From: Hyphomonas sp.
Lineage (GTDB): Bacteria; Pseudomonadota; Alphaproteobacteria; Caulobacterales; Hyphomonadaceae
Assembly (NCBI RefSeq): GCF_016125515.1
Contig: NZ_WGLO01000008.1
Location: 62,001-126,000, forward strand
Direction: 5' to 3'
DNA length: 64,000 bases
The notes under the pieces were generated by a model. That model did no database searches, was not told the DNA's origin, and saw only the letters and a program-made list of their open reading frames with translations. The stretch's first letter is position 1. Each line of letters begins with the position of its first letter. The translations under genes and the position numbers were made by a program. Shown here in pieces: positions 1 through 64,000 of this stretch.

Positions 1-139
1 CCTTCAGCTCCGCAAGCGACAGCCGCTCGGCCACGCCCATGTACTTGCGCACCTCGACCTTCACGCCCTTGGACTCGAGCAGCTCCAGCCCCTTCTTGGA
101 CGACCCGCAACCGGGATTGTGGATGAGGACATAGGCCAT
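1..139 (-). CDS. ArsC/Spx-like thioredoxin-fold protein, 5' fragment
   Basis: Forty-six codons are visible before the window edge; the stop is outside. The N-terminus carries a single cysteine (Cys11) in an N-P-G-C-G-S-S-K context right after the first beta strand. That is the nucleophile position of the arsenate reductase ArsC/Spx/YffB thioredoxin-fold family. The following residues (KGLELLESKGVKVEVRKYM) fit helix 1 and strand 2 of that fold. The ATG at 139 is preceded by a clear AGGAG ribosome site. ArsC-family enzymes reduce arsenate with glutathione or glutaredoxin, but many chromosomal members have other or unknown roles. No ars operon genes are visible, so arsenate reduction is only a family-level guess. 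Confidence 0.75.
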   Translation of the reverse strand, partial: MAYVLIHNPGCGSSKKGLELLESKGVKVEVRKYMGVAERLSLAELK

Positions 140-227
140 GGCGCGCTCCTGAAGTTACTGACGGGTATTTAAGCCATCGACGTGACGCGCCAACCCCTCT
201 CCCGTCTGTCGGGGGGCCGGGCCTACC

Positions 228-1109
228 CTACCTCGCCATCGCCTTGATCGCGTCGTCCATCGCCACGGTCCGGCGCGCTTCGTCGAGGTGGAGGAGTTCG
301 GTCATCTTGCCATTGACCTTCAGCACGCCCTTTCCGGCATTCGCCGGGTCGGCAAACGCCTCGATCACGGCTTTCGCCTGCTCCACGTCATGCGGGCTCG
401 GCGCGAAGATGCGGTTACACTCTTCAAGCTGCGAGGGGTGGATTAGCGTCTTGCCGTCGAAGCCGAGATCGCGGCCCTGCTCGCATTCCTCGCGGAAGCC
501 GTCCTCGTTCTTGATATCATTGTACACGCCGTCGATGGCGACGACGCCATAGGCGCGCGCTGCGGCCATGGTCAGCTGCAGCGCCGTCTGGAAGGCGAGC
601 CGGTCCGGGGTCATCCGGGCACGGTATTCTTTCGCCAGGTCATTGGTGCCCATCACGAAAGTCGTCAGGTGCGAGCCGATCTTCGCCGCCGCGATTTCCT
701 TGATGTTGAGAATGGCCAGCGGCATCTCGATCATCACCCAGAGCGCAAAATCGGGGGCGGCCCCCGCTTTCTTCAGCGCCGCGTCGAGGCGCTCGATGTC
801 GCGCGCACTGGTCACCTTCGGCGCCAGCACCGCATCCGCGCCGGCCGCCACCGCCATCTCGAGGTCGCCATGGCCCCATTCCGTGTCCAGTCCGTTCATC
901 CGCACGACCAGCTCGCGCTTGCCATAGCCGCCGGCCTTCAGCGCCGCCGCAATCGCTGCGCGCGCGTCCAGTTTGGCCTCAGGTGCGACGGCGTCCTCGA
1001 GGTCGAGAATCAGCGTGTCGGCAGGCAGGTCGCGGGCCTTTTCGAGTGCGCGGGCATTGGCGCCGGGCATGTACAGGCAGGAACGGCGCGGACGGTGAGC
1101 GGTGGACAT
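228..1109 (-). CDS. HpcH/HpaI aldolase / CitE-like CoA-ester lyase
   Basis: A 293-residue protein of the citrate lyase beta-subunit (CitE)/malyl-CoA lyase superfamily, a TIM-barrel enzyme that cleaves or hydrolyses beta-hydroxyacyl-CoA esters with Mg2+. The family start RSCLYMPGANARALEKA is present at residues 9-25, followed by the acidic metal-binding segment DTLILDLEDAV. Later come the MIEMPLAILN strand with its conserved Glu, and GTNDLAKEY near residue 155. The length matches stand-alone CitE-like proteins such as malyl-CoA lyase or (S)-malyl-CoA thioesterase, and no citrate lyase alpha or gamma genes are nearby. The substrate is therefore likely a C4-C6 hydroxyacyl-CoA, not citrate. The start is supported by an AGGGG element upstream. 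The monocistronic setting gives no further hint. Confidence 0.85.
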   Translation of the reverse strand: MSTAHRPRRSCLYMPGANARALEKARDLPADTLILDLEDAVAPEAKLDARAAIAAALKAGGYGKRELVVRMNGLDTEWGHGDLEMAVAAGADAVLAPKVTSARDIERLDAALKKAGAAPDFALWVMIEMPLAILNIKEIAAAKIGSHLTTFVMGTNDLAKEYRARMTPDRLAFQTALQLTMAAARAYGVVAIDGVYNDIKNEDGFREECEQGRDLGFDGKTLIHPSQLEECNRIFAPSPHDVEQAKAVIEAFADPANAGKGVLKVNGKMTELLHLDEARRTVAMDDAIKAMAR

Positions 1110-1153
1110 AGGCGGCTGACCCCTTAGAGCTGTGGCTGGTTTTCAAGGGAGCG

Positions 1154-1639
1154 ATGCCCCGCATGCGCGGTGATGTCCAGATCAGGCGAGCAAACCCGGC
1201 AGATTTCGGCGCGCTGGGCCAGGTGCTGCACGACGCTGTACGCGAGGCCGCGACCGCTTATTCCGAAGCGCAGCGCGCCGCATGGTCGCCTGCCCCGCGC
1301 GAGGGCGCCGACTGGACTGCGCGACTGGGTTCGCAGCGGGTCTGGATGGCGGCGGCAGAAGGGAGCCCCCTTGGCTTTCTGACCCTGACACAGGAAGGAG
1401 AAGTTGACCTTGCCTTCATCCGTGCCGAAGCACAGGGACGAGGCCTGTTCCGACAACTTTATACAGCGCTGGAGGCCGAAGCCGCGCTGCGCGGCCACAA
1501 CCGGCTCTGGACCCATGCGAGCCTGCATGCGAAGTCGCCCTTCGAAGCCATGGGCTTTGCGGTCGTCGCGCCGGAAACGGTAAGCCTTGGCGGCGAGACC
1601 TTCCAACGCTTCCACATGGAGAAATTCCTCAATGGCTGA
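1154..1639 (+). CDS. GNAT-family N-acetyltransferase
   Basis: A 161-residue protein with the GNAT fold, which transfers an acetyl group from acetyl-CoA to an amine. The N-terminal strand VQIRRANPADFGALGQVLHDAV is typical (beta1-alpha1). The VDLAFIRAEAQGRGLFRQLYTALEAEA segment near residues 88-114 is the acetyl-CoA-binding motif A (Q-G-R-G-L). The C-terminal H-x-S-x-x-A-K-S-P-F-E-A-M-G-F is the usual motif B. ATG 1154 has AAGGGAG three bases upstream; ATG 1163 is a possible alternative start with better spacing. The stop overlaps the start of the following serine hydrolase by 8 nt, so the two are probably cotranscribed. The substrate is unknown. Confidence 0.85.
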   Translation: MPRMRGDVQIRRANPADFGALGQVLHDAVREAATAYSEAQRAAWSPAPREGADWTARLGSQRVWMAAAEGSPLGFLTLTQEGEVDLAFIRAEAQGRGLFRQLYTALEAEAALRGHNRLWTHASLHAKSPFEAMGFAVVAPETVSLGGETFQRFHMEKFLNG

Positions 1640-2765
1640 CATCGCCCCCTTCCCCCTTTCCGGCTTTGTCGCGCCCGGTTTCGAGCCGGTCGAGGAGGCC
1701 TTCGCCGAGAACTTTGCGCACGGGGATGAACAGGGCGCGGGCTTTGCCGTCATCCTCGACGGCGAAGTCGTCGTCGATCTCAATGGCGGCTGGGCCGACC
1801 GGGCCGGCACCCGGCCCTGGGACGCGCGCACCCTCGTGCCGGTCTATTCCACCAGCAAGGGCATCTCCGCTCTCGTGCTGGCGATGGCAACCGAGGCACT
1901 GCCGGCCGGGTATGAAACGCCGGTCGCGGAAGTCTGGCCGGAATTCGCCGCGGCCGGAAAAGGCGCGGTCACGATCGGCGAAGTGGCCAGCCATCAGGCC
2001 GGCCTGCCGGGCTTTGCCGAGGAGATCGACCCCGCCCTCTGGCTCGACCCGCCTGCCTGTGCCGGTGCCCTCGCCGAGCTCGCCCCGATGTGGCCGCCCG
2101 GCAGCGCGCACGGCTACCATCCGCTGACCTGGGGCTATCTCGTCGGCGAGATCGTCGCCCGGATCACCGGGCGCACGCTCGGCACGATCCTGCGCGAAGA
2201 CATCTGCGCGCCGCTCGGCATCGACTTCCAGATCGGCCTGCCCGAAGCCGACCATGCCCGCGTGGCAGAGATCCTCCGTCCGAAGGCGCTCGCCGATCTC
2301 GGCGAGATCACACCCGCCCGCCGCGCGGCCTTCGTGTCGAAATGGTCCGCGCCCGACCGGGGCGGCGCCATCTGGCGCGAGATCGAGATTCCCTCCGCCA
2401 ACGGACATGGCACCGCCTCGGCGGCTGCCACCCTCTACAATGCCTATGCTCATGTCGGCTTGATCGGCGGCAAGCGCCTGATGCGTCCCGCCACTTTCGA
2501 GACCCTCATCACACCCCGCGTGGACGGGCCGGACCTCGTGCTCCCGCTGACCACACGCTTCGGCGCCGGCATCATGCACAACAGCTACAAGTCCTTCGGC
2601 CCGTTCGAGGACGGGCTCGGCCATTGCGGCTGGGGCGGCTCGCTGGCGATTGCTTCGCCGTCGCGCGGCCTAACCTGCGCCTATGTGATGAACCGGCAGT
2701 CGAACATCCTTGTCGGGGACCCGCGCGCCGTGCGCCTGGTGGAGACTGTGGCAGGGTGCCTCTGA
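1632..2765 (+). CDS. Beta-lactamase-family serine hydrolase (class C/EstB-like)
   Basis: A 377-residue protein of the class C beta-lactamase/EstB esterase superfamily. The nucleophile motif S-x-x-K is seen as STSK in PVYSTSKGISAL (about residues 72-83). A tyrosine-containing second motif occurs in GYHPLTWGYLVGEI. The C-terminal HCGWGGSLAIA provides the H-x-G element that replaces K-T-G in esterase-like members. No signal peptide is evident, so it is likely a cytoplasmic esterase or amidase and not a resistance beta-lactamase. ATG 1632 sits inside the end of the upstream GNAT gene (8-nt overlap), so expression is likely translationally coupled. A LysE-type exporter starts 2 nt after its stop, giving a three-gene operon of unknown physiological role. 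Confidence 0.85.
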   Translation: MADIAPFPLSGFVAPGFEPVEEAFAENFAHGDEQGAGFAVILDGEVVVDLNGGWADRAGTRPWDARTLVPVYSTSKGISALVLAMATEALPAGYETPVAEVWPEFAAAGKGAVTIGEVASHQAGLPGFAEEIDPALWLDPPACAGALAELAPMWPPGSAHGYHPLTWGYLVGEIVARITGRTLGTILREDICAPLGIDFQIGLPEADHARVAEILRPKALADLGEITPARRAAFVSKWSAPDRGGAIWREIEIPSANGHGTASAAATLYNAYAHVGLIGGKRLMRPATFETLITPRVDGPDLVLPLTTRFGAGIMHNSYKSFGPFEDGLGHCGWGGSLAIASPSRGLTCAYVMNRQSNILVGDPRAVRLVETVAGCL

Positions 2766-2767
2766 GC

Positions 2768-3385
2768 ATGCTCGCAAGCATCGACTGGGTCGGCTTCATG
2801 TTTGCGATGGTCGTGGTCGAGCTGACGCCCGGCCCGAACATGGGCTGGCTGGCGGCTCTGTCGATGCGCGAGGGCCGCAAGGCCGGCTTTGCCGCCGTCG
2901 CCGGCATCACACTCGGCCTCAGCCTCCAGCTGCTCGCCGCGATCACTGGCCTCGCCGCCCTCGTAGCCGCCGCCCCGTCCGTCTTCACCCTGCTCCACTG
3001 GGCGGGCGTCGCCTTCATGCTCTACCTCGCCTGTGAAGCCTTCATGGACGGTCGCTCGGCCGTGCCAGCCAACATGGACGCCGCGCGCGGCTTCGTGCGC
3101 GGGGTGATCGCCAATGTGCTGAACCCCAAGGCGCTCGTCTTCTATGTGCTGCTGATCGGCCAGTTCATTGATGCCTCCGACGGGCCGGTCTGGCTGCAAA
3201 GTCTCATCCTGGGACTGATCCACTTAACCATCGCCGCGACCGTTCACATCTTCATCGTGCTGCTGGCCGATTCGCTGGGTGCGCGGCTGGAAACCTGGCG
3301 CACCTCGCTGGCCGCGCGCCTCTTATTTGCGGGCCTTCTGACGGGAATCGCGATCTGGATCGCGCTGACCCCGATGCGCGTGTGA
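2768..3385 (+). CDS. LysE/RhtB-family transporter
   Basis: A 205-residue membrane protein with about six hydrophobic segments. The family signature near the N-terminus is VELTPGPNMGWLAALSMREGRKAGFAAVAGITLG, containing the P-G-P-N motif of LysE/RhtB amino-acid and metabolite exporters. A mid-protein FVRGVIANVLNPKALVFYV matches the conserved N-P-K-A motif. It begins 2 nt after the serine hydrolase stop and ends just before a strong intrinsic terminator, so it closes the GNAT-hydrolase-exporter operon. The exported substrate cannot be told from sequence. Confidence 0.88.
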   Translation: MLASIDWVGFMFAMVVVELTPGPNMGWLAALSMREGRKAGFAAVAGITLGLSLQLLAAITGLAALVAAAPSVFTLLHWAGVAFMLYLACEAFMDGRSAVPANMDAARGFVRGVIANVLNPKALVFYVLLIGQFIDASDGPVWLQSLILGLIHLTIAATVHIFIVLLADSLGARLETWRTSLAARLLFAGLLTGIAIWIALTPMRV

Positions 3386-3451
3386 GGCGAACTGGCACGC
3401 GCCTTGCTCCGTAACACCCGAATCGGAAGCCCATCTGACTCAAGAGACTTC

Positions 3452-3483
3452 GCGGCGGCGCCTTCGGGAGCCGCCGCTTTTTT
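3452..3483 (+). terminator. Rho-independent terminator
   Basis: A seven-base GCGGCGG stem pairs with CCGCCGC across a GCGCCTTCGGGAG region and is followed by a run of six T. It lies 67 nt after the LysE-family stop and just before the 3' end of the convergent rarD gene. The T tract is on the + strand only, so it serves the rightward operon. Confidence 0.85.
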
Positions 3484-3489
3484 GACTCG

Positions 3490-4401
3490 TCAGGCCGGCC
3501 GTGCGGTCCGCGCCAGGCGCCGGGCCTTGGCCTCGCCCATCAGGCTGTCGGCCGTGAACACGACCAGCGCCGTCCAGATGAACCCGAACGCCACAGCATG
3601 CACCGGGCTGAACGGTTCGCGGAACACGAACAGCGCGATCAGGAATTGGATCGTCGGCCCGATGTATTGCATCATGCCGACGGTCGAGAGCTTCAGCCGC
3701 TTGGCCGCCAGCGCGAACAGAATCAGCGGGAAGGCCGTGATCGGACCTGCCGCCATAAGCAGGGCAACATCCCAGCCGCCCTCCCCCATCCAGCGTCCGC
3801 CGGGCTGCGTCTTTGCAAACCAGACCAACCAGCCGAGTGCCAGCGGCACCAGCACGACAACCTCGACCAGGAAACCGGCCCGGCTGTCGATGGCCACCTT
3901 CTTGCGGATCACCGAGTAGAAGGCGAACGTCACGCACAGCGCAAGTGCCACCCAGGGCACATGCCCGAAGGCGAACGCCATGACGCACACCCCCACGGTC
4001 GCAATCGCCACCGCCGCCCATTGCGCCGGGCGCAGCTTTTCCGAAAAAATCAGCATGCCGAACAACACGTTGACCAACGGGTTGATGTAATAGCCGAGCG
4101 AGGCCTCCATCGCGTGGTCGGCGTTCACGGCCCAGATGTACGTCGCCCAGTTGGCGCCGATCAGCACGCCCGACAGGGCCAGCCATTTCAGGTTCGCGGG
4201 CTTGAACGCCGCTTTCACGTCCCGCCAGTTGGCCGCCAGCGCGATCAGCACGATGGCGGTCGGCACCGACCAGATCACCCGTTGGGCCAGCAGCTCGAAC
4301 GCGCCGACATGTTTCATCGCGCGGATGTACAAAGGCAGGCTGCCCCAGATCAGGTAGCAGCCGAGAGCGGCAGGAAATCCGAGGCGGAGCGCAGCGTTCA
4401 T
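3490..4401 (-). CDS. rarD: EamA-family transporter RarD
   Basis: A 303-residue inner-membrane protein with about ten hydrophobic segments (two EamA repeats). The start MNAALRLGFPAALGCYLIWGSLPLYIRAMKH shows the RarD-type signature G-x-x-x-Y-x-I-W-G-x-x-P-x-Y. Later, FSEKLRPAQWAAVAIATVGV matches the conserved end of the first repeat. The segment LSTVGMMQYIGPTIQFLIALFVFREPF is the family hallmark of the second repeat. RarD proteins are drug/metabolite-transporter superfamily members, historically linked to chloramphenicol sensitivity; the physiological substrate is unknown. I chose ATG 4401 because the conserved first helix begins there; an in-frame extension upstream is not conserved-looking. 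Confidence 0.88.
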   Translation of the reverse strand: MNAALRLGFPAALGCYLIWGSLPLYIRAMKHVGAFELLAQRVIWSVPTAIVLIALAANWRDVKAAFKPANLKWLALSGVLIGANWATYIWAVNADHAMEASLGYYINPLVNVLFGMLIFSEKLRPAQWAAVAIATVGVCVMAFAFGHVPWVALALCVTFAFYSVIRKKVAIDSRAGFLVEVVVLVPLALGWLVWFAKTQPGGRWMGEGGWDVALLMAAGPITAFPLILFALAAKRLKLSTVGMMQYIGPTIQFLIALFVFREPFSPVHAVAFGFIWTALVVFTADSLMGEAKARRLARTARPA

Positions 4402-4521
4402 CGACGGTCCTATAGGCCTGTGCCCAAAGCCGCGCCACCCGGATTTTGTGGTCCGCCCCGGACTGGCCAAGCCGCCCCCGGACGGCTAGGTCTCAAGGGT
4501 CAGCCGATCAGGAATCACGCC

Positions 4522-5799
4522 ATGCTCCGAACCCTCCTTGCCGCCGCCAGCCTGCTGGCTGTCAGTGCCGCCGCCTCCGCCGAAACCCTGCTCCTGTCGG
4601 GCGGCCATGTCGTCGATGTCGAGCGCGGCGTGGTGATGAAGGACCACGACGTGCTGGTCGAGGACGGGCAGATCAAGGCGGTCGGCCGGACGGGCACGCT
4701 CGGCGCCTCGGGCGCCACGAAGATCGACATGGCCGGCGCCTGGCTGCTGCCCGGCCTGTCGGACAGCCACGTCCACCTCACGAACCGCGCCGACCTGCAC
4801 GGCTTCCGCCGCCTCACCGTCTCCACCCCCGCCGCCGCCATTTCCGGCGTCGCCAATGCGGAGAAGACCCTGCGCGCCGGCTTCACCACCGTGCGCAATC
4901 TCGGCGCGCCGGGCTTCACCGATGTGGACCTGAAGCATGCCATCGACAGCGGCGAGGTTCCGGGCCCGCGCATCATCCCGGCAGGCCAGTCCATCGGCAT
5001 CACCGGCGGGCATTGCGACTCTAACCTGCTTCCCTATGAAGACCATTCGGTCGGCGGCGGCGTCGCTGATGGTCCGTGGGCGGTGCGCCAGAAGGTGCGC
5101 GAGAACAAGAAATACGGCGCAGAGGTCATCAAGTTCTGCGGCACCGGCGGCGTCCTCTCGAAAGGCACCACGATTGGCGCGCAGCAATTCACGCTGGAAG
5201 AGATGCAGGCCATCGTCAGCGAGGCGCATGAGCTGGGCCTCAAGGTGGCCGTTCACGCCCACGGCGCCAAGGGTATCGCGACCGCCATCGAGGCCGGCGT
5301 CGACTCGGTCGAGCATGCCAGCCTGATCTCCGACCAGAGCCTGAAGGACGCCATCAAGAAGGGCATCTTCCTGTCGATGGACATTTATGTTTCGGACTTC
5401 ATCCTCAGCGAAGGCGAAGCGGCCGGCATCCTTCCGGAATCGCTCGAGAAGGAAAAGACCGTCGGCAAGGCTCAGCGTGAACGCTTCCAGGCGGCCGTGA
5501 AGGCCGGCGCGAAGATCGCCTTCGGCACCGATGCCGGCGTCTACACGCACGGGGTCAACGCCCGCCAGTTTGCCTACATGGTCCAATGGGGCATGACGCC
5601 CGCCGAGGCGATCCGCGCCGCGACCCTCGGCAATGCCGAACTGTTCGGCCTCAAGGACGAAATCGGCAGCCTGACGGCCGGCAAACGCGCTGACATCATC
5701 GCCGTCGACGGTGATCCGCTGGCGGACGTTCGCCAGCTGGAAGACGTCGACTTCGTCATGAAGGACGGCGCTGTCTTCTTTAACGGGCTGGGCGAGTAG
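4522..5799 (+). CDS. Secreted metal-dependent amidohydrolase (imidazolonepropionase/Xaa-Pro dipeptidase type)
   Basis: A 425-residue protein with an N-terminal signal peptide (MLRTLLAAASLLAVSAAASA), so it is probably periplasmic. It belongs to the amidohydrolase TIM-barrel superfamily. The metal-site residues are all visible: SHVHL (His83, His85), the lysine in EVIKFCGTGG that would be carbamylated, His in VAVHAHGAKG, His in DSVEHASLI, and Asp in IAFGTDAGVYTHG. The C-terminal GSLTAGKRADIIAVDGDPLADV strand closes the composite beta-sandwich. Similar proteins hydrolyse Xaa-Pro or Xaa-Arg dipeptides and prolyl amides. It is transcribed alone between RarD and a bidirectional terminator. Confidence 0.88.
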   Translation: MLRTLLAAASLLAVSAAASAETLLLSGGHVVDVERGVVMKDHDVLVEDGQIKAVGRTGTLGASGATKIDMAGAWLLPGLSDSHVHLTNRADLHGFRRLTVSTPAAAISGVANAEKTLRAGFTTVRNLGAPGFTDVDLKHAIDSGEVPGPRIIPAGQSIGITGGHCDSNLLPYEDHSVGGGVADGPWAVRQKVRENKKYGAEVIKFCGTGGVLSKGTTIGAQQFTLEEMQAIVSEAHELGLKVAVHAHGAKGIATAIEAGVDSVEHASLISDQSLKDAIKKGIFLSMDIYVSDFILSEGEAAGILPESLEKEKTVGKAQRERFQAAVKAGAKIAFGTDAGVYTHGVNARQFAYMVQWGMTPAEAIRAATLGNAELFGLKDEIGSLTAGKRADIIAVDGDPLADVRQLEDVDFVMKDGAVFFNGLGE

Positions 5800-5830
5800 C
5801 CCCTCCCCGCCGCCTGCACTGCCCACAAAC

Positions 5831-5860
5831 AAAAAAGGCCGCCCCGACGGGCGGCCTTTT
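5831..5860. terminator. Bidirectional intrinsic terminator
   Basis: A six-A run precedes a GGCCGCC/GGCGGCC stem with a six-base loop, and TTTT follows it. The symmetry provides a U tract on either strand. It sits between the convergent amidohydrolase (+) and TonB-dependent receptor (-) genes. A second GC hairpin without a T tract (GGCCCGG-CAAG-CCGGGCC, 5890-5907) lies closer to the receptor gene. Confidence 0.88.
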
Positions 5861-5923
5861 CCAGTCTGAACACCCCCCGGTGCCCCGACGGCCCGGCAAG
5901 CCGGGCCGCTTCAGACCTTCTGA

Positions 5924-8428
5924 TTATCCGATCTTGTAATTGAACCGGACGCCGATGACGCGCGGTGCGCCGACATAGGTGTAGTAGCTGCGCGTGTTGA
6001 CGTCGCCGCCATCATCGTCTGTCAGCACCTGGTTGAACAGCGGCGTGGATACAACTCCGGTCTCGTAATACTCATCAAGCAGGTTATTAACGAACAGTGT
6101 CGCCGACCACTTGCCCGTGTCGTACACCGCCGACGCGTTGGCCACGCCGTAGCTGTCCAGCGTGATGCCGCCGCCCCGGCCGCCGGTGCGCGTCAGCACA
6201 TCGCCCTGCCAGGCATAGCCGCCGTTGAAGGTCAGTGTACGCCCGTCCGCGAGATCGTGGACATAGGAACCGAAGAGCGAGAACTGGTCTTCCGGCGAAC
6301 CCGGCAGGCGGTCGCCATCCTGACCATCCAGCAGCACGGTACCGAAGCCCGGAGGCGAGATGGTGCTGACCAGGCCCGGCGCGAGCGCCGTCAGCGAAGC
6401 CTCGGTATGGCTGTAGCTGCCGCGCAGCGACAGGGCGTCGGAAACGATCCACTGGCCATTGAGTTCCACGCCTTTCGACTCGGCACCGTCCGCGTTGACG
6501 ATGATCGGGATCGACGCATTGATCGTGGCCGAAGACAGCTGCGGGTCGTTCCATTCGACATAATAGACTGCGCCATTCAGCGTGACCCGGCCATCGGCGA
6601 GCGTGGACTTGAAGCCCACCTCGTAGTTGGTCGTCGTGTCCGACAAGTACTGGCGTTCGTCACGGGTCGAGATGTCGCCCGCGTTCGGTCCATATTGCTG
6701 GCCCGGCGCAAGGGCGCAGGCGCCCTGCACGTTCGGCGCAAGCGGATCGAAGGCCGGGCAATCGCCGACACCGTTGTCGTCGCCGATCCGGTAGCCTTCC
6801 GACACGGTCAGGTAACCGAGGAAGTCCTCGGTGAACTTGTAGGACGTATTGAACTTAAAAAGCGTGCCGTTGTCAGACTGGCCGGTCTTCTCGGTGCCAT
6901 TCGGGCTGCCAGCGGCATAGTCCGCCTGCAGACTGTCCTGGAGCGAGCTGACGCCAACCGGCGCAAAGGTCGGGTCGAACAGCGGGAAGTCGACATCGTT
7001 GTACGATTCCAGATCGTACTTGTAGTAGCGCCCCCCCACCGTGACGCTCCACTTGTCGGTGATGTCATAGCCGATCTCACCGTAGAAGGCGGACTCTTCG
7101 AGTTTCGAGAAGAACTGCGAATAGTATTCGAGATCGTCCGGCCGGTTGAAGCCGGCATACGCGGCATAGCCAGGCGTGTATTCTGCCGAGTAGGACGCCG
7201 ATTCACGCTGATTGTAGAACGCGCCGACGATCCAGTTCAGCGGGCCCTCGGTCTTCGACACGAGGCGCAGTTCCTGGTTGATGCGCTCTTCCTTGCCCTT
7301 CTCATGCGTATAGGCGGTGAAGGTCGGGAAGGCTTCGTAGCTATATTCCAGCGTGATCAGCAAATCGGTCTGGTCGCGCTGTCCGTCATCATTGTACCGC
7401 GAATAGCCGGTCGCGGAGGTCAGCTCGGCAAAGCCGAGGTCGGCCACCACTTCCAGCGCGAGCAGCTGGTTGGTGATCTCGTTCGGCTCCGGCACACGCT
7501 TGGCGAGTTCATAATCGCCGGTCGGCACGGTCGGCTGCTGGCTCACGCCGCGGCGGCCGCCGATATCGGATTTCTGGAGATAATAGGTCAGCGTGCCATC
7601 GAGCCAGTCGGTCGGCTGCCAGCGCGCGGCGAGGCGGCCGGAGATGACCTCCTCGCTGTCCGCATCGCTGATGCGGTAGGTGTTGGCGGCAACGGCGGCA
7701 GGATCTGAGAAATCCGGGTCCGGATCAGACACGCCGATCTCGCGCACGACGAACGGATAATCGGTGAAGCCCGAATCGTTTTCGAAATCGAGCGAGCCAC
7801 GTACCGCGAAGTTGGACGTGATCGCCTTGTTGAAGGTGAAGCCGGTGTCATAGGACAGGCTGTCCGCCTCGGAATATTGCGAGGCCTCGAGACGCAGGTC
7901 CAGCGTGTCGCCGGCAAAGTCCGGCTTCCTGGGGATGTAGCGGATCGCGCCGCCGAGCGTGCCGGCGCCGTACAGCGTGCCTTGCGGCCCGAGCAGCACT
8001 TCGACGCGCTCAAGGTCGTTGAGCTTCAGGTCAAGGAAGACCGGGACTTCGCCGATATAGGTGGCGACCGTGCCGCCCCCGTCATTGTTGCCATCACCCG
8101 AACCGAGACCATCGGCGTTGAGGCCGCGTACGATGATCGGATTACCCTGGCGTCCGCCGCGGTCGACCACGTTGATGCCCGGCACATAGGCGAGCACATC
8201 GGCGAGTTCGTCGAAGCCTTGCTCCTCGATCTGTGCGCTGCCGACGGCGGCGATGTTCAGTGGGATATCCTGGACGCTTTCGGCGCGGCGCGTGGCGGTG
8301 ACCGTGACGGCCTCGACCCGCAATTCGCTGTCAGCGGAATCGGTGGCCTCCTGGGCGGAGGCAGACAGGGCAATAGATGATACGAGCACCGCCGCGCTGG
8401 CGGTGAGCAGAAGATTTTTGCGCGACAT
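5924..8428 (-). CDS. TonB-dependent outer-membrane receptor
   Basis: An 834-residue outer-membrane receptor. A signal peptide (about 25 residues, ending ALSASAQ) is followed by a TonB-box-like VEAVTVTA. The plug domain then spans about residues 45-180, including ESVQDIPLNIAAV, NPIIVRGLNADG and the LERVEVLLGPQGTLYG motif with GGAIRYI. The rest is a beta-barrel rich in aromatic alternation, ending VIGVRFNYKIG with a C-terminal hydrophobic strand. Such receptors import siderophores, vitamins, sugars or other large substrates using TonB/ExbB/ExbD energy; the ligand cannot be told here. This IroN/FecA-like subclass is abundant in Hyphomonadaceae and Caulobacter. It is transcribed alone and diverges from the TPR-sulfotransferase. 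Confidence 0.93.
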   Translation of the reverse strand: MSRKNLLLTASAAVLVSSIALSASAQEATDSADSELRVEAVTVTATRRAESVQDIPLNIAAVGSAQIEEQGFDELADVLAYVPGINVVDRGGRQGNPIIVRGLNADGLGSGDGNNDGGGTVATYIGEVPVFLDLKLNDLERVEVLLGPQGTLYGAGTLGGAIRYIPRKPDFAGDTLDLRLEASQYSEADSLSYDTGFTFNKAITSNFAVRGSLDFENDSGFTDYPFVVREIGVSDPDPDFSDPAAVAANTYRISDADSEEVISGRLAARWQPTDWLDGTLTYYLQKSDIGGRRGVSQQPTVPTGDYELAKRVPEPNEITNQLLALEVVADLGFAELTSATGYSRYNDDGQRDQTDLLITLEYSYEAFPTFTAYTHEKGKEERINQELRLVSKTEGPLNWIVGAFYNQRESASYSAEYTPGYAAYAGFNRPDDLEYYSQFFSKLEESAFYGEIGYDITDKWSVTVGGRYYKYDLESYNDVDFPLFDPTFAPVGVSSLQDSLQADYAAGSPNGTEKTGQSDNGTLFKFNTSYKFTEDFLGYLTVSEGYRIGDDNGVGDCPAFDPLAPNVQGACALAPGQQYGPNAGDISTRDERQYLSDTTTNYEVGFKSTLADGRVTLNGAVYYVEWNDPQLSSATINASIPIIVNADGAESKGVELNGQWIVSDALSLRGSYSHTEASLTALAPGLVSTISPPGFGTVLLDGQDGDRLPGSPEDQFSLFGSYVHDLADGRTLTFNGGYAWQGDVLTRTGGRGGGITLDSYGVANASAVYDTGKWSATLFVNNLLDEYYETGVVSTPLFNQVLTDDDGGDVNTRSYYTYVGAPRVIGVRFNYKIG

Positions 8429-8631
8429 TTTTTATTCCTTCTCGGCTACAGAACCGTCCCTCGACACGTCAATAAGGTTCGGACGCTTGCGATTGTGCAA
8501 GCGGGTGAAACGGGCCTGCTTTCATTTTGCGACGAGATGCAGCAAAAAGGGCACAGACTGACATCCATGGAACCACTTTTGGGGATGCCTTGGCCTACAC
8601 TGCCCAAAATTCAGGCGTAAACGACCCGCGG

Positions 8632-10203
8632 ATGGTCGAGGCGGCGGAGCTGTTGGCGCGCAAGGCGTACCAGACCGTACACGGTCTGTGCCTCGCCGTG
8701 CTGAAGGATGAACCGGCGAATGCCGAGGCCTATTACCTGCTGGGCATACTGACGAGCGACCATGAGAACTATGCCAAGGCCGACGAGCTGTTCCGCGCGG
8801 CGCTGGCGCGGCGGGCCGACCATGCCGGGGCGCATGCCCAGCGGGCGCGGTGCCTGATCGCCCTGTCACGCCGAAGTGAAGCGGTGGAGGCCGCCCGGGC
8901 CGCCGCGCGCCTGAAGCCGAACGATGCCCTGACGCTGGACACGATCGGCGTGGTGCTCAGCCGGGCGGGGCTGCACAGCGAGGCCCTGCCCTTCTATGCC
9001 CGGGCCGCGGGCGCCGAACCCGGCAAGGCGAACTACCATTACAATCACGCCGCTGCCCTGCAGTTTGCCGGCCAGATGGATGCGGCCCGCGAGGCCTACC
9101 GACGCTGCGCCGAGGCGGACCCGAACGACACGCGCGGCCTGCCCGCCATTGTCCAGATCACCCGGCAGACACCGGCTGCCAATGACGTGGCCGCGCTGGA
9201 GGCGATGTTCGCCGCGCGGGGCGCCGACGCCGACGCGGCGCTTCGCATCGGCCATGCACTGGCCAAGGCGGCCGAGGATCTCGGCCAGCCGGAAGTCGCG
9301 CTCGACTGGCTGGAGAAGGCGAAAGCCCACAAGCGGACACGTCTGGCGCATGACCCTGCCGCCGATGCCGCGCTCGCCGAAGCCGCGATCCGCGCCGCCG
9401 GAACCCTCCGGACGCCGACGAGCACGGCGACGGGCGCGCCGGTTTTCATTTGCGGCATGCCGCGCACCGGCACAACACTGGTGGACCGGATCCTGTCGAG
9501 CCATAGCCAGCTGTCCGCCGCCGGGGAGCTCACCGACTTCGCGCTCTGCCTGAAGCGGATGGCGCGGACCCCGTCGAACCTGGTGCTCGACCCGCCCACG
9601 TTGGACGCGGCAGCCCGCCTCGACCTGACGGCGCTGGGCAACGCCTACATGGCGAGCGTGGCGGCCTCGCTCGGCCTGACCGGACGGTTCACCGACAAGA
9701 TGCCGCTGAACATCCTGCTCGCCCCGGTGATCCTCGCGGCGCTGCCGGAGGCGCGGGTGATCTGCCTGCGGCGCCATCCGGCGGATACGGTGCTGTCGAA
9801 CTACCGGCAGATGTTCGCGACCAGCTTCTCCTATTACAACTACGCCTACCGGCTTGAGGACACGGCCCGTTACTATATCCAGTTCGACCGGATGGTGCGG
9901 GCCTTCGAGGCGGCGCTGCCGGCCGGCCGGTTCTCGGTGGTGCATTACGAGAAGGTGGTGACGGATCTCGAGACCGAGACGCGGCGGCTGCTGGACTTCT
10001 GCGGCCTGCCTTTCGAGCCGGCCTGTCTGGCCTTCCACGAGAATGCGGCGCCGGTGGCGACGGCGAGTTCGGCGCAGGTGCGCGAGCCGCTCTACACTTC
10101 GGCGCTGGCCCGTTGGAAGCGGTATGAGGCCGGCCTGAAACCGGCGCTCGACCTGCTTGACGCGGCGGGCTGCCTTGCGCCCGGGGAAAGAACCGCTACC
10201 TGA
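8632..10203 (+). CDS. TPR-repeat sulfotransferase family protein
   Basis: About 523 residues. The N-terminal 240 residues form tetratricopeptide repeats (for example NAEAYYLLGILTSDHENYAKADELFRAAL and the repeats after it). The C-terminal part is a PAPS-dependent sulfotransferase: VFICGMPRTGTTLVDRILSS is the 5'-phosphosulfate loop, and EARVICLRRHPADTVLSNYRQ is the 3'-phosphate-binding region with the conserved Arg and Ser. Such fusions sulfate or modify peptides or glycans in many alphaproteobacteria; the target is unknown. The start is uncertain. ATG 8632 has no good ribosome site, while TTG 8590 has GGGGA 5 nt upstream and TTG 8527 is also open. The C-terminus leads directly into a short gap before the aldo/keto reductase. 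Confidence 0.85.
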   Translation: MVEAAELLARKAYQTVHGLCLAVLKDEPANAEAYYLLGILTSDHENYAKADELFRAALARRADHAGAHAQRARCLIALSRRSEAVEAARAAARLKPNDALTLDTIGVVLSRAGLHSEALPFYARAAGAEPGKANYHYNHAAALQFAGQMDAAREAYRRCAEADPNDTRGLPAIVQITRQTPAANDVAALEAMFAARGADADAALRIGHALAKAAEDLGQPEVALDWLEKAKAHKRTRLAHDPAADAALAEAAIRAAGTLRTPTSTATGAPVFICGMPRTGTTLVDRILSSHSQLSAAGELTDFALCLKRMARTPSNLVLDPPTLDAAARLDLTALGNAYMASVAASLGLTGRFTDKMPLNILLAPVILAALPEARVICLRRHPADTVLSNYRQMFATSFSYYNYAYRLEDTARYYIQFDRMVRAFEAALPAGRFSVVHYEKVVTDLETETRRLLDFCGLPFEPACLAFHENAAPVATASSAQVREPLYTSALARWKRYEAGLKPALDLLDAAGCLAPGERTAT

Positions 10204-10250
10204 AGAGGGCGGCGCCGGTCAGATCGCCAAAGTCAGAGGGACAATCCAAC

Positions 10251-11267
10251 ATGAAACATCGCCGCCTGGGCAAGAGCGCCATCTACGTGTCCGACATCTG
10301 CATGGGCACCATGACCTTCGGGACGCAGACCGACGAGAAGGAAGCGTTCCGGATTCTCGACGCGAGCCTCGATGCCGGCATCAACTTCTTCGACACGGCC
10401 GAGAACTATCCCGTGCCGCCGGACATCAAGTATGGCGGCCTGACGGAAGAGATCGTCGGCCGCTGGATGAAGACCAAGGACCGCGACGCGATCATCCTCG
10501 CCACAAAGGTGTGCGGACCTTCGCATGGCTGGATCAAGGGATCGCAGCGCGCCGGCATGACGGCGCTTGACCGCCACAATATCCGCCGCGCCGTGGAAGC
10601 GAGCCTGACCCGTCTGCAGACGGATTATATTGACCTCTACCAGACCCACTGGCCCGACCATGGCATTGCCTATGACGAGACGATGGAGACCCTCGACGAG
10701 CTCTGCCGCGAAGGTCTTGTGCGCATCGTCGGCTGCTCCAACGAGGACGCCTGGGGCCTGATGAAATCCATCGAGGCGTCCAACCGCCTCGGCGCGGTGC
10801 GCTACCAGACGATCCAGAACAATTTCTCGCTGAACAACCGGCGCTTCGAGGATGCGCTTGCGAAAGTGTGCCGCGAGGAAGGCGTGAGCCTGATCCCCTA
10901 CTCCCCCATCGGCGGCGGGGTATTGTCGGGCAAATACCAGAACGGCGCCACGCCGGAAGGCGCACGCTTCTCGCGCTATATCAATCTCGGCGGCCGCCAT
11001 ACGGCGATGGCGCAGCGCTTCGTCAACGAGAAGACGTTGGCCTCCACCGAACGCTTCATGAAGATCGCCGCCGAGGCCGGCACCAGCGTCGTGACGCTGG
11101 CGACCGCGTGGTCGAAGCAACATGACTTCGTGGCCTCCACGATTGTAGGTGTTTCAAAATTCGATCAGCTGGCGGACATTCTGGCGGCGGCCGACCTGGA
11201 GCTGTCGCCGGAAGTGATGAAGGCCTGCGACGCGGTGACGAAAGAGATCCTGTATCCGATGGGGTGA
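10251..11267 (+). CDS. Aldo/keto reductase (Tas-like)
   Basis: A 338-residue NADPH-dependent aldo/keto reductase of the (beta/alpha)8 type. The catalytic tetrad is visible: Asp and Tyr in FFDTAENYP, Lys in IILATKVCG, and His in YQTHWPDHG. The N-terminus KHRRLGKSAIYVSDICMGTMTFG and the YGGLTEEIVGRWMK segment match the Tas/YghZ-like AKR group. The C-terminal region ASTIVGVSKFDQLADILAAADLELS forms the cofactor phosphate-binding end. It follows the sulfotransferase after 47 nt and may be cotranscribed. The natural carbonyl substrate is unknown. Confidence 0.9.
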   Translation: MKHRRLGKSAIYVSDICMGTMTFGTQTDEKEAFRILDASLDAGINFFDTAENYPVPPDIKYGGLTEEIVGRWMKTKDRDAIILATKVCGPSHGWIKGSQRAGMTALDRHNIRRAVEASLTRLQTDYIDLYQTHWPDHGIAYDETMETLDELCREGLVRIVGCSNEDAWGLMKSIEASNRLGAVRYQTIQNNFSLNNRRFEDALAKVCREEGVSLIPYSPIGGGVLSGKYQNGATPEGARFSRYINLGGRHTAMAQRFVNEKTLASTERFMKIAAEAGTSVVTLATAWSKQHDFVASTIVGVSKFDQLADILAAADLELSPEVMKACDAVTKEILYPMG

Positions 11268-11305
11268 GCCTGGTAGGGGACCCGCCCCAACCCTCCCCAT
11301 GAATG

Positions 11306-11357
11306 GCAGGGCGATCGCATGTGGGCGATGGCCCTGCTCTCCCGGGGGACGGGAGAG
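11306..11357. repeat. REP-like double hairpin element
   Basis: Two adjacent inverted repeats lie in the gap between convergent genes. The first is GCAGGGC-g-ATCGC, a six-base loop, then GCGAT-g-GCCCTGC. The second is CTCTCCCG-GGGGA-CGGGAGAG. The double-hairpin layout and the C/G-rich flanks resemble the element at 62175-62220, although the sequences are not identical. It could also stabilise 3' mRNA ends. Confidence 0.5.
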
Positions 11358-11411
11358 GGGTTTGGGCGTTCTCTGCCGGGTGCACGCAAGACTCAGGTGC
11401 TCAAACGAACC

Positions 11412-11450
11412 GGGCTCCCGCCTCCATCTCCGGGAGGTCGGGAGCCCTTA
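11412..11450. terminator. Probable terminator hairpin between AKR and ftsK
   Basis: A perfect nine-base stem, GGGCTCCCG (11412-11420) with CGGGAGCCC (11439-11447), has an 18-nt loop and is followed by TTATCTTT on the + strand. It lies in the 218-nt gap between the convergent aldo/keto reductase and ftsK genes. The tail is only moderately T-rich, so its efficiency is uncertain. Confidence 0.5.
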
Positions 11451-11485
11451 TCTTTGTGCCCACCAAAGCTTGTTGCAGCGGCCGC

Positions 11486-13951
11486 CTAGGCGGCGTTCTT
11501 GCCCTTGGTGAGGACTTCGCGTTTGCCCGCATGGTTGGGGGCGGAGATGATGCCTTCTTCCTCAAGCCGGTCGATCAGGCCGGCCGCCTTGTTGTAGCCG
11601 ACCTTGAGGCGGCGCTGGAGGTAGGAGGTCGAGGCGCGCTGGTCGCGGATGACGACCTGAACCGCTTCGGAGAAGAGCGCGTTGTCGTCGTCGCTGCCGC
11701 CCGAGCCGCCCTCCCCCATGCCGAGCATCGCGTCCATGACGGGCGAACCGGTGGAGCCGTCATCCTTCGATTCCAGCACGTCCATGACATAGTCGGGCTC
11801 GCCCTGTTCACGCAGCCAGTCGGCGACGTGACAGACTTCCTCGTCGGAAACGAAGGGGCCGTGCAGGCGCTGGGTTTTCTTGCCGGGTTCCTGGTGCAGG
11901 AGGTCGCCGTTGCCGAGCAGCTGTTCGGCGCCCTGCTCGTTGAGGATGGTGCGGCTGTCGACTTTGTTGGTGACCATGTAGGAAATACGGGTCGGGAAGT
12001 TCGCCTTGATCGTGCCGGTGATGACGTCCACGGACGGACGCTGGGTAGCGGTGATCAGGTGGATGCCGGCGGCGCGGGCCATCTGGGCGAGGCGCAGCAG
12101 GCAGCCTTCGATCTCCTTGCCGGCGACGACCATCAGGTCCGACATCTCGTCGATGACGATGACGATTTGCGGGATGTGGTCGATCGGCAGGGATTCGGTT
12201 TCGTAGACCGGCTTGCCGAATTCATCGAGGCCGGTCTGGACCTTGCGCACCAGCGGCTCGCCGGCGGCACGGTATTTCGAAGCCTTCTCGTTGAAGCCGG
12301 CCAGGTTGCGCACGCCGGCCTTGGACATCAGCTCGTAGCGGCTTTCCATTTCGCGCACGGCCCATTTGAGCGCGTTGACGGCTTCCGGCGCCTTGGTGAT
12401 GACCGGGGCCAGCAGGTGCGGGATGCCTTCATAGACGGTGAATTCGAGCTTCTTCGGGTCGATCAGGATCAGGCGGACCTGTTCCGGCGTGTGGCGGTAA
12501 AGCAGCGACAGGATCATCGCGTTGACGCCGACCGACTTGCCCGAACCGGTGGTGCCGGCGACGAGCAGGTGCGGCATGCGTGCCAGATCGACCACGGTGG
12601 GCTGGCCGCCGATATCCTCGCCAAGGGCAACGGGCAGCGAAGCGCGCGAGTTCACATAGGCATCCGACTGGAGGATGGAGCGCAGGAAGACCTTCTCGCG
12701 CTCATCGTTGGGCAGTTCGATGCCGATGGCGTTCTTGCCGGGTACGACCGCCACACGGGCCGAGACGGCGGACATGGAGCGGGCGATGTCGTCGGCGAGC
12801 GTGATGACGCGCGAGGACTTCACGCCGGGGGCGGGCTCCATCTCGAACAGGGTGATGACCGGACCGGGGCGCACTTCCTTGATGCGGCCCTGGATGCCGA
12901 ACTCCTTGAGGACTTCGGACAGGCGGGCGGCCTTGGCGAGGAGGGCGTCCTCGTCGAAGGTTTCGCGGCGCTCTTCGGGGACCTGCAGCAGGTCAAGCGA
13001 TGGCAGGCGGGTGGAGACGCGGCGGCGCTCGGGCTTGGCGACTTTCGGGGCGACGGTGCGCGGCGCCGGGCGCGGCACGGCGAAGCGCAGGCCGGGCGGC
13101 GGGGCGGCGGGCTCAGCATCGTCGTCGAGGTCTTCATCCTCGTCCCAGGCGGAGGCGCCATAGCCGGTGTCGTCATCTTCGTCGGCATCGTCCGGCAGGT
13201 AGCGCGAGGACGGGACATAGTCGTCGTCATGCTTGATGATCAGGGTGCGGTCGCCCGAAACCGGCTCGTCGAGGCGAACCGGCTGCGGCTGGCGCTCGGA
13301 CAGCTGCTGGCCGAGACGGATCAGGAAGCCGCCGAGGCCTGCGGCGGAAACTGCAGCATGCTTGCCGGAGCGGGTGGCGGTTTCCTGAAGGAGGAGCGCG
13401 TCGCGGCGGCGGAAGCCGAGCGCGGCGAGTCCGGCCCAGAGGGCAGCGGCGCCGAGGAGGAAGCCGGCCCAGCTGGCGGGCGCGGGCAGCATCAGGGCGC
13501 GGAAGGGCAATACGGCCAGGTTGAACACGCCGTCGCCGAACATGCCGCCGAGGCCGGCGCTGAGCGGCCAGGATTCCGGAACCGGCCAGGCCGCGAAGGC
13601 GGCAGCCGACAGAGGCACGGCGACGGTGCCGTAGATCCAGCGGCGGATGCGCGGCTTGCCGACGAGGACGGCGCGCATGGCGCCGCCGATCATCAGGGCG
13701 AGACCGGCGATCCAGCCCGACCAGCCGAGCAGCTGGCGCGCGACATCGGCGAAAATGGCGCCGGGCGAACCGAACAGGTTCTGCACGTCGGCGCCGGTGG
13801 CGGCGTTCCAGCTCGGATCGGACGGCAGGTAGGAGCCGACGCTGCCGCAGACGAAGACCCCTGCCCCGAACGCGGCAGCGCCCGTGAGGATCCGCCAGAC
13901 CGGATCGCTCACCGTGCGCAGCTCTTCGTCTCGGATGTCGGTGTCTTGCAT
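11486..13951 (-). CDS. ftsK: DNA translocase FtsK/SpoIIIE
   Basis: An 821-residue septal DNA translocase that pumps chromosome termini across the closing septum and activates XerCD recombination at dif. The N-terminal about 180 residues hold four hydrophobic segments. A charged, proline-rich linker follows (about residues 220-300). The motor domain has Walker A GTTGSGKSVGVNAM near residue 465 and Walker B IVIVIDEMSDLM. The C-terminal gamma winged helix (YLQRRLKVGYNKAAGLIDRLEEEG) recognises polar KOPS-type sequences. Length and architecture match alphaproteobacterial FtsK. An ammonium transporter gene lies upstream on the same strand, with a strong hairpin between the two, so ftsK is probably transcribed on its own. 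Confidence 0.96.
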   Translation of the reverse strand: MQDTDIRDEELRTVSDPVWRILTGAAAFGAGVFVCGSVGSYLPSDPSWNAATGADVQNLFGSPGAIFADVARQLLGWSGWIAGLALMIGGAMRAVLVGKPRIRRWIYGTVAVPLSAAAFAAWPVPESWPLSAGLGGMFGDGVFNLAVLPFRALMLPAPASWAGFLLGAAALWAGLAALGFRRRDALLLQETATRSGKHAAVSAAGLGGFLIRLGQQLSERQPQPVRLDEPVSGDRTLIIKHDDDYVPSSRYLPDDADEDDDTGYGASAWDEDEDLDDDAEPAAPPPGLRFAVPRPAPRTVAPKVAKPERRRVSTRLPSLDLLQVPEERRETFDEDALLAKAARLSEVLKEFGIQGRIKEVRPGPVITLFEMEPAPGVKSSRVITLADDIARSMSAVSARVAVVPGKNAIGIELPNDEREKVFLRSILQSDAYVNSRASLPVALGEDIGGQPTVVDLARMPHLLVAGTTGSGKSVGVNAMILSLLYRHTPEQVRLILIDPKKLEFTVYEGIPHLLAPVITKAPEAVNALKWAVREMESRYELMSKAGVRNLAGFNEKASKYRAAGEPLVRKVQTGLDEFGKPVYETESLPIDHIPQIVIVIDEMSDLMVVAGKEIEGCLLRLAQMARAAGIHLITATQRPSVDVITGTIKANFPTRISYMVTNKVDSRTILNEQGAEQLLGNGDLLHQEPGKKTQRLHGPFVSDEEVCHVADWLREQGEPDYVMDVLESKDDGSTGSPVMDAMLGMGEGGSGGSDDDNALFSEAVQVVIRDQRASTSYLQRRLKVGYNKAAGLIDRLEEEGIISAPNHAGKREVLTKGKNAA

Positions 13952-14114
13952 GGGGGAAAACGCTCCGGAGTTGGCGAGAGGCGGAGCAACAGGTTTCGCC
14001 GGTTAGCCTTAACATGCGGCAAACGGAGGCTGTGGAATTCGCAGGTTTTTCATGCCCGAAGGCCTGATTTCACTGGAATTCGGCGAGGTTAAATTCCTGA
14101 AAGCCAAAGCAGGA

Positions 14115-14142
14115 CGCCCCGGTGGATTTCTCCACCGGGGCG
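14115..14142 (-). terminator. Terminator hairpin downstream of amt
   Basis: A perfect twelve-base stem (CGCCCCGGTGGA with TCCACCGGGGCG) encloses a four-base loop 26 nt after the amt stop. On the minus strand the stem is followed by a moderately T-rich CTGCTTTGGCTTTC. The remaining gap up to ftsK (13952-14114) shows no other gene and presumably holds the ftsK promoter. Confidence 0.75.
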
Positions 14143-14168
14143 CCAGGTTGTTCCCGAAGGGGCCGCGC

Positions 14169-15554
14169 TCAGGTGCGGGTGAACTCCGGATAGGCTTCCA
14201 GACCGACTTCGGCGCGGTCCATGCCCATCATCTCTTCTTCTTGGCTGGCGCGGACGCCGAGCGTGAACTTGAGGGCGAACCAGACGATGGTCGAGGCGAT
14301 CATCACGAACACCGCGGTGAGGCCGACGCCGACCAGCTGGCCGAGATAGCTCGGGTCACCGGCTTCGTTCGGAGTTATGGCACCGCCATGCGACAGCGGA
14401 ACGATCATCGTGCCCCAGATACCGCAGACAAGGTGAGCCGGGATGGCGCCGACGACGTCGTCGATCTTCAGCTTGTCGAGCAGCGGAACCGTGATGACCA
14501 CGAAGACACCGCCGACAGCGCCGATCAGGACGGCCTGGCCGATGGTCGGGGTCAGCGGCTCAGCCGTGATCGAGACGAGGCCCGCGATGACGCCGTTGAA
14601 GACCATGGTGGCGTCGATCTTACCCTTGTAGAGCACCGCCGTGGTGACCGCCGCTGCAAGGCAACCGCCGACGGCCGCCATGTTGGTGTTCACGAAGATG
14701 ATCGAGACCGAGTTGATGTCGGTGATGGTACCGGCCGCAAGCTGGGAGGCACCGTTGAACCCGAACCAGCCGAGCCACAGGATCAGCGTGCCGAGGGCAG
14801 CAAGCGGGATGTTCGAGCCGGGCATCGGGTTTACACCCTTGCCGAAATACTTGCCGGTGCGCGGGCCGATGATCAGGGCGCCGGTGAGAGCTGCCCAGCC
14901 GCCGACCGAGTGAACGAGCGTCGAGCCAGCGAAGTCGGAGAAGGCCCACTGTGCGTCGAGGTAGCCGCCACCCCATTCCCACGACACGACCACCGGGTAG
15001 ATGACGCCGGTCAGCACGACGGTGAAGAGAAGGAACGGAATGAGCTTTACGCGCTCGGCAACGGTGCCGGACACGATCGATGCCGCCGTTGCCACGAACA
15101 CCATCTGGAAGAACCAGTCAGAGCCCGACGCATAGCCGCCATTGTCTTCTTCGAGTGAACCGGGCGACCAGATCGAGAGATTGGTCGGCAGAAGGCCGGA
15201 CAGCAGGGTGGAGTCACCCGGATAGGCCAGATTGTAACCCGTGAGCCAGAACATCAGGCCGGCCACAGCGAAGAGAAGCACATTCTTCATCGACTGCATG
15301 GCGGCGTTCTTGGAGCGAACAAGGCCCGCTTCGAGCATACAGAATCCGGCGGCCATGAACATGACGACGAGGCCGCCGATCAGGAACAGGTAGCTGTTGT
15401 CGACATAGGCCGGCACGGCGGTGGCCGCTTCGAGTGCTGCGAGTCGTTCTTCCAGGCTCGGCGCGGCTTCCTGGGCGAATGCTACCCCGGCCGCCAATAG
15501 CGACAGCGGTGCAAGTGTCGCCCCGCGGATCAATAATCCAGTCAATCGGCCCAT
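14169..15554 (-). CDS. amt: Ammonium transporter (Amt/AmtB)
   Basis: A 461-residue Amt/Rh channel that conducts NH4+/NH3 across the inner membrane. A signal-like segment ends near VAFAQEAA, then a short acidic helix (SLEERLAALEAATA) precedes the eleven-helix core beginning SYLFLIGGLVVMFMAAGFCMLEAGLVRSKN. The family signature DFAGSTLVHSVGGWAALTGALIIGPRTGK with its pore histidine is present. So is HLVCGIWGTM with the second conserved histidine region. ATG 15554 has an excellent AAAGGAGG site; the open frame extends upstream without conservation. Unlike many proteobacterial loci, no P-II gene (glnK) is adjacent; the upstream neighbour is a divergent UbiH-like gene. Nitrogen-dependent control is expected but I could not find a convincing sigma54 site. 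Confidence 0.94.
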   Translation of the reverse strand: MGRLTGLLIRGATLAPLSLLAAGVAFAQEAAPSLEERLAALEAATAVPAYVDNSYLFLIGGLVVMFMAAGFCMLEAGLVRSKNAAMQSMKNVLLFAVAGLMFWLTGYNLAYPGDSTLLSGLLPTNLSIWSPGSLEEDNGGYASGSDWFFQMVFVATAASIVSGTVAERVKLIPFLLFTVVLTGVIYPVVVSWEWGGGYLDAQWAFSDFAGSTLVHSVGGWAALTGALIIGPRTGKYFGKGVNPMPGSNIPLAALGTLILWLGWFGFNGASQLAAGTITDINSVSIIFVNTNMAAVGGCLAAAVTTAVLYKGKIDATMVFNGVIAGLVSITAEPLTPTIGQAVLIGAVGGVFVVITVPLLDKLKIDDVVGAIPAHLVCGIWGTMIVPLSHGGAITPNEAGDPSYLGQLVGVGLTAVFVMIASTIVWFALKFTLGVRASQEEEMMGMDRAEVGLEAYPEFTRT

Positions 15555-15767
15555 CGGCCCCTCCTTTGTTTCAGTGCTGCAGAACCCAGGACCCCCCGTG
15601 TTCTCCCGGAGCCGATATGATTTCGCCTGCCCGAAAAAGTCGCACGGCACACGCTCACGGCGCCCGATTCGAGTGCCCGTTGGTTAATCCTTGTGCACGC
15701 TTGCGACCAAACGCCCAAATCGCTGCCACCACTGGACGCCGCACTGCAGCATGGATAACGCTTTCTT

Positions 15768-17006
15768 ATGGCTGAAACACACGCTGATCCCCTTCAGGAC
15801 TGCGACCTCGCCATCGTTGGCGCGGGTCCTGTCGGCACGTCGCTGGGTATCCTTGCGGCGCGCGCCGGCTTCTCCGTAACGCTGATCGATGCGCGGCTAG
15901 AAAATCCCGTAACAACAAGAGATACAAGGACTTTTGCCATTGTTCGCGGCAGCTGGCGCCTGCTCGGCGCGACCGGCGTGACGGGCGAACTGGCGGATGT
16001 GATCACGCCTCTCAACGGACTCGAAGCCGAAGATGGCGGCACCCACTGGTTCGGAGCGCCGCATGTGGCCTTCTCGAATGACGACCTCGGCGGCGGAACG
16101 GGCAAGGACGCGCTGGGCCAGATGGTGCCTGCGGCCGCGCTGCAGGCCGCCCTGGACCGTCAAACAGCCGCGGCGCAGGGCCTAACCTGGCTGAAGGGTG
16201 CCCGGTTTTCGGGCATGGAAACCGGTCCGGCCGGGGCTGTTATCACGCTGGAGAACGGGCAGACCTTGCGGGCCGGACTGGTGGCGGCTTGTGACGGACT
16301 GCACTCACCGGTGCGCACCGCGCTGGGCATCCGCACCGAAGGTCGCAGCTATGGCAAGTCCGTCTTCGCGGCGGACGTAACGCTGGAGCGGCCACACCAC
16401 GGCATCGCACGCCAGTTGTTCACCCCGGAAGGCCCGTTTGCGACCCTGCCCCTGCCCGGCAACCGCGCGAACCTTGCCTGGTATATGAAGGGCGGCGCCG
16501 CAGAAGCGCTGGTGAAACAGCCGAAGGCCGCCATCGAAGCCGAACTGAATGCGCGCTTCGCCCGCTTTGCCGGCGAGATGCATCTCGACGGCCCTCCCCT
16601 CTCCTATCCTCTGGTGATGCAGGTGGCGCTGGCCATGACCGGTCCGCGCACCGCGCTTCTGGGCGATGCCGCTCACCGTATCAACCCGCTGGCCGGCCAG
16701 GGCCTGAACCTCGGCTTCAAGGATGTCGGTGCGCTGATCGATGTGATGACCGAGGCGCGCGCCGCCGGCCTTGACCCGGGCAGCGACACGGTGCTGTCGC
16801 GCTACCAGCAATGGCGCCGGTTCGATTCCTATGCGACCGCGATGTCGATGGACCTGATCGACCGGACCTTCTCGAACGACAATCCGGTTCTGAAGCCACT
16901 GCGGGGCATTGCCCTGACGGTGGCAAACCGGGTGGGACCGCTGCGCCGCGCGATGGCGCGACAGGCGAGCGCCGCGCAGGCGACGATGCCGAGCCTGATG
17001 CGCTAA
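15768..17006 (+). CDS. UbiH/COQ6-family FAD-dependent hydroxylase
   Basis: A 412-residue flavoprotein monooxygenase of the ubiquinone-biosynthesis hydroxylase family. The dinucleotide fold DLAIVGAGPVGTSLGILAARAG carries G-x-G-x-x-G at residues 14-19. The D-G motif is ACDGLHSPVR. The second FAD motif is RTALLGDAAHRINPLAGQGLN, typical of UbiH/UbiF/UbiI/UbiL. Members hydroxylate the aromatic ring of ubiquinone precursors with O2 and NADPH. Which ring position cannot be decided from sequence, since alphaproteobacterial members can be multi-specific. The upstream gap (15555-15767) has no visible gene, and the ATG lacks a strong ribosome site. A 7-bp GC hairpin (17007-17027) follows the stop directly. 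Confidence 0.88.
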   Translation: MAETHADPLQDCDLAIVGAGPVGTSLGILAARAGFSVTLIDARLENPVTTRDTRTFAIVRGSWRLLGATGVTGELADVITPLNGLEAEDGGTHWFGAPHVAFSNDDLGGGTGKDALGQMVPAAALQAALDRQTAAAQGLTWLKGARFSGMETGPAGAVITLENGQTLRAGLVAACDGLHSPVRTALGIRTEGRSYGKSVFAADVTLERPHHGIARQLFTPEGPFATLPLPGNRANLAWYMKGGAAEALVKQPKAAIEAELNARFARFAGEMHLDGPPLSYPLVMQVALAMTGPRTALLGDAAHRINPLAGQGLNLGFKDVGALIDVMTEARAAGLDPGSDTVLSRYQQWRRFDSYATAMSMDLIDRTFSNDNPVLKPLRGIALTVANRVGPLRRAMARQASAAQATMPSLMR

Positions 17007-17049
17007 GCGGCGCCGTCCGCGCGCCGCTCCACTCCGGATACAGCTTCCG

Positions 17050-17355
17050 TCAGTCCCCGACCGTCAGCGCGCGGATCAGGTCCCACGTATAAAGGCCGCT
17101 CGAATGACCATCCGAAAAGAAGAGGCGGACGGCATAGCGCCCGACCGGTTCGGCCTTCAGCACACGGATGTCATCCGGCACCGGCGCCTGTGGCGGCTTC
17201 GGCCCACCGCCATGGCCCTGAACCTCCGCAGACGGACTTTCCTCGCGCAGGCGCTTGTAGCCGACCGTTCCGGACTTGCCGTCATCGAATTCGGCGAGCA
17301 TCTCCTGCGCGCCGGCGCGGAAGGTGAGCCGGGCGGGCCAGGCAAGCGCGCTCAT
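17050..17355 (-). CDS. DUF971 (GBBH-like N-terminal domain) protein
   Basis: A 101-residue protein consisting of the DUF971 domain, the zinc-binding beta fold also found at the N-terminus of gamma-butyrobetaine hydroxylases. Typical features are the start WPARLTF, the segment [35 protein letters not shown], and the overall length. In stand-alone form the domain often neighbours iron-sulfur or Trm112-like genes. Its role is not established. Its ATG overlaps the stop of the Trm112-like gene by 4 nt (ATGA), indicating an operon. Confidence 0.82.
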
Positions 17356-17591
17356 GCGCCCTCCCCTGCCGGGCCGGCGGGCTCTTCATCCAGGTCGCGG
17401 GCTTCTTCTTCCAACATGATCGGAATGCCACCGCGGATCGGATAGGCGAGGCGCGCTTTCTTCGAGATCAGCTCGTTCGCGGCGCGGTCATAGACCAGCG
17501 GCAGGCGCGTGACCGGGCAGATCAGGATTTCGAGGAGGCGCGGATCGACGCCGGAGGGGGCAAAGGCCGGGTAGGTTTCAGGATCGCTCAT
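17352..17591 (-). CDS. Trm112/YcaR-family small protein
   Basis: A 79-residue protein of the Trm112-like family. Residues 18-60 ([46 protein letters not shown]) match the compact domain. Only one cysteine of the usual zinc-binding set remains, in the C-P-V-T motif, as is common in bacterial YcaR proteins. Eukaryotic Trm112 activates several methyltransferases; bacterial relatives have little-studied roles. It is the middle gene of a run Lon-N, Trm112, DUF971, with an 8-nt gap from the first and a 4-nt overlap with the last. Confidence 0.85.
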
Positions 17592-17599
17592 GGGGTTTC

Positions 17600-18244
17600 C
17601 TATTGCATGGGTCCGGGCGCGGGGCCACTACCGCCGATTTCGAGCAGGCTGGTCAGCACGCGGGCTCGGTCGGCGAGCGTGTCCGCTTCGAGGAGTGCCT
17701 GCTTTTCCAATGGATCGAACGGGCAGCCCGAAGCGAGCGCATGCACCAGAGTTTCGATCGGCGCCATGTCGACGGCGGCCCAGTCCGCCTGCAGCGCGTT
17801 CGCCTCGGTATAGCTGCGCAGCGCGCCGACGAGCGCGAGCCGGTCCGGGAGGCCTGTGGCGGGGGTTTCGTACAGGTCCGCCTCGAAGGGCGACCAATCC
17901 GGTACGACCTGCCGGTAGGGCGACGTGACGTCCAGCTCCGCGCGCACGGCGAAGCGGCAGATGCCGGTCAGTGTGATCAGGTAGCGGCCGTCTTCGGTTT
18001 CGCTATAGCGGGTGATGCGGGCCGCGCAGCCAACGCGGGCGAGATCCGGATGCGCCCGTGAGCCGCCGACCGGCTGGATCATGCCGATCAGGCGGGTGCC
18101 GGCCATCGCATCATCGACCATGTTGAGATAGCGCGGCTCGAAAATGTTCAGCGGCAAGTCCCAGCGCGGAAAGACGAGCACGCCCGGCAAGGGGAAGACG
18201 GCGAGCGTCTCCGGCAGGTCTGAGATCTTGCGGATCGGCACCAT
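17600..18244 (-). CDS. LON peptidase substrate-binding-domain protein
   Basis: A 214-residue protein made up of the N-terminal substrate-recognition (PUA-like) domain of Lon, without the AAA+ ATPase or protease domains. The start [38 protein letters not shown] is the classic Lon-N signature. [19 protein letters not shown] is the second conserved block. Such stand-alone proteins are widespread in alphaproteobacteria, next to thioredoxin/CnoX genes, as seen here. ATG 18244 has AGGCAGGG upstream. It may bind unfolded proteins, which is an inference from the domain. Confidence 0.88.
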
Positions 18245-18295
18245 GGCCCTGCCTTTCTGGATCAGTGTCCCGACAAGGTGGGGCAAAGCCCCCTG

Positions 18296-19183
18296 TCAGG
18301 CAAACATCAGCGACGCGAGGCGGCGGCGGCCTTCGATGGTGACCGGATCGGTCGGGCCGGCGGCCTCAAAGATTTTCAGAAGCTTGTCCTTGGCCTTGCC
18401 CTCCGCCCAGCCGAGCTTGGCGGAGAGGATGATCAGCAGATGATCGGCCGCGTCCTGGTAGCGGCCGGCGGCAGCATACTGTTCGGCGAGTTCGAAACGC
18501 TTGTCGTGATTGCCGGGATCGGCGCTGACGGCGGAGAGGGCCGCATCCAGCTCGGTCGGCGCGGGCGCCTCGGCGGCCATCTCGATGGCGAGGCGGACGC
18601 TCTTGACGGCGGCTTCGTTGCGTTTGGCTTCGGGAACCATGTCGAGCGTGGCGAGGGCGCGGGCCGTATCGCCATTGGCGAGGTAGCAGCGCGCGAGGCC
18701 GGCGATGGCGGTGGTGTTCTCGGGATCTTCCTGGATGATAGCGGCGTAGATCTCGGCGGCGAGCGGGATGTCGCCCGCCTGGCTGGCTGCTTCGGCCTGG
18801 CCGAGCGCTTCGGCGATCACCTGCGCGCTGTCGGTGCCGCCGAGCAGACGTTCGACAAAAGCCGAGACCTGCGATTCCGGGAGGGCGCCCATGAAGCCAT
18901 CGACCGGGCGGCCCTTGTGGAAGGCGTAAACGGCGGGAATGGAGCGCACGCCGAGCTGGCTCGCATAGGCGTTGTGCTCTTCGGTGTTGATCTTGACGAG
19001 CTTGACCGCGCCCTTCTTGGCCTCGACGACCTTTTCGAGGACCGGGCCGAGAATGCGGCAGGGCTGGCACCAGGGTGCCCAGAAGTCCACGATCACCGGC
19101 TGGGTCATGGAAGCTTCGACCACGTCGGCCATAAAGCCCTGATCGGTGCCGTCGGAGGTGTGCTGCAGGCCTGCGGTTGCCAT
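18296..19183 (-). CDS. cnoX: Thioredoxin-TPR chaperedoxin, CnoX/YbbN family
   Basis: A 295-residue cytoplasmic protein with an N-terminal thioredoxin domain (about residues 15-115) and a C-terminal TPR-like helical half. The active site is VDFWAPWCQPCRILGPVLE, a complete C-x-x-C. The second half (AEALGQAEAASQAGDIPLAAEIYAAIIQEDPENTTAIAGLARCYLANGD) contains clear TPR helices. CnoX proteins act as holdases that hand clients to GroEL and protect cysteines from overoxidation. E. coli CnoX lacks one active-site cysteine, whereas Caulobacter-type CnoX keeps both, as here. The start at 19183 is supported by AAGGGA upstream. The Lon-N gene follows after 51 nt, suggesting a proteostasis operon. Confidence 0.88.
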   Translation of the reverse strand: MATAGLQHTSDGTDQGFMADVVEASMTQPVIVDFWAPWCQPCRILGPVLEKVVEAKKGAVKLVKINTEEHNAYASQLGVRSIPAVYAFHKGRPVDGFMGALPESQVSAFVERLLGGTDSAQVIAEALGQAEAASQAGDIPLAAEIYAAIIQEDPENTTAIAGLARCYLANGDTARALATLDMVPEAKRNEAAVKSVRLAIEMAAEAPAPTELDAALSAVSADPGNHDKRFELAEQYAAAGRYQDAADHLLIILSAKLGWAEGKAKDKLLKIFEAAGPTDPVTIEGRRRLASLMFA

Positions 19184-19395
19184 ATCGGATGTCCCTTGAG
19201 AGTCAGGGCGCAAGATGGGATGCCGCCGGAAAATCCGCAAGGCGCGGAACCTGCGTTCATCCGGCGCGCCTCGCGGCGGCGGACCTGAACGCCCGCCAAC
19301 CGATTGTGGCAGACAAATCAGCCTTTTGCCCTGTTTAGGCAGGGTTCAGACGCTTAAGTGTAGATCCTGATCGAAAGGTCACAGGAGGCCGAAAC

Positions 19396-20058
19396 ATGAT
19401 GAACTTGATCGCCAGTGCCAGCGCCATCGCCCTGATCCTGGGTGCACCGCTGACCGTGGGACTGAAACAGGTCCAGCCCAAGCCGGCCGTAACCGCCGAG
19501 GCGCAGACGACTGCGCCGATGACGGCGGCCGAACGCACAAGGCTGCTGAAGGAAGCCTCGAAGGCTCTCGCGAACGTGAAAACGGCGCGGGGCAAGTTCG
19601 AGCAGTATTCGCCGGACGGTTCGCTTTCGACCGGCCAGTTCGCGATGTCGCGTCCCGGCAAGGTGCGGTTCGACTATGACGATCCGACGCCGCTGCTGCT
19701 GGTGAGCGACGGTACGACCGTGGCGCTGCAGGACAGCGAGCTGGAGACGACCGACCGCGTGCCGCTGTCGCAGACGCCGCTATCGCTGCTCTTGTCGGAC
19801 AAGCTGGACTTCGAGAAGCAGGCCGAGGTGATCGACGTGCGCCGCACGGCCGACCGGACGAACATCACGGTGCGCGACAAGTCGGGCGAAACCGATGGCA
19901 CGCTGACCGTGATCCTCGACAACAAGGACAATGCACTGACCGGCTGGCGGACCGTTGATGCAAGCGGTGGACGCACGAGCGTACTGCTGAGCGGCGTGGA
20001 AGTCGGCGCCAAGCTGAACCCGCGCCTGTTCATCCTGCGCGACTTTGACAACCGGTAA
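19396..20058 (+). CDS. lolA: LolA-family outer-membrane lipoprotein carrier
   Basis: A 220-residue periplasmic protein. A hydrophobic signal (MNLIASASAIALILGAPLTVG) is followed by the LolA beta-barrel. Characteristic elements are KTARGKFEQYSPDGSLSTGQFAMSRPGKVRFDYDDPTPLLLVSDGTTVALQD, in which R-P-G-K-x-R-F-x-Y is the family hallmark, then PLSLLLSDKLDF and the D-x-x-N-x-L-T-G-W element. LolA shuttles lipoproteins from LolCDE to the outer membrane. An AGGAGG site lies 7 nt before the ATG; the second Met codon (19399) is equally possible. The order ftsK...lolA-xth is conserved in many alphaproteobacteria, here interrupted by other genes. Confidence 0.9.
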   Translation: MMNLIASASAIALILGAPLTVGLKQVQPKPAVTAEAQTTAPMTAAERTRLLKEASKALANVKTARGKFEQYSPDGSLSTGQFAMSRPGKVRFDYDDPTPLLLVSDGTTVALQDSELETTDRVPLSQTPLSLLLSDKLDFEKQAEVIDVRRTADRTNITVRDKSGETDGTLTVILDNKDNALTGWRTVDASGGRTSVLLSGVEVGAKLNPRLFILRDFDNR

Positions 20059-20087
20059 CCCCGTCAAGAGAATTACGCCCAATTAAC

Positions 20088-20116
20088 TTGAGAATCCTTG
20101 GGCGAGTGACAATAAT
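20088..20116 (+). promoter_or_regulatory. Sigma70-type promoter between lolA and xth
   Basis: A TTGAGA -35 element is separated by exactly 17 nt from an AATAAT -10 element, which predicts a transcript start near 20123. It starts only 30 nt after the lolA stop, so it does not serve lolA. It could drive a small RNA or the xth leader. Confidence 0.6.
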
Positions 20117-20122
20117 ACAACT

Positions 20123-20278
20123 GTCGACGGTCAAGGAAACCTCACGCAGCACCGACCCCCCCGCTGCGACCCCTCCCGCTCCCGTCGAGACCGGCTCCTG
20201 ATCGGCTGGTTGAAAAGAGACGTTCTCAGGAACGTCCAACGCGCCCGAGCCTCCCCGCGCTCGGGCGCGTTGACGTTT
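20123..20278 (+). ncRNA. Candidate small RNA or structured xth leader
   Basis: The segment downstream of the promoter at 20088-20116 has no convincing gene but has ordered structure. A C-rich stretch (20155-20185) contains CCCTCCCG-type anti-Shine-Dalgarno sequence. A 7-bp hairpin follows (GACGTTC-TCAG-GAACGTC, 20219-20236). Then comes a 14-bp perfect stem, 20237-20250 with 20259-20272, whose loop is CTCCCCGC. The AACGT of the small hairpin can pair alternatively with ACGTT at 20273-20277, extending the big stem. C-rich single-stranded loops that pair with ribosome sites are known from alphaproteobacterial sRNAs. The tail after the stem is only weakly T-rich, so an attenuator or leader of xth is the alternative. 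Confidence 0.4.
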
Positions 20279-20303
20279 GGGGCAGCGCTGCTAGTCAGAC
20301 CGG

Positions 20304-21113
20304 ATGGCCAAACCCCTCAAGATCGTCAGCTGGAACATCAACTCGGTCCGCCTGAGGGCGCCGAACGTCGAGAGCTTCGTCACGGCCGAAAAACCCGACG
20401 TGGTGTGCCTGCAGGAAACCAAGTGCCAGGATGCGGAATTCCCGCTGAAGGCGTTCAAGGACATGGGGCTCGGCCATGTCGTGATGCGCGGACAACGCGG
20501 CGGCCATGCGGGGGTCGCGATCGCCTCGCGCCTGCCGCTTGAGGAAGTCGACACGCCGGACCTGTGCCGCGAAGGCCATGCGCGAGTGATTGCCGCGCGG
20601 CTTAAATCCGGCCTGGAAATCCACAACATCTACCTGCCCGCCGGCGGCGATGTTCCGGATGCGGCCGCCAACGAGAAGTTCGCGCACAAGCTGGATTTCC
20701 TCGACCGGCTGGGCCCGGGCTACAAGAAACTGAAGAAAGGCGCGGCGCGCATCCTGGTGGGCGACCTGAACGTGGCGCCGCATGAGAACGATGTGTGGTC
20801 CCACAAACAGCTGCTCGGCATCGTGTCCCACACGCCGGAAGAGACCGAACGGCTGGAGGCGGCGCGCAAAGCGGCCGGATTTGCAGACATCGCCCGACTG
20901 GCTGTGCCGGACGAGCAGAAGCTGTATTCCTGGTGGAGCTACCGCGCAGCAGACTGGGCGGCGTCGAACAAGGGCCGCCGGCTGGATCATATCTGGGCCA
21001 ACAAGGAAGCGCTTGGAGACGCGAAAGTGGACTCCTTCCGTGTACACCTTGCCTGGCGCGGTGGATGGAAACCTTCCGACCACGCACCGATCAGTGTGGA
21101 TGTGAAGGTCTAG
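20304..21113 (+). CDS. xth: Exodeoxyribonuclease III
   Basis: A 269-residue member of the exonuclease III/AP-endonuclease (EEP) fold, acting in base-excision repair by cutting abasic sites and degrading 3' ends. All catalytic motifs are present: LKIVSWNINSVRLR with the metal-site Asn, VVCLQETKCQD with the metal-ligand Glu, IHNIYLPAGGD with the conserved Tyr, RILVGDLNVAPHENDVW with Asp and Asn, RLDHIWAN, and WKPSDHAPISV with the catalytic Asp-His. Length is typical. Its stop is 4 nt from the stop of the convergent GNAT gene. The leader upstream contains the strong hairpins described at 20219-20278. Confidence 0.95.
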   Translation: MAKPLKIVSWNINSVRLRAPNVESFVTAEKPDVVCLQETKCQDAEFPLKAFKDMGLGHVVMRGQRGGHAGVAIASRLPLEEVDTPDLCREGHARVIAARLKSGLEIHNIYLPAGGDVPDAAANEKFAHKLDFLDRLGPGYKKLKKGAARILVGDLNVAPHENDVWSHKQLLGIVSHTPEETERLEAARKAAGFADIARLAVPDEQKLYSWWSYRAADWAASNKGRRLDHIWANKEALGDAKVDSFRVHLAWRGGWKPSDHAPISVDVKV

Positions 21114-21117
21114 GCTT

Positions 21118-21558
21118 TCAGGCCGGCGTCCAGATGTAGTGATACTTCACGCGGCGATGGACGTCATCGATTTCGTGCCAATCGAGGCGAAAGCCTTCGC
21201 GTTCATAGAAAGACCGGGCGCGCAAATTCGTTTCATGCGTGGTGAGGACGATCCGGCCGGGCATCTGCCGCTTCGATTCGGCCAGCAGCGCAAGGCCTAT
21301 CCCCTGCCCTTTCCGGTCCGGATGCACGAAGATCTGGTCGATACGGTCTTCCGCCGGCAGCAGGGCGAGAAGCCCGGCCACCTCTCCGCCGGTCTTTGCG
21401 GCGAACAGCGCCCAGTGGGCGGTCTCCCGGAAGAAGCGGGCTCGCACGCCGTCGCGGTCAAGATCGGTATCGTTGGCGATGCCGATCGACATCCAGCTGT
21501 CATACCAGAGGTCTGCGAGCGCTGGATAATCGGCCGGATCGGCAGGCGCGATGATCAT
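21118..21558 (-). CDS. GNAT-family N-acetyltransferase
   Basis: A 146-residue GNAT-fold acetyltransferase. The start MIIAPADPADYPALADLWYDSW is a typical beta1-alpha1. The acetyl-CoA-binding motif A is IDQIFVHPDRKGQGIGLALLAESKRQ (R-K-G-Q-G-I-G). The C-terminus TTHETNLRARSFYEREGFRL is motif B with the usual N-x-x-A-x-x-F-Y-x-x-x-G-F. Its ATG overlaps the stop of the upstream cenR-like response regulator by 4 nt (ATGA), so it is translationally coupled to it. Whether it acetylates the regulator or an unrelated substrate cannot be told. Confidence 0.87.
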   Translation of the reverse strand: MIIAPADPADYPALADLWYDSWMSIGIANDTDLDRDGVRARFFRETAHWALFAAKTGGEVAGLLALLPAEDRIDQIFVHPDRKGQGIGLALLAESKRQMPGRIVLTTHETNLRARSFYEREGFRLDWHEIDDVHRRVKYHYIWTPA

Positions 21559-22241
21559 GGTTGCAGGCGGTACCCGCCCGGATCGGTCATCAGCAGGCGG
21601 GCATTGCCGGGATCGGGCTCCACCTTCTGGCGCAGGCGGTAGATATGGGTCTCCAGCGTGTGGGTGGTCACAGCGGCGTTGTAGCCCCAAACCTCCGTGA
21701 GCAGAGTTTCCCGGGCTACAGGCCGGCCGCCGGCCCGGTAGAGATATTTCAGGATCTCGGTTTCCTTTTCGGTCAGCCGGATCCGCTTGCCTTCCTTCGT
21801 GCGCAGCGTCTTCGTGGAGGGGCGGAATTCGTAAGGGCCGATTTCGAATGTCGCGTCTTCGGTCTGTTCGAAGGTGCGCAGCTGCGCGCGCACGCGGGCA
21901 AGCAGGACCGAAAAGGTGAAGGGCTTGGAGACATAGTCATTTGCGCCGGCATCGAGACCGGCGACCGTGTCGGCCTCGCCGGTGCGGCCGGTGAGCATGA
22001 TGACCGGGGCACGCACCCCGGCGGCGCGCAGGCGCTTGCAGGTCTCGATCCCGGTGATGCCGGGCATGTCGACATCGAGAACGATAATGTCCACGCGCTG
22101 CGACGCGGCGAGGCGGAGGGCGTCTTCACCGGTGCCCGCGCCGGTGACTTCGAAGCCCTCGCTCAGCTCGAACTGTTCGGAGAGCGTTTCGCGGAAGTCT
22201 GCCTCATCATCGACGATGAGAATGTGCTTCTTGCCGGTCAT
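21555..22241 (-). CDS. cenR: OmpR/PhoB-family response regulator, CenR-like
   Basis: A 228-residue two-component response regulator. The receiver domain (residues 5-120) shows the acidic pair in ILIVDDEADF, the phospho-acceptor aspartate in DIIVLDVDMPG, Thr in IMLTGRTGE and Lys in DYVSKPF. The C-terminal winged helix (residues 130-228) ends THTLETHIYRLRQKVEPDP and GGYRLQP. The EQFELSEGF segment and position between xth and an L,D-transpeptidase/yggS/ntrZ/leuS series match the Caulobacter locus encoding CenR, an essential regulator of cell-envelope integrity. No histidine kinase is adjacent, as in Caulobacter. The CenR name is inferred from synteny and motif likeness, not from alignment. I chose ATG 22241; the frame stays open upstream without conservation. 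Confidence 0.75.
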   Translation of the reverse strand: MTGKKHILIVDDEADFRETLSEQFELSEGFEVTGAGTGEDALRLAASQRVDIIVLDVDMPGITGIETCKRLRAAGVRAPVIMLTGRTGEADTVAGLDAGANDYVSKPFTFSVLLARVRAQLRTFEQTEDATFEIGPYEFRPSTKTLRTKEGKRIRLTEKETEILKYLYRAGGRPVARETLLTEVWGYNAAVTTHTLETHIYRLRQKVEPDPGNARLLMTDPGGYRLQP

Positions 22242-22359
22242 GGCCGTATCCTTGCTGGCCCGTAACAGGCTGGGGCTCCGCCGCCTCTTGGCGCCGGATG
22301 ACCCGCGCTGCATAGTTCGGGGCGTATCCTGACGCCAATAACATTCCCGGGAGCGCACG

Positions 22360-22872
22360 CTGGCAAGCCATTTCATCGCCTTCGCGGACGGCCGCTTCGA
22401 AGGCGAGGGCCTGTCCTTCCGGTGCGCCCTGGGCCAAGGGGGCGTGAAACCCGCCGCCGACAAGCGCGAGGGCGACGGCGCCTCACCCCTCGGACGCTGG
22501 CCGGTGCGGCGGGTGTTTTTCCGGCCGGACCGGGGCGCGGCGCCGGAGACAGACCTGCCGGCGATTGCGCTGCGGCCCACGGATGGCTGGTGCGATGATG
22601 CCGGCGCGCCAGACTATTATAACCGCCTCGTCACCCTGCCCTGCCGGGTCAGCCATGAGCGGTTGTGGCGGGAAGACGGCCTCTACGACCTGTTCGTGGA
22701 GCTCGGATACAATGACGATCCGCCGGAGCCGGGCAAAGGCAGCGCCATCTTCCTGCATATCGCGCGGGCCGGCTATCTGCCGACCGAAGGCTGCGTGGCG
22801 CTGGCCGAGGCGGACCTGCGCGCGGTGCTGGGGCGCCTCGGCACTGGGTCGGTGATCGAGATCAGGGCATAG
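22360..22872 (+). CDS. L,D-transpeptidase (YkuD) family protein, probable CTG start
   Basis: A YkuD-type L,D-transpeptidase of about 170 residues. The catalytic core is IFLHIARAGYLPTEGCVALAEADLR, with the conserved His and the nucleophile Cys in the T-E-G-C-V-A-L motif. This group lacks a recognisable signal peptide. The N-terminal conserved block (F-R-C-A-L-G-Q-G-G-V-K, then KREGDGASPLGRWPVR) begins before the first in-frame GTG (22444), so that GTG would truncate the domain. Between the in-frame stop at 22339 and 22444 there is no ATG, GTG or TTG. CTG 22360 is preceded by GGGAG 6 nt upstream and is the likely start. These enzymes crosslink peptidoglycan or attach proteins to it. It diverges from cenR, fitting an envelope role. 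Confidence 0.75.
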   Translation: MASHFIAFADGRFEGEGLSFRCALGQGGVKPAADKREGDGASPLGRWPVRRVFFRPDRGAAPETDLPAIALRPTDGWCDDAGAPDYYNRLVTLPCRVSHERLWREDGLYDLFVELGYNDDPPEPGKGSAIFLHIARAGYLPTEGCVALAEADLRAVLGRLGTGSVIEIRA

Positions 22873-23530
22873 CGCGTTCGCCGAACAAGGCGGTGCCGAC
22901 ACGGACATGCGTGGCGCCGTAGCGGGCCGCGAGGACGTAATCGCCGCTCATGCCCATGGACAGTTTCGACAGGCCCTGCGCCTGTGCGAGTTTTGCGAGG
23001 AGCGCGAAATGCGGCCCGGCCGGCTCGCCCACGGGCGGGATGCACATGAGGCCGTCGATTTCGAGACCGGCCTTGTTGCGGGCGTGGTCCAGCAAGGCCG
23101 CGAGCCCGGCCGGTGTAACGCCCGCCTTCTGCGGCTCCTCGCCGGTGTTGACCTGGATGAACAGGCGCGGTCGGCGGCCGGTTTTCGCCATTGCAGCGGC
23201 CAGCGTGTCGGCGAGCTTCGGGCGGTCGAGCGTCTGGATCACATCGAACAGGCGCACCGCGTCTTCGGACTTGTTGGTCTGCAGCGGCCCGATGAGGTGG
23301 AGTTCGAGATCCGGATAGGCGTCGCGGCGGTCCTGCCAGTGGGCGGCGGCTTCCTGGACCCGGTTTTCACCGAACACGCGCTGGCCGGCGGCGAGCATAG
23401 CCTCGATGGCGGCATCGGGCTGGGTCTTGGAGACGGCAATGAGCACCGGCGGCGGCGCAGCGGCGGCGGCGAGCTCGGCCAGGATGGCATCGCGGCGTTT
23501 GGAAATTTCAAGTTCCAGCGTATCGGTCAT
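22862..23530 (-). CDS. YggS-family PLP homeostasis protein
   Basis: A 222-residue protein of the YggS/PROSC family, a PLP-binding alanine-racemase-like barrel that controls free pyridoxal phosphate. Family motifs are VLIAVSKTQPDAAIEAML with the PLP-binding Lys, GQRVFGENRVQEAAAHW, LELHLIGPLQTNK, LFIQVNTGEEPQKAG, and the C-terminal LSMGMSGDYVLAARYGATHVRVGTALFGER. Length is typical. Its ATG lies in a 12-bp palindrome that also holds the start of the divergent ThiE-like gene. Its 3' end overlaps the L,D-transpeptidase gene by 11 nt. Confidence 0.93.
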   Translation of the reverse strand: MTDTLELEISKRRDAILAELAAAAAPPPVLIAVSKTQPDAAIEAMLAAGQRVFGENRVQEAAAHWQDRRDAYPDLELHLIGPLQTNKSEDAVRLFDVIQTLDRPKLADTLAAAMAKTGRRPRLFIQVNTGEEPQKAGVTPAGLAALLDHARNKAGLEIDGLMCIPPVGEPAGPHFALLAKLAQAQGLSKLSMGMSGDYVLAARYGATHVRVGTALFGERAMP

Positions 23531-24164
23531 GATCATGAGCGTAGAACCCCAAAGCCGGGCGCGGCGCAAGCTGCTCGCCGCTGCGCGCCGGAGCGCGGTC
23601 GCACTGGGCCCTGCCCTTCCCCCGGCCTTGTTCGTGACGGATCCGGCCCGGATTGCCGATCCGCGCGCGATCGCACACGGCCTGCCCGCAGGCTTTGGCA
23701 TGGTTTACCGGCATTTCGGCGCGCGCGACCGGTCGCAGGTCGCCGAAGACCTGGCGCGGATCTGCCGCCGGCGGGGCGTCGCCTTGTTGATTGCGGCGGA
23801 CCCCGAGCTGGCGATGAAGGTGCACGCCGACGGGGTGCATTGGCCGTTCCGGCTGCGCCAGGGCGCGCGGCGATGGCAGGGCCGGTTCGCGCTGCAGACG
23901 GTGAGCGCCCATTCGGGGTGGGAGTTGCGCGCGGCGGCGCGGCTGCCGGTGGACGCGGTGATGCTGTCGACCGTATTTGCCTCCGGCAGTGCCAGTGCGG
24001 GCACGGCGATGGGCGCCGGGCGTTTCGTACGGCGCGCAAAGGCGGCCGGCGTGCCGGTCTATGCGCTCGGCGGCGTGACAGCGGAAAATGCCGGGCGTAT
24101 CGCCGGATGCGCAGGTTTTGCAGCAGTGGAAGGGATGCGGCCTTTCGGGAAGGCCGGAGCCTAG
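23529..24164 (+). CDS. TenI/ThiE-like thiamine phosphate synthase family protein
   Basis: About 211 residues with the ThiE/TenI barrel pattern. Visible blocks are PALFVTDPARIADP, VALLIAADPELAMKVHADGVHWPF, LQTVSAHSGWELRAAARLPVDAVMLSTVFASGS and VPVYALGGVTAENAGRI. The thiamine-synthase residues are altered: ThiE normally has H-L-G-Q-x-D after A-D-G-V but here the sequence is HWPFRL, and the usual G-P-x-F-x-T-x-T-K segment is STVFASGSA. So a TenI-like or otherwise diverged role is more likely than true thiamine phosphate synthesis. No other thi genes are nearby. ATG 23529 and ATG 23535 are both possible. The start overlaps the divergent yggS start. Confidence 0.72.
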   Translation: MIMSVEPQSRARRKLLAAARRSAVALGPALPPALFVTDPARIADPRAIAHGLPAGFGMVYRHFGARDRSQVAEDLARICRRRGVALLIAADPELAMKVHADGVHWPFRLRQGARRWQGRFALQTVSAHSGWELRAAARLPVDAVMLSTVFASGSASAGTAMGAGRFVRRAKAAGVPVYALGGVTAENAGRIAGCAGFAAVEGMRPFGKAGA

Positions 24165-24622
24165 AACTTAAAGGCCGATTTCAGCCGGATGCCGGCTTCG
24201 ACATCCTGGTTTTCCCAGCGGGCCGAGTCGTTGAGGCTGTTCAGGTCATCCGCACGGATGCTAACTTCGCCGCCGACCGAGAAGCGCGGGGTGATCTTGA
24301 AGGAGGCGCCGGCCTGGACCTCTTCACGCGGCAGCGGCGAGGTGCCGAGGCGGGTGAACTTGTCGAGGTTCAGTTCCCAGCGGGAATTTCCGCCGAGGCG
24401 CATCGAGAAATCCTGCGACGGTTCGGCTTCCCATTGCGGGCGGCTGGCCGCGGATTTGGTGTCCGAGAACTGGCGGTACCATTCGGCGCGGGCCGAGGGG
24501 GTTTCCGACAGGGTGGGGGCTTCGATTCGGATGGCGTCGTCCGTCGGATGCACTTGTGCGATCGCCGGGGCCGTAAAGGCCGCCGCCGCAAAAGCAAAGG
24601 AAAGTGCAAATTTCGCCCGCAT
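24161..24622 (-). CDS. ntrZ: NtrZ-family periplasmic regulatory protein
   Basis: A 153-residue exported protein. A signal peptide (MRAKFALSFAFAAAAFTAPAIAQ) is followed by a short domain with porin-like alternation. Its ordered segments are FSMRLGGNSRWELNLDKFTRL, REEVQAGASFKITPRFSVGGEVSI and the end DVEAGIRLKSAFKF. It sits between a ThiE-like gene and the porin/DUF3576/leuS group. In Caulobacter the gene at this place encodes NtrZ, a periplasmic protein that inhibits the histidine kinase NtrY and so affects envelope signalling. The assignment rests on size, export, end motif and synteny. ATG 24622 has AGGA 8 nt upstream. The promoter carries a perfect CtrA box (24663-24677). Confidence 0.75.
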   Translation of the reverse strand: MRAKFALSFAFAAAAFTAPAIAQVHPTDDAIRIEAPTLSETPSARAEWYRQFSDTKSAASRPQWEAEPSQDFSMRLGGNSRWELNLDKFTRLGTSPLPREEVQAGASFKITPRFSVGGEVSIRADDLNSLNDSARWENQDVEAGIRLKSAFKF

Positions 24623-24662
24623 GTTCGTCATCCTGAACATTGAGGATAGTGGTCGCCGGGAG

Positions 24663-24677
24663 TTAATGGAAGATTAA
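24663..24677. promoter_or_regulatory. CtrA box in the ntrZ promoter
   Basis: A perfect TTAA-N7-TTAA (spacer TGGAAGA), the binding pattern of the cell-cycle regulator CtrA. On the minus strand it sits directly upstream of a TATCCT -10-like element (24643-24648), so the box would overlap the -35 region, as at CtrA-activated promoters. The ntrZ ATG is at 24622. The porin gene, same strand, ends upstream at 24698. Confidence 0.75.
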
Positions 24678-24697
24678 CATTCTGAAACCGCAGGCTT

Positions 24698-25882
24698 TTA
24701 GCCCGATAGTGTGATTTCGATCACAATACCGTCCGTCCTGTCCCGCGTGACCGGGGCCAGCGGCAGCGGATTTCCCTTGAAACGGGTATCAAAGCGCTGC
24801 CATCCGCCCACAATACGCAGGTTTTCGCCAAAATTTCGGCCGAGCGACAGGCCGATGGCCTCCGAATCAGCCCCGATATTCTCGTCTTCGGCGTCCGAAT
24901 ACTCGAAGCCGGCGTCATATTTGCCGAGCGTCAGGCGGAAGGCGGCGGACAGGGCCGAATAATCGCCGCCGGGCGCGGCGAGGCCGTTATTGCTTTCAAG
25001 ATAGCTGAGGCCGAAGGCCAGAGCGGAGAATTCCACAGACCCGCCGGCCGACCAGGTCTCGACCTTGTCATAGCTGCCGGGCAGCGCCGCGAGGGCTGCG
25101 TCGGCTTCACTATAGGCGGCGGCGGCGCGCAGGCGCACGCCGCTACGCGGCAGGCGGCGGGAAACGTTGACCGCCACTTCGACCGCATTCTCGATATCCG
25201 GCTGGGCGGCGCTGCCGAGGCTACGGACAGGGTCGCGGTCGAGACTGCCGGAGCTGGCTTCCGGTGTGAACGAGGCCCCCGCCCTCACCCCGAGGATGCG
25301 GGGGCTCGCGTAGCTGACCTTCAGGGACGGGCCGGTCAGGTCGTGGTCGGTACGGGCGAGGACACGGCCCGTCGGATCAAGCGCCGGATTCACGAGGCCC
25401 GCCTGCCGGAACAGGGTCGGCCCACCCTCGAAGAAGCGGGCGGCGACCCCCTCGTCGAGGCCCGCGCGCAATTCGCCGTAGCCGCCGTCTATATAGATGT
25501 ATCCGGTTTCGAAGCGGCCGTGGGGGCCGGTGTCTTCGCCGCCCGGCCCGCGCGCGAGGCCGCTATAGGCGCCGGCCGGACCGGATACGGGCTGGGCCGG
25601 ACCGAACACACCGCTGAAGCCGGCCCGGTCCGGATGATCCTTGCCGAGGGCTGCGGAGGTGCGCACGCCCACCTCCGCGCCGTTCTCGAGCACGAAGTTC
25701 GCCTCGAACCCGCCGCGCAGGACATAAAGAGCGGACTCGTCAGCGTCCGGCGCGAGGACGGCGCCGACTTCATAGGTCGCCGAGGTTTCAATGCCGCCCG
25801 GATCGTCCCAGACATCCTGGGCGGCGGCGGGCGCGGCTACGGCGGCGCAGGCGAGGACCAAACCTGTCAGATGCTGGCGCAT
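24698..25882 (-). CDS. Outer-membrane porin
   Basis: A 394-residue outer-membrane beta-barrel of the Gram-negative porin type. A signal peptide (MRQHLTGLVLACAAVAAPAAAQD) is followed by alternating hydrophobic/polar strands with acidic turns. The constriction-loop-like stretch GRFETGYIYIDGGYGELRAGLDEGVAARFFEGGP resembles the porin L3 region (the G-Y-G-x-L-x-x-G motif). The last strand is TDGIVIEITLSG. Start ATG 25882 has AGGAG upstream. It is near ntrZ on the same strand with only 20 nt between the porin stop and the CtrA box, so ntrZ has its own promoter. Pore specificity is unknown. Confidence 0.82.
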   Translation of the reverse strand: MRQHLTGLVLACAAVAAPAAAQDVWDDPGGIETSATYEVGAVLAPDADESALYVLRGGFEANFVLENGAEVGVRTSAALGKDHPDRAGFSGVFGPAQPVSGPAGAYSGLARGPGGEDTGPHGRFETGYIYIDGGYGELRAGLDEGVAARFFEGGPTLFRQAGLVNPALDPTGRVLARTDHDLTGPSLKVSYASPRILGVRAGASFTPEASSGSLDRDPVRSLGSAAQPDIENAVEVAVNVSRRLPRSGVRLRAAAAYSEADAALAALPGSYDKVETWSAGGSVEFSALAFGLSYLESNNGLAAPGGDYSALSAAFRLTLGKYDAGFEYSDAEDENIGADSEAIGLSLGRNFGENLRIVGGWQRFDTRFKGNPLPLAPVTRDRTDGIVIEITLSG

Positions 25883-26001
25883 GAAGCGGCTCCTGCGTGA
25901 AAGCTGATCGCGCGGCCTTGCGCAGAACAACACTGGCGAGGCCTAGACCCCCTTGTTATACACGCCCCGTGAACAAGGTCTTGCATCCGGGAACAGAGAC
26001 A

Positions 26002-26427
26002 ATGATGAAGCTGACAACCGTCGCTGCCATGGCAGCAGTGATCGCCGTGACCGGCTGCCAATCTTCGGGCGGCAAGAACAAGGCGGCGTTTGCTGCAGCT
26101 GAATCCGTGAGCGTGGCCAACCCTTATCTGTGGCGCGCCTCGCTGGACACGATGGCCGCCCTGCCGGTGACCAGCGCCGACCCGGTCGGCGGTCTCATAA
26201 TCTATGACTGGAAGAGCTTTGAGACCGCACCGGACGAACGGATCAAAGCCACCGTCTACATCCTCGACTCGCGCCTGCGCGCAGACGGCGTGAAGGTGAG
26301 CCTGTATCGTCAGGTCAATTCCGAAGGCGCGTGGACCGATGCGGCCGTCGATCCGGAAACGGCCCAGCAGCTCGAGAACAAGATTCTTGAGCGGGCCCGA
26401 CTTCTTAAGGCATCCGAGATCGGCTAA
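26002..26427 (+). CDS. DUF3576 lipoprotein
   Basis: A 141-residue lipoprotein with a clear lipobox (AVIAVTGCQSSG, Cys18) after a short signal helix. The mature part begins NPYLWRASLDTMAALPVTSADPVGGLIIYDWKSF and continues RIKATVYILDSRLRADGVKVSLYRQ, the DUF3576 hallmarks. The family is restricted largely to alphaproteobacteria and lies just upstream of leuS-lptE-holA, as here (47 nt gap). The role is unknown; the outer-membrane location and neighbour lptE suggest envelope assembly, which is an inference. Confidence 0.88.
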   Translation: MMKLTTVAAMAAVIAVTGCQSSGGKNKAAFAAAESVSVANPYLWRASLDTMAALPVTSADPVGGLIIYDWKSFETAPDERIKATVYILDSRLRADGVKVSLYRQVNSEGAWTDAAVDPETAQQLENKILERARLLKASEIG

Positions 26428-26474
26428 AGGGCCGAACTTCGATCTTTCTTCTTATGCCTTAGAGGGAGCCCCCC

Positions 26475-29039
26475 ATGGCAACCCGGTATGATCCGCAGGC
26501 TGCGGAGCCCAGATGGCGTGATGCCTGGGCCGCAGCTGACCTGTTCCGAGCCAAATCTCCGGCGGAAGCCGGCGACGCGCCGAAGGCGTACGTCCTCGAG
26601 ATGTTCCCCTACCCGTCCGGCCGCCTGCACATGGGCCATGTGCGCAACTATGCGATGGGTGATGTGGTCGCCCGCCACCGCCGCGCCAAGGGATACAATG
26701 TGCTCCACCCGATGGGCTGGGACGCGTTCGGCATGCCGGCGGAAAACGCGGCCATGGAGCGCAACGTCCATCCCGGCAAATGGACCTATGCCAACATCGA
26801 CGCCATGAAGGCGCAGTTCAAGAAGCTCGGCCTGTCGCTGGACTGGAGCCGCGAGTTCGCGACCTGCGATCCGGAATATTATGGCGCACAGCAGGCCCTG
26901 TTCCTGAAGATGCTGCAAAAAGGCCTCGTCTATCGCAAGGCCTCGAAAGTAAACTGGGACCCGGTCGACAATACCGTGCTCGCCAACGAACAGGTGATCG
27001 ACGGGCGCGGCTGGCGCTCGGGCGCCATCGTGGAGCAGCGCGAGCTGACGCAGTGGTTCTTCCGGATCACAGCGTATGCGGATGATCTGCTCACGGAAGT
27101 CCAGAAACTGGAGCGCTGGCCCGAGAAGGTCCGCACGATGCAGGCCAACTGGATCGGCAAGTCCGAAGGACTGCAGCTGCGCTTCGACTTTACCGGCAAG
27201 GCGCCGGACGGGTCCGAACGCGGCATCGAAGTGTTCACGACGCGGCCCGACACGCTGTTTGGCGCAAGCTTCGTGGCGATCTCGCCCGACCATCCTCTGA
27301 CGATCAAGCTGGCCGACACATCCTCCGAACTGAAAGCCTTCCGCGCGAAGTGTGCGCAGATCGGCACCAGCGAAGAAGCCATCGAGAAAGCCGAGAAGCT
27401 GGGCTTCGATACCGGCCTCACTGTGGCGCACCCGTTCATCGAAGGCGCTACGCTGCCGGTCTGGGTCGCAAACTTCGTGCTGATGGGTTATGGCACCGGC
27501 GCGATCTTCGGCTGCCCGGCGCACGACCAGCGTGACATCGACTTTGCCCGCAAGTTCGGCCTGAACGTCGTGCCGGTGGTTCTGCCACCGGACGCCGACC
27601 CTGCGACCTTCGCGGTGGACGACAAGGCCTATACCGGCCCGGGCCGCATCTTCAATTCCGGCTTCCTGGACGGGTTGCCGGTGGACGAAGCCAAGCGCCA
27701 GGCGATTGCGCGTATCGAGGCGGCCGGACACGGTCAAGGTACGGTCAATTACCGGCTGCGCGACTGGGGCGTCTCGCGCCAGCGCTATTGGGGCTGCCCC
27801 ATCCCGGTGATCCATTGCGAGAGCTGCGGCATCGTGCCGGTGCCGGCCGCCGACCTTCCGGTGCGCCTGCCCGATGACGTGGCCTTCGACCAGCCGGGCA
27901 ATCCGCTGGAACGCCATCCGACCTGGAAACATGTGAACTGCCCGAACTGCAACACGCCGGCGCGGCGCGAGACCGACACGCTGGACACGTTCGTGGACAG
28001 CTCCTGGTACTATGCCCGCTTCGCCAGCTGTGATGATCCGGCCGAGCGCGCCTACTGGCTGCCGGTCGATCAATATGTCGGCGGCGTGGAACATGCCGTG
28101 TTGCACCTGCTCTACTCGCGCTTCTTCGCGCGGGCGATGCGCGATTGCGGCGAGCTGGGTCTGCCCTCGGGCGAGCCCTTCGCGGGCCTGTTCACGCAAG
28201 GCATGGTGACGCACGAGACCTACAAGTCTGTGGACGGACGTTGGCTGGAGCCGAAAGCGGTCGAGAAGCGGGACGGTGTCTGGATCGAAATCGAGAGTGG
28301 TTCCCCGGTCGAGGCCGGCGCGATCGAGAAGATGTCGAAGTCCAAGAAGAACACGGTCGATCCGGACGCGATTGTTGCCACCTATGGCGCCGATGTCGCG
28401 CGCTGGTTCGTCCTGTCCGACTCCCCGCCGGAACGCGATGTCGAATGGACCCAGTCGGGCGTCGAAGGCGCCGGCCGGTTTGCGCAGCGCATCTGGAGCC
28501 TCGCCGACGCCCTGCCGGAAGGCCCCTACCCTGCCCCGGGCGAGGATGCCGCGTCGCTCGACCTCCGCCGGGTAAGCCACCGCGCCGCGAAAGCGGTCGA
28601 CAAGGCCATCGAGGAATTCCGGTTCAACTCCGCCATCGCGACGATCCATGAATGGGTGAACGCGCTGAAGAAGGCCGAACAGACCGAGGGTCTGACCGGC
28701 GCGCGGGCGGAAGCAATGTCAATGTTGGCGCGCTGCGTGACGCCGTTCATGCCTCACCTCGCCGAAAGCGCCTGGGCGCGGATCGGCGGAGAGGGCTTCG
28801 TCTCCTCGGCGCCCTGGCCGGAAGCCGATCCGGCCCTGACGACTGACGATTCGGTGACGCTGGCCGTTCAGGTGAACGGCAAACGGCGCGGCGAAATCAC
28901 GGTCGCCAAGGATCTCGGCAATGACCAGGTCGAGGCCATCGCGCGGGCCCTGCCCGAGGTCGAGGTGTTCATCGCGGGCAAGGACGTGAAGAAAACCATT
29001 GTCGTGCCGGGACGCATCGTGAATATCGTCGTGGCATGA
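26475..29039 (+). CDS. leuS: Leucyl-tRNA synthetase
   Basis: An 854-residue class I aminoacyl-tRNA synthetase. The HIGH signature appears as [19 protein letters not shown] near residues 48-66. The editing domain (CP1) holds [24 protein letters not shown] and [16 protein letters not shown] with the conserved T-x-x-x-F/D-x-R-D features. [16 protein letters not shown] is family-specific. [13 protein letters not shown] is the KMSKS loop. The C-terminal anticodon-binding and tail domains are complete. It overlaps lptE by 4 nt, so leuS-lptE-holA form one operon, conserved in alphaproteobacteria. Confidence 0.97.
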
Positions 29040-29521
29040 AACGCCTCGCCGCCGCCCTGCTTGTCGCCAGCCTCGGTGCCCCTCTCGGCGCGTGTGGGTT
29101 CCGCCCCGTTTATGCGCCCGTCGATGGCAAGCTGGCCGAGGGCGGACTGATCGAGGTCAGCCCGATCCAGGGCCGGGCCGGTCATTTGCTGCGTCAGGCG
29201 CTGATGCAGGAACTGGCGCTCGGCGTGCCGGGATTGACCGAAAAGGCCACGCTGGACGTGACCCTCGACGACAATCTCGCCCGCCTCGCCTTCCAGCCGG
29301 ACGGCGCCGCGTCGCGCTCCAGCGTGCTGGCGACGGGCCAATATACTTTGTCGGGCGACAGGGTTTCGATCAAAGGCTCTGCCGATGTCGAGACCGGCTT
29401 CCTGGTGCCAGACTCGCCCTTCGGTGACATCGCCGCCCAGACCAGCGCGTCCGACCGGGCGATGCGGGTGCTCGCCAAGCGGATTGCCGACGACATCCGC
29501 CTGCAGTTCGCCAGCAACTGA
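29036..29521 (+). CDS. lptE: LPS-assembly lipoprotein LptE
   Basis: A 161-residue lipoprotein, with signal and lipobox [18 protein letters not shown] (Cys19). The C-G-F-R-P-V-Y-A start of the mature part is the LptE hallmark. LptE plugs the LptD barrel that inserts lipopolysaccharide into the outer membrane. The rest matches the two-layer fold: [22 protein letters not shown], a central strand region, and the C-terminal helix [19 protein letters not shown]. It starts inside the end of leuS (ATGA overlap) and its last base is the first base of the holA ATG (TGATG). Confidence 0.9.
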
Positions 29522-30552
29522 TGCTGCACAAGGGCCGGCAAGCCGAAAGCTTTGCCCGGCGGCCTGGCGACGCCTTCTGGGCGGTCTTGACCTTTTCCGA
29601 AGATGACGGTCTGGCCGCGGACGCGGCCCAATCCGTACTCGCGGCTTGGGGCGGCAAGGCCGGACTGGATGTCACCGTGCTCGACGATGACGCCATCAAG
29701 AAAGACCCTTCCCTTCTGTTTGACGCGCTCGAAGCGGTCTCGTTGCTCGGCGACAAACGGGCGGTGCGGGTGCGCACCAGCGGCGACAAGATTGCCGCGC
29801 TGCTCGTCGAAGCCATCGAGGCGGGGGATGCCGAACCCGGGCGATATGCCGCGCGGCTGGTAGTGGAGACTGGCAGCCTCTCCGCAAAGTCTAAACTGCG
29901 CGTGGCCGCCGAGAAGGCCGAACGGACAGCCTGCCTCCAGCTTTTCGCCGAAGAAGCAGGGGATATCGGCGAACGGGTGCGGGCCGCCTTGCTGGCCAAC
30001 GGGGCCACGATCGAGGACGACGCCCTGGACCTGTTCGTCGGAGACCTGCCGGGCCATCGGGCCATCGCCAATGCCGAGATCGAAAAGCTGGCGCTTTATT
30101 CCCGGGGGCTGGGGCGGCCGGTGTCGGTGGAGGACGTCCGGTCGCTGACGGCGACCAGCCTGCGCCAGGATATCAGCGGCGTCTTGCTGGCGGCGCTCGA
30201 CGGAAAACCGGCTGAGGCGCACAATGCTCTCGACCGACTGACAGAAGCCGGCACGAGCCCGATCTCGATTCTGCGCGCACTCCAGATGGAAACCCTCCGG
30301 ATGCTAAGCGCACATGAGAAGGTTACGGCCGGCGATTCCAATCCGGGCCGGAGCCTCCGGCCGCCGGTCTGGCCAAACGAATGGGCGGCGTTCCGTAGCC
30401 GGATGAATGCCTGGCCGCCGAAGCGCCTGATGCGGATCATGGAGCGGATCCACGACGCAGAGCACGCGGCCAAGACGGCCGGTGCAACGGCGGAGCCAAT
30501 TGTCCGTCTACTGATTAACGATTTGGCAAGGGCTGCCGAAGCGGCCCGGTGA
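29521..30552 (+). CDS. holA: DNA polymerase III delta subunit
   Basis: A 343-residue clamp-loader subunit that opens the beta clamp. The order of domains fits HolA: an N-terminal helicase-like fold (VLTFSEDDGLAADAAQSVLAAWGGKAGLDVTVLDDDAI), the middle IEDDALDLFVGDLPGHRAIANAEIEKLALYS, and a collar domain with LRALQMETLRMLSAHEKV. The usual Walker A is absent, as expected for delta. TGATG coupling with lptE. Its stop is only 3 nt from the stop of the convergent parB gene, leaving no room for a terminator. Confidence 0.93.
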   Translation: MLHKGRQAESFARRPGDAFWAVLTFSEDDGLAADAAQSVLAAWGGKAGLDVTVLDDDAIKKDPSLLFDALEAVSLLGDKRAVRVRTSGDKIAALLVEAIEAGDAEPGRYAARLVVETGSLSAKSKLRVAAEKAERTACLQLFAEEAGDIGERVRAALLANGATIEDDALDLFVGDLPGHRAIANAEIEKLALYSRGLGRPVSVEDVRSLTATSLRQDISGVLLAALDGKPAEAHNALDRLTEAGTSPISILRALQMETLRMLSAHEKVTAGDSNPGRSLRPPVWPNEWAAFRSRMNAWPPKRLMRIMERIHDAEHAAKTAGATAEPIVRLLINDLARAAEAAR

Positions 30553-30555
30553 CAC

Positions 30556-31500
30556 CTAAAGCTTGCGCTTGGCGGTCAGCCGTTTGCAGACATCATCGAG
30601 CTGCTCGAGCGTACGGTACTTGATCCGGATCTCGCCCCCTTCCCGGCCGTGACGGATGTCGACGACGAGGCCCAGTTCGCGGCTGATGTCCGCTTCGAGG
30701 GCTTCGGTATCGACGTCTTTCTCGGTTGCCGGTTTCGGCGGCATCGACTTCGTTTCAAGCTTCGGCGTCTCGCGCGACTCGCGTGCCTTGGCTTCGAGTT
30801 CGCGCACACTGAGGCCGCGGTCGATGGCCATCTGGATCAGGGCTTCAGGATCCGCCCCGCCAAGGGCCGCCCGGGCATGCCCGGCACTGATGCGGCCATC
30901 GCGGACATGGCGGCGCGCGCCCTCCGGAAGCTGGAGCAGGCGCAGCGTGTTCGAGATGTGGACGCGGCTCTTGCCGACGCTGGTGGCAAGGCTGTCCTGC
31001 GTGCGCCCGAACCGTTTGATCAGCGCGTCATAGGCTTCCGCTTCGTCGATCGCGTTGAGGTCGGCGCGCTGGACGTTCTCGATGATACCGATCTCGAGCA
31101 GTGCGAGTTCGTCGACATCTTTCACCACCGCCGGAATGGAAGTGAGGCCCGCCATCCGCGCGGCGCGCCACCGGCGCTCGCCCGCGATGATCTGGTACTT
31201 GCCGGCTTCCTTCGGATCGGGCCTCACCAAAATGGCCTGGAGCACGCCCTTGGTTTTCAGGGACTCGGCCAGCTCACGCAGTTCGGCGTCGTCGAAACTG
31301 CGGCGCGGCTGGGCCGGGTTGCGGCGGATATTGTCGATGTTGATTTCGTTGGGCCGCTCGGTCGGCGGCAGCTCGGGCGCCGGAGCTTGCGTGTTCGGCG
31401 AGCGCACGCCCATGGCTTCGACTTCACCGATCAAGGCCGACAGTCCGCGCCCAAGACGCGAAGGCTTGCCGCGGCCATCGTCATGGGGATCCGCACTCAT
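30556..31500 (-). CDS. parB: Chromosome-partitioning protein ParB
   Basis: A 314-residue ParB/Spo0J-type CTP switch protein that binds parS and loads as a sliding clamp. The N-terminus RLGRGLSALIGE is the ParA-interacting motif. NIRRNPAQPRRSFDDAELRELAESLKTKG begins the CTPase/N-domain. IIAGERRWRAARMAGLTSIPAVV carries the G-E-R-R motif. The helix-turn-helix is in TSVGKSRVHISNTLRLLQLP, and the C-terminal dimerisation domain ends the protein. Its ATG overlaps parA by 4 nt. Two perfect parS sites lie about 1.4-1.9 kb upstream. Confidence 0.97.
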   Translation of the reverse strand: MSADPHDDGRGKPSRLGRGLSALIGEVEAMGVRSPNTQAPAPELPPTERPNEINIDNIRRNPAQPRRSFDDAELRELAESLKTKGVLQAILVRPDPKEAGKYQIIAGERRWRAARMAGLTSIPAVVKDVDELALLEIGIIENVQRADLNAIDEAEAYDALIKRFGRTQDSLATSVGKSRVHISNTLRLLQLPEGARRHVRDGRISAGHARAALGGADPEALIQMAIDRGLSVRELEAKARESRETPKLETKSMPPKPATEKDVDTEALEADISRELGLVVDIRHGREGGEIRIKYRTLEQLDDVCKRLTAKRKL

Positions 31501-32303
31501 GCCACCCTCGCCTTCTCACGCTGGAGCACTTCGGACGCGAGACGGATATAGGCCTCGCTGCCCGGACAGCGGTAATCATAAAGGAGGGCCGGTTTGCCGA
31601 AGGACGGCGCCTCGGACAGGCGTACGTTACGCGGGATGACGGTGTTGTAGACCTTGCTGCCGAAGAAGGCACGGACCTCGTTGGCCACCTGGTCTGACAG
31701 GCTGTTGCGGCGGTCATACATCGTAAGCACCACGCCCTGGATTTCGAGCGTCGGGTTGAGGCCGGACCGGACGACTTCGACAGTACGCAGAAGCTGGGAC
31801 AGTCCTTCGAGCGCGAGGAACTCGCACTGAAGCGGAACCAGCAAGGCGTCCGAGGCGGTCATGGCATTCATGGTCAACGCCGACAGCGACGGCGGACAAT
31901 CGATCAGGACGTAGTCGTATTTCACGAGGTCGCCGGTCTCAGCGCGCGCGATATAGGTCTGCAGCGCTTCCTTGAGACGGTAGGACCGGTGGGAATCGCC
32001 CGCCAGTTCGGTCTCGACGCCGGACAGGTTTTCGTCGCCCGGGATGATGTCGAGCCGCGGCACGATGGTGGATAGCACCGCTTCTTCGAGCGGAATCCGG
32101 TCCACGACCAGATCATAAGAGGTGCGCAGACGCTCCGCGCGCGTGATCCCGAGTCCGGTCGATGCGTTGCCCTGGGCATCGAAATCGACGATCAGGACCC
32201 GGCGCCCTACGGCGGCGAGCGCCGTGCCGAGGTTGATCGAGGTCGTCGTCTTTCCGACGCCGCCCTTCTGGTTGACTACCGCAAATATCCTAGGCCTGGC
32301 CAT
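31497..32303 (-). CDS. parA: Chromosome-partitioning ATPase ParA
   Basis: A 268-residue deviant-Walker ATPase. The start IFAVVNQKGGVGKTTTSINLGTALA holds the signature lysine and P-loop. RRVLIVDFDAQGNASTGLG is the A' motif, and YDYVLIDCPPSLSALTMNAM is Walker B. ParA forms a nucleoid-associated gradient that pulls ParB-parS complexes to the opposite pole. ATG 32303 lies inside the 3' end of rsmG (14-nt overlap), so rsmG-parA-parB are likely cotranscribed, as in Caulobacter. Confidence 0.97.
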   Translation of the reverse strand: MARPRIFAVVNQKGGVGKTTTSINLGTALAAVGRRVLIVDFDAQGNASTGLGITRAERLRTSYDLVVDRIPLEEAVLSTIVPRLDIIPGDENLSGVETELAGDSHRSYRLKEALQTYIARAETGDLVKYDYVLIDCPPSLSALTMNAMTASDALLVPLQCEFLALEGLSQLLRTVEVVRSGLNPTLEIQGVVLTMYDRRNSLSDQVANEVRAFFGSKVYNTVIPRNVRLSEAPSFGKPALLYDYRCPGSEAYIRLASEVLQREKARVA

Positions 32304-32919
32304 GACGTCGCGCCGCCTCCCTGACAATTAAAATGACCCCGGACCCACCACTGCGACTTGGAATCGCTTGATACGCGAAATTCCACCTTTGCTGGGCCGC
32401 CGTCAATTCTTCTTTCCAGCGTTCGCCCTTTGGGAAAACCCCTGTTGCTCCATTACACAGCCAGGGCGCGGCATAATCGAGAAGCTGTGTCATCGGCGCA
32501 AAGGCCCGTGCCGTGACATAATCGGCCTCGATCGGGGGCGCGGATTCGATGCGGCCCTGATAGACGTTCGCCGGGAGATCGGCCGCTTCGATCGCCGCCC
32601 GAAGGAAGGCGCACTTCTTTCCGACACTCTCCATCAGGGTCACATGGCCCGCCGGACGCGCGGCCGCGATCACCAGTCCGGGAAAGCCGGCGCCCGATCC
32701 GAGGTCGACGACTTTCGCCGTATCCGGAATGCGGTCGAGGAGCTGGACCGAGTCGCCGACATGGCGGGTCCAGATCTGCGGCCATTCTTTCGGGCCGATG
32801 AGGTTGCTCCGCGTTCGCCAGTCGTCGAGCGTGGCGATCACGCGATCGAGCCGCGCGAGTGTTTCACGTGAAACATCGTGAGCGGCGAGAAACGCCGCGC
32901 GGTCATTCTGGTCTGTCAT
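32290..32919 (-). CDS. rsmG: 16S rRNA (guanine527-N7)-methyltransferase
   Basis: A 209-residue class I methyltransferase that makes m7G527 in 16S rRNA. Motif I is VVDLGSGAGFPGLVIAAARP; LMESVGKKCAFLRAAIEAADLP follows with the family K-K-x-x-F-L. FAPMTQLLDYAAPWL and GVFPKGERWKEEL complete the fold. The DVSRETL segment is encoded by a perfect parS site at 32860-32875, a known way such sites hide in this gene. It starts 2 nt from the mnmG stop, so it is part of the mnmG-rsmG-parAB run. Confidence 0.95.
   Translation of the reverse strand: MTDQNDRAAFLAAHDVSRETLARLDRVIATLDDWRTRSNLIGPKEWPQIWTRHVGDSVQLLDRIPDTAKVVDLGSGAGFPGLVIAAARPAGHVTLMESVGKKCAFLRAAIEAADLPANVYQGRIESAPPIEADYVTARAFAPMTQLLDYAAPWLCNGATGVFPKGERWKEELTAAQQRWNFAYQAIPSRSGGSGVILIVREAARRHGQA
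32860..32875. promoter_or_regulatory. parS site 1 (perfect), inside rsmG
   Basis: The exact 16-bp palindrome TGTTTCACGTGAAACA, the consensus ParB-binding centromere. It lies within rsmG codons, about 7.5 kb from the probable origin, a distance like that in Caulobacter. Confidence 0.95.
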
Positions 32920-32921
32920 CT

Positions 32922-34787
32922 TTATCCTGCCCGGCGGATCCGTTTCACGTGACCGAGCAGCGCCGTCAAGGCGCCCGGCGTGACGCCCTCGATCCGGGCC
33001 GCCTGTCCGAGCGTCGCCGGACGAACCGCGATGAGCTTCTGACGGACCTCGTTCGAGAGACCACCGATGGCCGCGTAATCGAGATCAGCCGGAAGGGTCA
33101 GCGCTTCGTCCCGGCGAAGGGCGGCGACGTCTTCAGTCTGCCGATCCAGATAGGCAGCATAAAGCGCTTCGATCTCGACCTGGGCACGGACCGGCGCCGG
33201 GATCGACTCGAGCTCCGGCCAGACAGACCGGAGCTGCTCGAACGTGATGTCCTTGTAGGAAAGATACTCCCAGGCCGACCGCACACGGCCGTCCTGGTTC
33301 ACGGTCCATCCGGCCTTGGCGGCGGCGGCTGGCGACAGGGTCAACGACTTAAGGGTCGCGCGCGCCTCGTCGAGTGCGCGATGTTTCACGTGAAACATGG
33401 CGGCGCGTTCCGGGCCGACGCATCCGGCTTCCAGACCTCGCGGTGTCAGGCGTTGGTCCGCATTGTCAGCGCGAAGCGCGAGCCGGTACTCCGCGCGGGA
33501 GGTGAACATGCGATAGGGCTCGGTGACCCCCCGCGTTACGAGGTCATCGATCAGGACGCCGATATAGGCCTCGGCACGATCGAAGATCACCGGGTCCTTT
33601 CCGGCGGTCGCCCGGGCGGCGTTGAGCCCCGCCATCAGACCTTGGGCGCCAGCTTCCTCGTATCCGGTCGTGCCGTTGATCTGTCCTGCGAGATAGAGAC
33701 CCGCGAGAGCTTTCACTTCGAGGGCCGGGCTCAGGGCGCGCGGGTCAACATAGTCATACTCGATGGCATAGGCATGCTGGAGGATAACGACATCCTCGAG
33801 GCCGGGAATGGTCCGGATGAACTTGTCCTGGATCTCCTCAGGAAGCGAAGTCGATATGCCGTTCGGATAGACGGTGTGATCGTCGAGGCCTTCCGGCTCG
33901 AGAAAGATCTGGTGGCGGTCGCGGTCGGCGAAGCGTTGGACCTTGTCCTCGATGGAGGGACAATAGCGCGGACCCCGTCCGGCAATCGCACCGGAGTAGA
34001 CCGCCGACTGGGACATGTTCGCGTCAATGATCGCGTGGGTCTCCGGCGTCGTCCAGGTAATGCCGCACGATACTTGGGGCACGCGGATTTCGTCCGTCAG
34101 GAAGCTGAACGGGATCGGGGCTTCGTCGGCCGGCTGCATTTCGAGACGGTCCCAATGAATGGTCCGGCCATCGAGACGCGCGGGTGTTCCGGTCTTGAGA
34201 CGGCCCATCGGAAGACCGAGCGCATAGAGGCGGTCCGAAAGTCCGATCGCCGGCGCCTCACCGACCCGGCCCGCCGGGATGCGCCGGGCGCCGATATGGA
34301 TAACCCCCTTGAGGAAGGTGCCCGTCGTGATGACGACCCGGCCCGCGCGGTAGACCGTTCCGGTCAGACCGACCACGCCGGCGACCTTGCCGTCTTCGAC
34401 GATCAGGTCTTCGGCGCCGTCCTCGATCAGGGTTAGGTTCGGATAGTCTGCGAGTTCGGTTTGCATGGCCTGGCGGTAGAGCTTGCGGTCGATCTGGGAC
34501 CGGGGGCCCCAGACCGCCGGACCTTTGGACCGGTTGAGCATGCGGAACTGGATGCCGGCCTTGTCGGCGAGGCGTCCCATGACGCCGTCGAGCGCATCAA
34601 TCTCGCGCACGAGGTGACCCTTGCCCAGACCACCGATGGCCGGGTTGCAACTCATCTCGCCGATGGTCGACAGCTTGTGCGTGACGAAAGCGGTGCGCGC
34701 GCCGAAGCGGGCGGAGGCCGCCGCGGCTTCGCAGCCGGCATGGCCGCCGCCAATCACGATCACATCAAAGTCGGCCGGGTCCGGCAT
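32922..34787 (-). CDS. mnmG: tRNA uridine-5-carboxymethylaminomethyl modification enzyme MnmG
   Basis: A 621-residue FAD enzyme that, with MnmE, makes cmnm5U34 in tRNA. The start [23 protein letters not shown] is the FAD-binding fold. [21 protein letters not shown] and [17 protein letters not shown] are MnmG signatures. [20 protein letters not shown] and [24 protein letters not shown] follow. A perfect parS site encodes the MFHVKH insertion near the end. ATG 34787 overlaps a CtrA-type box (34787-34801). The gene lies 65 nt after mnmE and directly precedes rsmG. Confidence 0.97.
32941..32956. promoter_or_regulatory. Degenerate parS-like site
   Basis: Twelve of 16 positions match the parS palindrome (GTTTCACGTGA core intact; the right arm is degraded). 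It lies in the last codons of mnmG, between two perfect sites. ParB binding would be weaker. Confidence 0.5.
33382..33397. promoter_or_regulatory. parS site 2 (perfect), inside mnmG
   Basis: A second exact TGTTTCACGTGAAACA palindrome 522 bp from the first. On the coding strand it encodes MFHVKH, an insertion typical of parS-bearing genes. It lies about 7 kb from the probable origin. Confidence 0.95.
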
Positions 34788-34801
34788 TAACCATCTCTTA
34801 A
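34787..34801. promoter_or_regulatory. CtrA box over the mnmG start
   Basis: A perfect TTAA-N7-TTAA (spacer CCATCTC, including a canonical TTAACCAT half) whose last base is the A of the mnmG ATG on the minus strand. It would cover the ribosome site. A TATATA -10-like element is at 34820-34825, so the box would sit downstream of the transcript start, an arrangement that suggests repression. Confidence 0.65.
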
Positions 34802-34852
34802 GCAGGGGGTACGGGCGGCTATATAACGCCGGGCGCCCCCAAACCCTAGAGA

Positions 34853-36178
34853 CTATTTCCCGATGCAGAAGCGGGAGAATACGGCGCCGAGTACATCCTC
34901 GACCCCGATCTCCCCGACGATGGATTGCATCTCGCGGATGGCCAGGCGGAGATCCTCGGCCACAAGTTCGAAGCCGAGATCCTGATCCATGGCGTCCCGC
35001 GCGGCCTTGAGCGCGGCGAGGCCCCGGGTGAGTTTTTCGCGGTGCCGGGCCCGGGTGATGACAGGCGCTTCGACCGAAGCGGCGCGCTGCGAGACGAAAC
35101 CGGATATCGAGGATTCGAGCCGGTCCAGGCCTTCGCCGGTCTTCGCCGAAACCGGCAACGCCCCGTCCGGGGCGAGAAGGGGGAACCGCAAGTCGGCTTT
35201 GTTGAAGACAACAATGTCCTGTGCGAGGACTGGGCCTGGGGGAGGGGAGGGGTCTTCGGCGTCGATCACATGGATGCGGAGGTCGGCTTCGGCGGCCGCC
35301 CGTTTCGCCCGGCGAACCCCTTCGGCTTCGACGACGTCTTCCGTTTCGCGCAGACCCGCCGTGTCCGCGATCCACACAACCTGTCCGCCAAGGACAAGGC
35401 GCACTTCGACCACGTCCCGGGTCGTGCCCGCGATGTCGGTGACGATGGCGGCCTCTCGCCGGGCGAGACGATTCAGGATCGACGATTTGCCGGCGTTCGG
35501 CGGACCGACGATGGCGATCCGGAATCCGTCGCGGATGCGTTCGCCGATTCCGCCATCGCCGAGCGCTGCTTCGACTTCGGCCATCAGGCTTTCGATCCGG
35601 CCGCGGACCGGCGAAGCGGCGCCGGCATCGACATCACCCTCATCCGGAAAGTCGACCATTACTTCAACGAGGGCCAGCAGTCCGGTCAGCTCGTCACGCC
35701 ATTCATTATATGTGTCGGACAATCCGCCCGAGAGTTGGCGAAGGGCTTGCGCCTTCTGGCCGAGGGTCTCGGCTTCAATCAGATCCGCGACTCCTTCGGC
35801 TTCGGTCAGGTCCAGCTTCCCGGCCTCAAATGCGCGGCGGGTGAACTCCCCGGCTTCCGCCAGACGAACGCCGGGCAAGGCGGTCAAGGCATCGAGCGCG
35901 TGCGCAATCACGGCCGGTCCGCCATGGAGGTAAAGCTCGAGCGTATGCTCGCCGGTATAGGAGTGCGGGGCAGGGGAGAAGCAGGCGAGCCCGTGATCGA
36001 TCTCGGCGCCGCCGGAATCCGTGATCCGTGTCAGGACCGCCCGGCGTGGTTCTGGCACACCAGATGCCAATAGGCGTCCGCAGATATCGGGAACCGCCGG
36101 GCCTGAAACCCGAACGACCGCAATCGCCGATGGGGGTGGCCCGGAAGCGAGGGCACAGATTGTGTCCTGCGCACCCAT
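34853..36178 (-). CDS. mnmE: tRNA modification GTPase MnmE
   Basis: A 441-residue GTPase partner of MnmG. The N-terminal tetrahydrofolate-binding domain opens with [22 protein letters not shown]. The central G domain has G1 [13 protein letters not shown]2 around GTTRDVVE, G3 [19 protein letters not shown] and G4 VFNKAD. The protein ends with the hallmark C-I-G-K needed for tRNA modification. Upstream is rho on the same strand with a 10-nt gap, downstream is mnmG. The order rho-mnmE-mnmG-rsmG-parA-parB is the alphaproteobacterial origin-proximal arrangement. Confidence 0.97.
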
Positions 36179-36188
36179 GTGCGCGACC

Positions 36189-37478
36189 CTAGTTCTTCAT
36201 CGCTTCGAAGAACTCGTCGTTGGTCTTCGTCTGGCGCAGCTTGTCGATCAGGAAGTCGATGGCATCATTGGTGCCCATCGGTCCGAGGATGCGGCGAAGG
36301 ATGTAGATCTTCGACAGCTGGTCCTGCGGCGTGATGAGCTCTTCTTTCCGAGTCCCGGACTTCATGATGTCGATGGCCGGGAAGGTCCGCTTGTCGGCGA
36401 TCTTCCGGTCGAGCACGACTTCGGAGTTACCCGTGCCTTTGAATTCCTCGAAGATGACCTCGTCCATTCGGCTGCCGGTATCGATCAGGGCCGTGGCGAC
36501 GATGGTCAGCGAGCCACCATTCTCGACGTTCCGCGCCGCACCGAAGAAACGCTTCGGGCGCTGAAGGGCGTTGGCATCGACACCCCCGGTCAGCACCTTG
36601 CCGGAGGAGGGGACGGTCGTGTTGTAGGCGCGGCCGAGACGCGTGATCGAGTCGAGCAGGATGACGACATCCCGTTTGTGCTCGACGAGGCGTTTGGCTT
36701 TCTCGATCACCATTTCGGCGACCTGGACGTGGCGGGTCGCCGGCTCGTCGAAGGTCGAAGCGATGACCTCACCCTTCACGGTGCGGCGCATGTCGGTCAC
36801 TTCTTCCGGACGCTCGTCGATCAGCAGGACGATCAGATAGCACTCGGGATGGTTCTCTTCGATCGCAGACGCGATGTTCTGCATCAGGACCGTCTTACCG
36901 GTGCGGGGCGGAGCGACGATCAGGGCGCGCTGGCCTTTGCCGATCGGGGCGACGATGTCGATGACCCGGCCGGAACGATCCTTCTTGGTCGGATCTCGGC
37001 TTTCCATTTTCAGGCGGCGATCCGGATAGAGCGGGGTCAGGTTGTCGAAGTGGACTTTCTTGTTGGCCTTGTCCGGATCCTCGAAATTGATCCGGCTGAC
37101 ATCGGTCAGGGCGAAATAGCGCTCGGCATCCTGCGGCGCCTGGATCGGGCCCTCGACCGTATCGCCGGTGCGGATGTTGGCCTTCTTCAGCACTTCGGGG
37201 CTGACATAGATGTCGTCCGGGCCAGGCAGGTAGTTCGATTCCGGCGAGCGCAGGAAGCCGAAGCCATCGACCAGAACCTCAAGCACGCCCTGCCCTGTGA
37301 TCTCGACTTCGCTGTCGGCGAGCTCTTTCAGGATCGCGAACAGCATGTCCTGGGTTCGCATTGAGGACGCATTCTCGACCTCAAGCTCCTCGGCGTAGAG
37401 CAGAAGCTCTTCAGGGGTTTTCGCTTTAAGTTCGCGCAGCGTGACGCTGGTGAGGTTGTCGAGCATCGAGGAAGCCAT
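36189..37478 (-). CDS. rho: Transcription termination factor Rho
   Basis: A 429-residue hexameric RNA helicase. The N-terminal RNA-binding domain contains [19 protein letters not shown] and [32 protein letters not shown]. The ATPase holds Walker [17 protein letters not shown] (about residue 184) and Walker [20 protein letters not shown]. The Q-loop/R-loop region [24 protein letters not shown] is complete. ATG 37478 is chosen since the N-domain starts there; the frame stays open further upstream. A 141-nt leader separates it from hemJ, with no visible gene. Confidence 0.97.
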
Positions 37479-37619
37479 TCGGAGCGGTCCGGATTTTGGA
37501 TCTAGCAAGGGGGGGTGCCGGTCAGGGGAATAGAGGTGGCGCCACGAGGAATGGGCGCACCGGCATGCGCCTCTCTTCGCCAATTTGTCTCAAAAGGTCA
37601 AGCCGCAAAGGATGTCCGG

Positions 37620-38063
37620 TCAGAACGGCCGGACGATCACCAGGATGACGACACCGATCATCAGGATGAAAGGCACTTCGTTCAGCATACGCAGGGTCCG
37701 CGCTTGGACCGTGCCGGTCACCGCATCCACCCGTTTGCCGAGCGTGATGAAATAGCCGTGAAAGCCGCTGATTCCGAGGACCAGCAACAGTTTCGCGTGA
37801 AACCACGGCTGGAGGTACAATTGCCCGCCGCCTGAATAGTCCAGGTACACCATCAGGATCCCGAACACCCAGACGAGTATGATACTTGGATTCAGGATGA
37901 TGCGTTTCAGCCGGTTCGACGCATCTTTCATTGTTTCGAACAGGGGTTCGCCCGGGCGGCTGGATAATTGGTGGATCTTGTAGCGCGGATAGACCAGGAG
38001 CCCGGCCATCAGCGCGACCACGAAGATGAGGTGGGCGGCCTTCACCCAGAGATAAATATCCAC
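37620..38063 (-). CDS. hemJ: HemJ-type protoporphyrinogen IX oxidase
   Basis: A 147-residue inner-membrane protein with four hydrophobic helices of the HemJ/UPF0093 family, which oxidises protoporphyrinogen IX to protoporphyrin IX in heme synthesis. The first helix DIYLWVKAAHLIFVVALMAGLLVYPRYKIH has the conserved His and Arg; LYLQPWFHAKLLLVLGISGFHGYF has the W-F-H-x-K-L signature. The start appears to be GTG 38063, with GAGGGGG upstream; the only ATG further up (38126) lies inside hemH. It follows hemH by 10 nt, forming a heme cluster hemE-hemH-hemJ. Confidence 0.9.
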   Translation of the reverse strand: MDIYLWVKAAHLIFVVALMAGLLVYPRYKIHQLSSRPGEPLFETMKDASNRLKRIILNPSIILVWVFGILMVYLDYSGGGQLYLQPWFHAKLLLVLGISGFHGYFITLGKRVDAVTGTVQARTLRMLNEVPFILMIGVVILVIVRPF

Positions 38064-38073
38064 GCAGGCCCCC

Positions 38074-39147
38074 TCAGACCGCTGTTTCGATAACCCGTTC
38101 GCCGGCTTTCTGATGTGTGACGGCATGCGGGCAGCCCGTCCAGTCCGACGGGCAGAGCCGACCGCCAGCGCAGGAGCGTAGTGCGCCTTTCATATCCAGT
38201 GCGGCGAGCGTTTCCTGGGTCAGGGTCTGGATGAACCCCTCATGCACACCCAGCGCTTCGACGCGGGTATAACTCGCAGCGCCATGCCCTTCGGCGAGCA
38301 GGCGGTACTCCTCGCCGAGTTCGACCAGCGTCTCGATATGCTCGGATACGAAGGCAATCGGCGCAATCAGGATGTTCTTTCCGGCTTTCGCCGCACGCTC
38401 GACTTCGAGATCGGTTGCCGGGCCAATCCACTTCAGCGGCCCGACGCGCGACTGGTAGCAGGGGATGACCTCCCATTCCGCCGGCACCCGGCCGGCAATC
38501 ATTTCGGCCAGCGCCTCGCATTGCCACTGGTAGGGATCGCCGTCTTTGACGACCTGTTCGGGTAAGCCATGAGCCGACAGGAGAAGCGTGACCTGCTCCG
38601 GTGAGCCTGCCCGGCGGTGGGCGCCGTTGATCTTGTCGACATGCGCGGCGACGAAATTCTCTTCGAAGGGATAGCAACAGACCGTTCGTGCCGAGCCGCG
38701 ATAAGCTTTCTTCCAGGCATCCAACGATGACCCCGTCGTGGTTGTCGAGAACTGGGGATAAAGCGGCAGCAGCACCACTTCGTCCGCCTTCCAGCGTTTA
38801 ACTTCGGCGGCCGCTTCTTCAGTGAACGGGTGCCAGTAGCGCATCGCGATGAAGCATTTCACGTCGTCGCCCGGCAGTGCCTTCGACAATTCCGCTTCAA
38901 GTGCGCGCGCTTGCGCTTCGGTTTCGCGGAGCAGGGGAGAGCCCCCGTCAGCATCCATCATCGCATAGTTCTTTTTCACCGCCGGCGCGCGGGTTCGCGA
39001 GATCAGGCGCGCCAGAAACCAGCGGATCGGAAGAGGCGCGCGGATGATGGCCGCATCCCGGAACAGGTTTTGCAGGAAAGGCTGCACCGAAGCCGGTTTG
39101 TCGGGACCGCCGAGATTGAATAATACGACGGCGATTTTGCGGCCCAT
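38074..39147 (-). CDS. hemH: Ferrochelatase
   Basis: A 357-residue enzyme that inserts Fe2+ into protoporphyrin IX. The start KIAVVLFNLGGPDKPASVQPFLQNLFRD is diagnostic. FIAMRYWHPFTEEAAAEV is the H-P-F-T region, and VTLLLSAHGLPEQVVKDGDPY holds the catalytic S-A-H-G-L-P. CYQSRVGPLKWIGPATD and PIAFVSEHIETLVELGEEY with the conserved Glu follow. The C-terminal tail has three cysteines (SCAGGRLCPSDWTGC), like the [2Fe-2S]-containing ferrochelatases. It lies 8 nt downstream of hemE. Confidence 0.96.
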   Translation of the reverse strand: MGRKIAVVLFNLGGPDKPASVQPFLQNLFRDAAIIRAPLPIRWFLARLISRTRAPAVKKNYAMMDADGGSPLLRETEAQARALEAELSKALPGDDVKCFIAMRYWHPFTEEAAAEVKRWKADEVVLLPLYPQFSTTTTGSSLDAWKKAYRGSARTVCCYPFEENFVAAHVDKINGAHRRAGSPEQVTLLLSAHGLPEQVVKDGDPYQWQCEALAEMIAGRVPAEWEVIPCYQSRVGPLKWIGPATDLEVERAAKAGKNILIAPIAFVSEHIETLVELGEEYRLLAEGHGAASYTRVEALGVHEGFIQTLTQETLAALDMKGALRSCAGGRLCPSDWTGCPHAVTHQKAGERVIETAV

Positions 39148-39155
39148 GCGCGGCT

Positions 39156-40193
39156 TTATCCTTTTCGAATCCGGTCCAGAACACGCTCGACGTTGGCGAT
39201 CGGTGTTTCGGGCCTGACCCCGTGACCGAGATTGAAGATATGGGGCCGCCCGCGATAGGCGTCCAGAAGTTGATCCACCCGTGCGTCAAGACGCCCGCCG
39301 CCTTCGATCAGGAGGAGGGGATCAAGATGGCCTTGAACGGGGAAGTTTGCCGGCAGCGTGCTATTGATGAATTTCGGGGACGCCGCTGTATCGAGACCAA
39401 CCCCGGTCACGCCGGTCGCCTTCACATAGTCCGGCACCATGACGCCGGCTCCGCGCGGAAAACCGATGATCGGCACGGTGATCCCCATTCCGCGCAGTCG
39501 GTCGACGAGCTTTTTCGTCGGCGCGATGATAACTTCCTCGAAGATATTGTCCGGCAGACCTTCGGCCCAACTGTCGAATAACATCAGCGCATCAGCGCCG
39601 GCTTCCACCTGGCGGGCGAGGTAATGCGCTGTCGCCTCGCCGACGAGATCCATGGCTTCGGCGAGGTCCACCGGGCGGCCATGCGCCCAGCGCCAGGCAG
39701 CCGACTTGTCGGTTTTGCCCCGACCTTCGACGGCATAGAGCGTCACCGTCCAGGGCGAGCCTGCAAAACCCATGAGGGTCGTTTCCCGCGGCAAGGCCGC
39801 TTTAACCCGGGCGACCGTTTCATAAACGGGCGACAGCTTGTCCGCCGCTGCCTCTGGTTTGATCCGCCGCAGGTCCGAAGGCTGCGAAATCTCCTCCACC
39901 AGCGGGCCTTCACCCTTCTCGAACCGTACGCCGAGACCCATGGCGTCGAGGATCAGAAGGATGTCGGCAAACAGGATCGCTGCATCCATGCTGTAGCGGC
40001 GGATGGGTTGGAGTGTCGCTTCAGCGGCGAGGGACGGCGTGTAGCAGAAGTCGAGGAAGTCCCGTGCCCGCGCCCTGGTCTCGAGGTATTCCGGCAGATG
40101 GCGGCCAGCTTGCCGCATCATCCAGACCGGAGGCGGCGACACGACCTGACCCGCCAGAACGTCCAGTATTTTCTTTCCGCTGCTGCCCGCCAT
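39156..40193 (-). CDS. hemE: Uroporphyrinogen decarboxylase
   Basis: A 345-residue enzyme converting uroporphyrinogen III to coproporphyrinogen III. The start VSPPPVWMMRQAGRHLPEYLETRA contains the W-M-M-R-Q-A-G-R active-site motif. ILFADILLILDAMGLGVRFEKGEGP and GFAGSPWTVTLYAVEG follow with the conserved Asp and G-S-P-W-T. ILNLGHG-like FNLGHGVRPETPIANVE ends it. hemE is the last leftward gene and borders the origin-like gap, the same position it has beside Caulobacter Cori. Confidence 0.97.
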   Translation of the reverse strand: MAGSSGKKILDVLAGQVVSPPPVWMMRQAGRHLPEYLETRARARDFLDFCYTPSLAAEATLQPIRRYSMDAAILFADILLILDAMGLGVRFEKGEGPLVEEISQPSDLRRIKPEAAADKLSPVYETVARVKAALPRETTLMGFAGSPWTVTLYAVEGRGKTDKSAAWRWAHGRPVDLAEAMDLVGEATAHYLARQVEAGADALMLFDSWAEGLPDNIFEEVIIAPTKKLVDRLRGMGITVPIIGFPRGAGVMVPDYVKATGVTGVGLDTAASPKFINSTLPANFPVQGHLDPLLLIEGGGRLDARVDQLLDAYRGRPHIFNLGHGVRPETPIANVERVLDRIRKG

Positions 40194-40310
40194 GCAGACC
40201 CCCCTTCAAACCTCAATTCAACCCAGCCCGTCAGGGCGCTTATCATTATGATGCTGCGAATAGGTTGGAGAGCGCAGTTTCACCGGCTTTGTCCACCAAA
40301 ATCCACAAGG

Positions 40311-40494
40311 GAGTCACAGGAGTCGCTCGCCTGGGAGGCGAATAGAATCTTCACGAGTCTCAAAGTTAACGGGGTGTTAACGGCCCCCTTGGAATCACAG
40401 CGCGGAACAAGATGCGATCATCCGGAGTCGATTCCTTCCAACTGTGGAAAGCATGTGAGTCCCTGTGCAGTGCGCGGTTTTGCACAGGCGAGTC
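40311..40494. repeat. GANTC (CcrM methylation) site cluster
   Basis: Nine GANTC sites begin at 40311, 40320, 40345, 40355, 40392, 40425, 40430, 40457 and 40490. A random sequence this long would carry about one. Such sites are methylated by CcrM in alphaproteobacteria and mark hemimethylated, newly replicated DNA. Confidence 0.9.
40366..40380. promoter_or_regulatory. CtrA box in the probable oriC
   Basis: A perfect TTAA-N7-TTAA with spacer CGGGGTG, followed by C. In Caulobacter, CtrA bound at such sites in Cori blocks initiation in swarmer cells. Confidence 0.85.
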
Positions 40495-40511
40495 ACAACC
40501 CTTGTGCAAAT
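40443..40511. promoter_or_regulatory. DnaA-box-like cluster
   Basis: Four 9-mers resembling TTATNCACA: CTTTCCACA (40443-40451, minus), CACTGCACA (40464-40472, minus), TTTTGCACA (40478-40486, plus, one mismatch) and ATTTGCACA (40503-40511, minus). A further AAATCCACA is at 40299-40307. None is a perfect consensus, as is usual for Caulobacterales origins. Confidence 0.65.
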
Positions 40512-40536
40512 CGAGAAGCCCCGGCAAGAGAAACGC

Positions 40537-41379
40537 ATGACCCGGCCGACCCGACCCGCCATCTATTTCAACGTCCATCTCGTGTCGGACTCGACCGGAG
40601 AGACGCTGAACGCCGTCCAGCGCGCGGCCTGTGCCCAGTTCGAAAACATCCAGCCACTGGAACATAACTACTACCTTGTGCGCTCGGAACGCCAGCTTGA
40701 ACGCGTGACCCGCGAAATCGAGGCCGCGCCGGGTGTTGTCTGGTACACCATCTCGGACAGCGTGCTGCGGGCGCGGCTGGAGGCATTTTGCCGTGAGCGG
40801 AGCATTCCGACGCTGCCGGTGCTCGACCCGTCGATCGCCATGCTCGGCCGCCATCTCGGCATTTCCGCGAACAACCGCGTCGCCGGTCAGCACGCGATGG
40901 ACGAGGACTATTTCGAGCGGATGGAAGCGATCAATTTCACGCTTGCCCATGACGATGGCCAGAATGTCGACAGCCTGATCGGCGCCGATGTCATCCTTCT
41001 GGGCGTCAGCCGGACATCCAAGACACCCACCTGTGTGTACCTTGCCAACCGCAAGGTGCGCGCCGGAAACATCCCGCTGGTGCCGGGCGTGCCGCTGCCG
41101 GATTTCATCGAAAAGATGGGCGACAAGGGTCCGCTCGTTGTCGGCCTCAAGATTTCGGCGGAACGTCTCGTACAAATCCGGCGGCAGAGGTTGTTGTCGC
41201 TGAACCAGGATGATGCCGGCGATTACGCGGATGAGGAATCCGTGCGTGACGAGATCACCCAGGCGAACCGCCTGTTTCAGCGCAACCAGTGGAAAACCAT
41301 CGACGTGTCCCGCCGATCGGTCGAGGAAACGGCGGCAGCGATCCTGAATCTGCTCAGCGAGCGCCGGGGCCATCTATGA
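40537..41379 (+). CDS. Kinase/pyrophosphorylase PPSR (DUF299)
   Basis: A 280-residue DUF299 protein. Members regulate pyruvate phosphate dikinase or PEP synthase by ADP-dependent phosphorylation and Pi-dependent dephosphorylation of a Thr. The P-loop-like ADVILLGVSRTSKTPTCVYLANR is at about residue 150-172, followed by VPLVPG-type sequence and VVGLKISAERLVQIRRQR. The N-terminus IYFNVHLVSDSTGETLNAV is diagnostic. It is the first rightward gene after the origin, as RP001 is in Caulobacter. ATG 40537 has AAGAG upstream; longer starts lack conservation and would run into the DnaA-box cluster. Confidence 0.92.
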   Translation: MTRPTRPAIYFNVHLVSDSTGETLNAVQRAACAQFENIQPLEHNYYLVRSERQLERVTREIEAAPGVVWYTISDSVLRARLEAFCRERSIPTLPVLDPSIAMLGRHLGISANNRVAGQHAMDEDYFERMEAINFTLAHDDGQNVDSLIGADVILLGVSRTSKTPTCVYLANRKVRAGNIPLVPGVPLPDFIEKMGDKGPLVVGLKISAERLVQIRRQRLLSLNQDDAGDYADEESVRDEITQANRLFQRNQWKTIDVSRRSVEETAAAILNLLSERRGHL

Positions 41380-41972
41380 CGCCGCGTGTCATTTTGGCCT
41401 CCGGCAGCGCAAGCCGCCGCGCCGTGCTCGCCGCGGCCGGCGTCATAGCTGAAGCCGTTGCGCCCAATGTGGATGAGGACTCCTTCCGCACTGCGATGCG
41501 CGCAGACGGGGTGAAGGTGCGCGATCAGGCGATGCGTCTTGCCGAAATGAAAGCCGTGCGCGTCTCGCAGTCCCACGAAGGATTGGTGATTGGCGGGGAC
41601 CAGATGCTCGCCCTCGGAGACGAAGCCTTCGACAAGCCGCGCGACCTTGCGGACGCGAGGAACCACCTCGTCCGGCTGTCGGGAAAAACCCACACGCTGG
41701 AAACCGCCATCGTGGTCTGTGAAGGCGGCATCCCGGTCTGGCGTCATCTGGCGCGTCCGAAACTGACCATGCGTCCTCTGTCACCAGACTTCATTGATTC
41801 TTATGTCGAAAGCTGCGGCGAAAAACTGCTCGCCACGGTCGGAGCCTACCAGCTGGAAGGACTTGGCGCGCAGCTTTTCACCCGCATCGAGGGAGATTAC
41901 TTCTCGGTCCTCGGCCTGCCGCTGCTGCCGCTGCTTGATTATCTCCGTGTCCGGAAGGTGCTCGCCCAATGA
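41376..41972 (+). CDS. maf: Maf/YhdE-family nucleotide pyrophosphatase
   Basis: A 198-residue Maf protein, a house-cleaning pyrophosphatase for non-canonical or modified nucleotides. The start VILASGSASRRAVLAAAGV holds the S-x-S-x-R-R motif. GLVIGGDQMLALGDEAFDKPRDLADARNHLVRLSGKTH gives the conserved D-Q and S-G-K-x-H, and GDYFSVLGLPLLPLLDYL ends it. The substrate class (dTTP/UTP-like versus m7GTP-like) is not decided here. ATGA overlaps on both sides couple it to PPSR and aroE. Confidence 0.93.
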   Translation: MTPRVILASGSASRRAVLAAAGVIAEAVAPNVDEDSFRTAMRADGVKVRDQAMRLAEMKAVRVSQSHEGLVIGGDQMLALGDEAFDKPRDLADARNHLVRLSGKTHTLETAIVVCEGGIPVWRHLARPKLTMRPLSPDFIDSYVESCGEKLLATVGAYQLEGLGAQLFTRIEGDYFSVLGLPLLPLLDYLRVRKVLAQ

Positions 41973-42784
41973 AACGCCTGCTCGGTGTCATCGGCGATCC
42001 CGTCGCCCATTCGCTTTCCCCGTACATCCATAACCAGTGGCTTCGCGAGAACGAGATCGATGCGGTCTATGCCGCGCTGGAAGTCAAACCAGCTGAGCTT
42101 CACACCGCGCTGGCGTCCCTGCGGACGCATGGCGCATTGGGTCTCAACGTCACCCTGCCGCACAAGGAGGCTGCGCTGAAACTGGCGGCCGAGGCCGGCG
42201 ACACCGCGCGCCGGATCGGCGCGGCCAACACCCTGGTGCCCATACCGGAGGGCGCGTGGCGCGCCGAGAATACCGATGCGCCCGGCTTCGCCCTGACACT
42301 CGACTATGGCGACATCCCGGTCGAAGGCCGCGAGGTGTTCCTCCTCGGGGCAGGGGGGTCCGCGCGCGCGGTGGCCGACGTGCTGACGCGCCGAGGCGCG
42401 CGACTCACCATCTGTAACCGGACGATCGCCCGCGCCGAAGCGCTGGCATTGGATCTCGCGCCCGCTGCGCGGATCCTGTCGCTGGATGACGGCATCGGCC
42501 AATTAGCCAAAGCGAGCCTTGTGATCAACACGCTGAGCCTCGGCCACAGCGGCGGCGTGCTTTCGTTGCCGGCCGCAGAAGGCGGCATCTTCTACGATAT
42601 CAGCTATGGCAAAGGCGCGGCTGCCAGTCTCGCGGAAGCCGGTCGCAAGGGCTGGCGTACGCTGGACGGTCTCGGCATGCTGGTGGCGCAGGCCGCGCTT
42701 AGCTTCGAACACTGGTTCGGCGTCACCCCGGACCTGGCGGCCGCGCACGCGCGTGCCCGTTCCCTGTTGGAGGCGACGCAATGA
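41969..42784 (+). CDS. aroE: Shikimate dehydrogenase
   Basis: A 271-residue NADP-dependent enzyme of aromatic amino-acid synthesis. [20 protein letters not shown] has the S-x-S shikimate-binding motif. [17 protein letters not shown] carries the catalytic Lys, and GAANTLVP the Asn. [17 protein letters not shown] is the nucleotide fold, followed by [11 protein letters not shown] with an N-R-T motif for the NADP phosphate. [19 protein letters not shown] ends the protein. Overlaps maf and coaE by 4 nt each. Confidence 0.95.
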
Positions 42785-43389
42785 TCATCCTGGGACTGAC
42801 GGGATCAATCGGTATGGGAAAGTCTGCCACGGCAAACCTTTTCCGCGAGGAGGGGGTGCCGGTCTATGACGCCGACGCGGCAGTCCACGCGCTCTATGCC
42901 GAAGGGGGCGCCGCCGTCGCGCCGATCGAGGCGGCCTTTCCGGGAGTCGTCGAGGGCGGTTCGGTTGACCGAACCCGTCTACGGACCCGCGTGCTGGACA
43001 ATCCGGCCGCAATGAAAATGCTCGAGGGCATCGTGCATCCGCTCGCTGGCGCGGCGCAGGTCGAGTTCCGCCAGAAGGCCAAAGTCGAGGGCGCGGAGTT
43101 TGCGGTGCTCGACATTCCACTCCTGTTCGAAACCGGCGGCGACCGGAACTGCAACTATACGCTCGTGGTCACCGCGCCGGCCAATATCCAGCGCGAACGA
43201 GTCCTGTCCCGCCCCGGCGTGACGGCGGAAACCTTCGAAGCCATCCTTGCCCGCCAGATGCCGGACGCCGACAAGCGCGCCCGCGCGGATTTCATCCTTT
43301 CCACGGCCCATGGCTTCGACTTTGCCCGCGACCAGGTTCGCGCCATAGTCGCCCTGATGATTCGCATCGCCAGGGACCAGAACGGATGA
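42781..43389 (+). CDS. coaE: Dephospho-CoA kinase
   Basis: A 202-residue P-loop kinase for the last step of coenzyme A synthesis. Walker A is [34 protein letters not shown] has the conserved [27 protein letters not shown] is the D-I-P-L-L-F-E signature, and [34 protein letters not shown] forms the lid and C-terminus. ATGA overlaps join it to aroE and dnaQ. Confidence 0.95.
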
Positions 43390-44087
43390 ACCAGAAGATC
43401 CGCGAGATCGCCTTCGATACCGAGACGACAGGCCTTGACCCGGCGCAGGGAGACCGGATCATCGAGCTCGGCGCGGTCGAGCTGATCAATCACATTCCGA
43501 CCGGACGCACGTTCCACACGCGGATCAATCCCGGCAAACCGGTCTCCGAAGCGACGGTGCGTATCACCGGCATCACCGATGACGACCTGAAGGATTGCCC
43601 GCCCTTCGAGCATCCGGACGTTATTGACGCCTTCCTGAGTTTTATCGGCGATGCGACCCTTGTCGCCCACAACGCATCTTTCGACCGGGGCTTCCTCAAC
43701 GCGGAACTGGCCCGTTGTGGGCGCGCGCCGGTCCCGGAAAGCCGATGGGTCGATACGGTCGCCATCGCGAGGAAACGCTTTCCGGGCGCACCCGCCAACC
43801 TTGATGCGCTGTGCAAGCGGTTCGACATCTCGCTCGAAAGCCGCACCTTCCACGGCGCCTTGCTCGACAGCCAGTTGCTGGCCAGCGTCTACCTGGAACT
43901 TCTCGGCGGACGGGCACGCGCCTTCAGTTTCGAAGGCACCGGCGGTCTGGAAGACGGCGCAGTGCGGCCGCTGGCGCGTCAGCGTCCGCAGCCGCTCGCC
44001 CGGTCGATTTCGGCCGACGAGCTCGCCGCGCACGAAGAGCTCATCGAAAAGCTTGGCGCCGGCGCAATCTGGAATGTCGTGCTTTAG
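43386..44087 (+). CDS. dnaQ: DNA polymerase III epsilon (proofreading exonuclease)
   Basis: A 233-residue DEDDh 3'-5' exonuclease subunit. ExoI is [26 protein letters not shown]. ExoII is the Asp in [19 protein letters not shown]. ExoIII is [21 protein letters not shown] with the catalytic His and Asp. The C-terminal tail after residue 190 binds the alpha subunit. It ends the PPSR-maf-aroE-coaE-dnaQ operon; its stop overlaps the stop of convergent secB by 4 nt. Confidence 0.95.
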
Positions 44088-44581
44088 CCCTCGGTTGCGG
44101 GCGCGCCGGCGCGTTCAGCAGCCTTGCGATACTGGGCCTGATACAGTTGCACGAAGTCGACCGGATCGATCATCAGGGGCGGGAAGCCGCCCTCACGGGT
44201 GATTTCGGCGATAATCCGGCGTGCGAACGGGAACAGCAGGCGCGGGCACTCGATCAGCAGCATCGGTTCGATCTGCTTCTCGGTGACGTTCGACAGCTGG
44301 AACAGGCCGGCATAGTCGAGTTCGGTGATGAACAGGGTCGTCTCGCCCGCCACCGCCTTGGCGGAGAGCTTCAGCGACACTTCGAACAGGCCGTTTCCGT
44401 CCGCATGCGGCGCGGCGCCGACATCGATGCCCAGGTCGATATTCGGCTGGGTCTGGACCGGAGGGTGGCCGGGGTTTTCGAATGACAGGTCCTTCACATA
44501 CTGGCCAAGCACACGCAGCGACGGAGCGGCCGGGCCCTTGTCTTCAGGCGTGGGGTTTGCGGGCGCGCTGGTATCTGTCAT
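44084..44581 (-). CDS. secB: Protein-export chaperone SecB
   Basis: A 165-residue tetrameric chaperone that keeps preproteins unfolded for SecA. The start after a flexible tail is SLRVLGQYVKDLSFENPGHPP, the SecB hallmark. LFEVSLKLSAKAV and TLFITELDYAGLFQLSNVTEKQIEPMLLIECPRLLFPFARRIIAEITREGGFPPLMIDPVDFVQLY match the core, with the L-L-x-x-x-C-P-x-x-L-F-P-F-x-R motif. Its position next to dnaQ near the origin is as in Caulobacter. Confidence 0.96.
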   Translation of the reverse strand: MTDTSAPANPTPEDKGPAAPSLRVLGQYVKDLSFENPGHPPVQTQPNIDLGIDVGAAPHADGNGLFEVSLKLSAKAVAGETTLFITELDYAGLFQLSNVTEKQIEPMLLIECPRLLFPFARRIIAEITREGGFPPLMIDPVDFVQLYQAQYRKAAERAGAPATEG

Positions 44582-44720
44582 TATCTGTCCTCTACTTTCC
44601 TCGGGGCCGAGCGCCTAACATGCGCCCCTTGGCCGCGCAACGCAAAGGCTGGAACCGGCACGAGGCGTGCACTATCTACCCGCTACCCCCTGTGGAATGC
44701 TTAAGGAACCCGTGTCTGCA

Positions 44721-45335
44721 ATGTCCAATCCCGTGATCGAAGTCCTCATCCTGGCGGCCGTGGCACTTTTCGTGCTGTGGCGTCTCTATGTGGCGCTTGG
44801 CCGGGGAGGGGACGATCGGCCGATGCAGCGTCCGGCACCCGCGCCGGAGCAGCGCGGCAGTGCGCAGGATGCGCCGCCACCGGCCCAGCGCCGCCCCGAT
44901 GTCGAGCGCCCGATGTTCACCGGCCCGGCCGCGGCCGGCCTCGAAGACATCTATGGCGCCGACAGCACGTTCACGGCCGAAGGCTTCCTGCGCGGCGCAA
45001 AGGCCGCTTACCAGATAATCGTCGGCGCCTATGCGCGCGGCGACCGGGCCGGCCTTCGCCCGTTGCTAGACGATGACGTCTACGAAGCCTGGGACGCCGC
45101 GATCTCGGCGCGCGATTCTTCGAATGATCGCCCGTTCGAACTCCTGCGGATCAAGCGCGCCGAGATCGAAAAAGCAGAACTCGACGCCGGCATCGCCCGC
45201 GTCTGGGTGCGCTACGAAGCCGATCTCGGCGATGGCGAGACCACCCGCACGGCCAAGGAAATCTGGACGTTCAAGCGCGAAGTGGCCTCCAGCGACCCCA
45301 ACTGGCTGCTCGACGACGTCGACGTCGCGGCCTGA
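44721..45335 (+). CDS. Tim44/TimA-like inner-membrane protein
   Basis: A 204-residue protein with one N-terminal transmembrane helix (VIEVLILAAVALFVLWRLYVAL), a Pro-rich low-complexity linker, and a C-terminal Tim44-like domain (TFTAEGFLRGAKAAYQIIVGAYARGDRAGLRPLLDDDVYEAW, then WTFKREVASSDPNWLLDDVDVA). Bacterial relatives (TimA) are bound to the inner membrane. In alphaproteobacteria the gene regularly sits beside secB and mltA, as here. ATG 44721 is chosen; GTG 44712 is the alternative nearest to the AAGGAA site. Confidence 0.88.
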   Translation: MSNPVIEVLILAAVALFVLWRLYVALGRGGDDRPMQRPAPAPEQRGSAQDAPPPAQRRPDVERPMFTGPAAAGLEDIYGADSTFTAEGFLRGAKAAYQIIVGAYARGDRAGLRPLLDDDVYEAWDAAISARDSSNDRPFELLRIKRAEIEKAELDAGIARVWVRYEADLGDGETTRTAKEIWTFKREVASSDPNWLLDDVDVAA

Positions 45336-45421
45336 TCCACTCGCCTGAACCACAGCTGCGCTCGCGCGCCGGGTGAATCGCCGGGTGACAGGCGGGCGCT
45401 TTCTGCGGCATATCCGGCGAC

Positions 45422-46623
45422 ATGCGCCGTCTCAGAATCCTGCTTCCCGTCCTCCTGATGCTTGCCGGTTGCCAGACGCAGCCCGCCCCGATTGTCATTC
45501 CGGGCGGCCTCGGCCCTGGCACGGTCCTGCCGTCGGCGAACCCCGCAACCTATCGCGAGCTTCCCGGCTGGAGCGCGGCTTCGCTCGCCGCGCCGCTGCA
45601 GGCTTTCCGGCGCACCTGTGACCGTTTCAGCCGCCGCGCCTGGGATGCGCCGCTGTCGAAGAGCGCGCCCTGGGCCGGTACCGCGCAGGATTGGGCGCCA
45701 GGCTGCGAAGCCCTGATCGCGGCGCGCGACGAAGCGGCGGCCCGCATCATCTTCGAGACGCAGTTTGTCCCGCTCGAGATCATCGACCGGGAGGGTAAGC
45801 CGCGTTTCACCGGCTATTACGAGCCCTTGTACGAAGCCCGGCACACGCCGGAACCGCCGTTCACCGAACCGGTCTTTGCCGTGCCATCGGACTTCGTGGC
45901 CAATGGCGACCAGCCGCTGCAACGCCTGCCGGACGGGTCCACCCGGCCTTATCCGGCCCGGTCCGAGATCACGGCGCGGGGCGGGCAGGCGATTGCCTAT
46001 GCCCATCCTTCGGACGTCTTCTTCCTGCAGGTCCAGGGTTCCGGCCGTCTGACCTTTCCGGACGGCACCACACTGCGCGCCGCCTACGCCGCCCATAACG
46101 GCCAGCCGTTCAAATCGGTCGCCAACTGGCTGATCCAGACCGGCCGCATCACCAAGGCCGAAGGCTCGATGCAGGGTATCCGGGCCTGGATGGACCGCTC
46201 CAGCGCCGCCGAAGTGCGCGAGGCGATGAACATCAATCCGCGTTTCGTCTTCTTCCAGTCGCTTCCCGAGGGCGATCCTACCCTTGGCCCGAACGGCGCC
46301 CACAATGTGTCGCTGACACCGCTTGGCTCAATGGCGGTCGATCCGGAATTCCATGCGCTTGGCGTGCCGATGTTCGTGCAGACCACGGCGCCCGGCCTGG
46401 GCGGCCAATGGTCCGGCCTGTTGATCGCGCAGGACACGGGCGGCGCCATCAAGGGCCCGGTGCGCGGCGACATCTATTTCGGCACCGGCCACGATGCCGG
46501 CAATCGCGCGGGCACCATGAACGCACCCGGCCGGCTCTGGGTCCTGCTGCCGCGCGCCGTGGCCGAGCGGATGTTCGCCGCCGGTCTGGTCGCGGGTCTG
46601 CCCGACTCAGGACACGCAGGCGG

Positions 46624-46627
<4 letters not shown>
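45422..46627 (+). CDS. mltA: Membrane-bound lytic murein transglycosylase A
   Basis: A 401-residue lipoprotein with the lipobox LMLAGCQTQ (Cys17). The MltA double-psi-barrel domain includes FTGYYEPLYEARHTPEPPF, PYPARSEI, AYAHPSDVFFLQVQGSGRLTFPDG and AYAAHNGQPFKSVANWL, and the catalytic-Asp 3D region GLLIAQDTGGAIKGPVRGDIYFGTGHDAG. It cleaves the glycan strand with anhydro-muramyl formation. ATGA overlap links it to the Smr gene. Confidence 0.94.
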
Positions 46628-48203
<1,576 letters not shown>

Positions 48204-48878
48204 TTACTCGAAGTCGCGGAACACATCGTCGGCCGAGATGCTCTTCTTGTAAGAGTCCTCGGGCTCCGCCTCAGGCTCGAAGGCCGGGGTGTCCTGCGCA
48301 GGTGCAAGGCCCGGGCCTTCCGAACGGGCGGCTTTCTCGGCGTCCATTTTGCGGCGCTTGTCGGCGGCCTTCGCGATCACTTCGTCGAGTTCGATCTGCG
48401 AGCACAGACCCAGCGTTACCGGGTCGACCGGTTTGATGTTGGACGCGTTCCAGTGCGACTTGTCGCGCACGTTGTTGATCGTCGCCTTGGTCGTGCCGAT
48501 CAGCTTGATCACCTGGGCGTCGGAAACTTCCGGGTGGTTGCGGATGAACCAGGCGACAGCGTCCGGCTTGTCGGCGCGGCGGATGACCGGCGTATAGCGG
48601 CTGCCTTTACGCTTGGGCTGCGGGATGTGATCGATCCGCGAGTCGGCGATCTTCAGCTCATGGTCCGGGTTCTCTTCGCCCTTCTTGATTTCCTCGCGCG
48701 AGAGAATGCCGCCGGCGATCGGGTCGACGCCGCGCATGTTCTCGGCCACATCGCCGTCGGCAATGCCCTTAACTTCGAGGTGATGCAGGCCGCAGAATTT
48801 CGCGATCTGCGCAAAGGTCAGCGTGGTGTTGTCGAGCAGCCAGACCGCAGTGGCGCGGGGCATCAGAACGTCGGACAT
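48204..48878 (-). CDS. trcR: Cell-cycle transcriptional regulator TrcR (DUF1013)
   Basis: A 224-residue DUF1013 protein. The start VLMPRATAVWLLDNTTLTFAQIAKFCGLHHLEVKGIADGDVA is diagnostic, followed by the HTH-like VSDAQVIKLIGTTKATINNVRDKSHWNASNIKPVDPVTLGLCSQIELD. In Caulobacter the family member TrcR associates with transcription of cell-cycle genes. The C-terminus is acidic and low complexity. ATG 48878 has AGGAG upstream. A strong hairpin lies 41 nt before the start (48920-48946). Confidence 0.9.
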   Translation of the reverse strand: MSDVLMPRATAVWLLDNTTLTFAQIAKFCGLHHLEVKGIADGDVAENMRGVDPIAGGILSREEIKKGEENPDHELKIADSRIDHIPQPKRKGSRYTPVIRRADKPDAVAWFIRNHPEVSDAQVIKLIGTTKATINNVRDKSHWNASNIKPVDPVTLGLCSQIELDEVIAKAADKRRKMDAEKAARSEGPGLAPAQDTPAFEPEAEPEDSYKKSISADDVFRDFE

Positions 48879-48919
48879 CGGTATTCTCCTGAATTCGTGT
48901 TTGCCGCCTGAAATGCAGC

Positions 48920-48946
48920 CGCCCGGCACTTGGGGTGCCGGGCGGG
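48920..48946 (-). terminator. GC hairpin between the PIG3-type gene and trcR
   Basis: An 11-bp perfect stem (CCGCCCGGCAC with GTGCCGGGCGG) and a five-base loop. It could terminate the upstream oxidoreductase transcript, but no T tract follows. Alternatively it lies in the trcR 5' leader, since only about 40 nt remain to the ATG. Confidence 0.45.
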
Positions 48947-49032
48947 TCGGGTCCAGGACAGCTGGTACCTTGCAGAGGGCTATACGTCAGATGTGCGCCG
49001 GTGGGAAGGGACCGGGTGGATTCGGCCCGAAA

Positions 49033-50007
49033 TCACGGTCTGAGCAGGATTTTCCCCGAATGTCCGCCACTGGCCATCCGGGCCAGGGCGGCCTCGGCCT
49101 CGGCCAGCGGGAAGGCGCCGTCGAGCACCGGCTTGATCCGCCCCGAGATCACATGCGGCCAGAAATCGCGCTCCACCGCATCCCGGATCCGGCGCTTTTC
49201 CGCCAGCGGCCGGGCGCGCAGTGTGGTCGCCAGGATCGACAGACGCTTCATCAGCACCGGCGCGAAGTTCACGCTCGCGGCAAAGCCGTCCTGATAGGCA
49301 ATGTTGATGATCCGGCCATCGACTTTTGCAGCGGAGATATTCTTCTGGATGTAGTCGCCGCCGACCATGTCCAGCGTGACGTCCGCGCCGCCTGCCGCCT
49401 TCACGATCTCCTCGAACGCCTCGGTACGGTAATTGATGGCGCGGGTGGCACCAAGTTCACGGGCCAGCGCACACTTTTCGTCTGATCCGGCGGTGCCGAA
49501 GATCGGGTTTGCGCCCCAGACCTTCGCCATCTGCAATGCCATCACCCCGATGCCGCTGGTCGCGCCGTGGCAGAGGAATGACTCGCCCGGCTTCAGGCCG
49601 GCCCGGTCGAACACGTTAGCCCATACGGTGAACAGGGCTTCGGGAAAGCAGCAGGCCAGCGTCAGGTCGAACCCCGCCGGCACCGGTAGCACCGAGCCTT
49701 CGTCCACCACCGTATGCGTGGCATAGCCGCCGCCGCCGAGCAGCGCGGCCACCCGGTCGCCCACCTTGAACCGTGTCGTCTCGGCGCCCACCGCCGCCAC
49801 AATGCCCGAGACCTCAAGCCCGAGGATCGGGGAGGCCCCTGCGGGCGGCGGATAATTGCCGGATTTCTGCGCCAGGTCGGCCCGGTTCAGGCCCGCTGCC
49901 GCCACCTCGATCAGCACTTCGTGCGGACCCGGCTCCGGCCGGGGCATCTCGGTCAGAACCAGCGGTTCGCCTGCCGCTGCTGCCGCGGCTTTCATCATGG
50001 CTGTCAT
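49033..50007 (-). CDS. NAD(P)H quinone oxidoreductase, PIG3 family
   Basis: A 324-residue zinc-independent medium-chain dehydrogenase. GPHEVLIEVAAAGLNRADLAQKSGNYPPPAGASPILGLEVSGIV is the PIG3/quinone-reductase signature (N-R-A-D). ESFLCHGATSGIGVMALQMAKVWG is the cofactor fold, and RELGATRAINYRTE follows. The end AALARMASGGHSGKILLRP matches the family. It reduces quinones or related carbonyls with NADPH. It diverges from the DUF1192-rcdA pair. Confidence 0.92.
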   Translation of the reverse strand: MTAMMKAAAAAAGEPLVLTEMPRPEPGPHEVLIEVAAAGLNRADLAQKSGNYPPPAGASPILGLEVSGIVAAVGAETTRFKVGDRVAALLGGGGYATHTVVDEGSVLPVPAGFDLTLACCFPEALFTVWANVFDRAGLKPGESFLCHGATSGIGVMALQMAKVWGANPIFGTAGSDEKCALARELGATRAINYRTEAFEEIVKAAGGADVTLDMVGGDYIQKNISAAKVDGRIINIAYQDGFAASVNFAPVLMKRLSILATTLRARPLAEKRRIRDAVERDFWPHVISGRIKPVLDGAFPLAEAEAALARMASGGHSGKILLRP

Positions 50008-50102
50008 GTCGGCGCCTCCGGAAGGAAAGGGGGAACGTGGATTTCGAGTCGCATCTAACCGGTCTTTCTGCTTTCTTGAAACTCCAAACGGGAGGAAAGC
50101 CC

Positions 50103-50288
50103 ATGGCCGTGTCCGATGAAGAACCGGTGCTGATCAAGCGCCCGCAATCGCTCGACCAGATGTCGGTCGCCGAACTGGAAGTGCGCATCGAACAGCTGAA
50201 GGCGGAAATCGCAGCCTGCGAAACCGAAATCGAACGCAAGAAGGCGCAGAAACGCGCCGCCGATGCGTTGTTTGGTGGCGGCAGTTAA
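50103..50288 (+). CDS. DUF1192 protein
   Basis: A 61-residue acidic/helical protein. The middle SLDQMSVAELEVRIEQLKAEIAACETEIERKKAQKRAADALF matches DUF1192, a short alphaproteobacterial coiled-coil family. ATG 50103 is preceded by GGGAGGAAAGCCC, a good ribosome site. It lies 63 nt before rcdA and could be cotranscribed. Function unknown. Confidence 0.85.
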   Translation: MAVSDEEPVLIKRPQSLDQMSVAELEVRIEQLKAEIAACETEIERKKAQKRAADALFGGGS

Positions 50289-50351
50289 GTCTCGCGAAAG
50301 GGCTGGGAGGCTAGGGTTCGATGTTGCAGACGGATGGCCGGAGGGGCGCAC

Positions 50352-50897
50352 ATGGCAGAAACTGATCCGCTGGAACCAGTGACGACGCCGGAACACTTCA
50401 CAGGCGGCAAGCTGTTCGACACCGTATTTTCGCGCGGTATGGCTCTGGTCGAGGAAACGGCCTCCTATCTCGACGGCCCTGGCCGCGATCAGGCGAAGAC
50501 GCTGCCCCGCGATGCAAGCCTGACCTACTCCGCCTGGAGCATGGAGCTCACGACGCGCCTGATGCAGGCGGCGTCTTGGCTGGTGATGCAGAAAGCCGTG
50601 CGCGACGGCGAAATGCGCCGCGAAGATGCGAGCGCCCGCAAGTACCGGATCAAGCGCGACGAACCGCCCCTGAATCCCGAAGCGCAGCGCAGCCGCGGTT
50701 TGCCGCCCCGTTTCCTCGATCTCGTGGGCCGCGCCGAGGCGCTCTATGAGCAGATCTGCCGGCTCGATGAGGCCCTCTATCAGGGCACCAAGACGAAAAC
50801 GGCGTCGAATCCCGTGTCGGACCAGATCGCGCAGCTCCAGAAAGCGGCCGAAACCGGTGCGTTCGATCCCCTGATGGTCTGGCGCCGCTCGAAGTAG
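50352..50897 (+). CDS. rcdA: Protease adaptor RcdA (DUF1465)
   Basis: A 181-residue DUF1465 protein. The three-helix core includes GKLFDTVFSRGMALVEETASYLDG, YSAWSMELTTRLMQAASWLVMQKAV and FLDLVGRAEALYEQICRLDEALY. In Caulobacter, RcdA bridges ClpX-CpdR to clients and helps degrade CtrA at the swarmer-to-stalked transition, so the gene fits the CtrA boxes seen elsewhere in the window. ATG 50352 is chosen; an earlier start 50334 adds six residues. It converges on the ABC permease with 18 nt between. Confidence 0.88.
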   Translation: MAETDPLEPVTTPEHFTGGKLFDTVFSRGMALVEETASYLDGPGRDQAKTLPRDASLTYSAWSMELTTRLMQAASWLVMQKAVRDGEMRREDASARKYRIKRDEPPLNPEAQRSRGLPPRFLDLVGRAEALYEQICRLDEALYQGTKTKTASNPVSDQIAQLQKAAETGAFDPLMVWRRSK

Positions 50898-50915
50898 CCC
50901 CTGGCCGCGCGCGTA

Positions 50916-52055
50916 TCAGTCCAGCGTCCTGCGATACCGCAGCATGGCGATCGCCGTGACGGCGGCGGTGAAAAGGCTCATCATCAGGAACGGGGCGTGC
51001 AGCTGTTCAAAGCTCGCGTCCTTCAGCATAACGCCCCGCACGATGCGCAGGAAATGCGTCAACGGAAGCACCTCGCCGATGGACTGGGCCCAGCCCGGCA
51101 TGCCGCGAAACGGGAACATGAATCCAGACAGCAGCAGGGAAGGCAGGAAGAAGAAGAACGTCAGCTGCATCGCCTGCATCTGCGATTTGGCGATTGTCGA
51201 GAACGTGAAGCCAAGCGCGAGGTTGGCGATCACGAAGATCGTCACTCCCAGCAGCAGCACCCACAGGGATCCGGCGAACGGCACGTGGAACAGCACCTGC
51301 GCAGCGATGAGGATCACGGCCGTTTGCATCGCACCCACCAGCACATAGGGCAGGATCTTGCCGAGCATGACCTCGCCCGGCCGGGCGGGCATGGCCAGCA
51401 GGTTCTCCATCGTTCCTTGTTCCACCTCGCGGGTCATCGCCATACCGGTGATCATCACCAGCGTCATGGTCAGGATCACGCCGAGCAGGCCGGGCACGAT
51501 ATTGTAGCTGGTGATCCGTTCCGGGTTGAAATTCGGCTGCAGCACCAGTTCGAACGGATCACTTTCGCCGGCCTGCGTGATCGTTACGTCCTTGAGATCA
51601 TGGCGCAGTGATTGCGAAAGGATCGTCTGCGCAAGGAACAGCGCATTCGAGGAGGCCGAGGGGTCCGAAGCGTCCGCCTCGATCAGGATCTGGGGATGAT
51701 CGCCGCGGATCAGACCGCGCGTGAAGCCGGCGGGAATCGACACCACAAACGCAACCTTGCCTTCAGCCAGCAGGTCCGCGCTCTGACGCGGATCATCCGT
51801 AGAAAGAACGAAATCATAATAGCCTGACGTCTCCAGCGATTTCACTAGTGTGCGCACGATGGGTGTGTTCTCTTCCACCACCAGCGCCGCCGGCAGGTGT
51901 TTCGGATCGGTATTGATGGCGAAACCGAACAGGATCAGCTGCACGATCGGTATGCCGAACATCATCCCAAAGGTCAGCCGGTCGCGGCGCATCTGGACGA
52001 GTTCTTTCATGAACACGGCCCAGACGCGGGACAGGGACGCCAGCACCCGGTTCAT
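50916..52055 (-). CDS. ABC-2 type export permease (YhhJ/YbhS-like)
   Basis: A 379-residue inner-membrane permease. One N-terminal transmembrane helix after MKELVQMRRDRLTFGMMFGIPIVQLILFGFAINTDP is followed by a large periplasmic domain (about residues 50-180). A C-terminal five-helix bundle contains MAMTREVEQGTMENLLAMPARPGEVMLGKILPYV, the ABC-2 signature. The final part FMFPFRGMPGWAQSIGEVLPLTHFLRIVRGVMLK is typical. With the ATPase, HlyD-like protein and TetR it forms a YbhFSR-like exporter for drugs or lipophilic compounds. Overlaps the ATPase by 4 nt. Confidence 0.92.
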   Translation of the reverse strand: MNRVLASLSRVWAVFMKELVQMRRDRLTFGMMFGIPIVQLILFGFAINTDPKHLPAALVVEENTPIVRTLVKSLETSGYYDFVLSTDDPRQSADLLAEGKVAFVVSIPAGFTRGLIRGDHPQILIEADASDPSASSNALFLAQTILSQSLRHDLKDVTITQAGESDPFELVLQPNFNPERITSYNIVPGLLGVILTMTLVMITGMAMTREVEQGTMENLLAMPARPGEVMLGKILPYVLVGAMQTAVILIAAQVLFHVPFAGSLWVLLLGVTIFVIANLALGFTFSTIAKSQMQAMQLTFFFFLPSLLLSGFMFPFRGMPGWAQSIGEVLPLTHFLRIVRGVMLKDASFEQLHAPFLMMSLFTAAVTAIAMLRYRRTLD

Positions 52056-52987
52056 GCGTGCACCCGCGTATCTGCCCCGGCTTCCGACATCAGCGCGATG
52101 AAGGCATCCTCAAGGCTCGGGCGGACTTCCTGCCAAACGACATCCGACGCCCCGACGCTGGCGAGGCCGGCCTGCAGCTTTGAGCGGTCCTTGCCGCTGA
52201 CATGCAGCGCCGCGCCGAAATAGGCGACATGATCCAGACCCGGCTTGCCTTTCAGCAGCTCGGACAGGCGCCGCACATCCGCGCCTTCGCCCCGGAAGGT
52301 GATCAGGCCCGACCGCGCGAGGATGTCCTCGACCCGCCCTTCAGCGATCTTCTTTCCGTTGGCCAGATAGGCAATCCGGTCGCAGCGCTCGGCCTCGTCC
52401 ATGTAATGTGTAGACACCAGCACGGTCATGCCATCGCTCGCGAAGGCGTGGATCTCGTCCCAGAATTCACGCCGGGCGAGGGGGTCCACCCCGGCGGTGG
52501 GTTCATCGAGCAGCAGAAGTTGCGGCCGGTGCATCGTCACCGCCGCCAGCGCCATGCGTTGTTTCCAGCCACCCGACAGCGCACCCGCCAACTGCCCCTG
52601 CCGGTGCGTCAGGCCCAGCTTGTCCAGCGTTTCGTCCACGGTCGGCTTGAGATCGGGTAGGCGGTAGAGCCGGGCAACGAATTCGAGATTCTCGCGGATC
52701 GTCATATCGCTCCAGAACGAGAATTTCTGCGTCATGTACCCGGTACGCGCCTTGATCCGGTCCGTATCGCGGCGGATGTCGAACCCGAGACAGGTGCCTT
52801 CGCCCTCGGTGGCTTTTAGCAGGCCGCAGATCATGCGGATCGTCGTGGTCTTGCCTGACCCGTTCGGCCCGAGGAACCCCCACACCGCGCCGCGCGGCAT
52901 CTGGATGTCGACGCCGCCGACCGCGGTCTTGTTGGCGAACCGTTTGACCAGGCCGCGGACGTCGATGGCGAGTTCGTCGTTCACCAA
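52052..52987 (-). CDS. ABC transporter ATPase (multidrug export type)
   Basis: A 311-residue ATPase. Walker A is GFLGPNGSGKTTTIRMI. The Q-loop lies in GYMTQKFSFWSDMTIRENL. The signature is GALSGGWKQRMALAAVTMH (L-S-G-G). Walker B is LLLLDEPTAGVDP, then STHYMDEAERCDRIAYLANG holds the H-loop. A C-terminal regulatory tail follows. Overlaps hlyD-like by 7 nt and the permease by 4 nt. Confidence 0.94.
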   Translation of the reverse strand: MVNDELAIDVRGLVKRFANKTAVGGVDIQMPRGAVWGFLGPNGSGKTTTIRMICGLLKATEGEGTCLGFDIRRDTDRIKARTGYMTQKFSFWSDMTIRENLEFVARLYRLPDLKPTVDETLDKLGLTHRQGQLAGALSGGWKQRMALAAVTMHRPQLLLLDEPTAGVDPLARREFWDEIHAFASDGMTVLVSTHYMDEAERCDRIAYLANGKKIAEGRVEDILARSGLITFRGEGADVRRLSELLKGKPGLDHVAYFGAALHVSGKDRSKLQAGLASVGASDVVWQEVRPSLEDAFIALMSEAGADTRVHA

Positions 52988-53919
52988 CTCACCTCGACGG
53001 GCAAGCCGGGATGCAGGCCCATGCCCGCCGGCAGGCGCGCTTCGACCACGAAGACGAGCTTTTGCCGGGCGTCGCGGGAATAGATCACTGGCGGCGTGAA
53101 CTCCGCCGTCGCGGAGATATAGCTGATCGATGCGTCCACTGGCTGCGCGAGTCCATCGGCCTTGACGCGCACGGTCTGCCCGACCTGCAATGACGGAAGC
53201 TCCGCCTGCGGAACGAAGAAGCGCACCTTCAGCCCGTCGTCCGGAAGCAGCGCGATCACCGGCGTGCCGGGGGTCACATATTCACCGGGACGCCGGAACA
53301 CATCTTCCACTCGTCCGGCGGCGCCTGCCGTCACGTCCCGCTGGTCGAGGCGATATTGCGCGCTTTCGCGGGTCGCTTCGGCGGCGGCAATGGCGGCCGC
53401 GGCGGCGTCGCGCTGCGCTGGGCGCGCGGCAAGGCGTGCTACCGCAATCGCCTGTTCAGCAGCCTTCACGGCCGCTTCTGCCGTCTTGAAATCCGCTTCG
53501 GCCCGGTCGCCGGCGGCCTTTGACGCGACCTGCTTTTCGACAAGCTGGCGGGTGCGTGCGCGCTCGGCTGCGGCTTCCTCCGCGCGGGCGCGGGCTTCGT
53601 CGAGCCGGGCCTGCAAGGCCAGGATCTCGGCGGTGCGCGCGCCGGTCGAGGTATCGCGCGATTGCGCCGTTGCCTGAAGGATGCGCGCTTCGGCATCAGA
53701 GACGCCCGCCTGCTGCGCCGTCCGGTCCAGCCGGAACAGGACGTCGCCTTCGCTGACCCGGCTGCCGGGCTCGACGGCGGTTTCGATGATCCAGCCGGCA
53801 TCCGGAGCCGCCACATAGCGCCAATCGGCTTCGACATAGCCGATATGGAGGTCGTCTGGCGCAGCCGGCGTGCAGGCCGCCAGCACGGCGGCGCAGAGGA
53901 GGATCGGTAGCCGATTCAT
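52981..53919 (-). CDS. HlyD-family membrane-fusion lipoprotein
   Basis: A 312-residue periplasmic adaptor. The signal and lipobox are LLCAAVLAACTPAAP (Cys16). VEADWRYVAAPDAGWIIETAVEPGSRVSEGDVLFRLD is the first lipoyl half, and a long coiled coil (about residues 75-175, rich in Ala/Glu/Arg) follows. DVTAGAAGRVEDVFRRPGEYVTPGTPVIALLP is the second lipoyl half, then barrel domains. It links the ABC exporter to the outer membrane. ATGA overlap with the TetR gene upstream. Confidence 0.92.
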   Translation of the reverse strand: MNRLPILLCAAVLAACTPAAPDDLHIGYVEADWRYVAAPDAGWIIETAVEPGSRVSEGDVLFRLDRTAQQAGVSDAEARILQATAQSRDTSTGARTAEILALQARLDEARARAEEAAAERARTRQLVEKQVASKAAGDRAEADFKTAEAAVKAAEQAIAVARLAARPAQRDAAAAAIAAAEATRESAQYRLDQRDVTAGAAGRVEDVFRRPGEYVTPGTPVIALLPDDGLKVRFFVPQAELPSLQVGQTVRVKADGLAQPVDASISYISATAEFTPPVIYSRDARQKLVFVVEARLPAGMGLHPGLPVEVSW

Positions 53920-54545
53920 TGCGATCCATCCTTCAGGTTGAGCGCCGATTTTAGAAAGTCAGCATGCAGACGGAACAAGGCGTCGAGGTCGAACCGGGCG
54001 TCATCGTCGCGTCCGAAGACGGCCTGCCACAGTCCCGAGAAGGCGAACGGGGCCATGACCAGGCGCGCCGTGAGCCCGGCGTCCGCGATCTCGATCTCGC
54101 CGCGATCGGCACTTCGCTGCAGCGCGTCCGCCATGATGCCGAGAATCCGTTCGACCACGCCCGTCCGGTATTCACGGATCAGCGCTGGAAAGGTGTGGGA
54201 GCCGCCGATCAGCACTTTCATGACGCGCGGGATATCGCTCGTGCGGATCATTTGCGGGCCGAACGTGGCCAGCCCGTCCAGCATCAGGCTGATCGAGGGC
54301 GCGGCGGCCGCGATCTGCGCGATCCGGTCCAGGTTCGGTGTGGTGCGCGACTCAATCAGCGCCCGGAACAGCGCTTCCTTGGACTCAAAATAGAGGTACA
54401 CCGTGCCCTTCGACAGGTTCGCCCGGCCGGCGACGTCTTCCATGCGCGCGGCCGAATAGCCCTTCTCGAAAAACTCATCGAGCGCCGCCGACAGCAGCAA
54501 CTCGCGCCGCTGGTCCTTGGCATCGTCACTTCTTGCCCGCCGCAT
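53916..54545 (-). CDS. TetR-family repressor of the export operon
   Basis: A 209-residue TetR/AcrR regulator. The HTH is in RRELLLSAALDEFFEKGYSAARMEDVAGRANLSKGTVYLYFESKEALFRALI. The rest is an all-helical ligand-binding domain. It is the first gene of its operon, and a nearly perfect palindromic operator (54561-54582) lies 15 nt upstream of its start codon, so autorepression is likely and induction by an exported compound is expected. Confidence 0.93.
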   Translation of the reverse strand: MRRARSDDAKDQRRELLLSAALDEFFEKGYSAARMEDVAGRANLSKGTVYLYFESKEALFRALIESRTTPNLDRIAQIAAAAPSISLMLDGLATFGPQMIRTSDIPRVMKVLIGGSHTFPALIREYRTGVVERILGIMADALQRSADRGEIEIADAGLTARLVMAPFAFSGLWQAVFGRDDDARFDLDALFRLHADFLKSALNLKDGSQ

Positions 54546-54560
54546 CGTGTGAACCTGTTA

Positions 54561-54582
54561 AATAACTGACCAGTCAGTTATT
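54561..54582. promoter_or_regulatory. TetR-type palindromic operator
   Basis: Two 10-bp half sites, AATAACTGAC and GTCAGTTATT, are perfect inverted repeats around a CA spacer. The pattern (T-G-A-C-x-x-G-T-C-A core) is common for TetR regulators of HlyD/ABC exporters. Confidence 0.88.
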
Positions 54583-54664
54583 ACCATGATCCTCCGAGGC
54601 CCACAACGGTCTTCGCGCCGCAGGCGAAAGCGCGCCTGCGGGCCTGCTGGACGAGTTCAGAAGT

Positions 54665-55288
54665 TCAGATTGCGCCGTAGGTGCGCAGGAAAGCTGCCGA
54701 CTGGTCGGCGCAGAACCCGTCCTTGACCGGCGCCCGCATGATCGTGAGGCGGTGGAAGATCGGCCCGAGCAGCTGCTCGATCACATCGTCGAGCTCGAAG
54801 TCGCGTCGGATCACGCGCTTGGCGGCCAGTTCGGCCAGGATCATGCGCAGCGGCTGTCGGATGTCACGCCCGACCCAGGCGCGCCAGACTTCGCCGGCAT
54901 CCTTGTCATCGGCGGCCGCCAGCAGCGCCACACGCAGCACTGCATGGCCATGGCCGGTCCGGGCTGCCGCTTCCAGCGGGATGATCAGCGCGGTGATGCG
55001 CTCCTGCGGGTCGCGTCCGCCTTCGGGCGCATCGGGGATCAGGGCGAGGGCGGCATCGACGCACATCGCGCCGATCGAGGGCCACCAGCGATAGATCGTC
55101 TGTTTCGAAGCGCTCGCCCGCTTGGCCACCGAGTCGACGCTGAACCCGCGCCAGCCGTTTTCCGCCATCTCTTCGCGTGCGGCTTCGAGGATCGCCGACT
55201 TCGACACTTCGCTGCGCGTCGGCCCCTTGCGGGACTTGGCCGCTGCCGGAGCAGGGGCGGGATTTTGCGCATCGGTCGGCGTATTCAT
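54665..55288 (-). CDS. TetR-family regulator
   Basis: A 207-residue TetR/AcrR protein. An Ala/Pro-rich start is followed by the HTH SKSAILEAAREEMAENGWRGFSVDSVAKRASASKQTIYRWWPSIGAMCVDA. The C-terminal part (RTGHGHAVLRVALLAAADDKDAGEVWRAWVGRDIRQPLRMIL) resembles the TetR_C_11 group. It is divergent from the carbonic anhydrase gene, sharing a 149-nt gap. The target is unknown; the gap has only a weak inverted-repeat candidate. Confidence 0.88.
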   Translation of the reverse strand: MNTPTDAQNPAPAPAAAKSRKGPTRSEVSKSAILEAAREEMAENGWRGFSVDSVAKRASASKQTIYRWWPSIGAMCVDAALALIPDAPEGGRDPQERITALIIPLEAAARTGHGHAVLRVALLAAADDKDAGEVWRAWVGRDIRQPLRMILAELAAKRVIRRDFELDDVIEQLLGPIFHRLTIMRAPVKDGFCADQSAAFLRTYGAI

Positions 55289-55437
55289 CTTGGGCTCCTT
55301 GATCCCCCGCGCGGTTATAGCCGGAATCGGCAGCGGGGCGATACTGACCGTTCCGTTCTAAGTGCGATAGGTTTCGAATTTGCTTGCGCCGTAACAGGAA
55401 TTGCCTATCTCGCGCGTCGAGACTTCAGGAGACGAGC

Positions 55438-56061
55438 ATGAAAACGGTCGACGACCTGATCGCTGGTTACCGGCGCTTTCGTGCGGGCGTTTACGCTGAA
55501 CAGGCCCAGCTTTACAGGGAACTCGGCGAGGGTCAGGACCCGGACATCATGCTGATCGCCTGCGCTGACAGCCGCGCAGAGCCGTCGGATATCTTCAACG
55601 CTGCGCCGGGTCAGATGTTCGTCGTCCGCAACGTCGCGAACCTCGTGCCGCCCTACAAGCCGGATGGCGGTCTGCACGGGGTCTCCTCGGCCCTCGAGTT
55701 CGCGGTCCGCGTCCTCAAGGTGCGCCATATCGTGGTGATGGGCCATGGCGGCTGCGGCGGCATTTCGGCTTCCCTGTCTGACGATAAGAGCCCGCTGATC
55801 GGCGAATTCGTGGCCCCCTGGGTGAAGCTGCTGGATGAGGCCCGCGACCGGGTCCGCGAAAGCGGCTCGGTGAACCCGCAATTCGCGCTCGAGCTCGAAG
55901 GCATCGAAACCTCGCTCGCCAACTTGATGAGCTTTCCCTGGGTCGCCGCAGCCGTCCAGAAGGGCGACCTTGAACTCCACGGCGCGTGGTTCGCGATCAA
56001 GCACGGCGAACTGCACTGGCGGAACCCCAAAACCCGGCGTTTCGAGATCGTCGCCCCCTGA
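55438..56061 (+). CDS. Beta-carbonic anhydrase
   Basis: A 207-residue zinc enzyme interconverting CO2 and bicarbonate. The zinc ligands are all seen: Cys and Asp in IACADSRAEP, His and Cys in VVMGHGGCGGI. PGQMFVVRNVANLVPPY is the conserved N-terminal block, and LEFAVRVLKVRHI follows. WVAAAVQKGDLELHGAWFAIKHGELHW ends it. ATG 55438 has AGGAG upstream. It is followed by a tRNA-Ala gene. Confidence 0.94.
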   Translation: MKTVDDLIAGYRRFRAGVYAEQAQLYRELGEGQDPDIMLIACADSRAEPSDIFNAAPGQMFVVRNVANLVPPYKPDGGLHGVSSALEFAVRVLKVRHIVVMGHGGCGGISASLSDDKSPLIGEFVAPWVKLLDEARDRVRESGSVNPQFALELEGIETSLANLMSFPWVAAAVQKGDLELHGAWFAIKHGELHWRNPKTRRFEIVAP

Positions 56062-56145
56062 ACGCGCCGCCCGGCGTGAGACGCAACGTCCCGGGGGCCG
56101 CCTCTTCCAAACACTCGCCGGGCCGATTATATCTGCCGCCGGAAT

Positions 56146-56221
56146 GGGGACGTAGCTCAGCTGGGAGAGCGCGGCGTTCGCAATGCCGAGGTCGGGAGTT
56201 CGATCCTCCTCGTCTCCACCA
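56146..56221 (+). tRNA. tRNA-Ala (anticodon CGC)
   Basis: A 76-nt cloverleaf. The acceptor GGGGACG pairs with CGTCTCC, with one G-T pair. The D-arm is AGCTCAGCTGGGAGAGC. The anticodon stem CGGCG/TGCCG encloses loop TTCGCAA with anticodon CGC. The T-arm GGGAGTTCGATCCTCC carries TTCGA. A genomic CCA end is present. It reads GCG codons. Confidence 0.93.
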
Positions 56222-56227
56222 TTCCGC

Positions 56228-56848
56228 TCATCTCCCGGTCATCACCGACGCGAACACCGCCGCGACAAGCATCGCCGTGGCAGCGGCTCGGTTGAACCAG
56301 CGCGTGAATGTGGGTGACTGGAAGCGCGCATTCATTGTATCCGCCAGCCAGGCATAGACGGCCAGTCCGAACAGTTCGCACGCCGTGATCGTCACCAGCA
56401 TGACCAACGCTTGCGGCGCCACAGGTTTCGTCACATCGAAATAGGACGGCAACAGCAGCCCGAAGAATACCAGCGCGTTCGGGTTCATCAGTTGCAGCCC
56501 GACGCCGCGCAGGAACAGCCGCCCGCGTGGCGGCGCATCTTCTGCGCGGGCTCGCGGCCGGTCGGGGTCGGAAGTCGCAATTGTCCAGGCGAGCCAGGCA
56601 ATGAACCCGACGCCGGCAACCTTCAGGCCGATCAGCAGGGACGGGAACCTGGCGGCAAACGCGGCAAGGCCCGTCGCGGCCAGCGTGATCCAGACGAAAT
56701 TCGCCGCGGCCACGCCCATGCCCGCAATCATCGCGGTCGGCGCGCGGTAGCGCAGCGCCGTGCTCATCACCAGCATCACGGCCGGGCCGGGCGTCAGACC
56801 GCCCGCGATGAACAGCATCAGCAGCGCAACCCAGACGGACAGGTCCAA
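56228..56848 (-). CDS. LysE/RhtB-family transporter
   Basis: A 206-residue membrane protein with about six hydrophobic segments. The hallmark AGGLTPGPAVMLVMSTALRYRAPTAMIAGMGVA (P-G-P) is followed by GLKVAGVGFIAWLAWTI and FLRGVGLQLMNPNALVFFGLLLPSYFD with N-P-x-A-L. It is a second LysE-type exporter in the window. It lies 22 nt downstream of ppa on the same strand and could be cotranscribed. Substrate unknown. Confidence 0.9.
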   Translation of the reverse strand: MDLSVWVALLMLFIAGGLTPGPAVMLVMSTALRYRAPTAMIAGMGVAAANFVWITLAATGLAAFAARFPSLLIGLKVAGVGFIAWLAWTIATSDPDRPRARAEDAPPRGRLFLRGVGLQLMNPNALVFFGLLLPSYFDVTKPVAPQALVMLVTITACELFGLAVYAWLADTMNARFQSPTFTRWFNRAAATAMLVAAVFASVMTGR

Positions 56849-56870
56849 AGGCTGCGCTCCGGTGTCTGGC

Positions 56871-57404
56871 TTACTTCTCGGTCTTGCCGCGCTCGACCGC
56901 GTCGCGGATCAGCTCGCGCGCCTTGTCGACGCCGTACCAGCCGTCCACGCGCGTCCACTTGCCTTGTTCCAGATCCTTGTAGTGCTGGAAGAAGTGCTGG
57001 ACCTTGTCGATCAGGGTCTGCGGCAGGTCGTGATAGGTGGCGATCTTGTCGTAATAGGCGGTCAGCTTAGGGTGCGGCACGGCGAGGATTTTCTCATCCT
57101 GGCCCTTGTCGTCGGTCATCATCAGCACGCCGACCGGGCGCACGCGCAGCACCGAGCCCGGCACCAGCGGACGGTTGCCCACCACCATCACGTCGATCGG
57201 GTCGCCGTCGAGGCTCAGCGTATGGGGCACGAAGCCGTAATTACACGGGTAGCGCATCTCGGTGTACAGGAACCGGTCCACGAACATCGCACCGGATTCC
57301 TTGTCGATCTCGTACTTGATCGCATCCCCGCCCAGCGGCACCTCGATCAGCACGTTCACATCGTCCGGCGGGTTGTGTCCGGTCTTGATCTTGGAAAGGT
57401 CCAT
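56871..57404 (-). CDS. ppa: Inorganic pyrophosphatase
   Basis: A 177-residue family I soluble pyrophosphatase, hydrolysing PPi with Mg2+. [56 protein letters not shown] holds the catalytic tyrosines and the D-G-D-P-x-D motif. [40 protein letters not shown] is the C-terminal region. ATG 57404 matches the family start; the frame stays open upstream without conservation. Confidence 0.96.
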
Positions 57405-57501
57405 GGCGCGACAAAGTCCTTCGGCGTGGGAGGGCAGGAGGTTCGGCGCTCCGATGACGCGCCGCAGCATAAACGTCAAGGTCCCGCGCCCACCAGAAGG
57501 G

Positions 57502-57804
57502 TTAACGGGAGGGGTGCATTTCCGCCGCCTCGAACATCTGCATCGCGGTCGGCTCCGGCGAAAGCGCGCGGATCGCCTTCACGAAAGCAAGGCTCTCCGG
57601 CACCGCGAAGTGCGCATTCAGCGCGTCCATGTCCGCCCACTTTTCCACGAACACCAGCCGCCAGGGATCCTCGCAATCGACATGAACATTGTGCGCGATG
57701 CATCCCGGCTCGGCTCGCGAACGCACCGAATGCGCCACGCAAAGCCGCGTGATCTCGCCGGCCGTTTCCGGCGTCGTCAGTACGTGACCGGTGACGAGGA
57801 TCAT
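57502..57804 (-). CDS. Antibiotic biosynthesis monooxygenase (ABM)-domain protein
   Basis: A 100-residue ferredoxin-like dimer of the ABM/YgiN group. [66 protein letters not shown] has the conserved E-P-G-C and E-x-W-x-D-x-x-A-L-x-x-H-F pattern. Members are quinol or aromatic monooxygenases or heme-binding proteins. The ATG overlaps the stop of the 2OG-oxygenase-like gene (4 nt). Confidence 0.87.
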
Positions 57805-58412
57805 GCGGTCCGCCTCGCAGCATAATTGAAACTCACCGAAATACGCGCGTCCTCGCTGATGCTCGGCATCACCTCGTGCCGCAGCCAGCTTTCCCACAAG
57901 AGGCAATGGCCCTCCGTAGGCTGAACATAGACGAACCGCCGCGCCGCCTCCGGTGCATCGTCCACCAGTTGCGGCGCCGCCATCATCATTGCGAGGCGAG
58001 GGTCCTCGAATTTCAGCCGTCCGGCGCCCTCCGGCACGCACACATAATACGTGCCCGAAATCACCGAGCCCGGATGGATATGGCCCGAATGGTGCCCGCC
58101 CTCACCGAGGATGTTAACCCAGAGGGCGTCGAGCTCCAGCTTCAGCCCCGCCATGTCCCAGTGCAGTGCCCGCGCATAAGCGGCGGCCGCCTTGTCGAGA
58201 TGTTTCTTCAGCGCCGCAAATTCCGGAAACCGTTCCGGCAGGTCGTCCAGCGAAGCGTAAGACGTATAGCCCGGATAGCCTTCGGCCTCACACCAGGCAT
58301 TGCCCGCCACGTCATCATCCGACAGCACCCAGATCGCGCGCTCCAGACTTTCACGCAAGGCCGCGTCGCCAACCGGCGTCTCTTCGATCAGGCTGGCAAA
58401 CAGGTGTCGCAT
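57801..58412 (-). CDS. TIGR02466-type putative 2OG-Fe(II) oxygenase
   Basis: A 203-residue protein of the double-stranded beta-helix oxygenase fold. GEGGHHSGHIHPGSVISGTYYVCVPEGAGRLKFEDPRLAMMMA holds the H-x-H-P and S-G-x-Y-Y-V and F-E-D-P-R elements, and HCLLWESWLRHEVMPSISEDARISVSFNY has the second His. In marine bacteria and phages this family lies near diverse genes; the substrate is unknown. Twelve nt follow the SRPBCC gene. Confidence 0.85.
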   Translation of the reverse strand: MRHLFASLIEETPVGDAALRESLERAIWVLSDDDVAGNAWCEAEGYPGYTSYASLDDLPERFPEFAALKKHLDKAAAAYARALHWDMAGLKLELDALWVNILGEGGHHSGHIHPGSVISGTYYVCVPEGAGRLKFEDPRLAMMMAAPQLVDDAPEAARRFVYVQPTEGHCLLWESWLRHEVMPSISEDARISVSFNYAARRTA

Positions 58413-58423
58413 GGCCGCGCGCG

Positions 58424-58906
58424 TTACAGGCTTTTCGCCAGCGCTTCAAGCTGATCGGTGGCCGCGCCCCATCCGGCCTCGAAGCCCATTGCTTCGTGTT
58501 CCTTCAGGGTTTCCTCGGTCCAGTGCAGCGCCCGCCAGAGGAATTGCGTGCGCCCCTCGCCGCCATCGGCGAGCAGGACTTCCGTGACCATGTAGGGTCG
58601 GTCGGACGGCACCCATCCGGCGCGGAAGGCGTCCGTCGAGACCAGCCGCCGCATCGGTTCGACTTCGAGAAAGACGCCCGCCTGCGGGAACGACTCGCCG
58701 TCCGGCCCCCGGAACATGGCGGTCATCTCGCCGCCCGGCCGCAGGTCGATGGAGATGCCAGTCGCGCGCCACGGTTTCGGGCAGAACCAGTCTTCCATCA
58801 GCTTCGGCTCGGTCCAGCAGCGCCAGACATTTTTCACGGGCGCGTCCAGCACGCGGTTGAGCTCAAGCGCGTAATTGGCGGCAGTGCGGGTGGAAGTGTC
58901 GGTCAT
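58424..58906 (-). CDS. SRPBCC/AHSA1-domain protein
   Basis: A 160-residue START/AHSA1-fold protein. LNRVLDAPVKNVWRCWTEPKLMEDWFCPKPW is the typical N-terminal strand-helix, and LRPGGEMTAMFRGPDGESFPQAGVFLEVEPMRRLVSTDAF follows. TEETLKEHEAMGFEAGWGAATDQLEALAKSL is the C-terminal helix. Such proteins bind hydrophobic ligands. It lies 28 nt downstream of the DHFR-like gene. Confidence 0.9.
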   Translation of the reverse strand: MTDTSTRTAANYALELNRVLDAPVKNVWRCWTEPKLMEDWFCPKPWRATGISIDLRPGGEMTAMFRGPDGESFPQAGVFLEVEPMRRLVSTDAFRAGWVPSDRPYMVTEVLLADGGEGRTQFLWRALHWTEETLKEHEAMGFEAGWGAATDQLEALAKSL

Positions 58907-58934
58907 GGCAAGTCTCCGTTCTGGGAAAAGGAGG

Positions 58935-59534
58935 TCAGTAGGCGCCGGTCCGCATCGGGCCGGCGGGCGTGTAGGTGTTGACGATCACGCCGGACTCGCC
59001 CGTCCGGCTGCGGATCAGTTTGAGTTCGGCCGGCGCTTCGCCGCCACCGAAGAGGCGTTTGCCGGTGCCGATCAGCACAGGGAAGATCATCAGGATCACC
59101 TCATCAGCGAGCTGCTGGCTGATGAGCAGCGAGGTCAGCGAAGAACTTCCCCAGACAATCAGGTCCGGACCCTTCGTGTCCTTGATGCGCCGGATCCCCG
59201 CCGCAAGGTCTGGCCCCAACGCTTCCGCGGGGCCCCAGGCGAGGCTCTCTGGCCGGTGCGTTGCCACATACTTCGTGGCGCCATTGATCTGGTCCGCCAT
59301 CGGACCTTGCGAATGCGGCCAGTAGCCCGCCCAGATGTCATACGTCCGCCGTCCGATCAGCAGGTCAAACCGATCGCCATGCGCCGCGCCGATCGCCTCG
59401 CCGCCGGCGGGGTCATCGTGCGGCGCCGCCCAGCCGCCATGCGCAAAGCCGCCATCGCGGTCTTCGTCCGGCCCGCCCGGCGCCTGGATGATGCCGTCCA
59501 GCGAGACGTGTTCAAGGATTGTGATCCGTCTCAT
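58935..59534 (-). CDS. Dihydrofolate reductase-like (RibD C-terminal) protein
   Basis: A 199-residue RibD_C/DHFR-fold protein (YyaP/YwjB type). RRITILEHVSLDGIIQAPGGPDEDRDGGFAHGGW is the start, FDLLIGRRTYDIWAGYWP the cofactor region, and DLIVWGSSSLTSLLISQQLADEVILMIFPVLIGTGKRLF the conserved end. It is a probable NADPH-dependent reductase; substrate unknown. The ATG overlaps the TetR stop by 4 nt. Confidence 0.9.
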   Translation of the reverse strand: MRRITILEHVSLDGIIQAPGGPDEDRDGGFAHGGWAAPHDDPAGGEAIGAAHGDRFDLLIGRRTYDIWAGYWPHSQGPMADQINGATKYVATHRPESLAWGPAEALGPDLAAGIRRIKDTKGPDLIVWGSSSLTSLLISQQLADEVILMIFPVLIGTGKRLFGGGEAPAELKLIRSRTGESGVIVNTYTPAGPMRTGAY

Positions 59535-60145
59535 GCGCGGCCTGTGCGCCCGAACAGCAGTTCCACATAGCGTTTCAGATGGTGCACCGTGTCCCGCGCC
59601 GCCTCCGGCTCGCCGCTGGCTTTTGCCAGGATGAAGGCGCCTTGCAAAACGGCCTGCGTATGCAGCGCCAGGCTCCGCGCACTCCAGTCCGCATCGATGC
59701 CGTATCTTGCGACGGCGGCCTCGATATCCTCCACCAGCCTTTCTGCGTGGCCCGAAATGCTGTTCCAGCACGCGGCCTGCACCGCCGGGCTCGTCGCATA
59801 GGCCTCCTGAACCATCGTGCCGACGAAACAGGTGAAGGCCTGCGGCGCGCCGTCGATCAGCTGCGCGCGGAACGCAATATAGCCCAGCACCCGGTCGAGC
59901 GGATCGTCCGCGTCATGATACGGTGCCGCCTCGAACATCCGGCCCGTCGTCTCGGACCAGTGGTCCGCTGCCGCCGCTGCCAGCTGCTCCTTGCTCTTGA
60001 AGTGGTGGAAGAACGCCCCTTTCGACACGCTCGCCGCCGCGCAGATCTCGTCCACGCTGGTCGCCGCCAGCCCCTTGGCCCGCACCAGGTCGAACGCCGC
60101 CTCCATCAGGCCGTCGCGGGTTGCCGGGTTTGCTGTTCGGCCCAT
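59531..60145 (-). CDS. TetR-family regulator
   Basis: A 204-residue TetR/AcrR regulator. The HTH is in TRDGLMEAAFDLVRAKGLAATSVDEICAAASVSKGAFFHHFKSKEQLAAA. The rest is helical (TetR_C, AcrR/NemR-like). It heads the run DHFR-like, SRPBCC, TIGR02466, ABM, so it probably controls them together. An imperfect operator (60170-60187) is upstream. ATG 60145 is preferred. Confidence 0.9.
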   Translation of the reverse strand: MGRTANPATRDGLMEAAFDLVRAKGLAATSVDEICAAASVSKGAFFHHFKSKEQLAAAAADHWSETTGRMFEAAPYHDADDPLDRVLGYIAFRAQLIDGAPQAFTCFVGTMVQEAYATSPAVQAACWNSISGHAERLVEDIEAAVARYGIDADWSARSLALHTQAVLQGAFILAKASGEPEAARDTVHHLKRYVELLFGRTGRA

Positions 60146-60169
60146 GGAAGTCTCCCTCGCCCAAAACAT

Positions 60170-60187
60170 ACCAACCAGTCGGTTCGT
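60170..60187. promoter_or_regulatory. TetR-type operator (imperfect)
   Basis: Inverted half sites ACCAACC and GGTTCGT, with one mismatch, flank AGTC. It lies 24 nt upstream of the TetR start, the usual place for autoregulation. Confidence 0.6.
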
Positions 60188-60218
60188 TCGTCAATCCGGA
60201 TTCTCCCCCCGGAAAACA

Positions 60219-60248
60219 AAACCGCCCGCACGCGGGTGCGGACGGTTT
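60219..60248 (-). terminator. Rho-independent terminator of the monooxygenase gene
   Basis: The stem AAACCG.CCGCAC with GTGCGG.CGGTTT (one mismatch) and a four-base loop is followed on the minus strand by TTTTGTTTTCC. A second GC hairpin (60261-60271 with 60279-60289, 11 bp) lies between it and the stop. Confidence 0.88.
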
Positions 60249-60294
60249 CGGGCCGGGTCAGACGGGCCGCGCGGCGGGCGCGGCCCGTCTCGTC

Positions 60295-62046
60295 CTATTC
60301 AGGGGAGGGCATCAGCCCCGCTGCGGTCAGCCGCTCCACGATGATCGGCATCAGCTTTTCGGGAATCTCGCCCATGGGCGGATGGCTGGTGAAGGTGCGC
60401 GACTCCGACAGCATGCGGTCACCTTGGCGGATGATGAAGCCCTCATAATCCTTCGCCGCTACCTGGTTGCAGATCTCGGTATAGGTGTTCAGCCCCCCCG
60501 CATACGGCATGAACATGCGCGGCTTGCCCGGCACGTTGGCGCCCATGTACCAGCTGTTGGCCTGCGGCAGCAGCGAGGGCGTCACCGCCTCGGCCACATG
60601 CCGGCACCACGCCGCTTCTGCCTCTTCGGATGCCTCGATGCTCGTCTGCTGGCGCTGCTTCAGCGCCACGAGGCAATCGGCGATCCATTCGACATGCTGT
60701 TCGATGGAGTTTATCATGTTGGTCAGCACCGAGGGGCTCCCCGGCCCAGTGATGGTGAACAAGTTCGGGAAGCCCGCAACCATCACGCCGAGATAGGTGC
60801 GCGGCCCTTCCGCCCAGTGGTCCTTGATCCGCCGGCCGCCGACACCGCGCAGGTCGATGCGGTCAATCGCGCCGGTCATCGCATCGAACCCGGTGGCGAG
60901 CACGACGGCGTCAAATGCGTAGGTCTTCGCCGAGGTTTCGATGCCTTCCGGCGTGAACCCTACCAGCGGCTCGGCGCGCAGGTTCACCAGCTCGACATTC
61001 GGGCGGTTGAAGGTGGCGTAATAGCCGGTGTCGACGCAGGGCCGCTTCGTGCCGAACGGGTGATCCTTCGGCGTCAGCAGGTCGGCGACCGCGGGGTCGG
61101 ACACCTGCTCGCGGATCTTGCCGGCGATGAAGTCCTGCACGATGCGGTTGGCTTCCGGGTCGATGGACGTATCGGCAAACGCGCCGAGGATGCGGAAGCC
61201 GCCCCAGGCCCAGCGGCGCTCAAGCTCCGCCTTGATCTCTTCGGGCGCCGTTTCGGTGGCGAGCGCTTCGGAGGCCTCGTTCTGGAACCCGCCCACCGTG
61301 TCCTTGGAAGCGGCGCGATAGGCGCGCGGATCCTTCGCCCAGGCTTCGAAATCGGCCTGCGGGATCGGGCCGTTATGGGCCGGCATCGAATAGTTCGGCG
61401 TGCGCTGGAATATGGTCAGATGATCCGCCTGCTGCGCAATGATCGGGATCGACTGGATCGCGGACGAGCCCGTGCCGATGATGCCGACGCGCATGCCGGA
61501 GAAGTCCACGCCCTCATGTGGCCAGCGCGAAGTGCGGTAGATGTCGCCCTTGTACGTGTCGAGGTCGGGGAAGGTGACGTCCGTCGGGATCGACAGGCAG
61601 CCGGTCGCCAGGATCAGGTGGCGGCAGCGCACCGGGTCGCCGGCATCCGTCTGGACATTCCAGACCTGCCCGGCCTCATCCCAGTGCGCCGCGGTCACCT
61701 TTGTGTTGAACTGGATATCGCGCTTCAGGTCGAACCGTTCGGCCACGTGCTCGGCATAGCGCAGCAGCTCCGGCTGTGGCGCATAGCGTTCGGACCAGCG
61801 CCACTCCTGTTCCAGCTCTTCGTCAAACCCGAAGCTGTATTCCAGGCTCTGTATGTCGACGCGCGCGCCGGGATACCGGTTCCAGTACCAGGTGCCGCCC
61901 ACGCCGCTGCCCGCTTCCACCACTTTGGCGTTGAAGCCCAGCCCGCGCAACTTGTGCAGCATGTACATGCCGGCAAATCCCGCGCCGACGATCAGCGCGT
62001 CGATGGGCTGGCGTTCAGTTAACGTGTCCTTTGCCGAAACGGCCAT
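60295..62046 (-). CDS. Flavin-containing Baeyer-Villiger-type monooxygenase
   Basis: A 583-residue FAD/NADPH monooxygenase. The FAD fold DALIVGAGFAGMYMLHKLRGLG is at residues 16-37, followed by GVGGTWYWNRYPGARVDIQSLEYSF (typical of BVMOs). The NADPH fold is VGIIGTGSSAIQSIPIIAQQA. The fingerprint F-x-G-x-x-x-H-x-x-x-W is YKGDIYRTSRW (165-175), so the usual His is Arg. GFDAMTGAIDRIDLRGVGG and GPGSPSVLTNMI follow. It probably oxidises ketones to esters or lactones; substrate unknown. ATG 62046 is preferred. Confidence 0.9.
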   Translation of the reverse strand: MAVSAKDTLTERQPIDALIVGAGFAGMYMLHKLRGLGFNAKVVEAGSGVGGTWYWNRYPGARVDIQSLEYSFGFDEELEQEWRWSERYAPQPELLRYAEHVAERFDLKRDIQFNTKVTAAHWDEAGQVWNVQTDAGDPVRCRHLILATGCLSIPTDVTFPDLDTYKGDIYRTSRWPHEGVDFSGMRVGIIGTGSSAIQSIPIIAQQADHLTIFQRTPNYSMPAHNGPIPQADFEAWAKDPRAYRAASKDTVGGFQNEASEALATETAPEEIKAELERRWAWGGFRILGAFADTSIDPEANRIVQDFIAGKIREQVSDPAVADLLTPKDHPFGTKRPCVDTGYYATFNRPNVELVNLRAEPLVGFTPEGIETSAKTYAFDAVVLATGFDAMTGAIDRIDLRGVGGRRIKDHWAEGPRTYLGVMVAGFPNLFTITGPGSPSVLTNMINSIEQHVEWIADCLVALKQRQQTSIEASEEAEAAWCRHVAEAVTPSLLPQANSWYMGANVPGKPRMFMPYAGGLNTYTEICNQVAAKDYEGFIIRQGDRMLSESRTFTSHPPMGEIPEKLMPIIVERLTAAGLMPSPE

Positions 62047-62174
62047 GGCGGTCTCCTCCCTCGTCCGGGCGCTTTGGCATCCGGGTTTCTTCCGCCACAT
62101 TGATGCATGAATGTCGCACCCGGGTATAGTCGCCCGCAGCCATCACGCTGCGTCAAACCTCGGCGCCCTCTTGT

Positions 62175-62220
62175 CCTCCCTCGCGTGAGCGGGGGAGGTG
62201 GCAGCCGGCAAAGCCGGCTG
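62175..62220. repeat. REP-like palindromic intergenic repeat
   Basis: A 10-bp stem (CCTCCCTCGC with GCGGGGGAGG, one G-T pair, loop GTGA) is followed by a second 8-bp stem (CAGCCGGC-AAA-GCCGGCTG) and ACGGAGGG. The double-hairpin layout is a known repeat type in Caulobacterales genomes. It occupies the 366-nt gap 62047-62412; the rest has an 8-bp inverted repeat (62291-62298 with 62327-62334) and no gene. Confidence 0.7.
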
Positions 62221-62412
62221 ACGGAGGGCGTCGACGCCCACCCCTAAAAGCAGCCACCTGCGGAGAGGGCATCACCAGCCTCCAGACTACTTCCGTCCCA
62301 ACATGCCACTCTCGCCCCAGCCCATTGGACGGAAATCGCCGAAAACCGGCCATCGGCACCCACCGGCGAACGCCCGCGACCTCGACCGGCTTTTCTGCAT
62401 GAGCTAGCAGTT

Positions 62413-64000
62413 ATGCTGAACGTTTATGGGGCGCGCGTGACCGACATCTTCCTCTCCTACAACCGCGAGGATCAGATGCGGGCGAAGCTGTTTGCGGCAG
62501 CGTTCGAGGCGCAGGGCTTCAAGGTCTGGTGGGATGTAGGCCTCCGGACGGGCGAGGCCTATGACCAGGTTACCGAGAAGGCCCTTAAGACAGCGAAGGC
62601 TGTCGTTGTTCTTTGGTCGAAGAAGTCGGTCGAGAGCCGGTGGGTGCGCGCCGAAGCGACGCTTGCGGACCGCAACAAGACCCTTGTTCCCTGCATGATC
62701 GAGCCCTGCGAACGACCGATCATGTTTGAGTTGACGCAGACGGCGGAGCTGAGCCACTGGACGGGGGATGCAACGGACCGGGCATGGGTCGCGTTTCTGG
62801 AGGACGTGAAGCGCCTTGTGTCGAAGGAACCCGCACCAGCGGCAGAAGCCCCGGCCACTCCGCTCGCGGCGCCCACGGTCCAGGAAACCCTCAAGCCCGG
62901 CCAGAGCGGGTCGGCGCCGTCGCTGGCGGTACTGCCCTTCACCAATCGCTCCAGCCTTCCCGAGGACGAGGTCTTCGCCGAGGGCATGGTAGAGGATGTG
63001 ATTTCGGCGCTTTCGCAAGCTGTAAACGTCCGTGTGCTGGGCTCAACCGCCACCGCGATGCTCAAACGCGCTGCGCTTACTGACGTAGCAGCGCTTGGAC
63101 GCCAGTTGGGCGTGCGCTATCTGCTCGAAGGCAATGTGCGTCGCGTAGGTGCCAATCTGCGCGTCACCACACAGTTGCTGGAGGCGGAGACAGGCACAGC
63201 AATATGGACCGCGAAGTTCGATCGTCCGTTGTCGGAGCTTGCCGAGCTTCAGGAGGAGTTGGTCACAGACATAGCCGCCAGCCTCGATGTTGAGGTTTAC
63301 AGTCAGGAGATGGAAAGGGCGCTCAAGAAACCTGCCGACATTACCGCTTGGGAAGCAGTGGCGCGCAGCATGTCAGTGTATCGCGAATACGACTCTGCCG
63401 CTTTGCAGCGTGGCATTCAAGAAGCCGCACGCGCCGTCGCCATCGCGCCGGATTACGCGCCGGGACATGCCAATCTCGCTGCTGCGCTCTCCGACGCGTA
63501 CTTATTTAGCCCAGACAACCCGGCGGAGGTCCAGCGGATTCGTGCCATCGCAAAGCGCGCGCTGGACCTGGCGCCGGACGATGCGCCTGTGCTCTGCTGG
63601 GTCGGGGAAGCCCTATGCTTCACCGGCTCTCCCGAGGAAGGCGAGCGCTACACTCGACGCGCCGTGCGCAAGGCGCCGGGCAGCGGCTTCTTGCACCTGA
63701 TTCATGGCGCCGCTTGCGCGATGCTCAATCGTCATGCGGAATCATTGTCGCACTGCAATACGGCGGAACGTCTGATGCCCGGCTCATACCTGATGTGGGC
63801 TATCAAGTATGGGCAAGCCCGCGCTTACACAGGACTTGAGCGCTGGGCAGAGGCGAATTCGGCCATTGACGAAAGCCTAGATCTGTATCCGGCACATCCG
63901 CCGCTTCACGTCCTAAAGGCCCACATCTCGATGCAGCTTGGACGCGACACAGATGCGCGCAGGCATATCGAAACGGCTCGCAAGGCAGGGTGGAACCTGA
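62413..64000 (+). CDS. TIR-TolB-like-TPR fusion protein, 5' part
   Basis: An open frame of 529 codons runs off the window. The first about 120 residues are a TIR domain: TDIFLSYNREDQMRAKLFAAAF and GFKVWWDVGLRTGEAY, then AVVVLWSKKSVESRW and VRAEATLADRN, where Glu81 is at the catalytic-Glu position of NAD-cleaving TIRs. An Ala/Pro linker follows. Residues about 168-296 (SLAVLPFTNRSSLPEDEVFAEGMVEDVISALS, YLLEGNVRR) are the TolB/FlgO-like domain found in adenylate-cyclase-like and CadC-like proteins. TPR repeats run to the edge. ATG 62413 or GTG 62437 is the start. No effector or partner gene is visible. Confidence 0.85.
   Translation, partial: MLNVYGARVTDIFLSYNREDQMRAKLFAAAFEAQGFKVWWDVGLRTGEAYDQVTEKALKTAKAVVVLWSKKSVESRWVRAEATLADRNKTLVPCMIEPCERPIMFELTQTAELSHWTGDATDRAWVAFLEDVKRLVSKEPAPAAEAPATPLAAPTVQETLKPGQSGSAPSLAVLPFTNRSSLPEDEVFAEGMVEDVISALSQAVNVRVLGSTATAMLKRAALTDVAALGRQLGVRYLLEGNVRRVGANLRVTTQLLEAETGTAIWTAKFDRPLSELAELQEELVTDIAASLDVEVYSQEMERALKKPADITAWEAVARSMSVYREYDSAALQRGIQEAARAVAIAPDYAPGHANLAAALSDAYLFSPDNPAEVQRIRAIAKRALDLAPDDAPVLCWVGEALCFTGSPEEGERYTRRAVRKAPGSGFLHLIHGAACAMLNRHAESLSHCNTAERLMPGSYLMWAIKYGQARAYTGLERWAEANSAIDESLDLYPAHPPLHVLKAHISMQLGRDTDARRHIETARKAGWNL

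Follow-up and report, generated by a model that had tools for sequence, protein, structure and literature searches.

GANTC methylation sites appear to be built into DnaA-type boxes at the probable chromosomal origin of Hyphomonas

Does adenine methylation help decide when a chromosomal origin may fire? One intergenic gap of Hyphomonas sp., crowded with GANTC sites, raises this question. CcrM methylates GANTC in alphaproteobacteria, and whether it polices a DnaA-dependent origin in these bacteria has been debated: overexpression in Caulobacter was taken as an argument for such a role, which lost ground once a ccrM deletion proved viable. The original prediction, made from a stretch of 64,000 nucleotides (the window), described nine GANTC sites in 184 bp of a probable origin, likened them to the GATC sites of E. 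coli oriC and suggested that the timing of hemimethylation may be read directly there. We found this interpretation partly supported; it had missed that four of the nine GANTC sit in DnaA-box slots.

The gap lies between the divergent genes hemE and PPSR, the layout of hemE-type Caulobacterales origins, and sequence matches place both a CtrA-type box and DnaA-type boxes within it (Table 1). A loose pattern for an IHF-like site gave no match in the gap. Two exact 16-mers about 7 kb from hemE, which we take to be parS from their motif, correspond to the pair of parS sites known next to parAB in H. neptunium. Marker frequency in that species was reported to peak close to hemE, and GC skew, dnaA and DnaA binding sites had given no clear origin (PMC6650430); CtrA ChIP near its ori has also been published (PMC7200025). 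In a complete Hyphomonas genome (G016), coordinate 1 is found ~257 bp upstream of PPSR, inside the same gap. Its neighbors, the CtrA-type and DnaA-type boxes, the two nearby 16-mers and the H. neptunium marker frequency bear out the earlier view of this gap as the probable chromosomal origin of this Hyphomonas.

Direct counting gave GANTC starts at 40311, 40320, 40345, 40355, 40392, 40425, 40430, 40457 and 40490, so the number and the coordinates first given (40311–40494) were exact. The strong excess also stood, but the ~0.7 sites then expected came from composition and the empirical figure is lower: the window holds 125 GANTC (0.36 per 184 bp), and a 464-kb sample of the 3.22-Mb genome (the window plus 20 stretches of 20 kb, ~14% of the total) holds 771 (1.66/kb, or 0.31 per 184 bp). 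Scanning in steps of 10 showed that 40311–40494 is the window maximum for GANTC per 184 bp; the next-densest separate 184-bp stretch of the sample, L127:4893–5076 on contig C4, has five. Chance or base composition could be proposed as the source of the cluster, and the AT-richer make-up of the gap is the sole point in its favor. However, dinucleotide shuffles, which preserve this make-up, gave a mean of 1.26 GANTC for the same 184 bp and 1.73 for the whole 343-bp gap, and none of 20,000 shuffles of either reached nine. Besides, GANTC was the top of 24 XYNZW pentamers (permuted A, C, G and T) in the gap, with nine occurrences against 0.57 expected from the sample and three for the runner-up (among the best 8 of the 24). 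Together with the slot conservation and the gaps of relatives described below (40 of 41 Hyphomonas gaps enriched), the shuffles rule this explanation out, and we regard it as vanishingly improbable.

The conserved region is broader than the GANTC cluster, with CACA-type 9-mers spanning 40299–40511, and the unit kept in the Hyphomonas alignment extends beyond GANTC: it reads GANTCACA, which is TGTGANTC when seen from the opposite strand. It accounts for 169 of the 328 GANTC in 41 Hyphomonas gaps. The 464-kb sample contains eight copies, four in this origin and four elsewhere, and 3–5 copies occur at each of nine loci from named Hyphomonas records (H. oceanitis, H. polymorpha and H. jannaschiana among them). 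A methylation cluster at dnaA was also considered and rejected, the 4 kb around dnaA of this genome having five GANTC, none within GANTCACA. CACA is the end of the DnaA box; the C. crescentus box TGATCCACA has G at position 2 and the H. pylori box TCATTCACA has T at position 5 (PMC4285127). Because published boxes allow these two letters (PMC4285127), NGANTCACA, with GA at positions 2–3 as in the Caulobacter G-box and CACA at 6–9, is compatible with a DnaA box. Of the 169 composites, 129 have a same-strand CACA at a distance of exactly 11 bp. Same-strand CACA pairs at this distance numbered 122 in the 41 gaps, versus 0.35 in shuffles. In this origin, three of the four composites are 11 bp (a 9-mer plus a 2-bp spacer) from another box; the weak (low-affinity) DnaA sites of E. 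coli oriC are reported to be spaced 2 bp apart (PMC6070618, PMC8488378).

Composites and DnaA-type boxes also replace each other in the same slots. Slot S0 is GANTCACA in 15 of 41 Hyphomonas gaps and a plain box in the other 26, with CACA in all 41 and three state changes on the flank tree, and slot S4 is GANTCACA in 35 and holds a different CACA 9-mer in the remaining six. In the rightmost 11-bp pair, the slot matching S4 reads TCCACA in all 28 gaps of the sister genus g15 (mostly Henriciella) and in 5 of 7 of group g19. The same rule found no 11-bp CACA pair in any of 10 g22 gaps or 23 gaps from other families of the order, and the box array is therefore not universal. These comparisons give good support to an overlay in which the composites would be DnaA-type boxes that are also CcrM sites; that they are weak boxes is judged from sequence. 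Nine 9-mers of this origin end in CACA, four with GANTC and five without it; likewise, four of its nine GANTC are inside composites and five are outside boxes (the doublet and three poorly kept singles).

Table 1. Features of the hemE–PPSR locus and its surroundings (window positions; ccrM is given on its own locus).
Feature	Position	Strand	Details
parS, exact 16-mer	32860..32875		motif match
parS, exact 16-mer	33382..33397		motif match
hemE, uroporphyrinogen decarboxylase	39156..40193	-	PF01208 E 3.4e-104; TIGR01464 352 bits over cut-off
hemE–PPSR intergenic gap, probable chromosomal origin	40194..40536		343 bp, 9 GANTC
DnaA-type box AAATCCACA	40299..40307	+	2 bp before composite S1; TCCACA unchanged in 39/39 aligned Hyphomonas
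Composite S1 GGAGTCACA (GANTC + CACA)	40310..40318	+	GANTCACA in 37/41 Hyphomonas
Single GANTC	40320..40324		poorly conserved
Single GANTC	40345..40349		few near relatives only
Single GANTC	40355..40359		few near relatives only
CtrA-type box TTAA-N7-TTAA	40366..40380		sequence match; such a box in 31/41 Hyphomonas gaps
Composite S2 GGAATCACA	40391..40399	+	GANTCACA in 40/41 Hyphomonas; without 11-bp partner here
GANTC doublet GAGTCGATTC	40425..40434		outside DnaA-type boxes
Slot S0, plain DnaA-type box CTTTCCACA here	40443..40451	-	GANTCACA in 15/41, CACA in 41/41 Hyphomonas
Composite S3 GGACTCACA	40454..40462	-	GANTCACA in 41/41 Hyphomonas; N = T14 G10 A9 C8
CACA 9-mer CACTGCACA	40464..40472	-	1 bp beyond S3
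DnaA-type box TTTTGCACA	40478..40486	+	2 bp before S4; CACA unchanged in 39/39 aligned Hyphomonas
Composite S4 CGAGTCACA	40489..40497	+	GANTCACA in 35/41, CACA in 41/41 Hyphomonas; matching slot TCCACA in 28/28 g15
CACA 9-mer ATTTGCACA	40503..40511	-	sequence match
PPSR, pyruvate phosphate dikinase/PEP synthase regulator	40537..41379	+	PF03618 E 2.6e-87; NF003742 315 bits over cut-off
ccrM	L002:1156-2235		PF01555 226 bits, PF18755 68 bits over cut-off (methylase + RAMA domains)

The pattern of change within the composites bears on which protein constrains them. In S3, N takes all four bases (Table 1) while every other letter is fixed in 41 of 41 Hyphomonas, which as related species are not independent counts. 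Counted by parsimony on a tree built from flanking coding DNA of 39 sequences (L004, whose gap is cut by a contig end, and L030, which has a diverged upstream half and a 754-bp gap, were left out here but are counted among the 41), the N columns of S1–S4 showed 4, 5, 5 and 5 changes, the other 28 columns eight in all, and the gap on average 3.45 per column. The composites therefore vary at exactly the base that CcrM ignores and hold constant bases that DnaA by itself would not require. In the same 39 sequences the plain box at 40299–40307 did not change at position 4 or 5, so that the freedom at position 4 reflects the degeneracy of CcrM and not that of DnaA. It is strong only in S3 and S2, since N is mostly G in S1 and S4.

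These observations weigh against a simpler reading, that Hyphomonas DnaA merely prefers GANTCACA-like or weak boxes and that methylation is incidental. The composite slots are indeed DnaA-type slots, and weak boxes are reported to be needed for regulated firing (PMC4468827). However, a free position 4 with a fixed T at position 5 is the reverse of the plain box and an exact match to the CcrM site, and GANTC is also enriched outside the boxes. GANTC is reported to be under-represented in coding DNA of the group (PMC3973325), which makes its creation by chance unlikely. The genome has a dnaA gene. Domain IV was aligned for 17 DnaA sequences representing nine genera or genus groups; they had been picked by means of the recognition motif, and one (G010, L145) is possibly a contaminant. 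No obvious change of the recognition region was confined to Hyphomonas, and altered DnaA specificity was rejected on this ground. We consider incidental methylation improbable.

We compared 120 hemE–PPSR gaps, 41 from Hyphomonas, 56 from other genera of the family and 23 from other families of the order, calling a gap enriched at p<=0.01 by 1,000 shuffles each. Left out were G050 (PPSR at a contig edge), G061 and G121 (no PPSR match), and G085, G098, G114, G123, G125 and G126 of the family search. As the original prediction implied, relatives keep the enrichment at the same place: 40 of 41 Hyphomonas gaps were enriched, as were 21 of 56 elsewhere in the family (g15, 10/28; g16, 2/3; g17, 1/1; g22, 8/10; g19, 0/7; others, 0/7) and none of 23 in the rest of the order. 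The enrichment is real, old within the family and patchy. The composite, judged by its sequence, is almost confined to Hyphomonas: gaps with at least one GANTCACA number 8 of the 56 from elsewhere in the family and 1 of the 23 from the rest of the order. GANTC doublets (spacing 5–6) occurred in 25 of 41 Hyphomonas, 13 of 28 g15 and 8 of 10 g22 gaps, with 10 in the 464-kb sample. In the sister genus g22, eight of ten gaps (L104, L106–L109 and L111–L113) carry 9–13 GANTC within ~380 bp. They contain tandem doublets but hardly any GANTCACA, and CACA pairs at 11 bp are missing, a second and different style of GANTC-rich origin.

The ccrM gene, on whose presence the original prediction depended, was found with methylase and RAMA domains (Table 1). 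It is the one PF01555 match in the genome and scores 611 bits with the NF050803 CcrM model, below the curated 830. Close homologues occur in 41 of the 42 Hyphomonas and, family-wide, in 103 of 105 genomes; completeness is 85% and 87% for the two genomes in which none was seen. The presence of ccrM was rejected as the cause of GANTC density: the gene is in 103 of 105 genomes and yet none of seven g19 gaps is enriched, and for this reason the enrichment is not a mere by-product of ccrM. The same gaps bear on another alternative, in which methylation-sensed (GcrA/sigma70) promoters of hemE and PPSR would overlap the origin, and GANTC would serve transcription and not replication. It would agree with reports of a general excess of GANTC in the intergenic DNA of bacteria with CcrM (PMC3973325) and of the use of GANTC by GcrA promoters (PMC3667746). 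But it predicts neither CACA nor the 11-bp spacing nor the swaps with DnaA-type boxes, and g19 and g15 have the same two genes, yet no g19 gap is enriched. This alternative, too, has a small probability in our judgment.

What the overlay would do for initiation we infer as follows. Most likely, the composites would act as weak DnaA boxes that can be methylated. Their state, fully methylated or hemimethylated, would tune the loading of DnaA, either by a direct effect or via a reader (GcrA, for example), and would contribute to restricting firing to one round per cycle. A more specific form would be a DnaA-dependent origin with several DnaA boxes rewritten as NGANTCACA, each a weak box plus a CcrM site, in which hemimethylation lowers DnaA loading and provides a once-per-cycle licence without SeqA; we judge this form to be on an even balance. 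CcrM acts late in the cycle in studied relatives (PMC3973325, PMC8116508) and would leave the composite boxes fully methylated before initiation; firing would turn them hemimethylated at once. Loading of DnaA on the weak boxes would then be poor, through a direct effect like that on RctB at the iterons of V. cholerae ori2, where full methylation is reported to raise RctB binding to GATC-bearing iterons (PMC2865523). Until CcrM returned the origin could not refire, which would amount to the licence, and a second reader may make use of the adjacent GANTC doublet. The strictest form, in which DnaA itself reads CcrM methylation, so that full methylation would license and hemimethylation bar orisome assembly in a SeqA-free once-per-cycle switch, with the doublet marking a second hemimethylation reader, is tentative and somewhat doubtful.

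The chief competing explanation invokes a separate reader, for example GcrA. In this SeqA-like occlusion, GcrA or another factor would bind to GANTC, methylated or hemimethylated, within the boxes and at the doublet, keeping DnaA from the weak boxes after firing, and DnaA would itself be blind to methyl groups. GcrA is present in the genome (PF07750, 167 bits), the doublet outside the boxes is common to Hyphomonas, g15 and g22, and E. coli SeqA is reported to block weak boxes that overlap GATC. However, a PF03925 profile search of the genome for SeqA gave no match at E<=1, and the preference of GcrA for methylated GANTC is reported to be for fully over hemimethylated DNA (PMC3667746), the wrong sign for a block after initiation. 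We consider occlusion unlikely, if less so than the readings based on transcription or on incidental methylation. GcrA ChIP-seq of H. neptunium exists (PMC7200025).

Methylation-tuned loading of DnaA has evidence against it as well. The composite is almost exclusive to Hyphomonas though ccrM is in 103 of 105 family genomes, five of nine CACA 9-mers lack GANTC, five of nine GANTC are outside boxes, S2 has no 11-bp partner, the freedom of N is strong only in S3 and S2, and the 17 aligned DnaA sequences, picked by the recognition motif, showed no obvious DNA-binding change confined to Hyphomonas. A C. crescentus ccrM deletion is reported to keep normal DNA-content profiles (PMC3973325), although an older statement holds that C. 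crescentus initiation needs full methylation (PMC2865523). Binding of RepC to its own origin was reported to be independent of methylation (PMC6090056).

Comparison with known systems places the locus among several. The likeness to E. coli oriC stated in the original prediction holds for anatomy, the sites here overlapping DnaA-box slots, but not for SeqA, given the PF03925 result. In oriC, methylation sites are crowded together and fall within or across weak DnaA sites, which neighbor strong ones at a spacing of 2 bp (PMC8488378, PMC4285127), with GATC reported inside R5M, tau2, I2 and I3; dense methylation sites overlapping sites of a weak type are likewise present here. Unlike oriC, this locus has GANTC and CcrM in place of GATC and Dam, and hemimethylation would last by enzyme timing, since CcrM of studied relatives works late in the cycle, and not by sequestration. 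V. cholerae ori2 is the nearest proven case of methylation-raised initiator binding (PMC2865523): each initiator site of RctB has an adenine-methylation site, head to tail at 10–11 bp (PMC6090056, PMC2865523). Here the initiator would presumably be DnaA on the main chromosome and the methylase CcrM; by sequence, four of nine CACA 9-mers carry a methylation site, three of these four being 11 bp from another.

C. crescentus Cori is also flanked by hemE; it contains a CtrA-type box and several GANTC, and its weak DnaA boxes (TGATCCACA) carry G at position 2 (PMC3973325, PMC4285127, PMC4468827). We met no published description of GANTC inside its DnaA boxes, in contrast to the Hyphomonas gap, and CcrM there is dispensable for initiation control (PMC3973325), unlike the role proposed here. 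Origins of repABC replicons and Agrobacterium ori2 are GANTC-rich in bacteria with CcrM, and a hemimethylation block has been proposed (PMC6090056, PMC11514494). However, these are RepC-dependent secondary replicons with the methylation-independent RepC binding mentioned above (PMC6090056).

GANTC in alphaproteobacterial origins and methylation sites inside initiator sites in gammaproteobacteria were already known. What is new here is a conserved unit, GANTCACA, in which GANTC appears to be built into DnaA boxes. In the literature searched, with subscription papers (e.g. Shaheen 2009, Taylor 2011) outside its scope and sources represented in part, we met no description of GANTC inside DnaA boxes. 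It was correct to call direct reading of hemimethylation not an established mechanism in this group, but there is prior ground, namely the GANTC of the C. crescentus origin, its initiation control intact in a ccrM deletion (PMC3973325) and the hemimethylation-block proposal for Agrobacterium ori2 (PMC11514494). The Hyphomonas origin adds a case to this debate in which the sequence itself keeps a CcrM site and a DnaA-type box in the same nine bases. If true, methylation-tuned loading would be a second and independent link between adenine methylation and initiation that does without SeqA, and the methylation mark of the last round could help tell the cell whether initiation may start again. The genus includes a laboratory model, H. 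neptunium, that can be synchronised; the search for DnaA sites that gave no clear origin in this species (PMC6650430) would have failed because about half of the boxes are disguised.

Several minor observations accompany these results. In the complete Hyphomonas chromosome, ccrM (G016:C1:1968468–1969544) is located about half-way round from the origin and would for this reason be copied late. One Hyphomonas has a second CcrM-like methylase (G099:C1:13612–14667), 52% identical, which lies ~0.1 Mb away from PPSR on the assumption of a circular contig. Within the gap, a block like GCCCGTCAGGGCGCTTAT at ~40228–40245, adjoining the hemE start, is strongly kept in Hyphomonas and may be part of the hemE promoter or an unwinding-side element, and CGGCAAGA at ~40520–40530, immediately before the PPSR start, is maintained throughout Hyphomonas.
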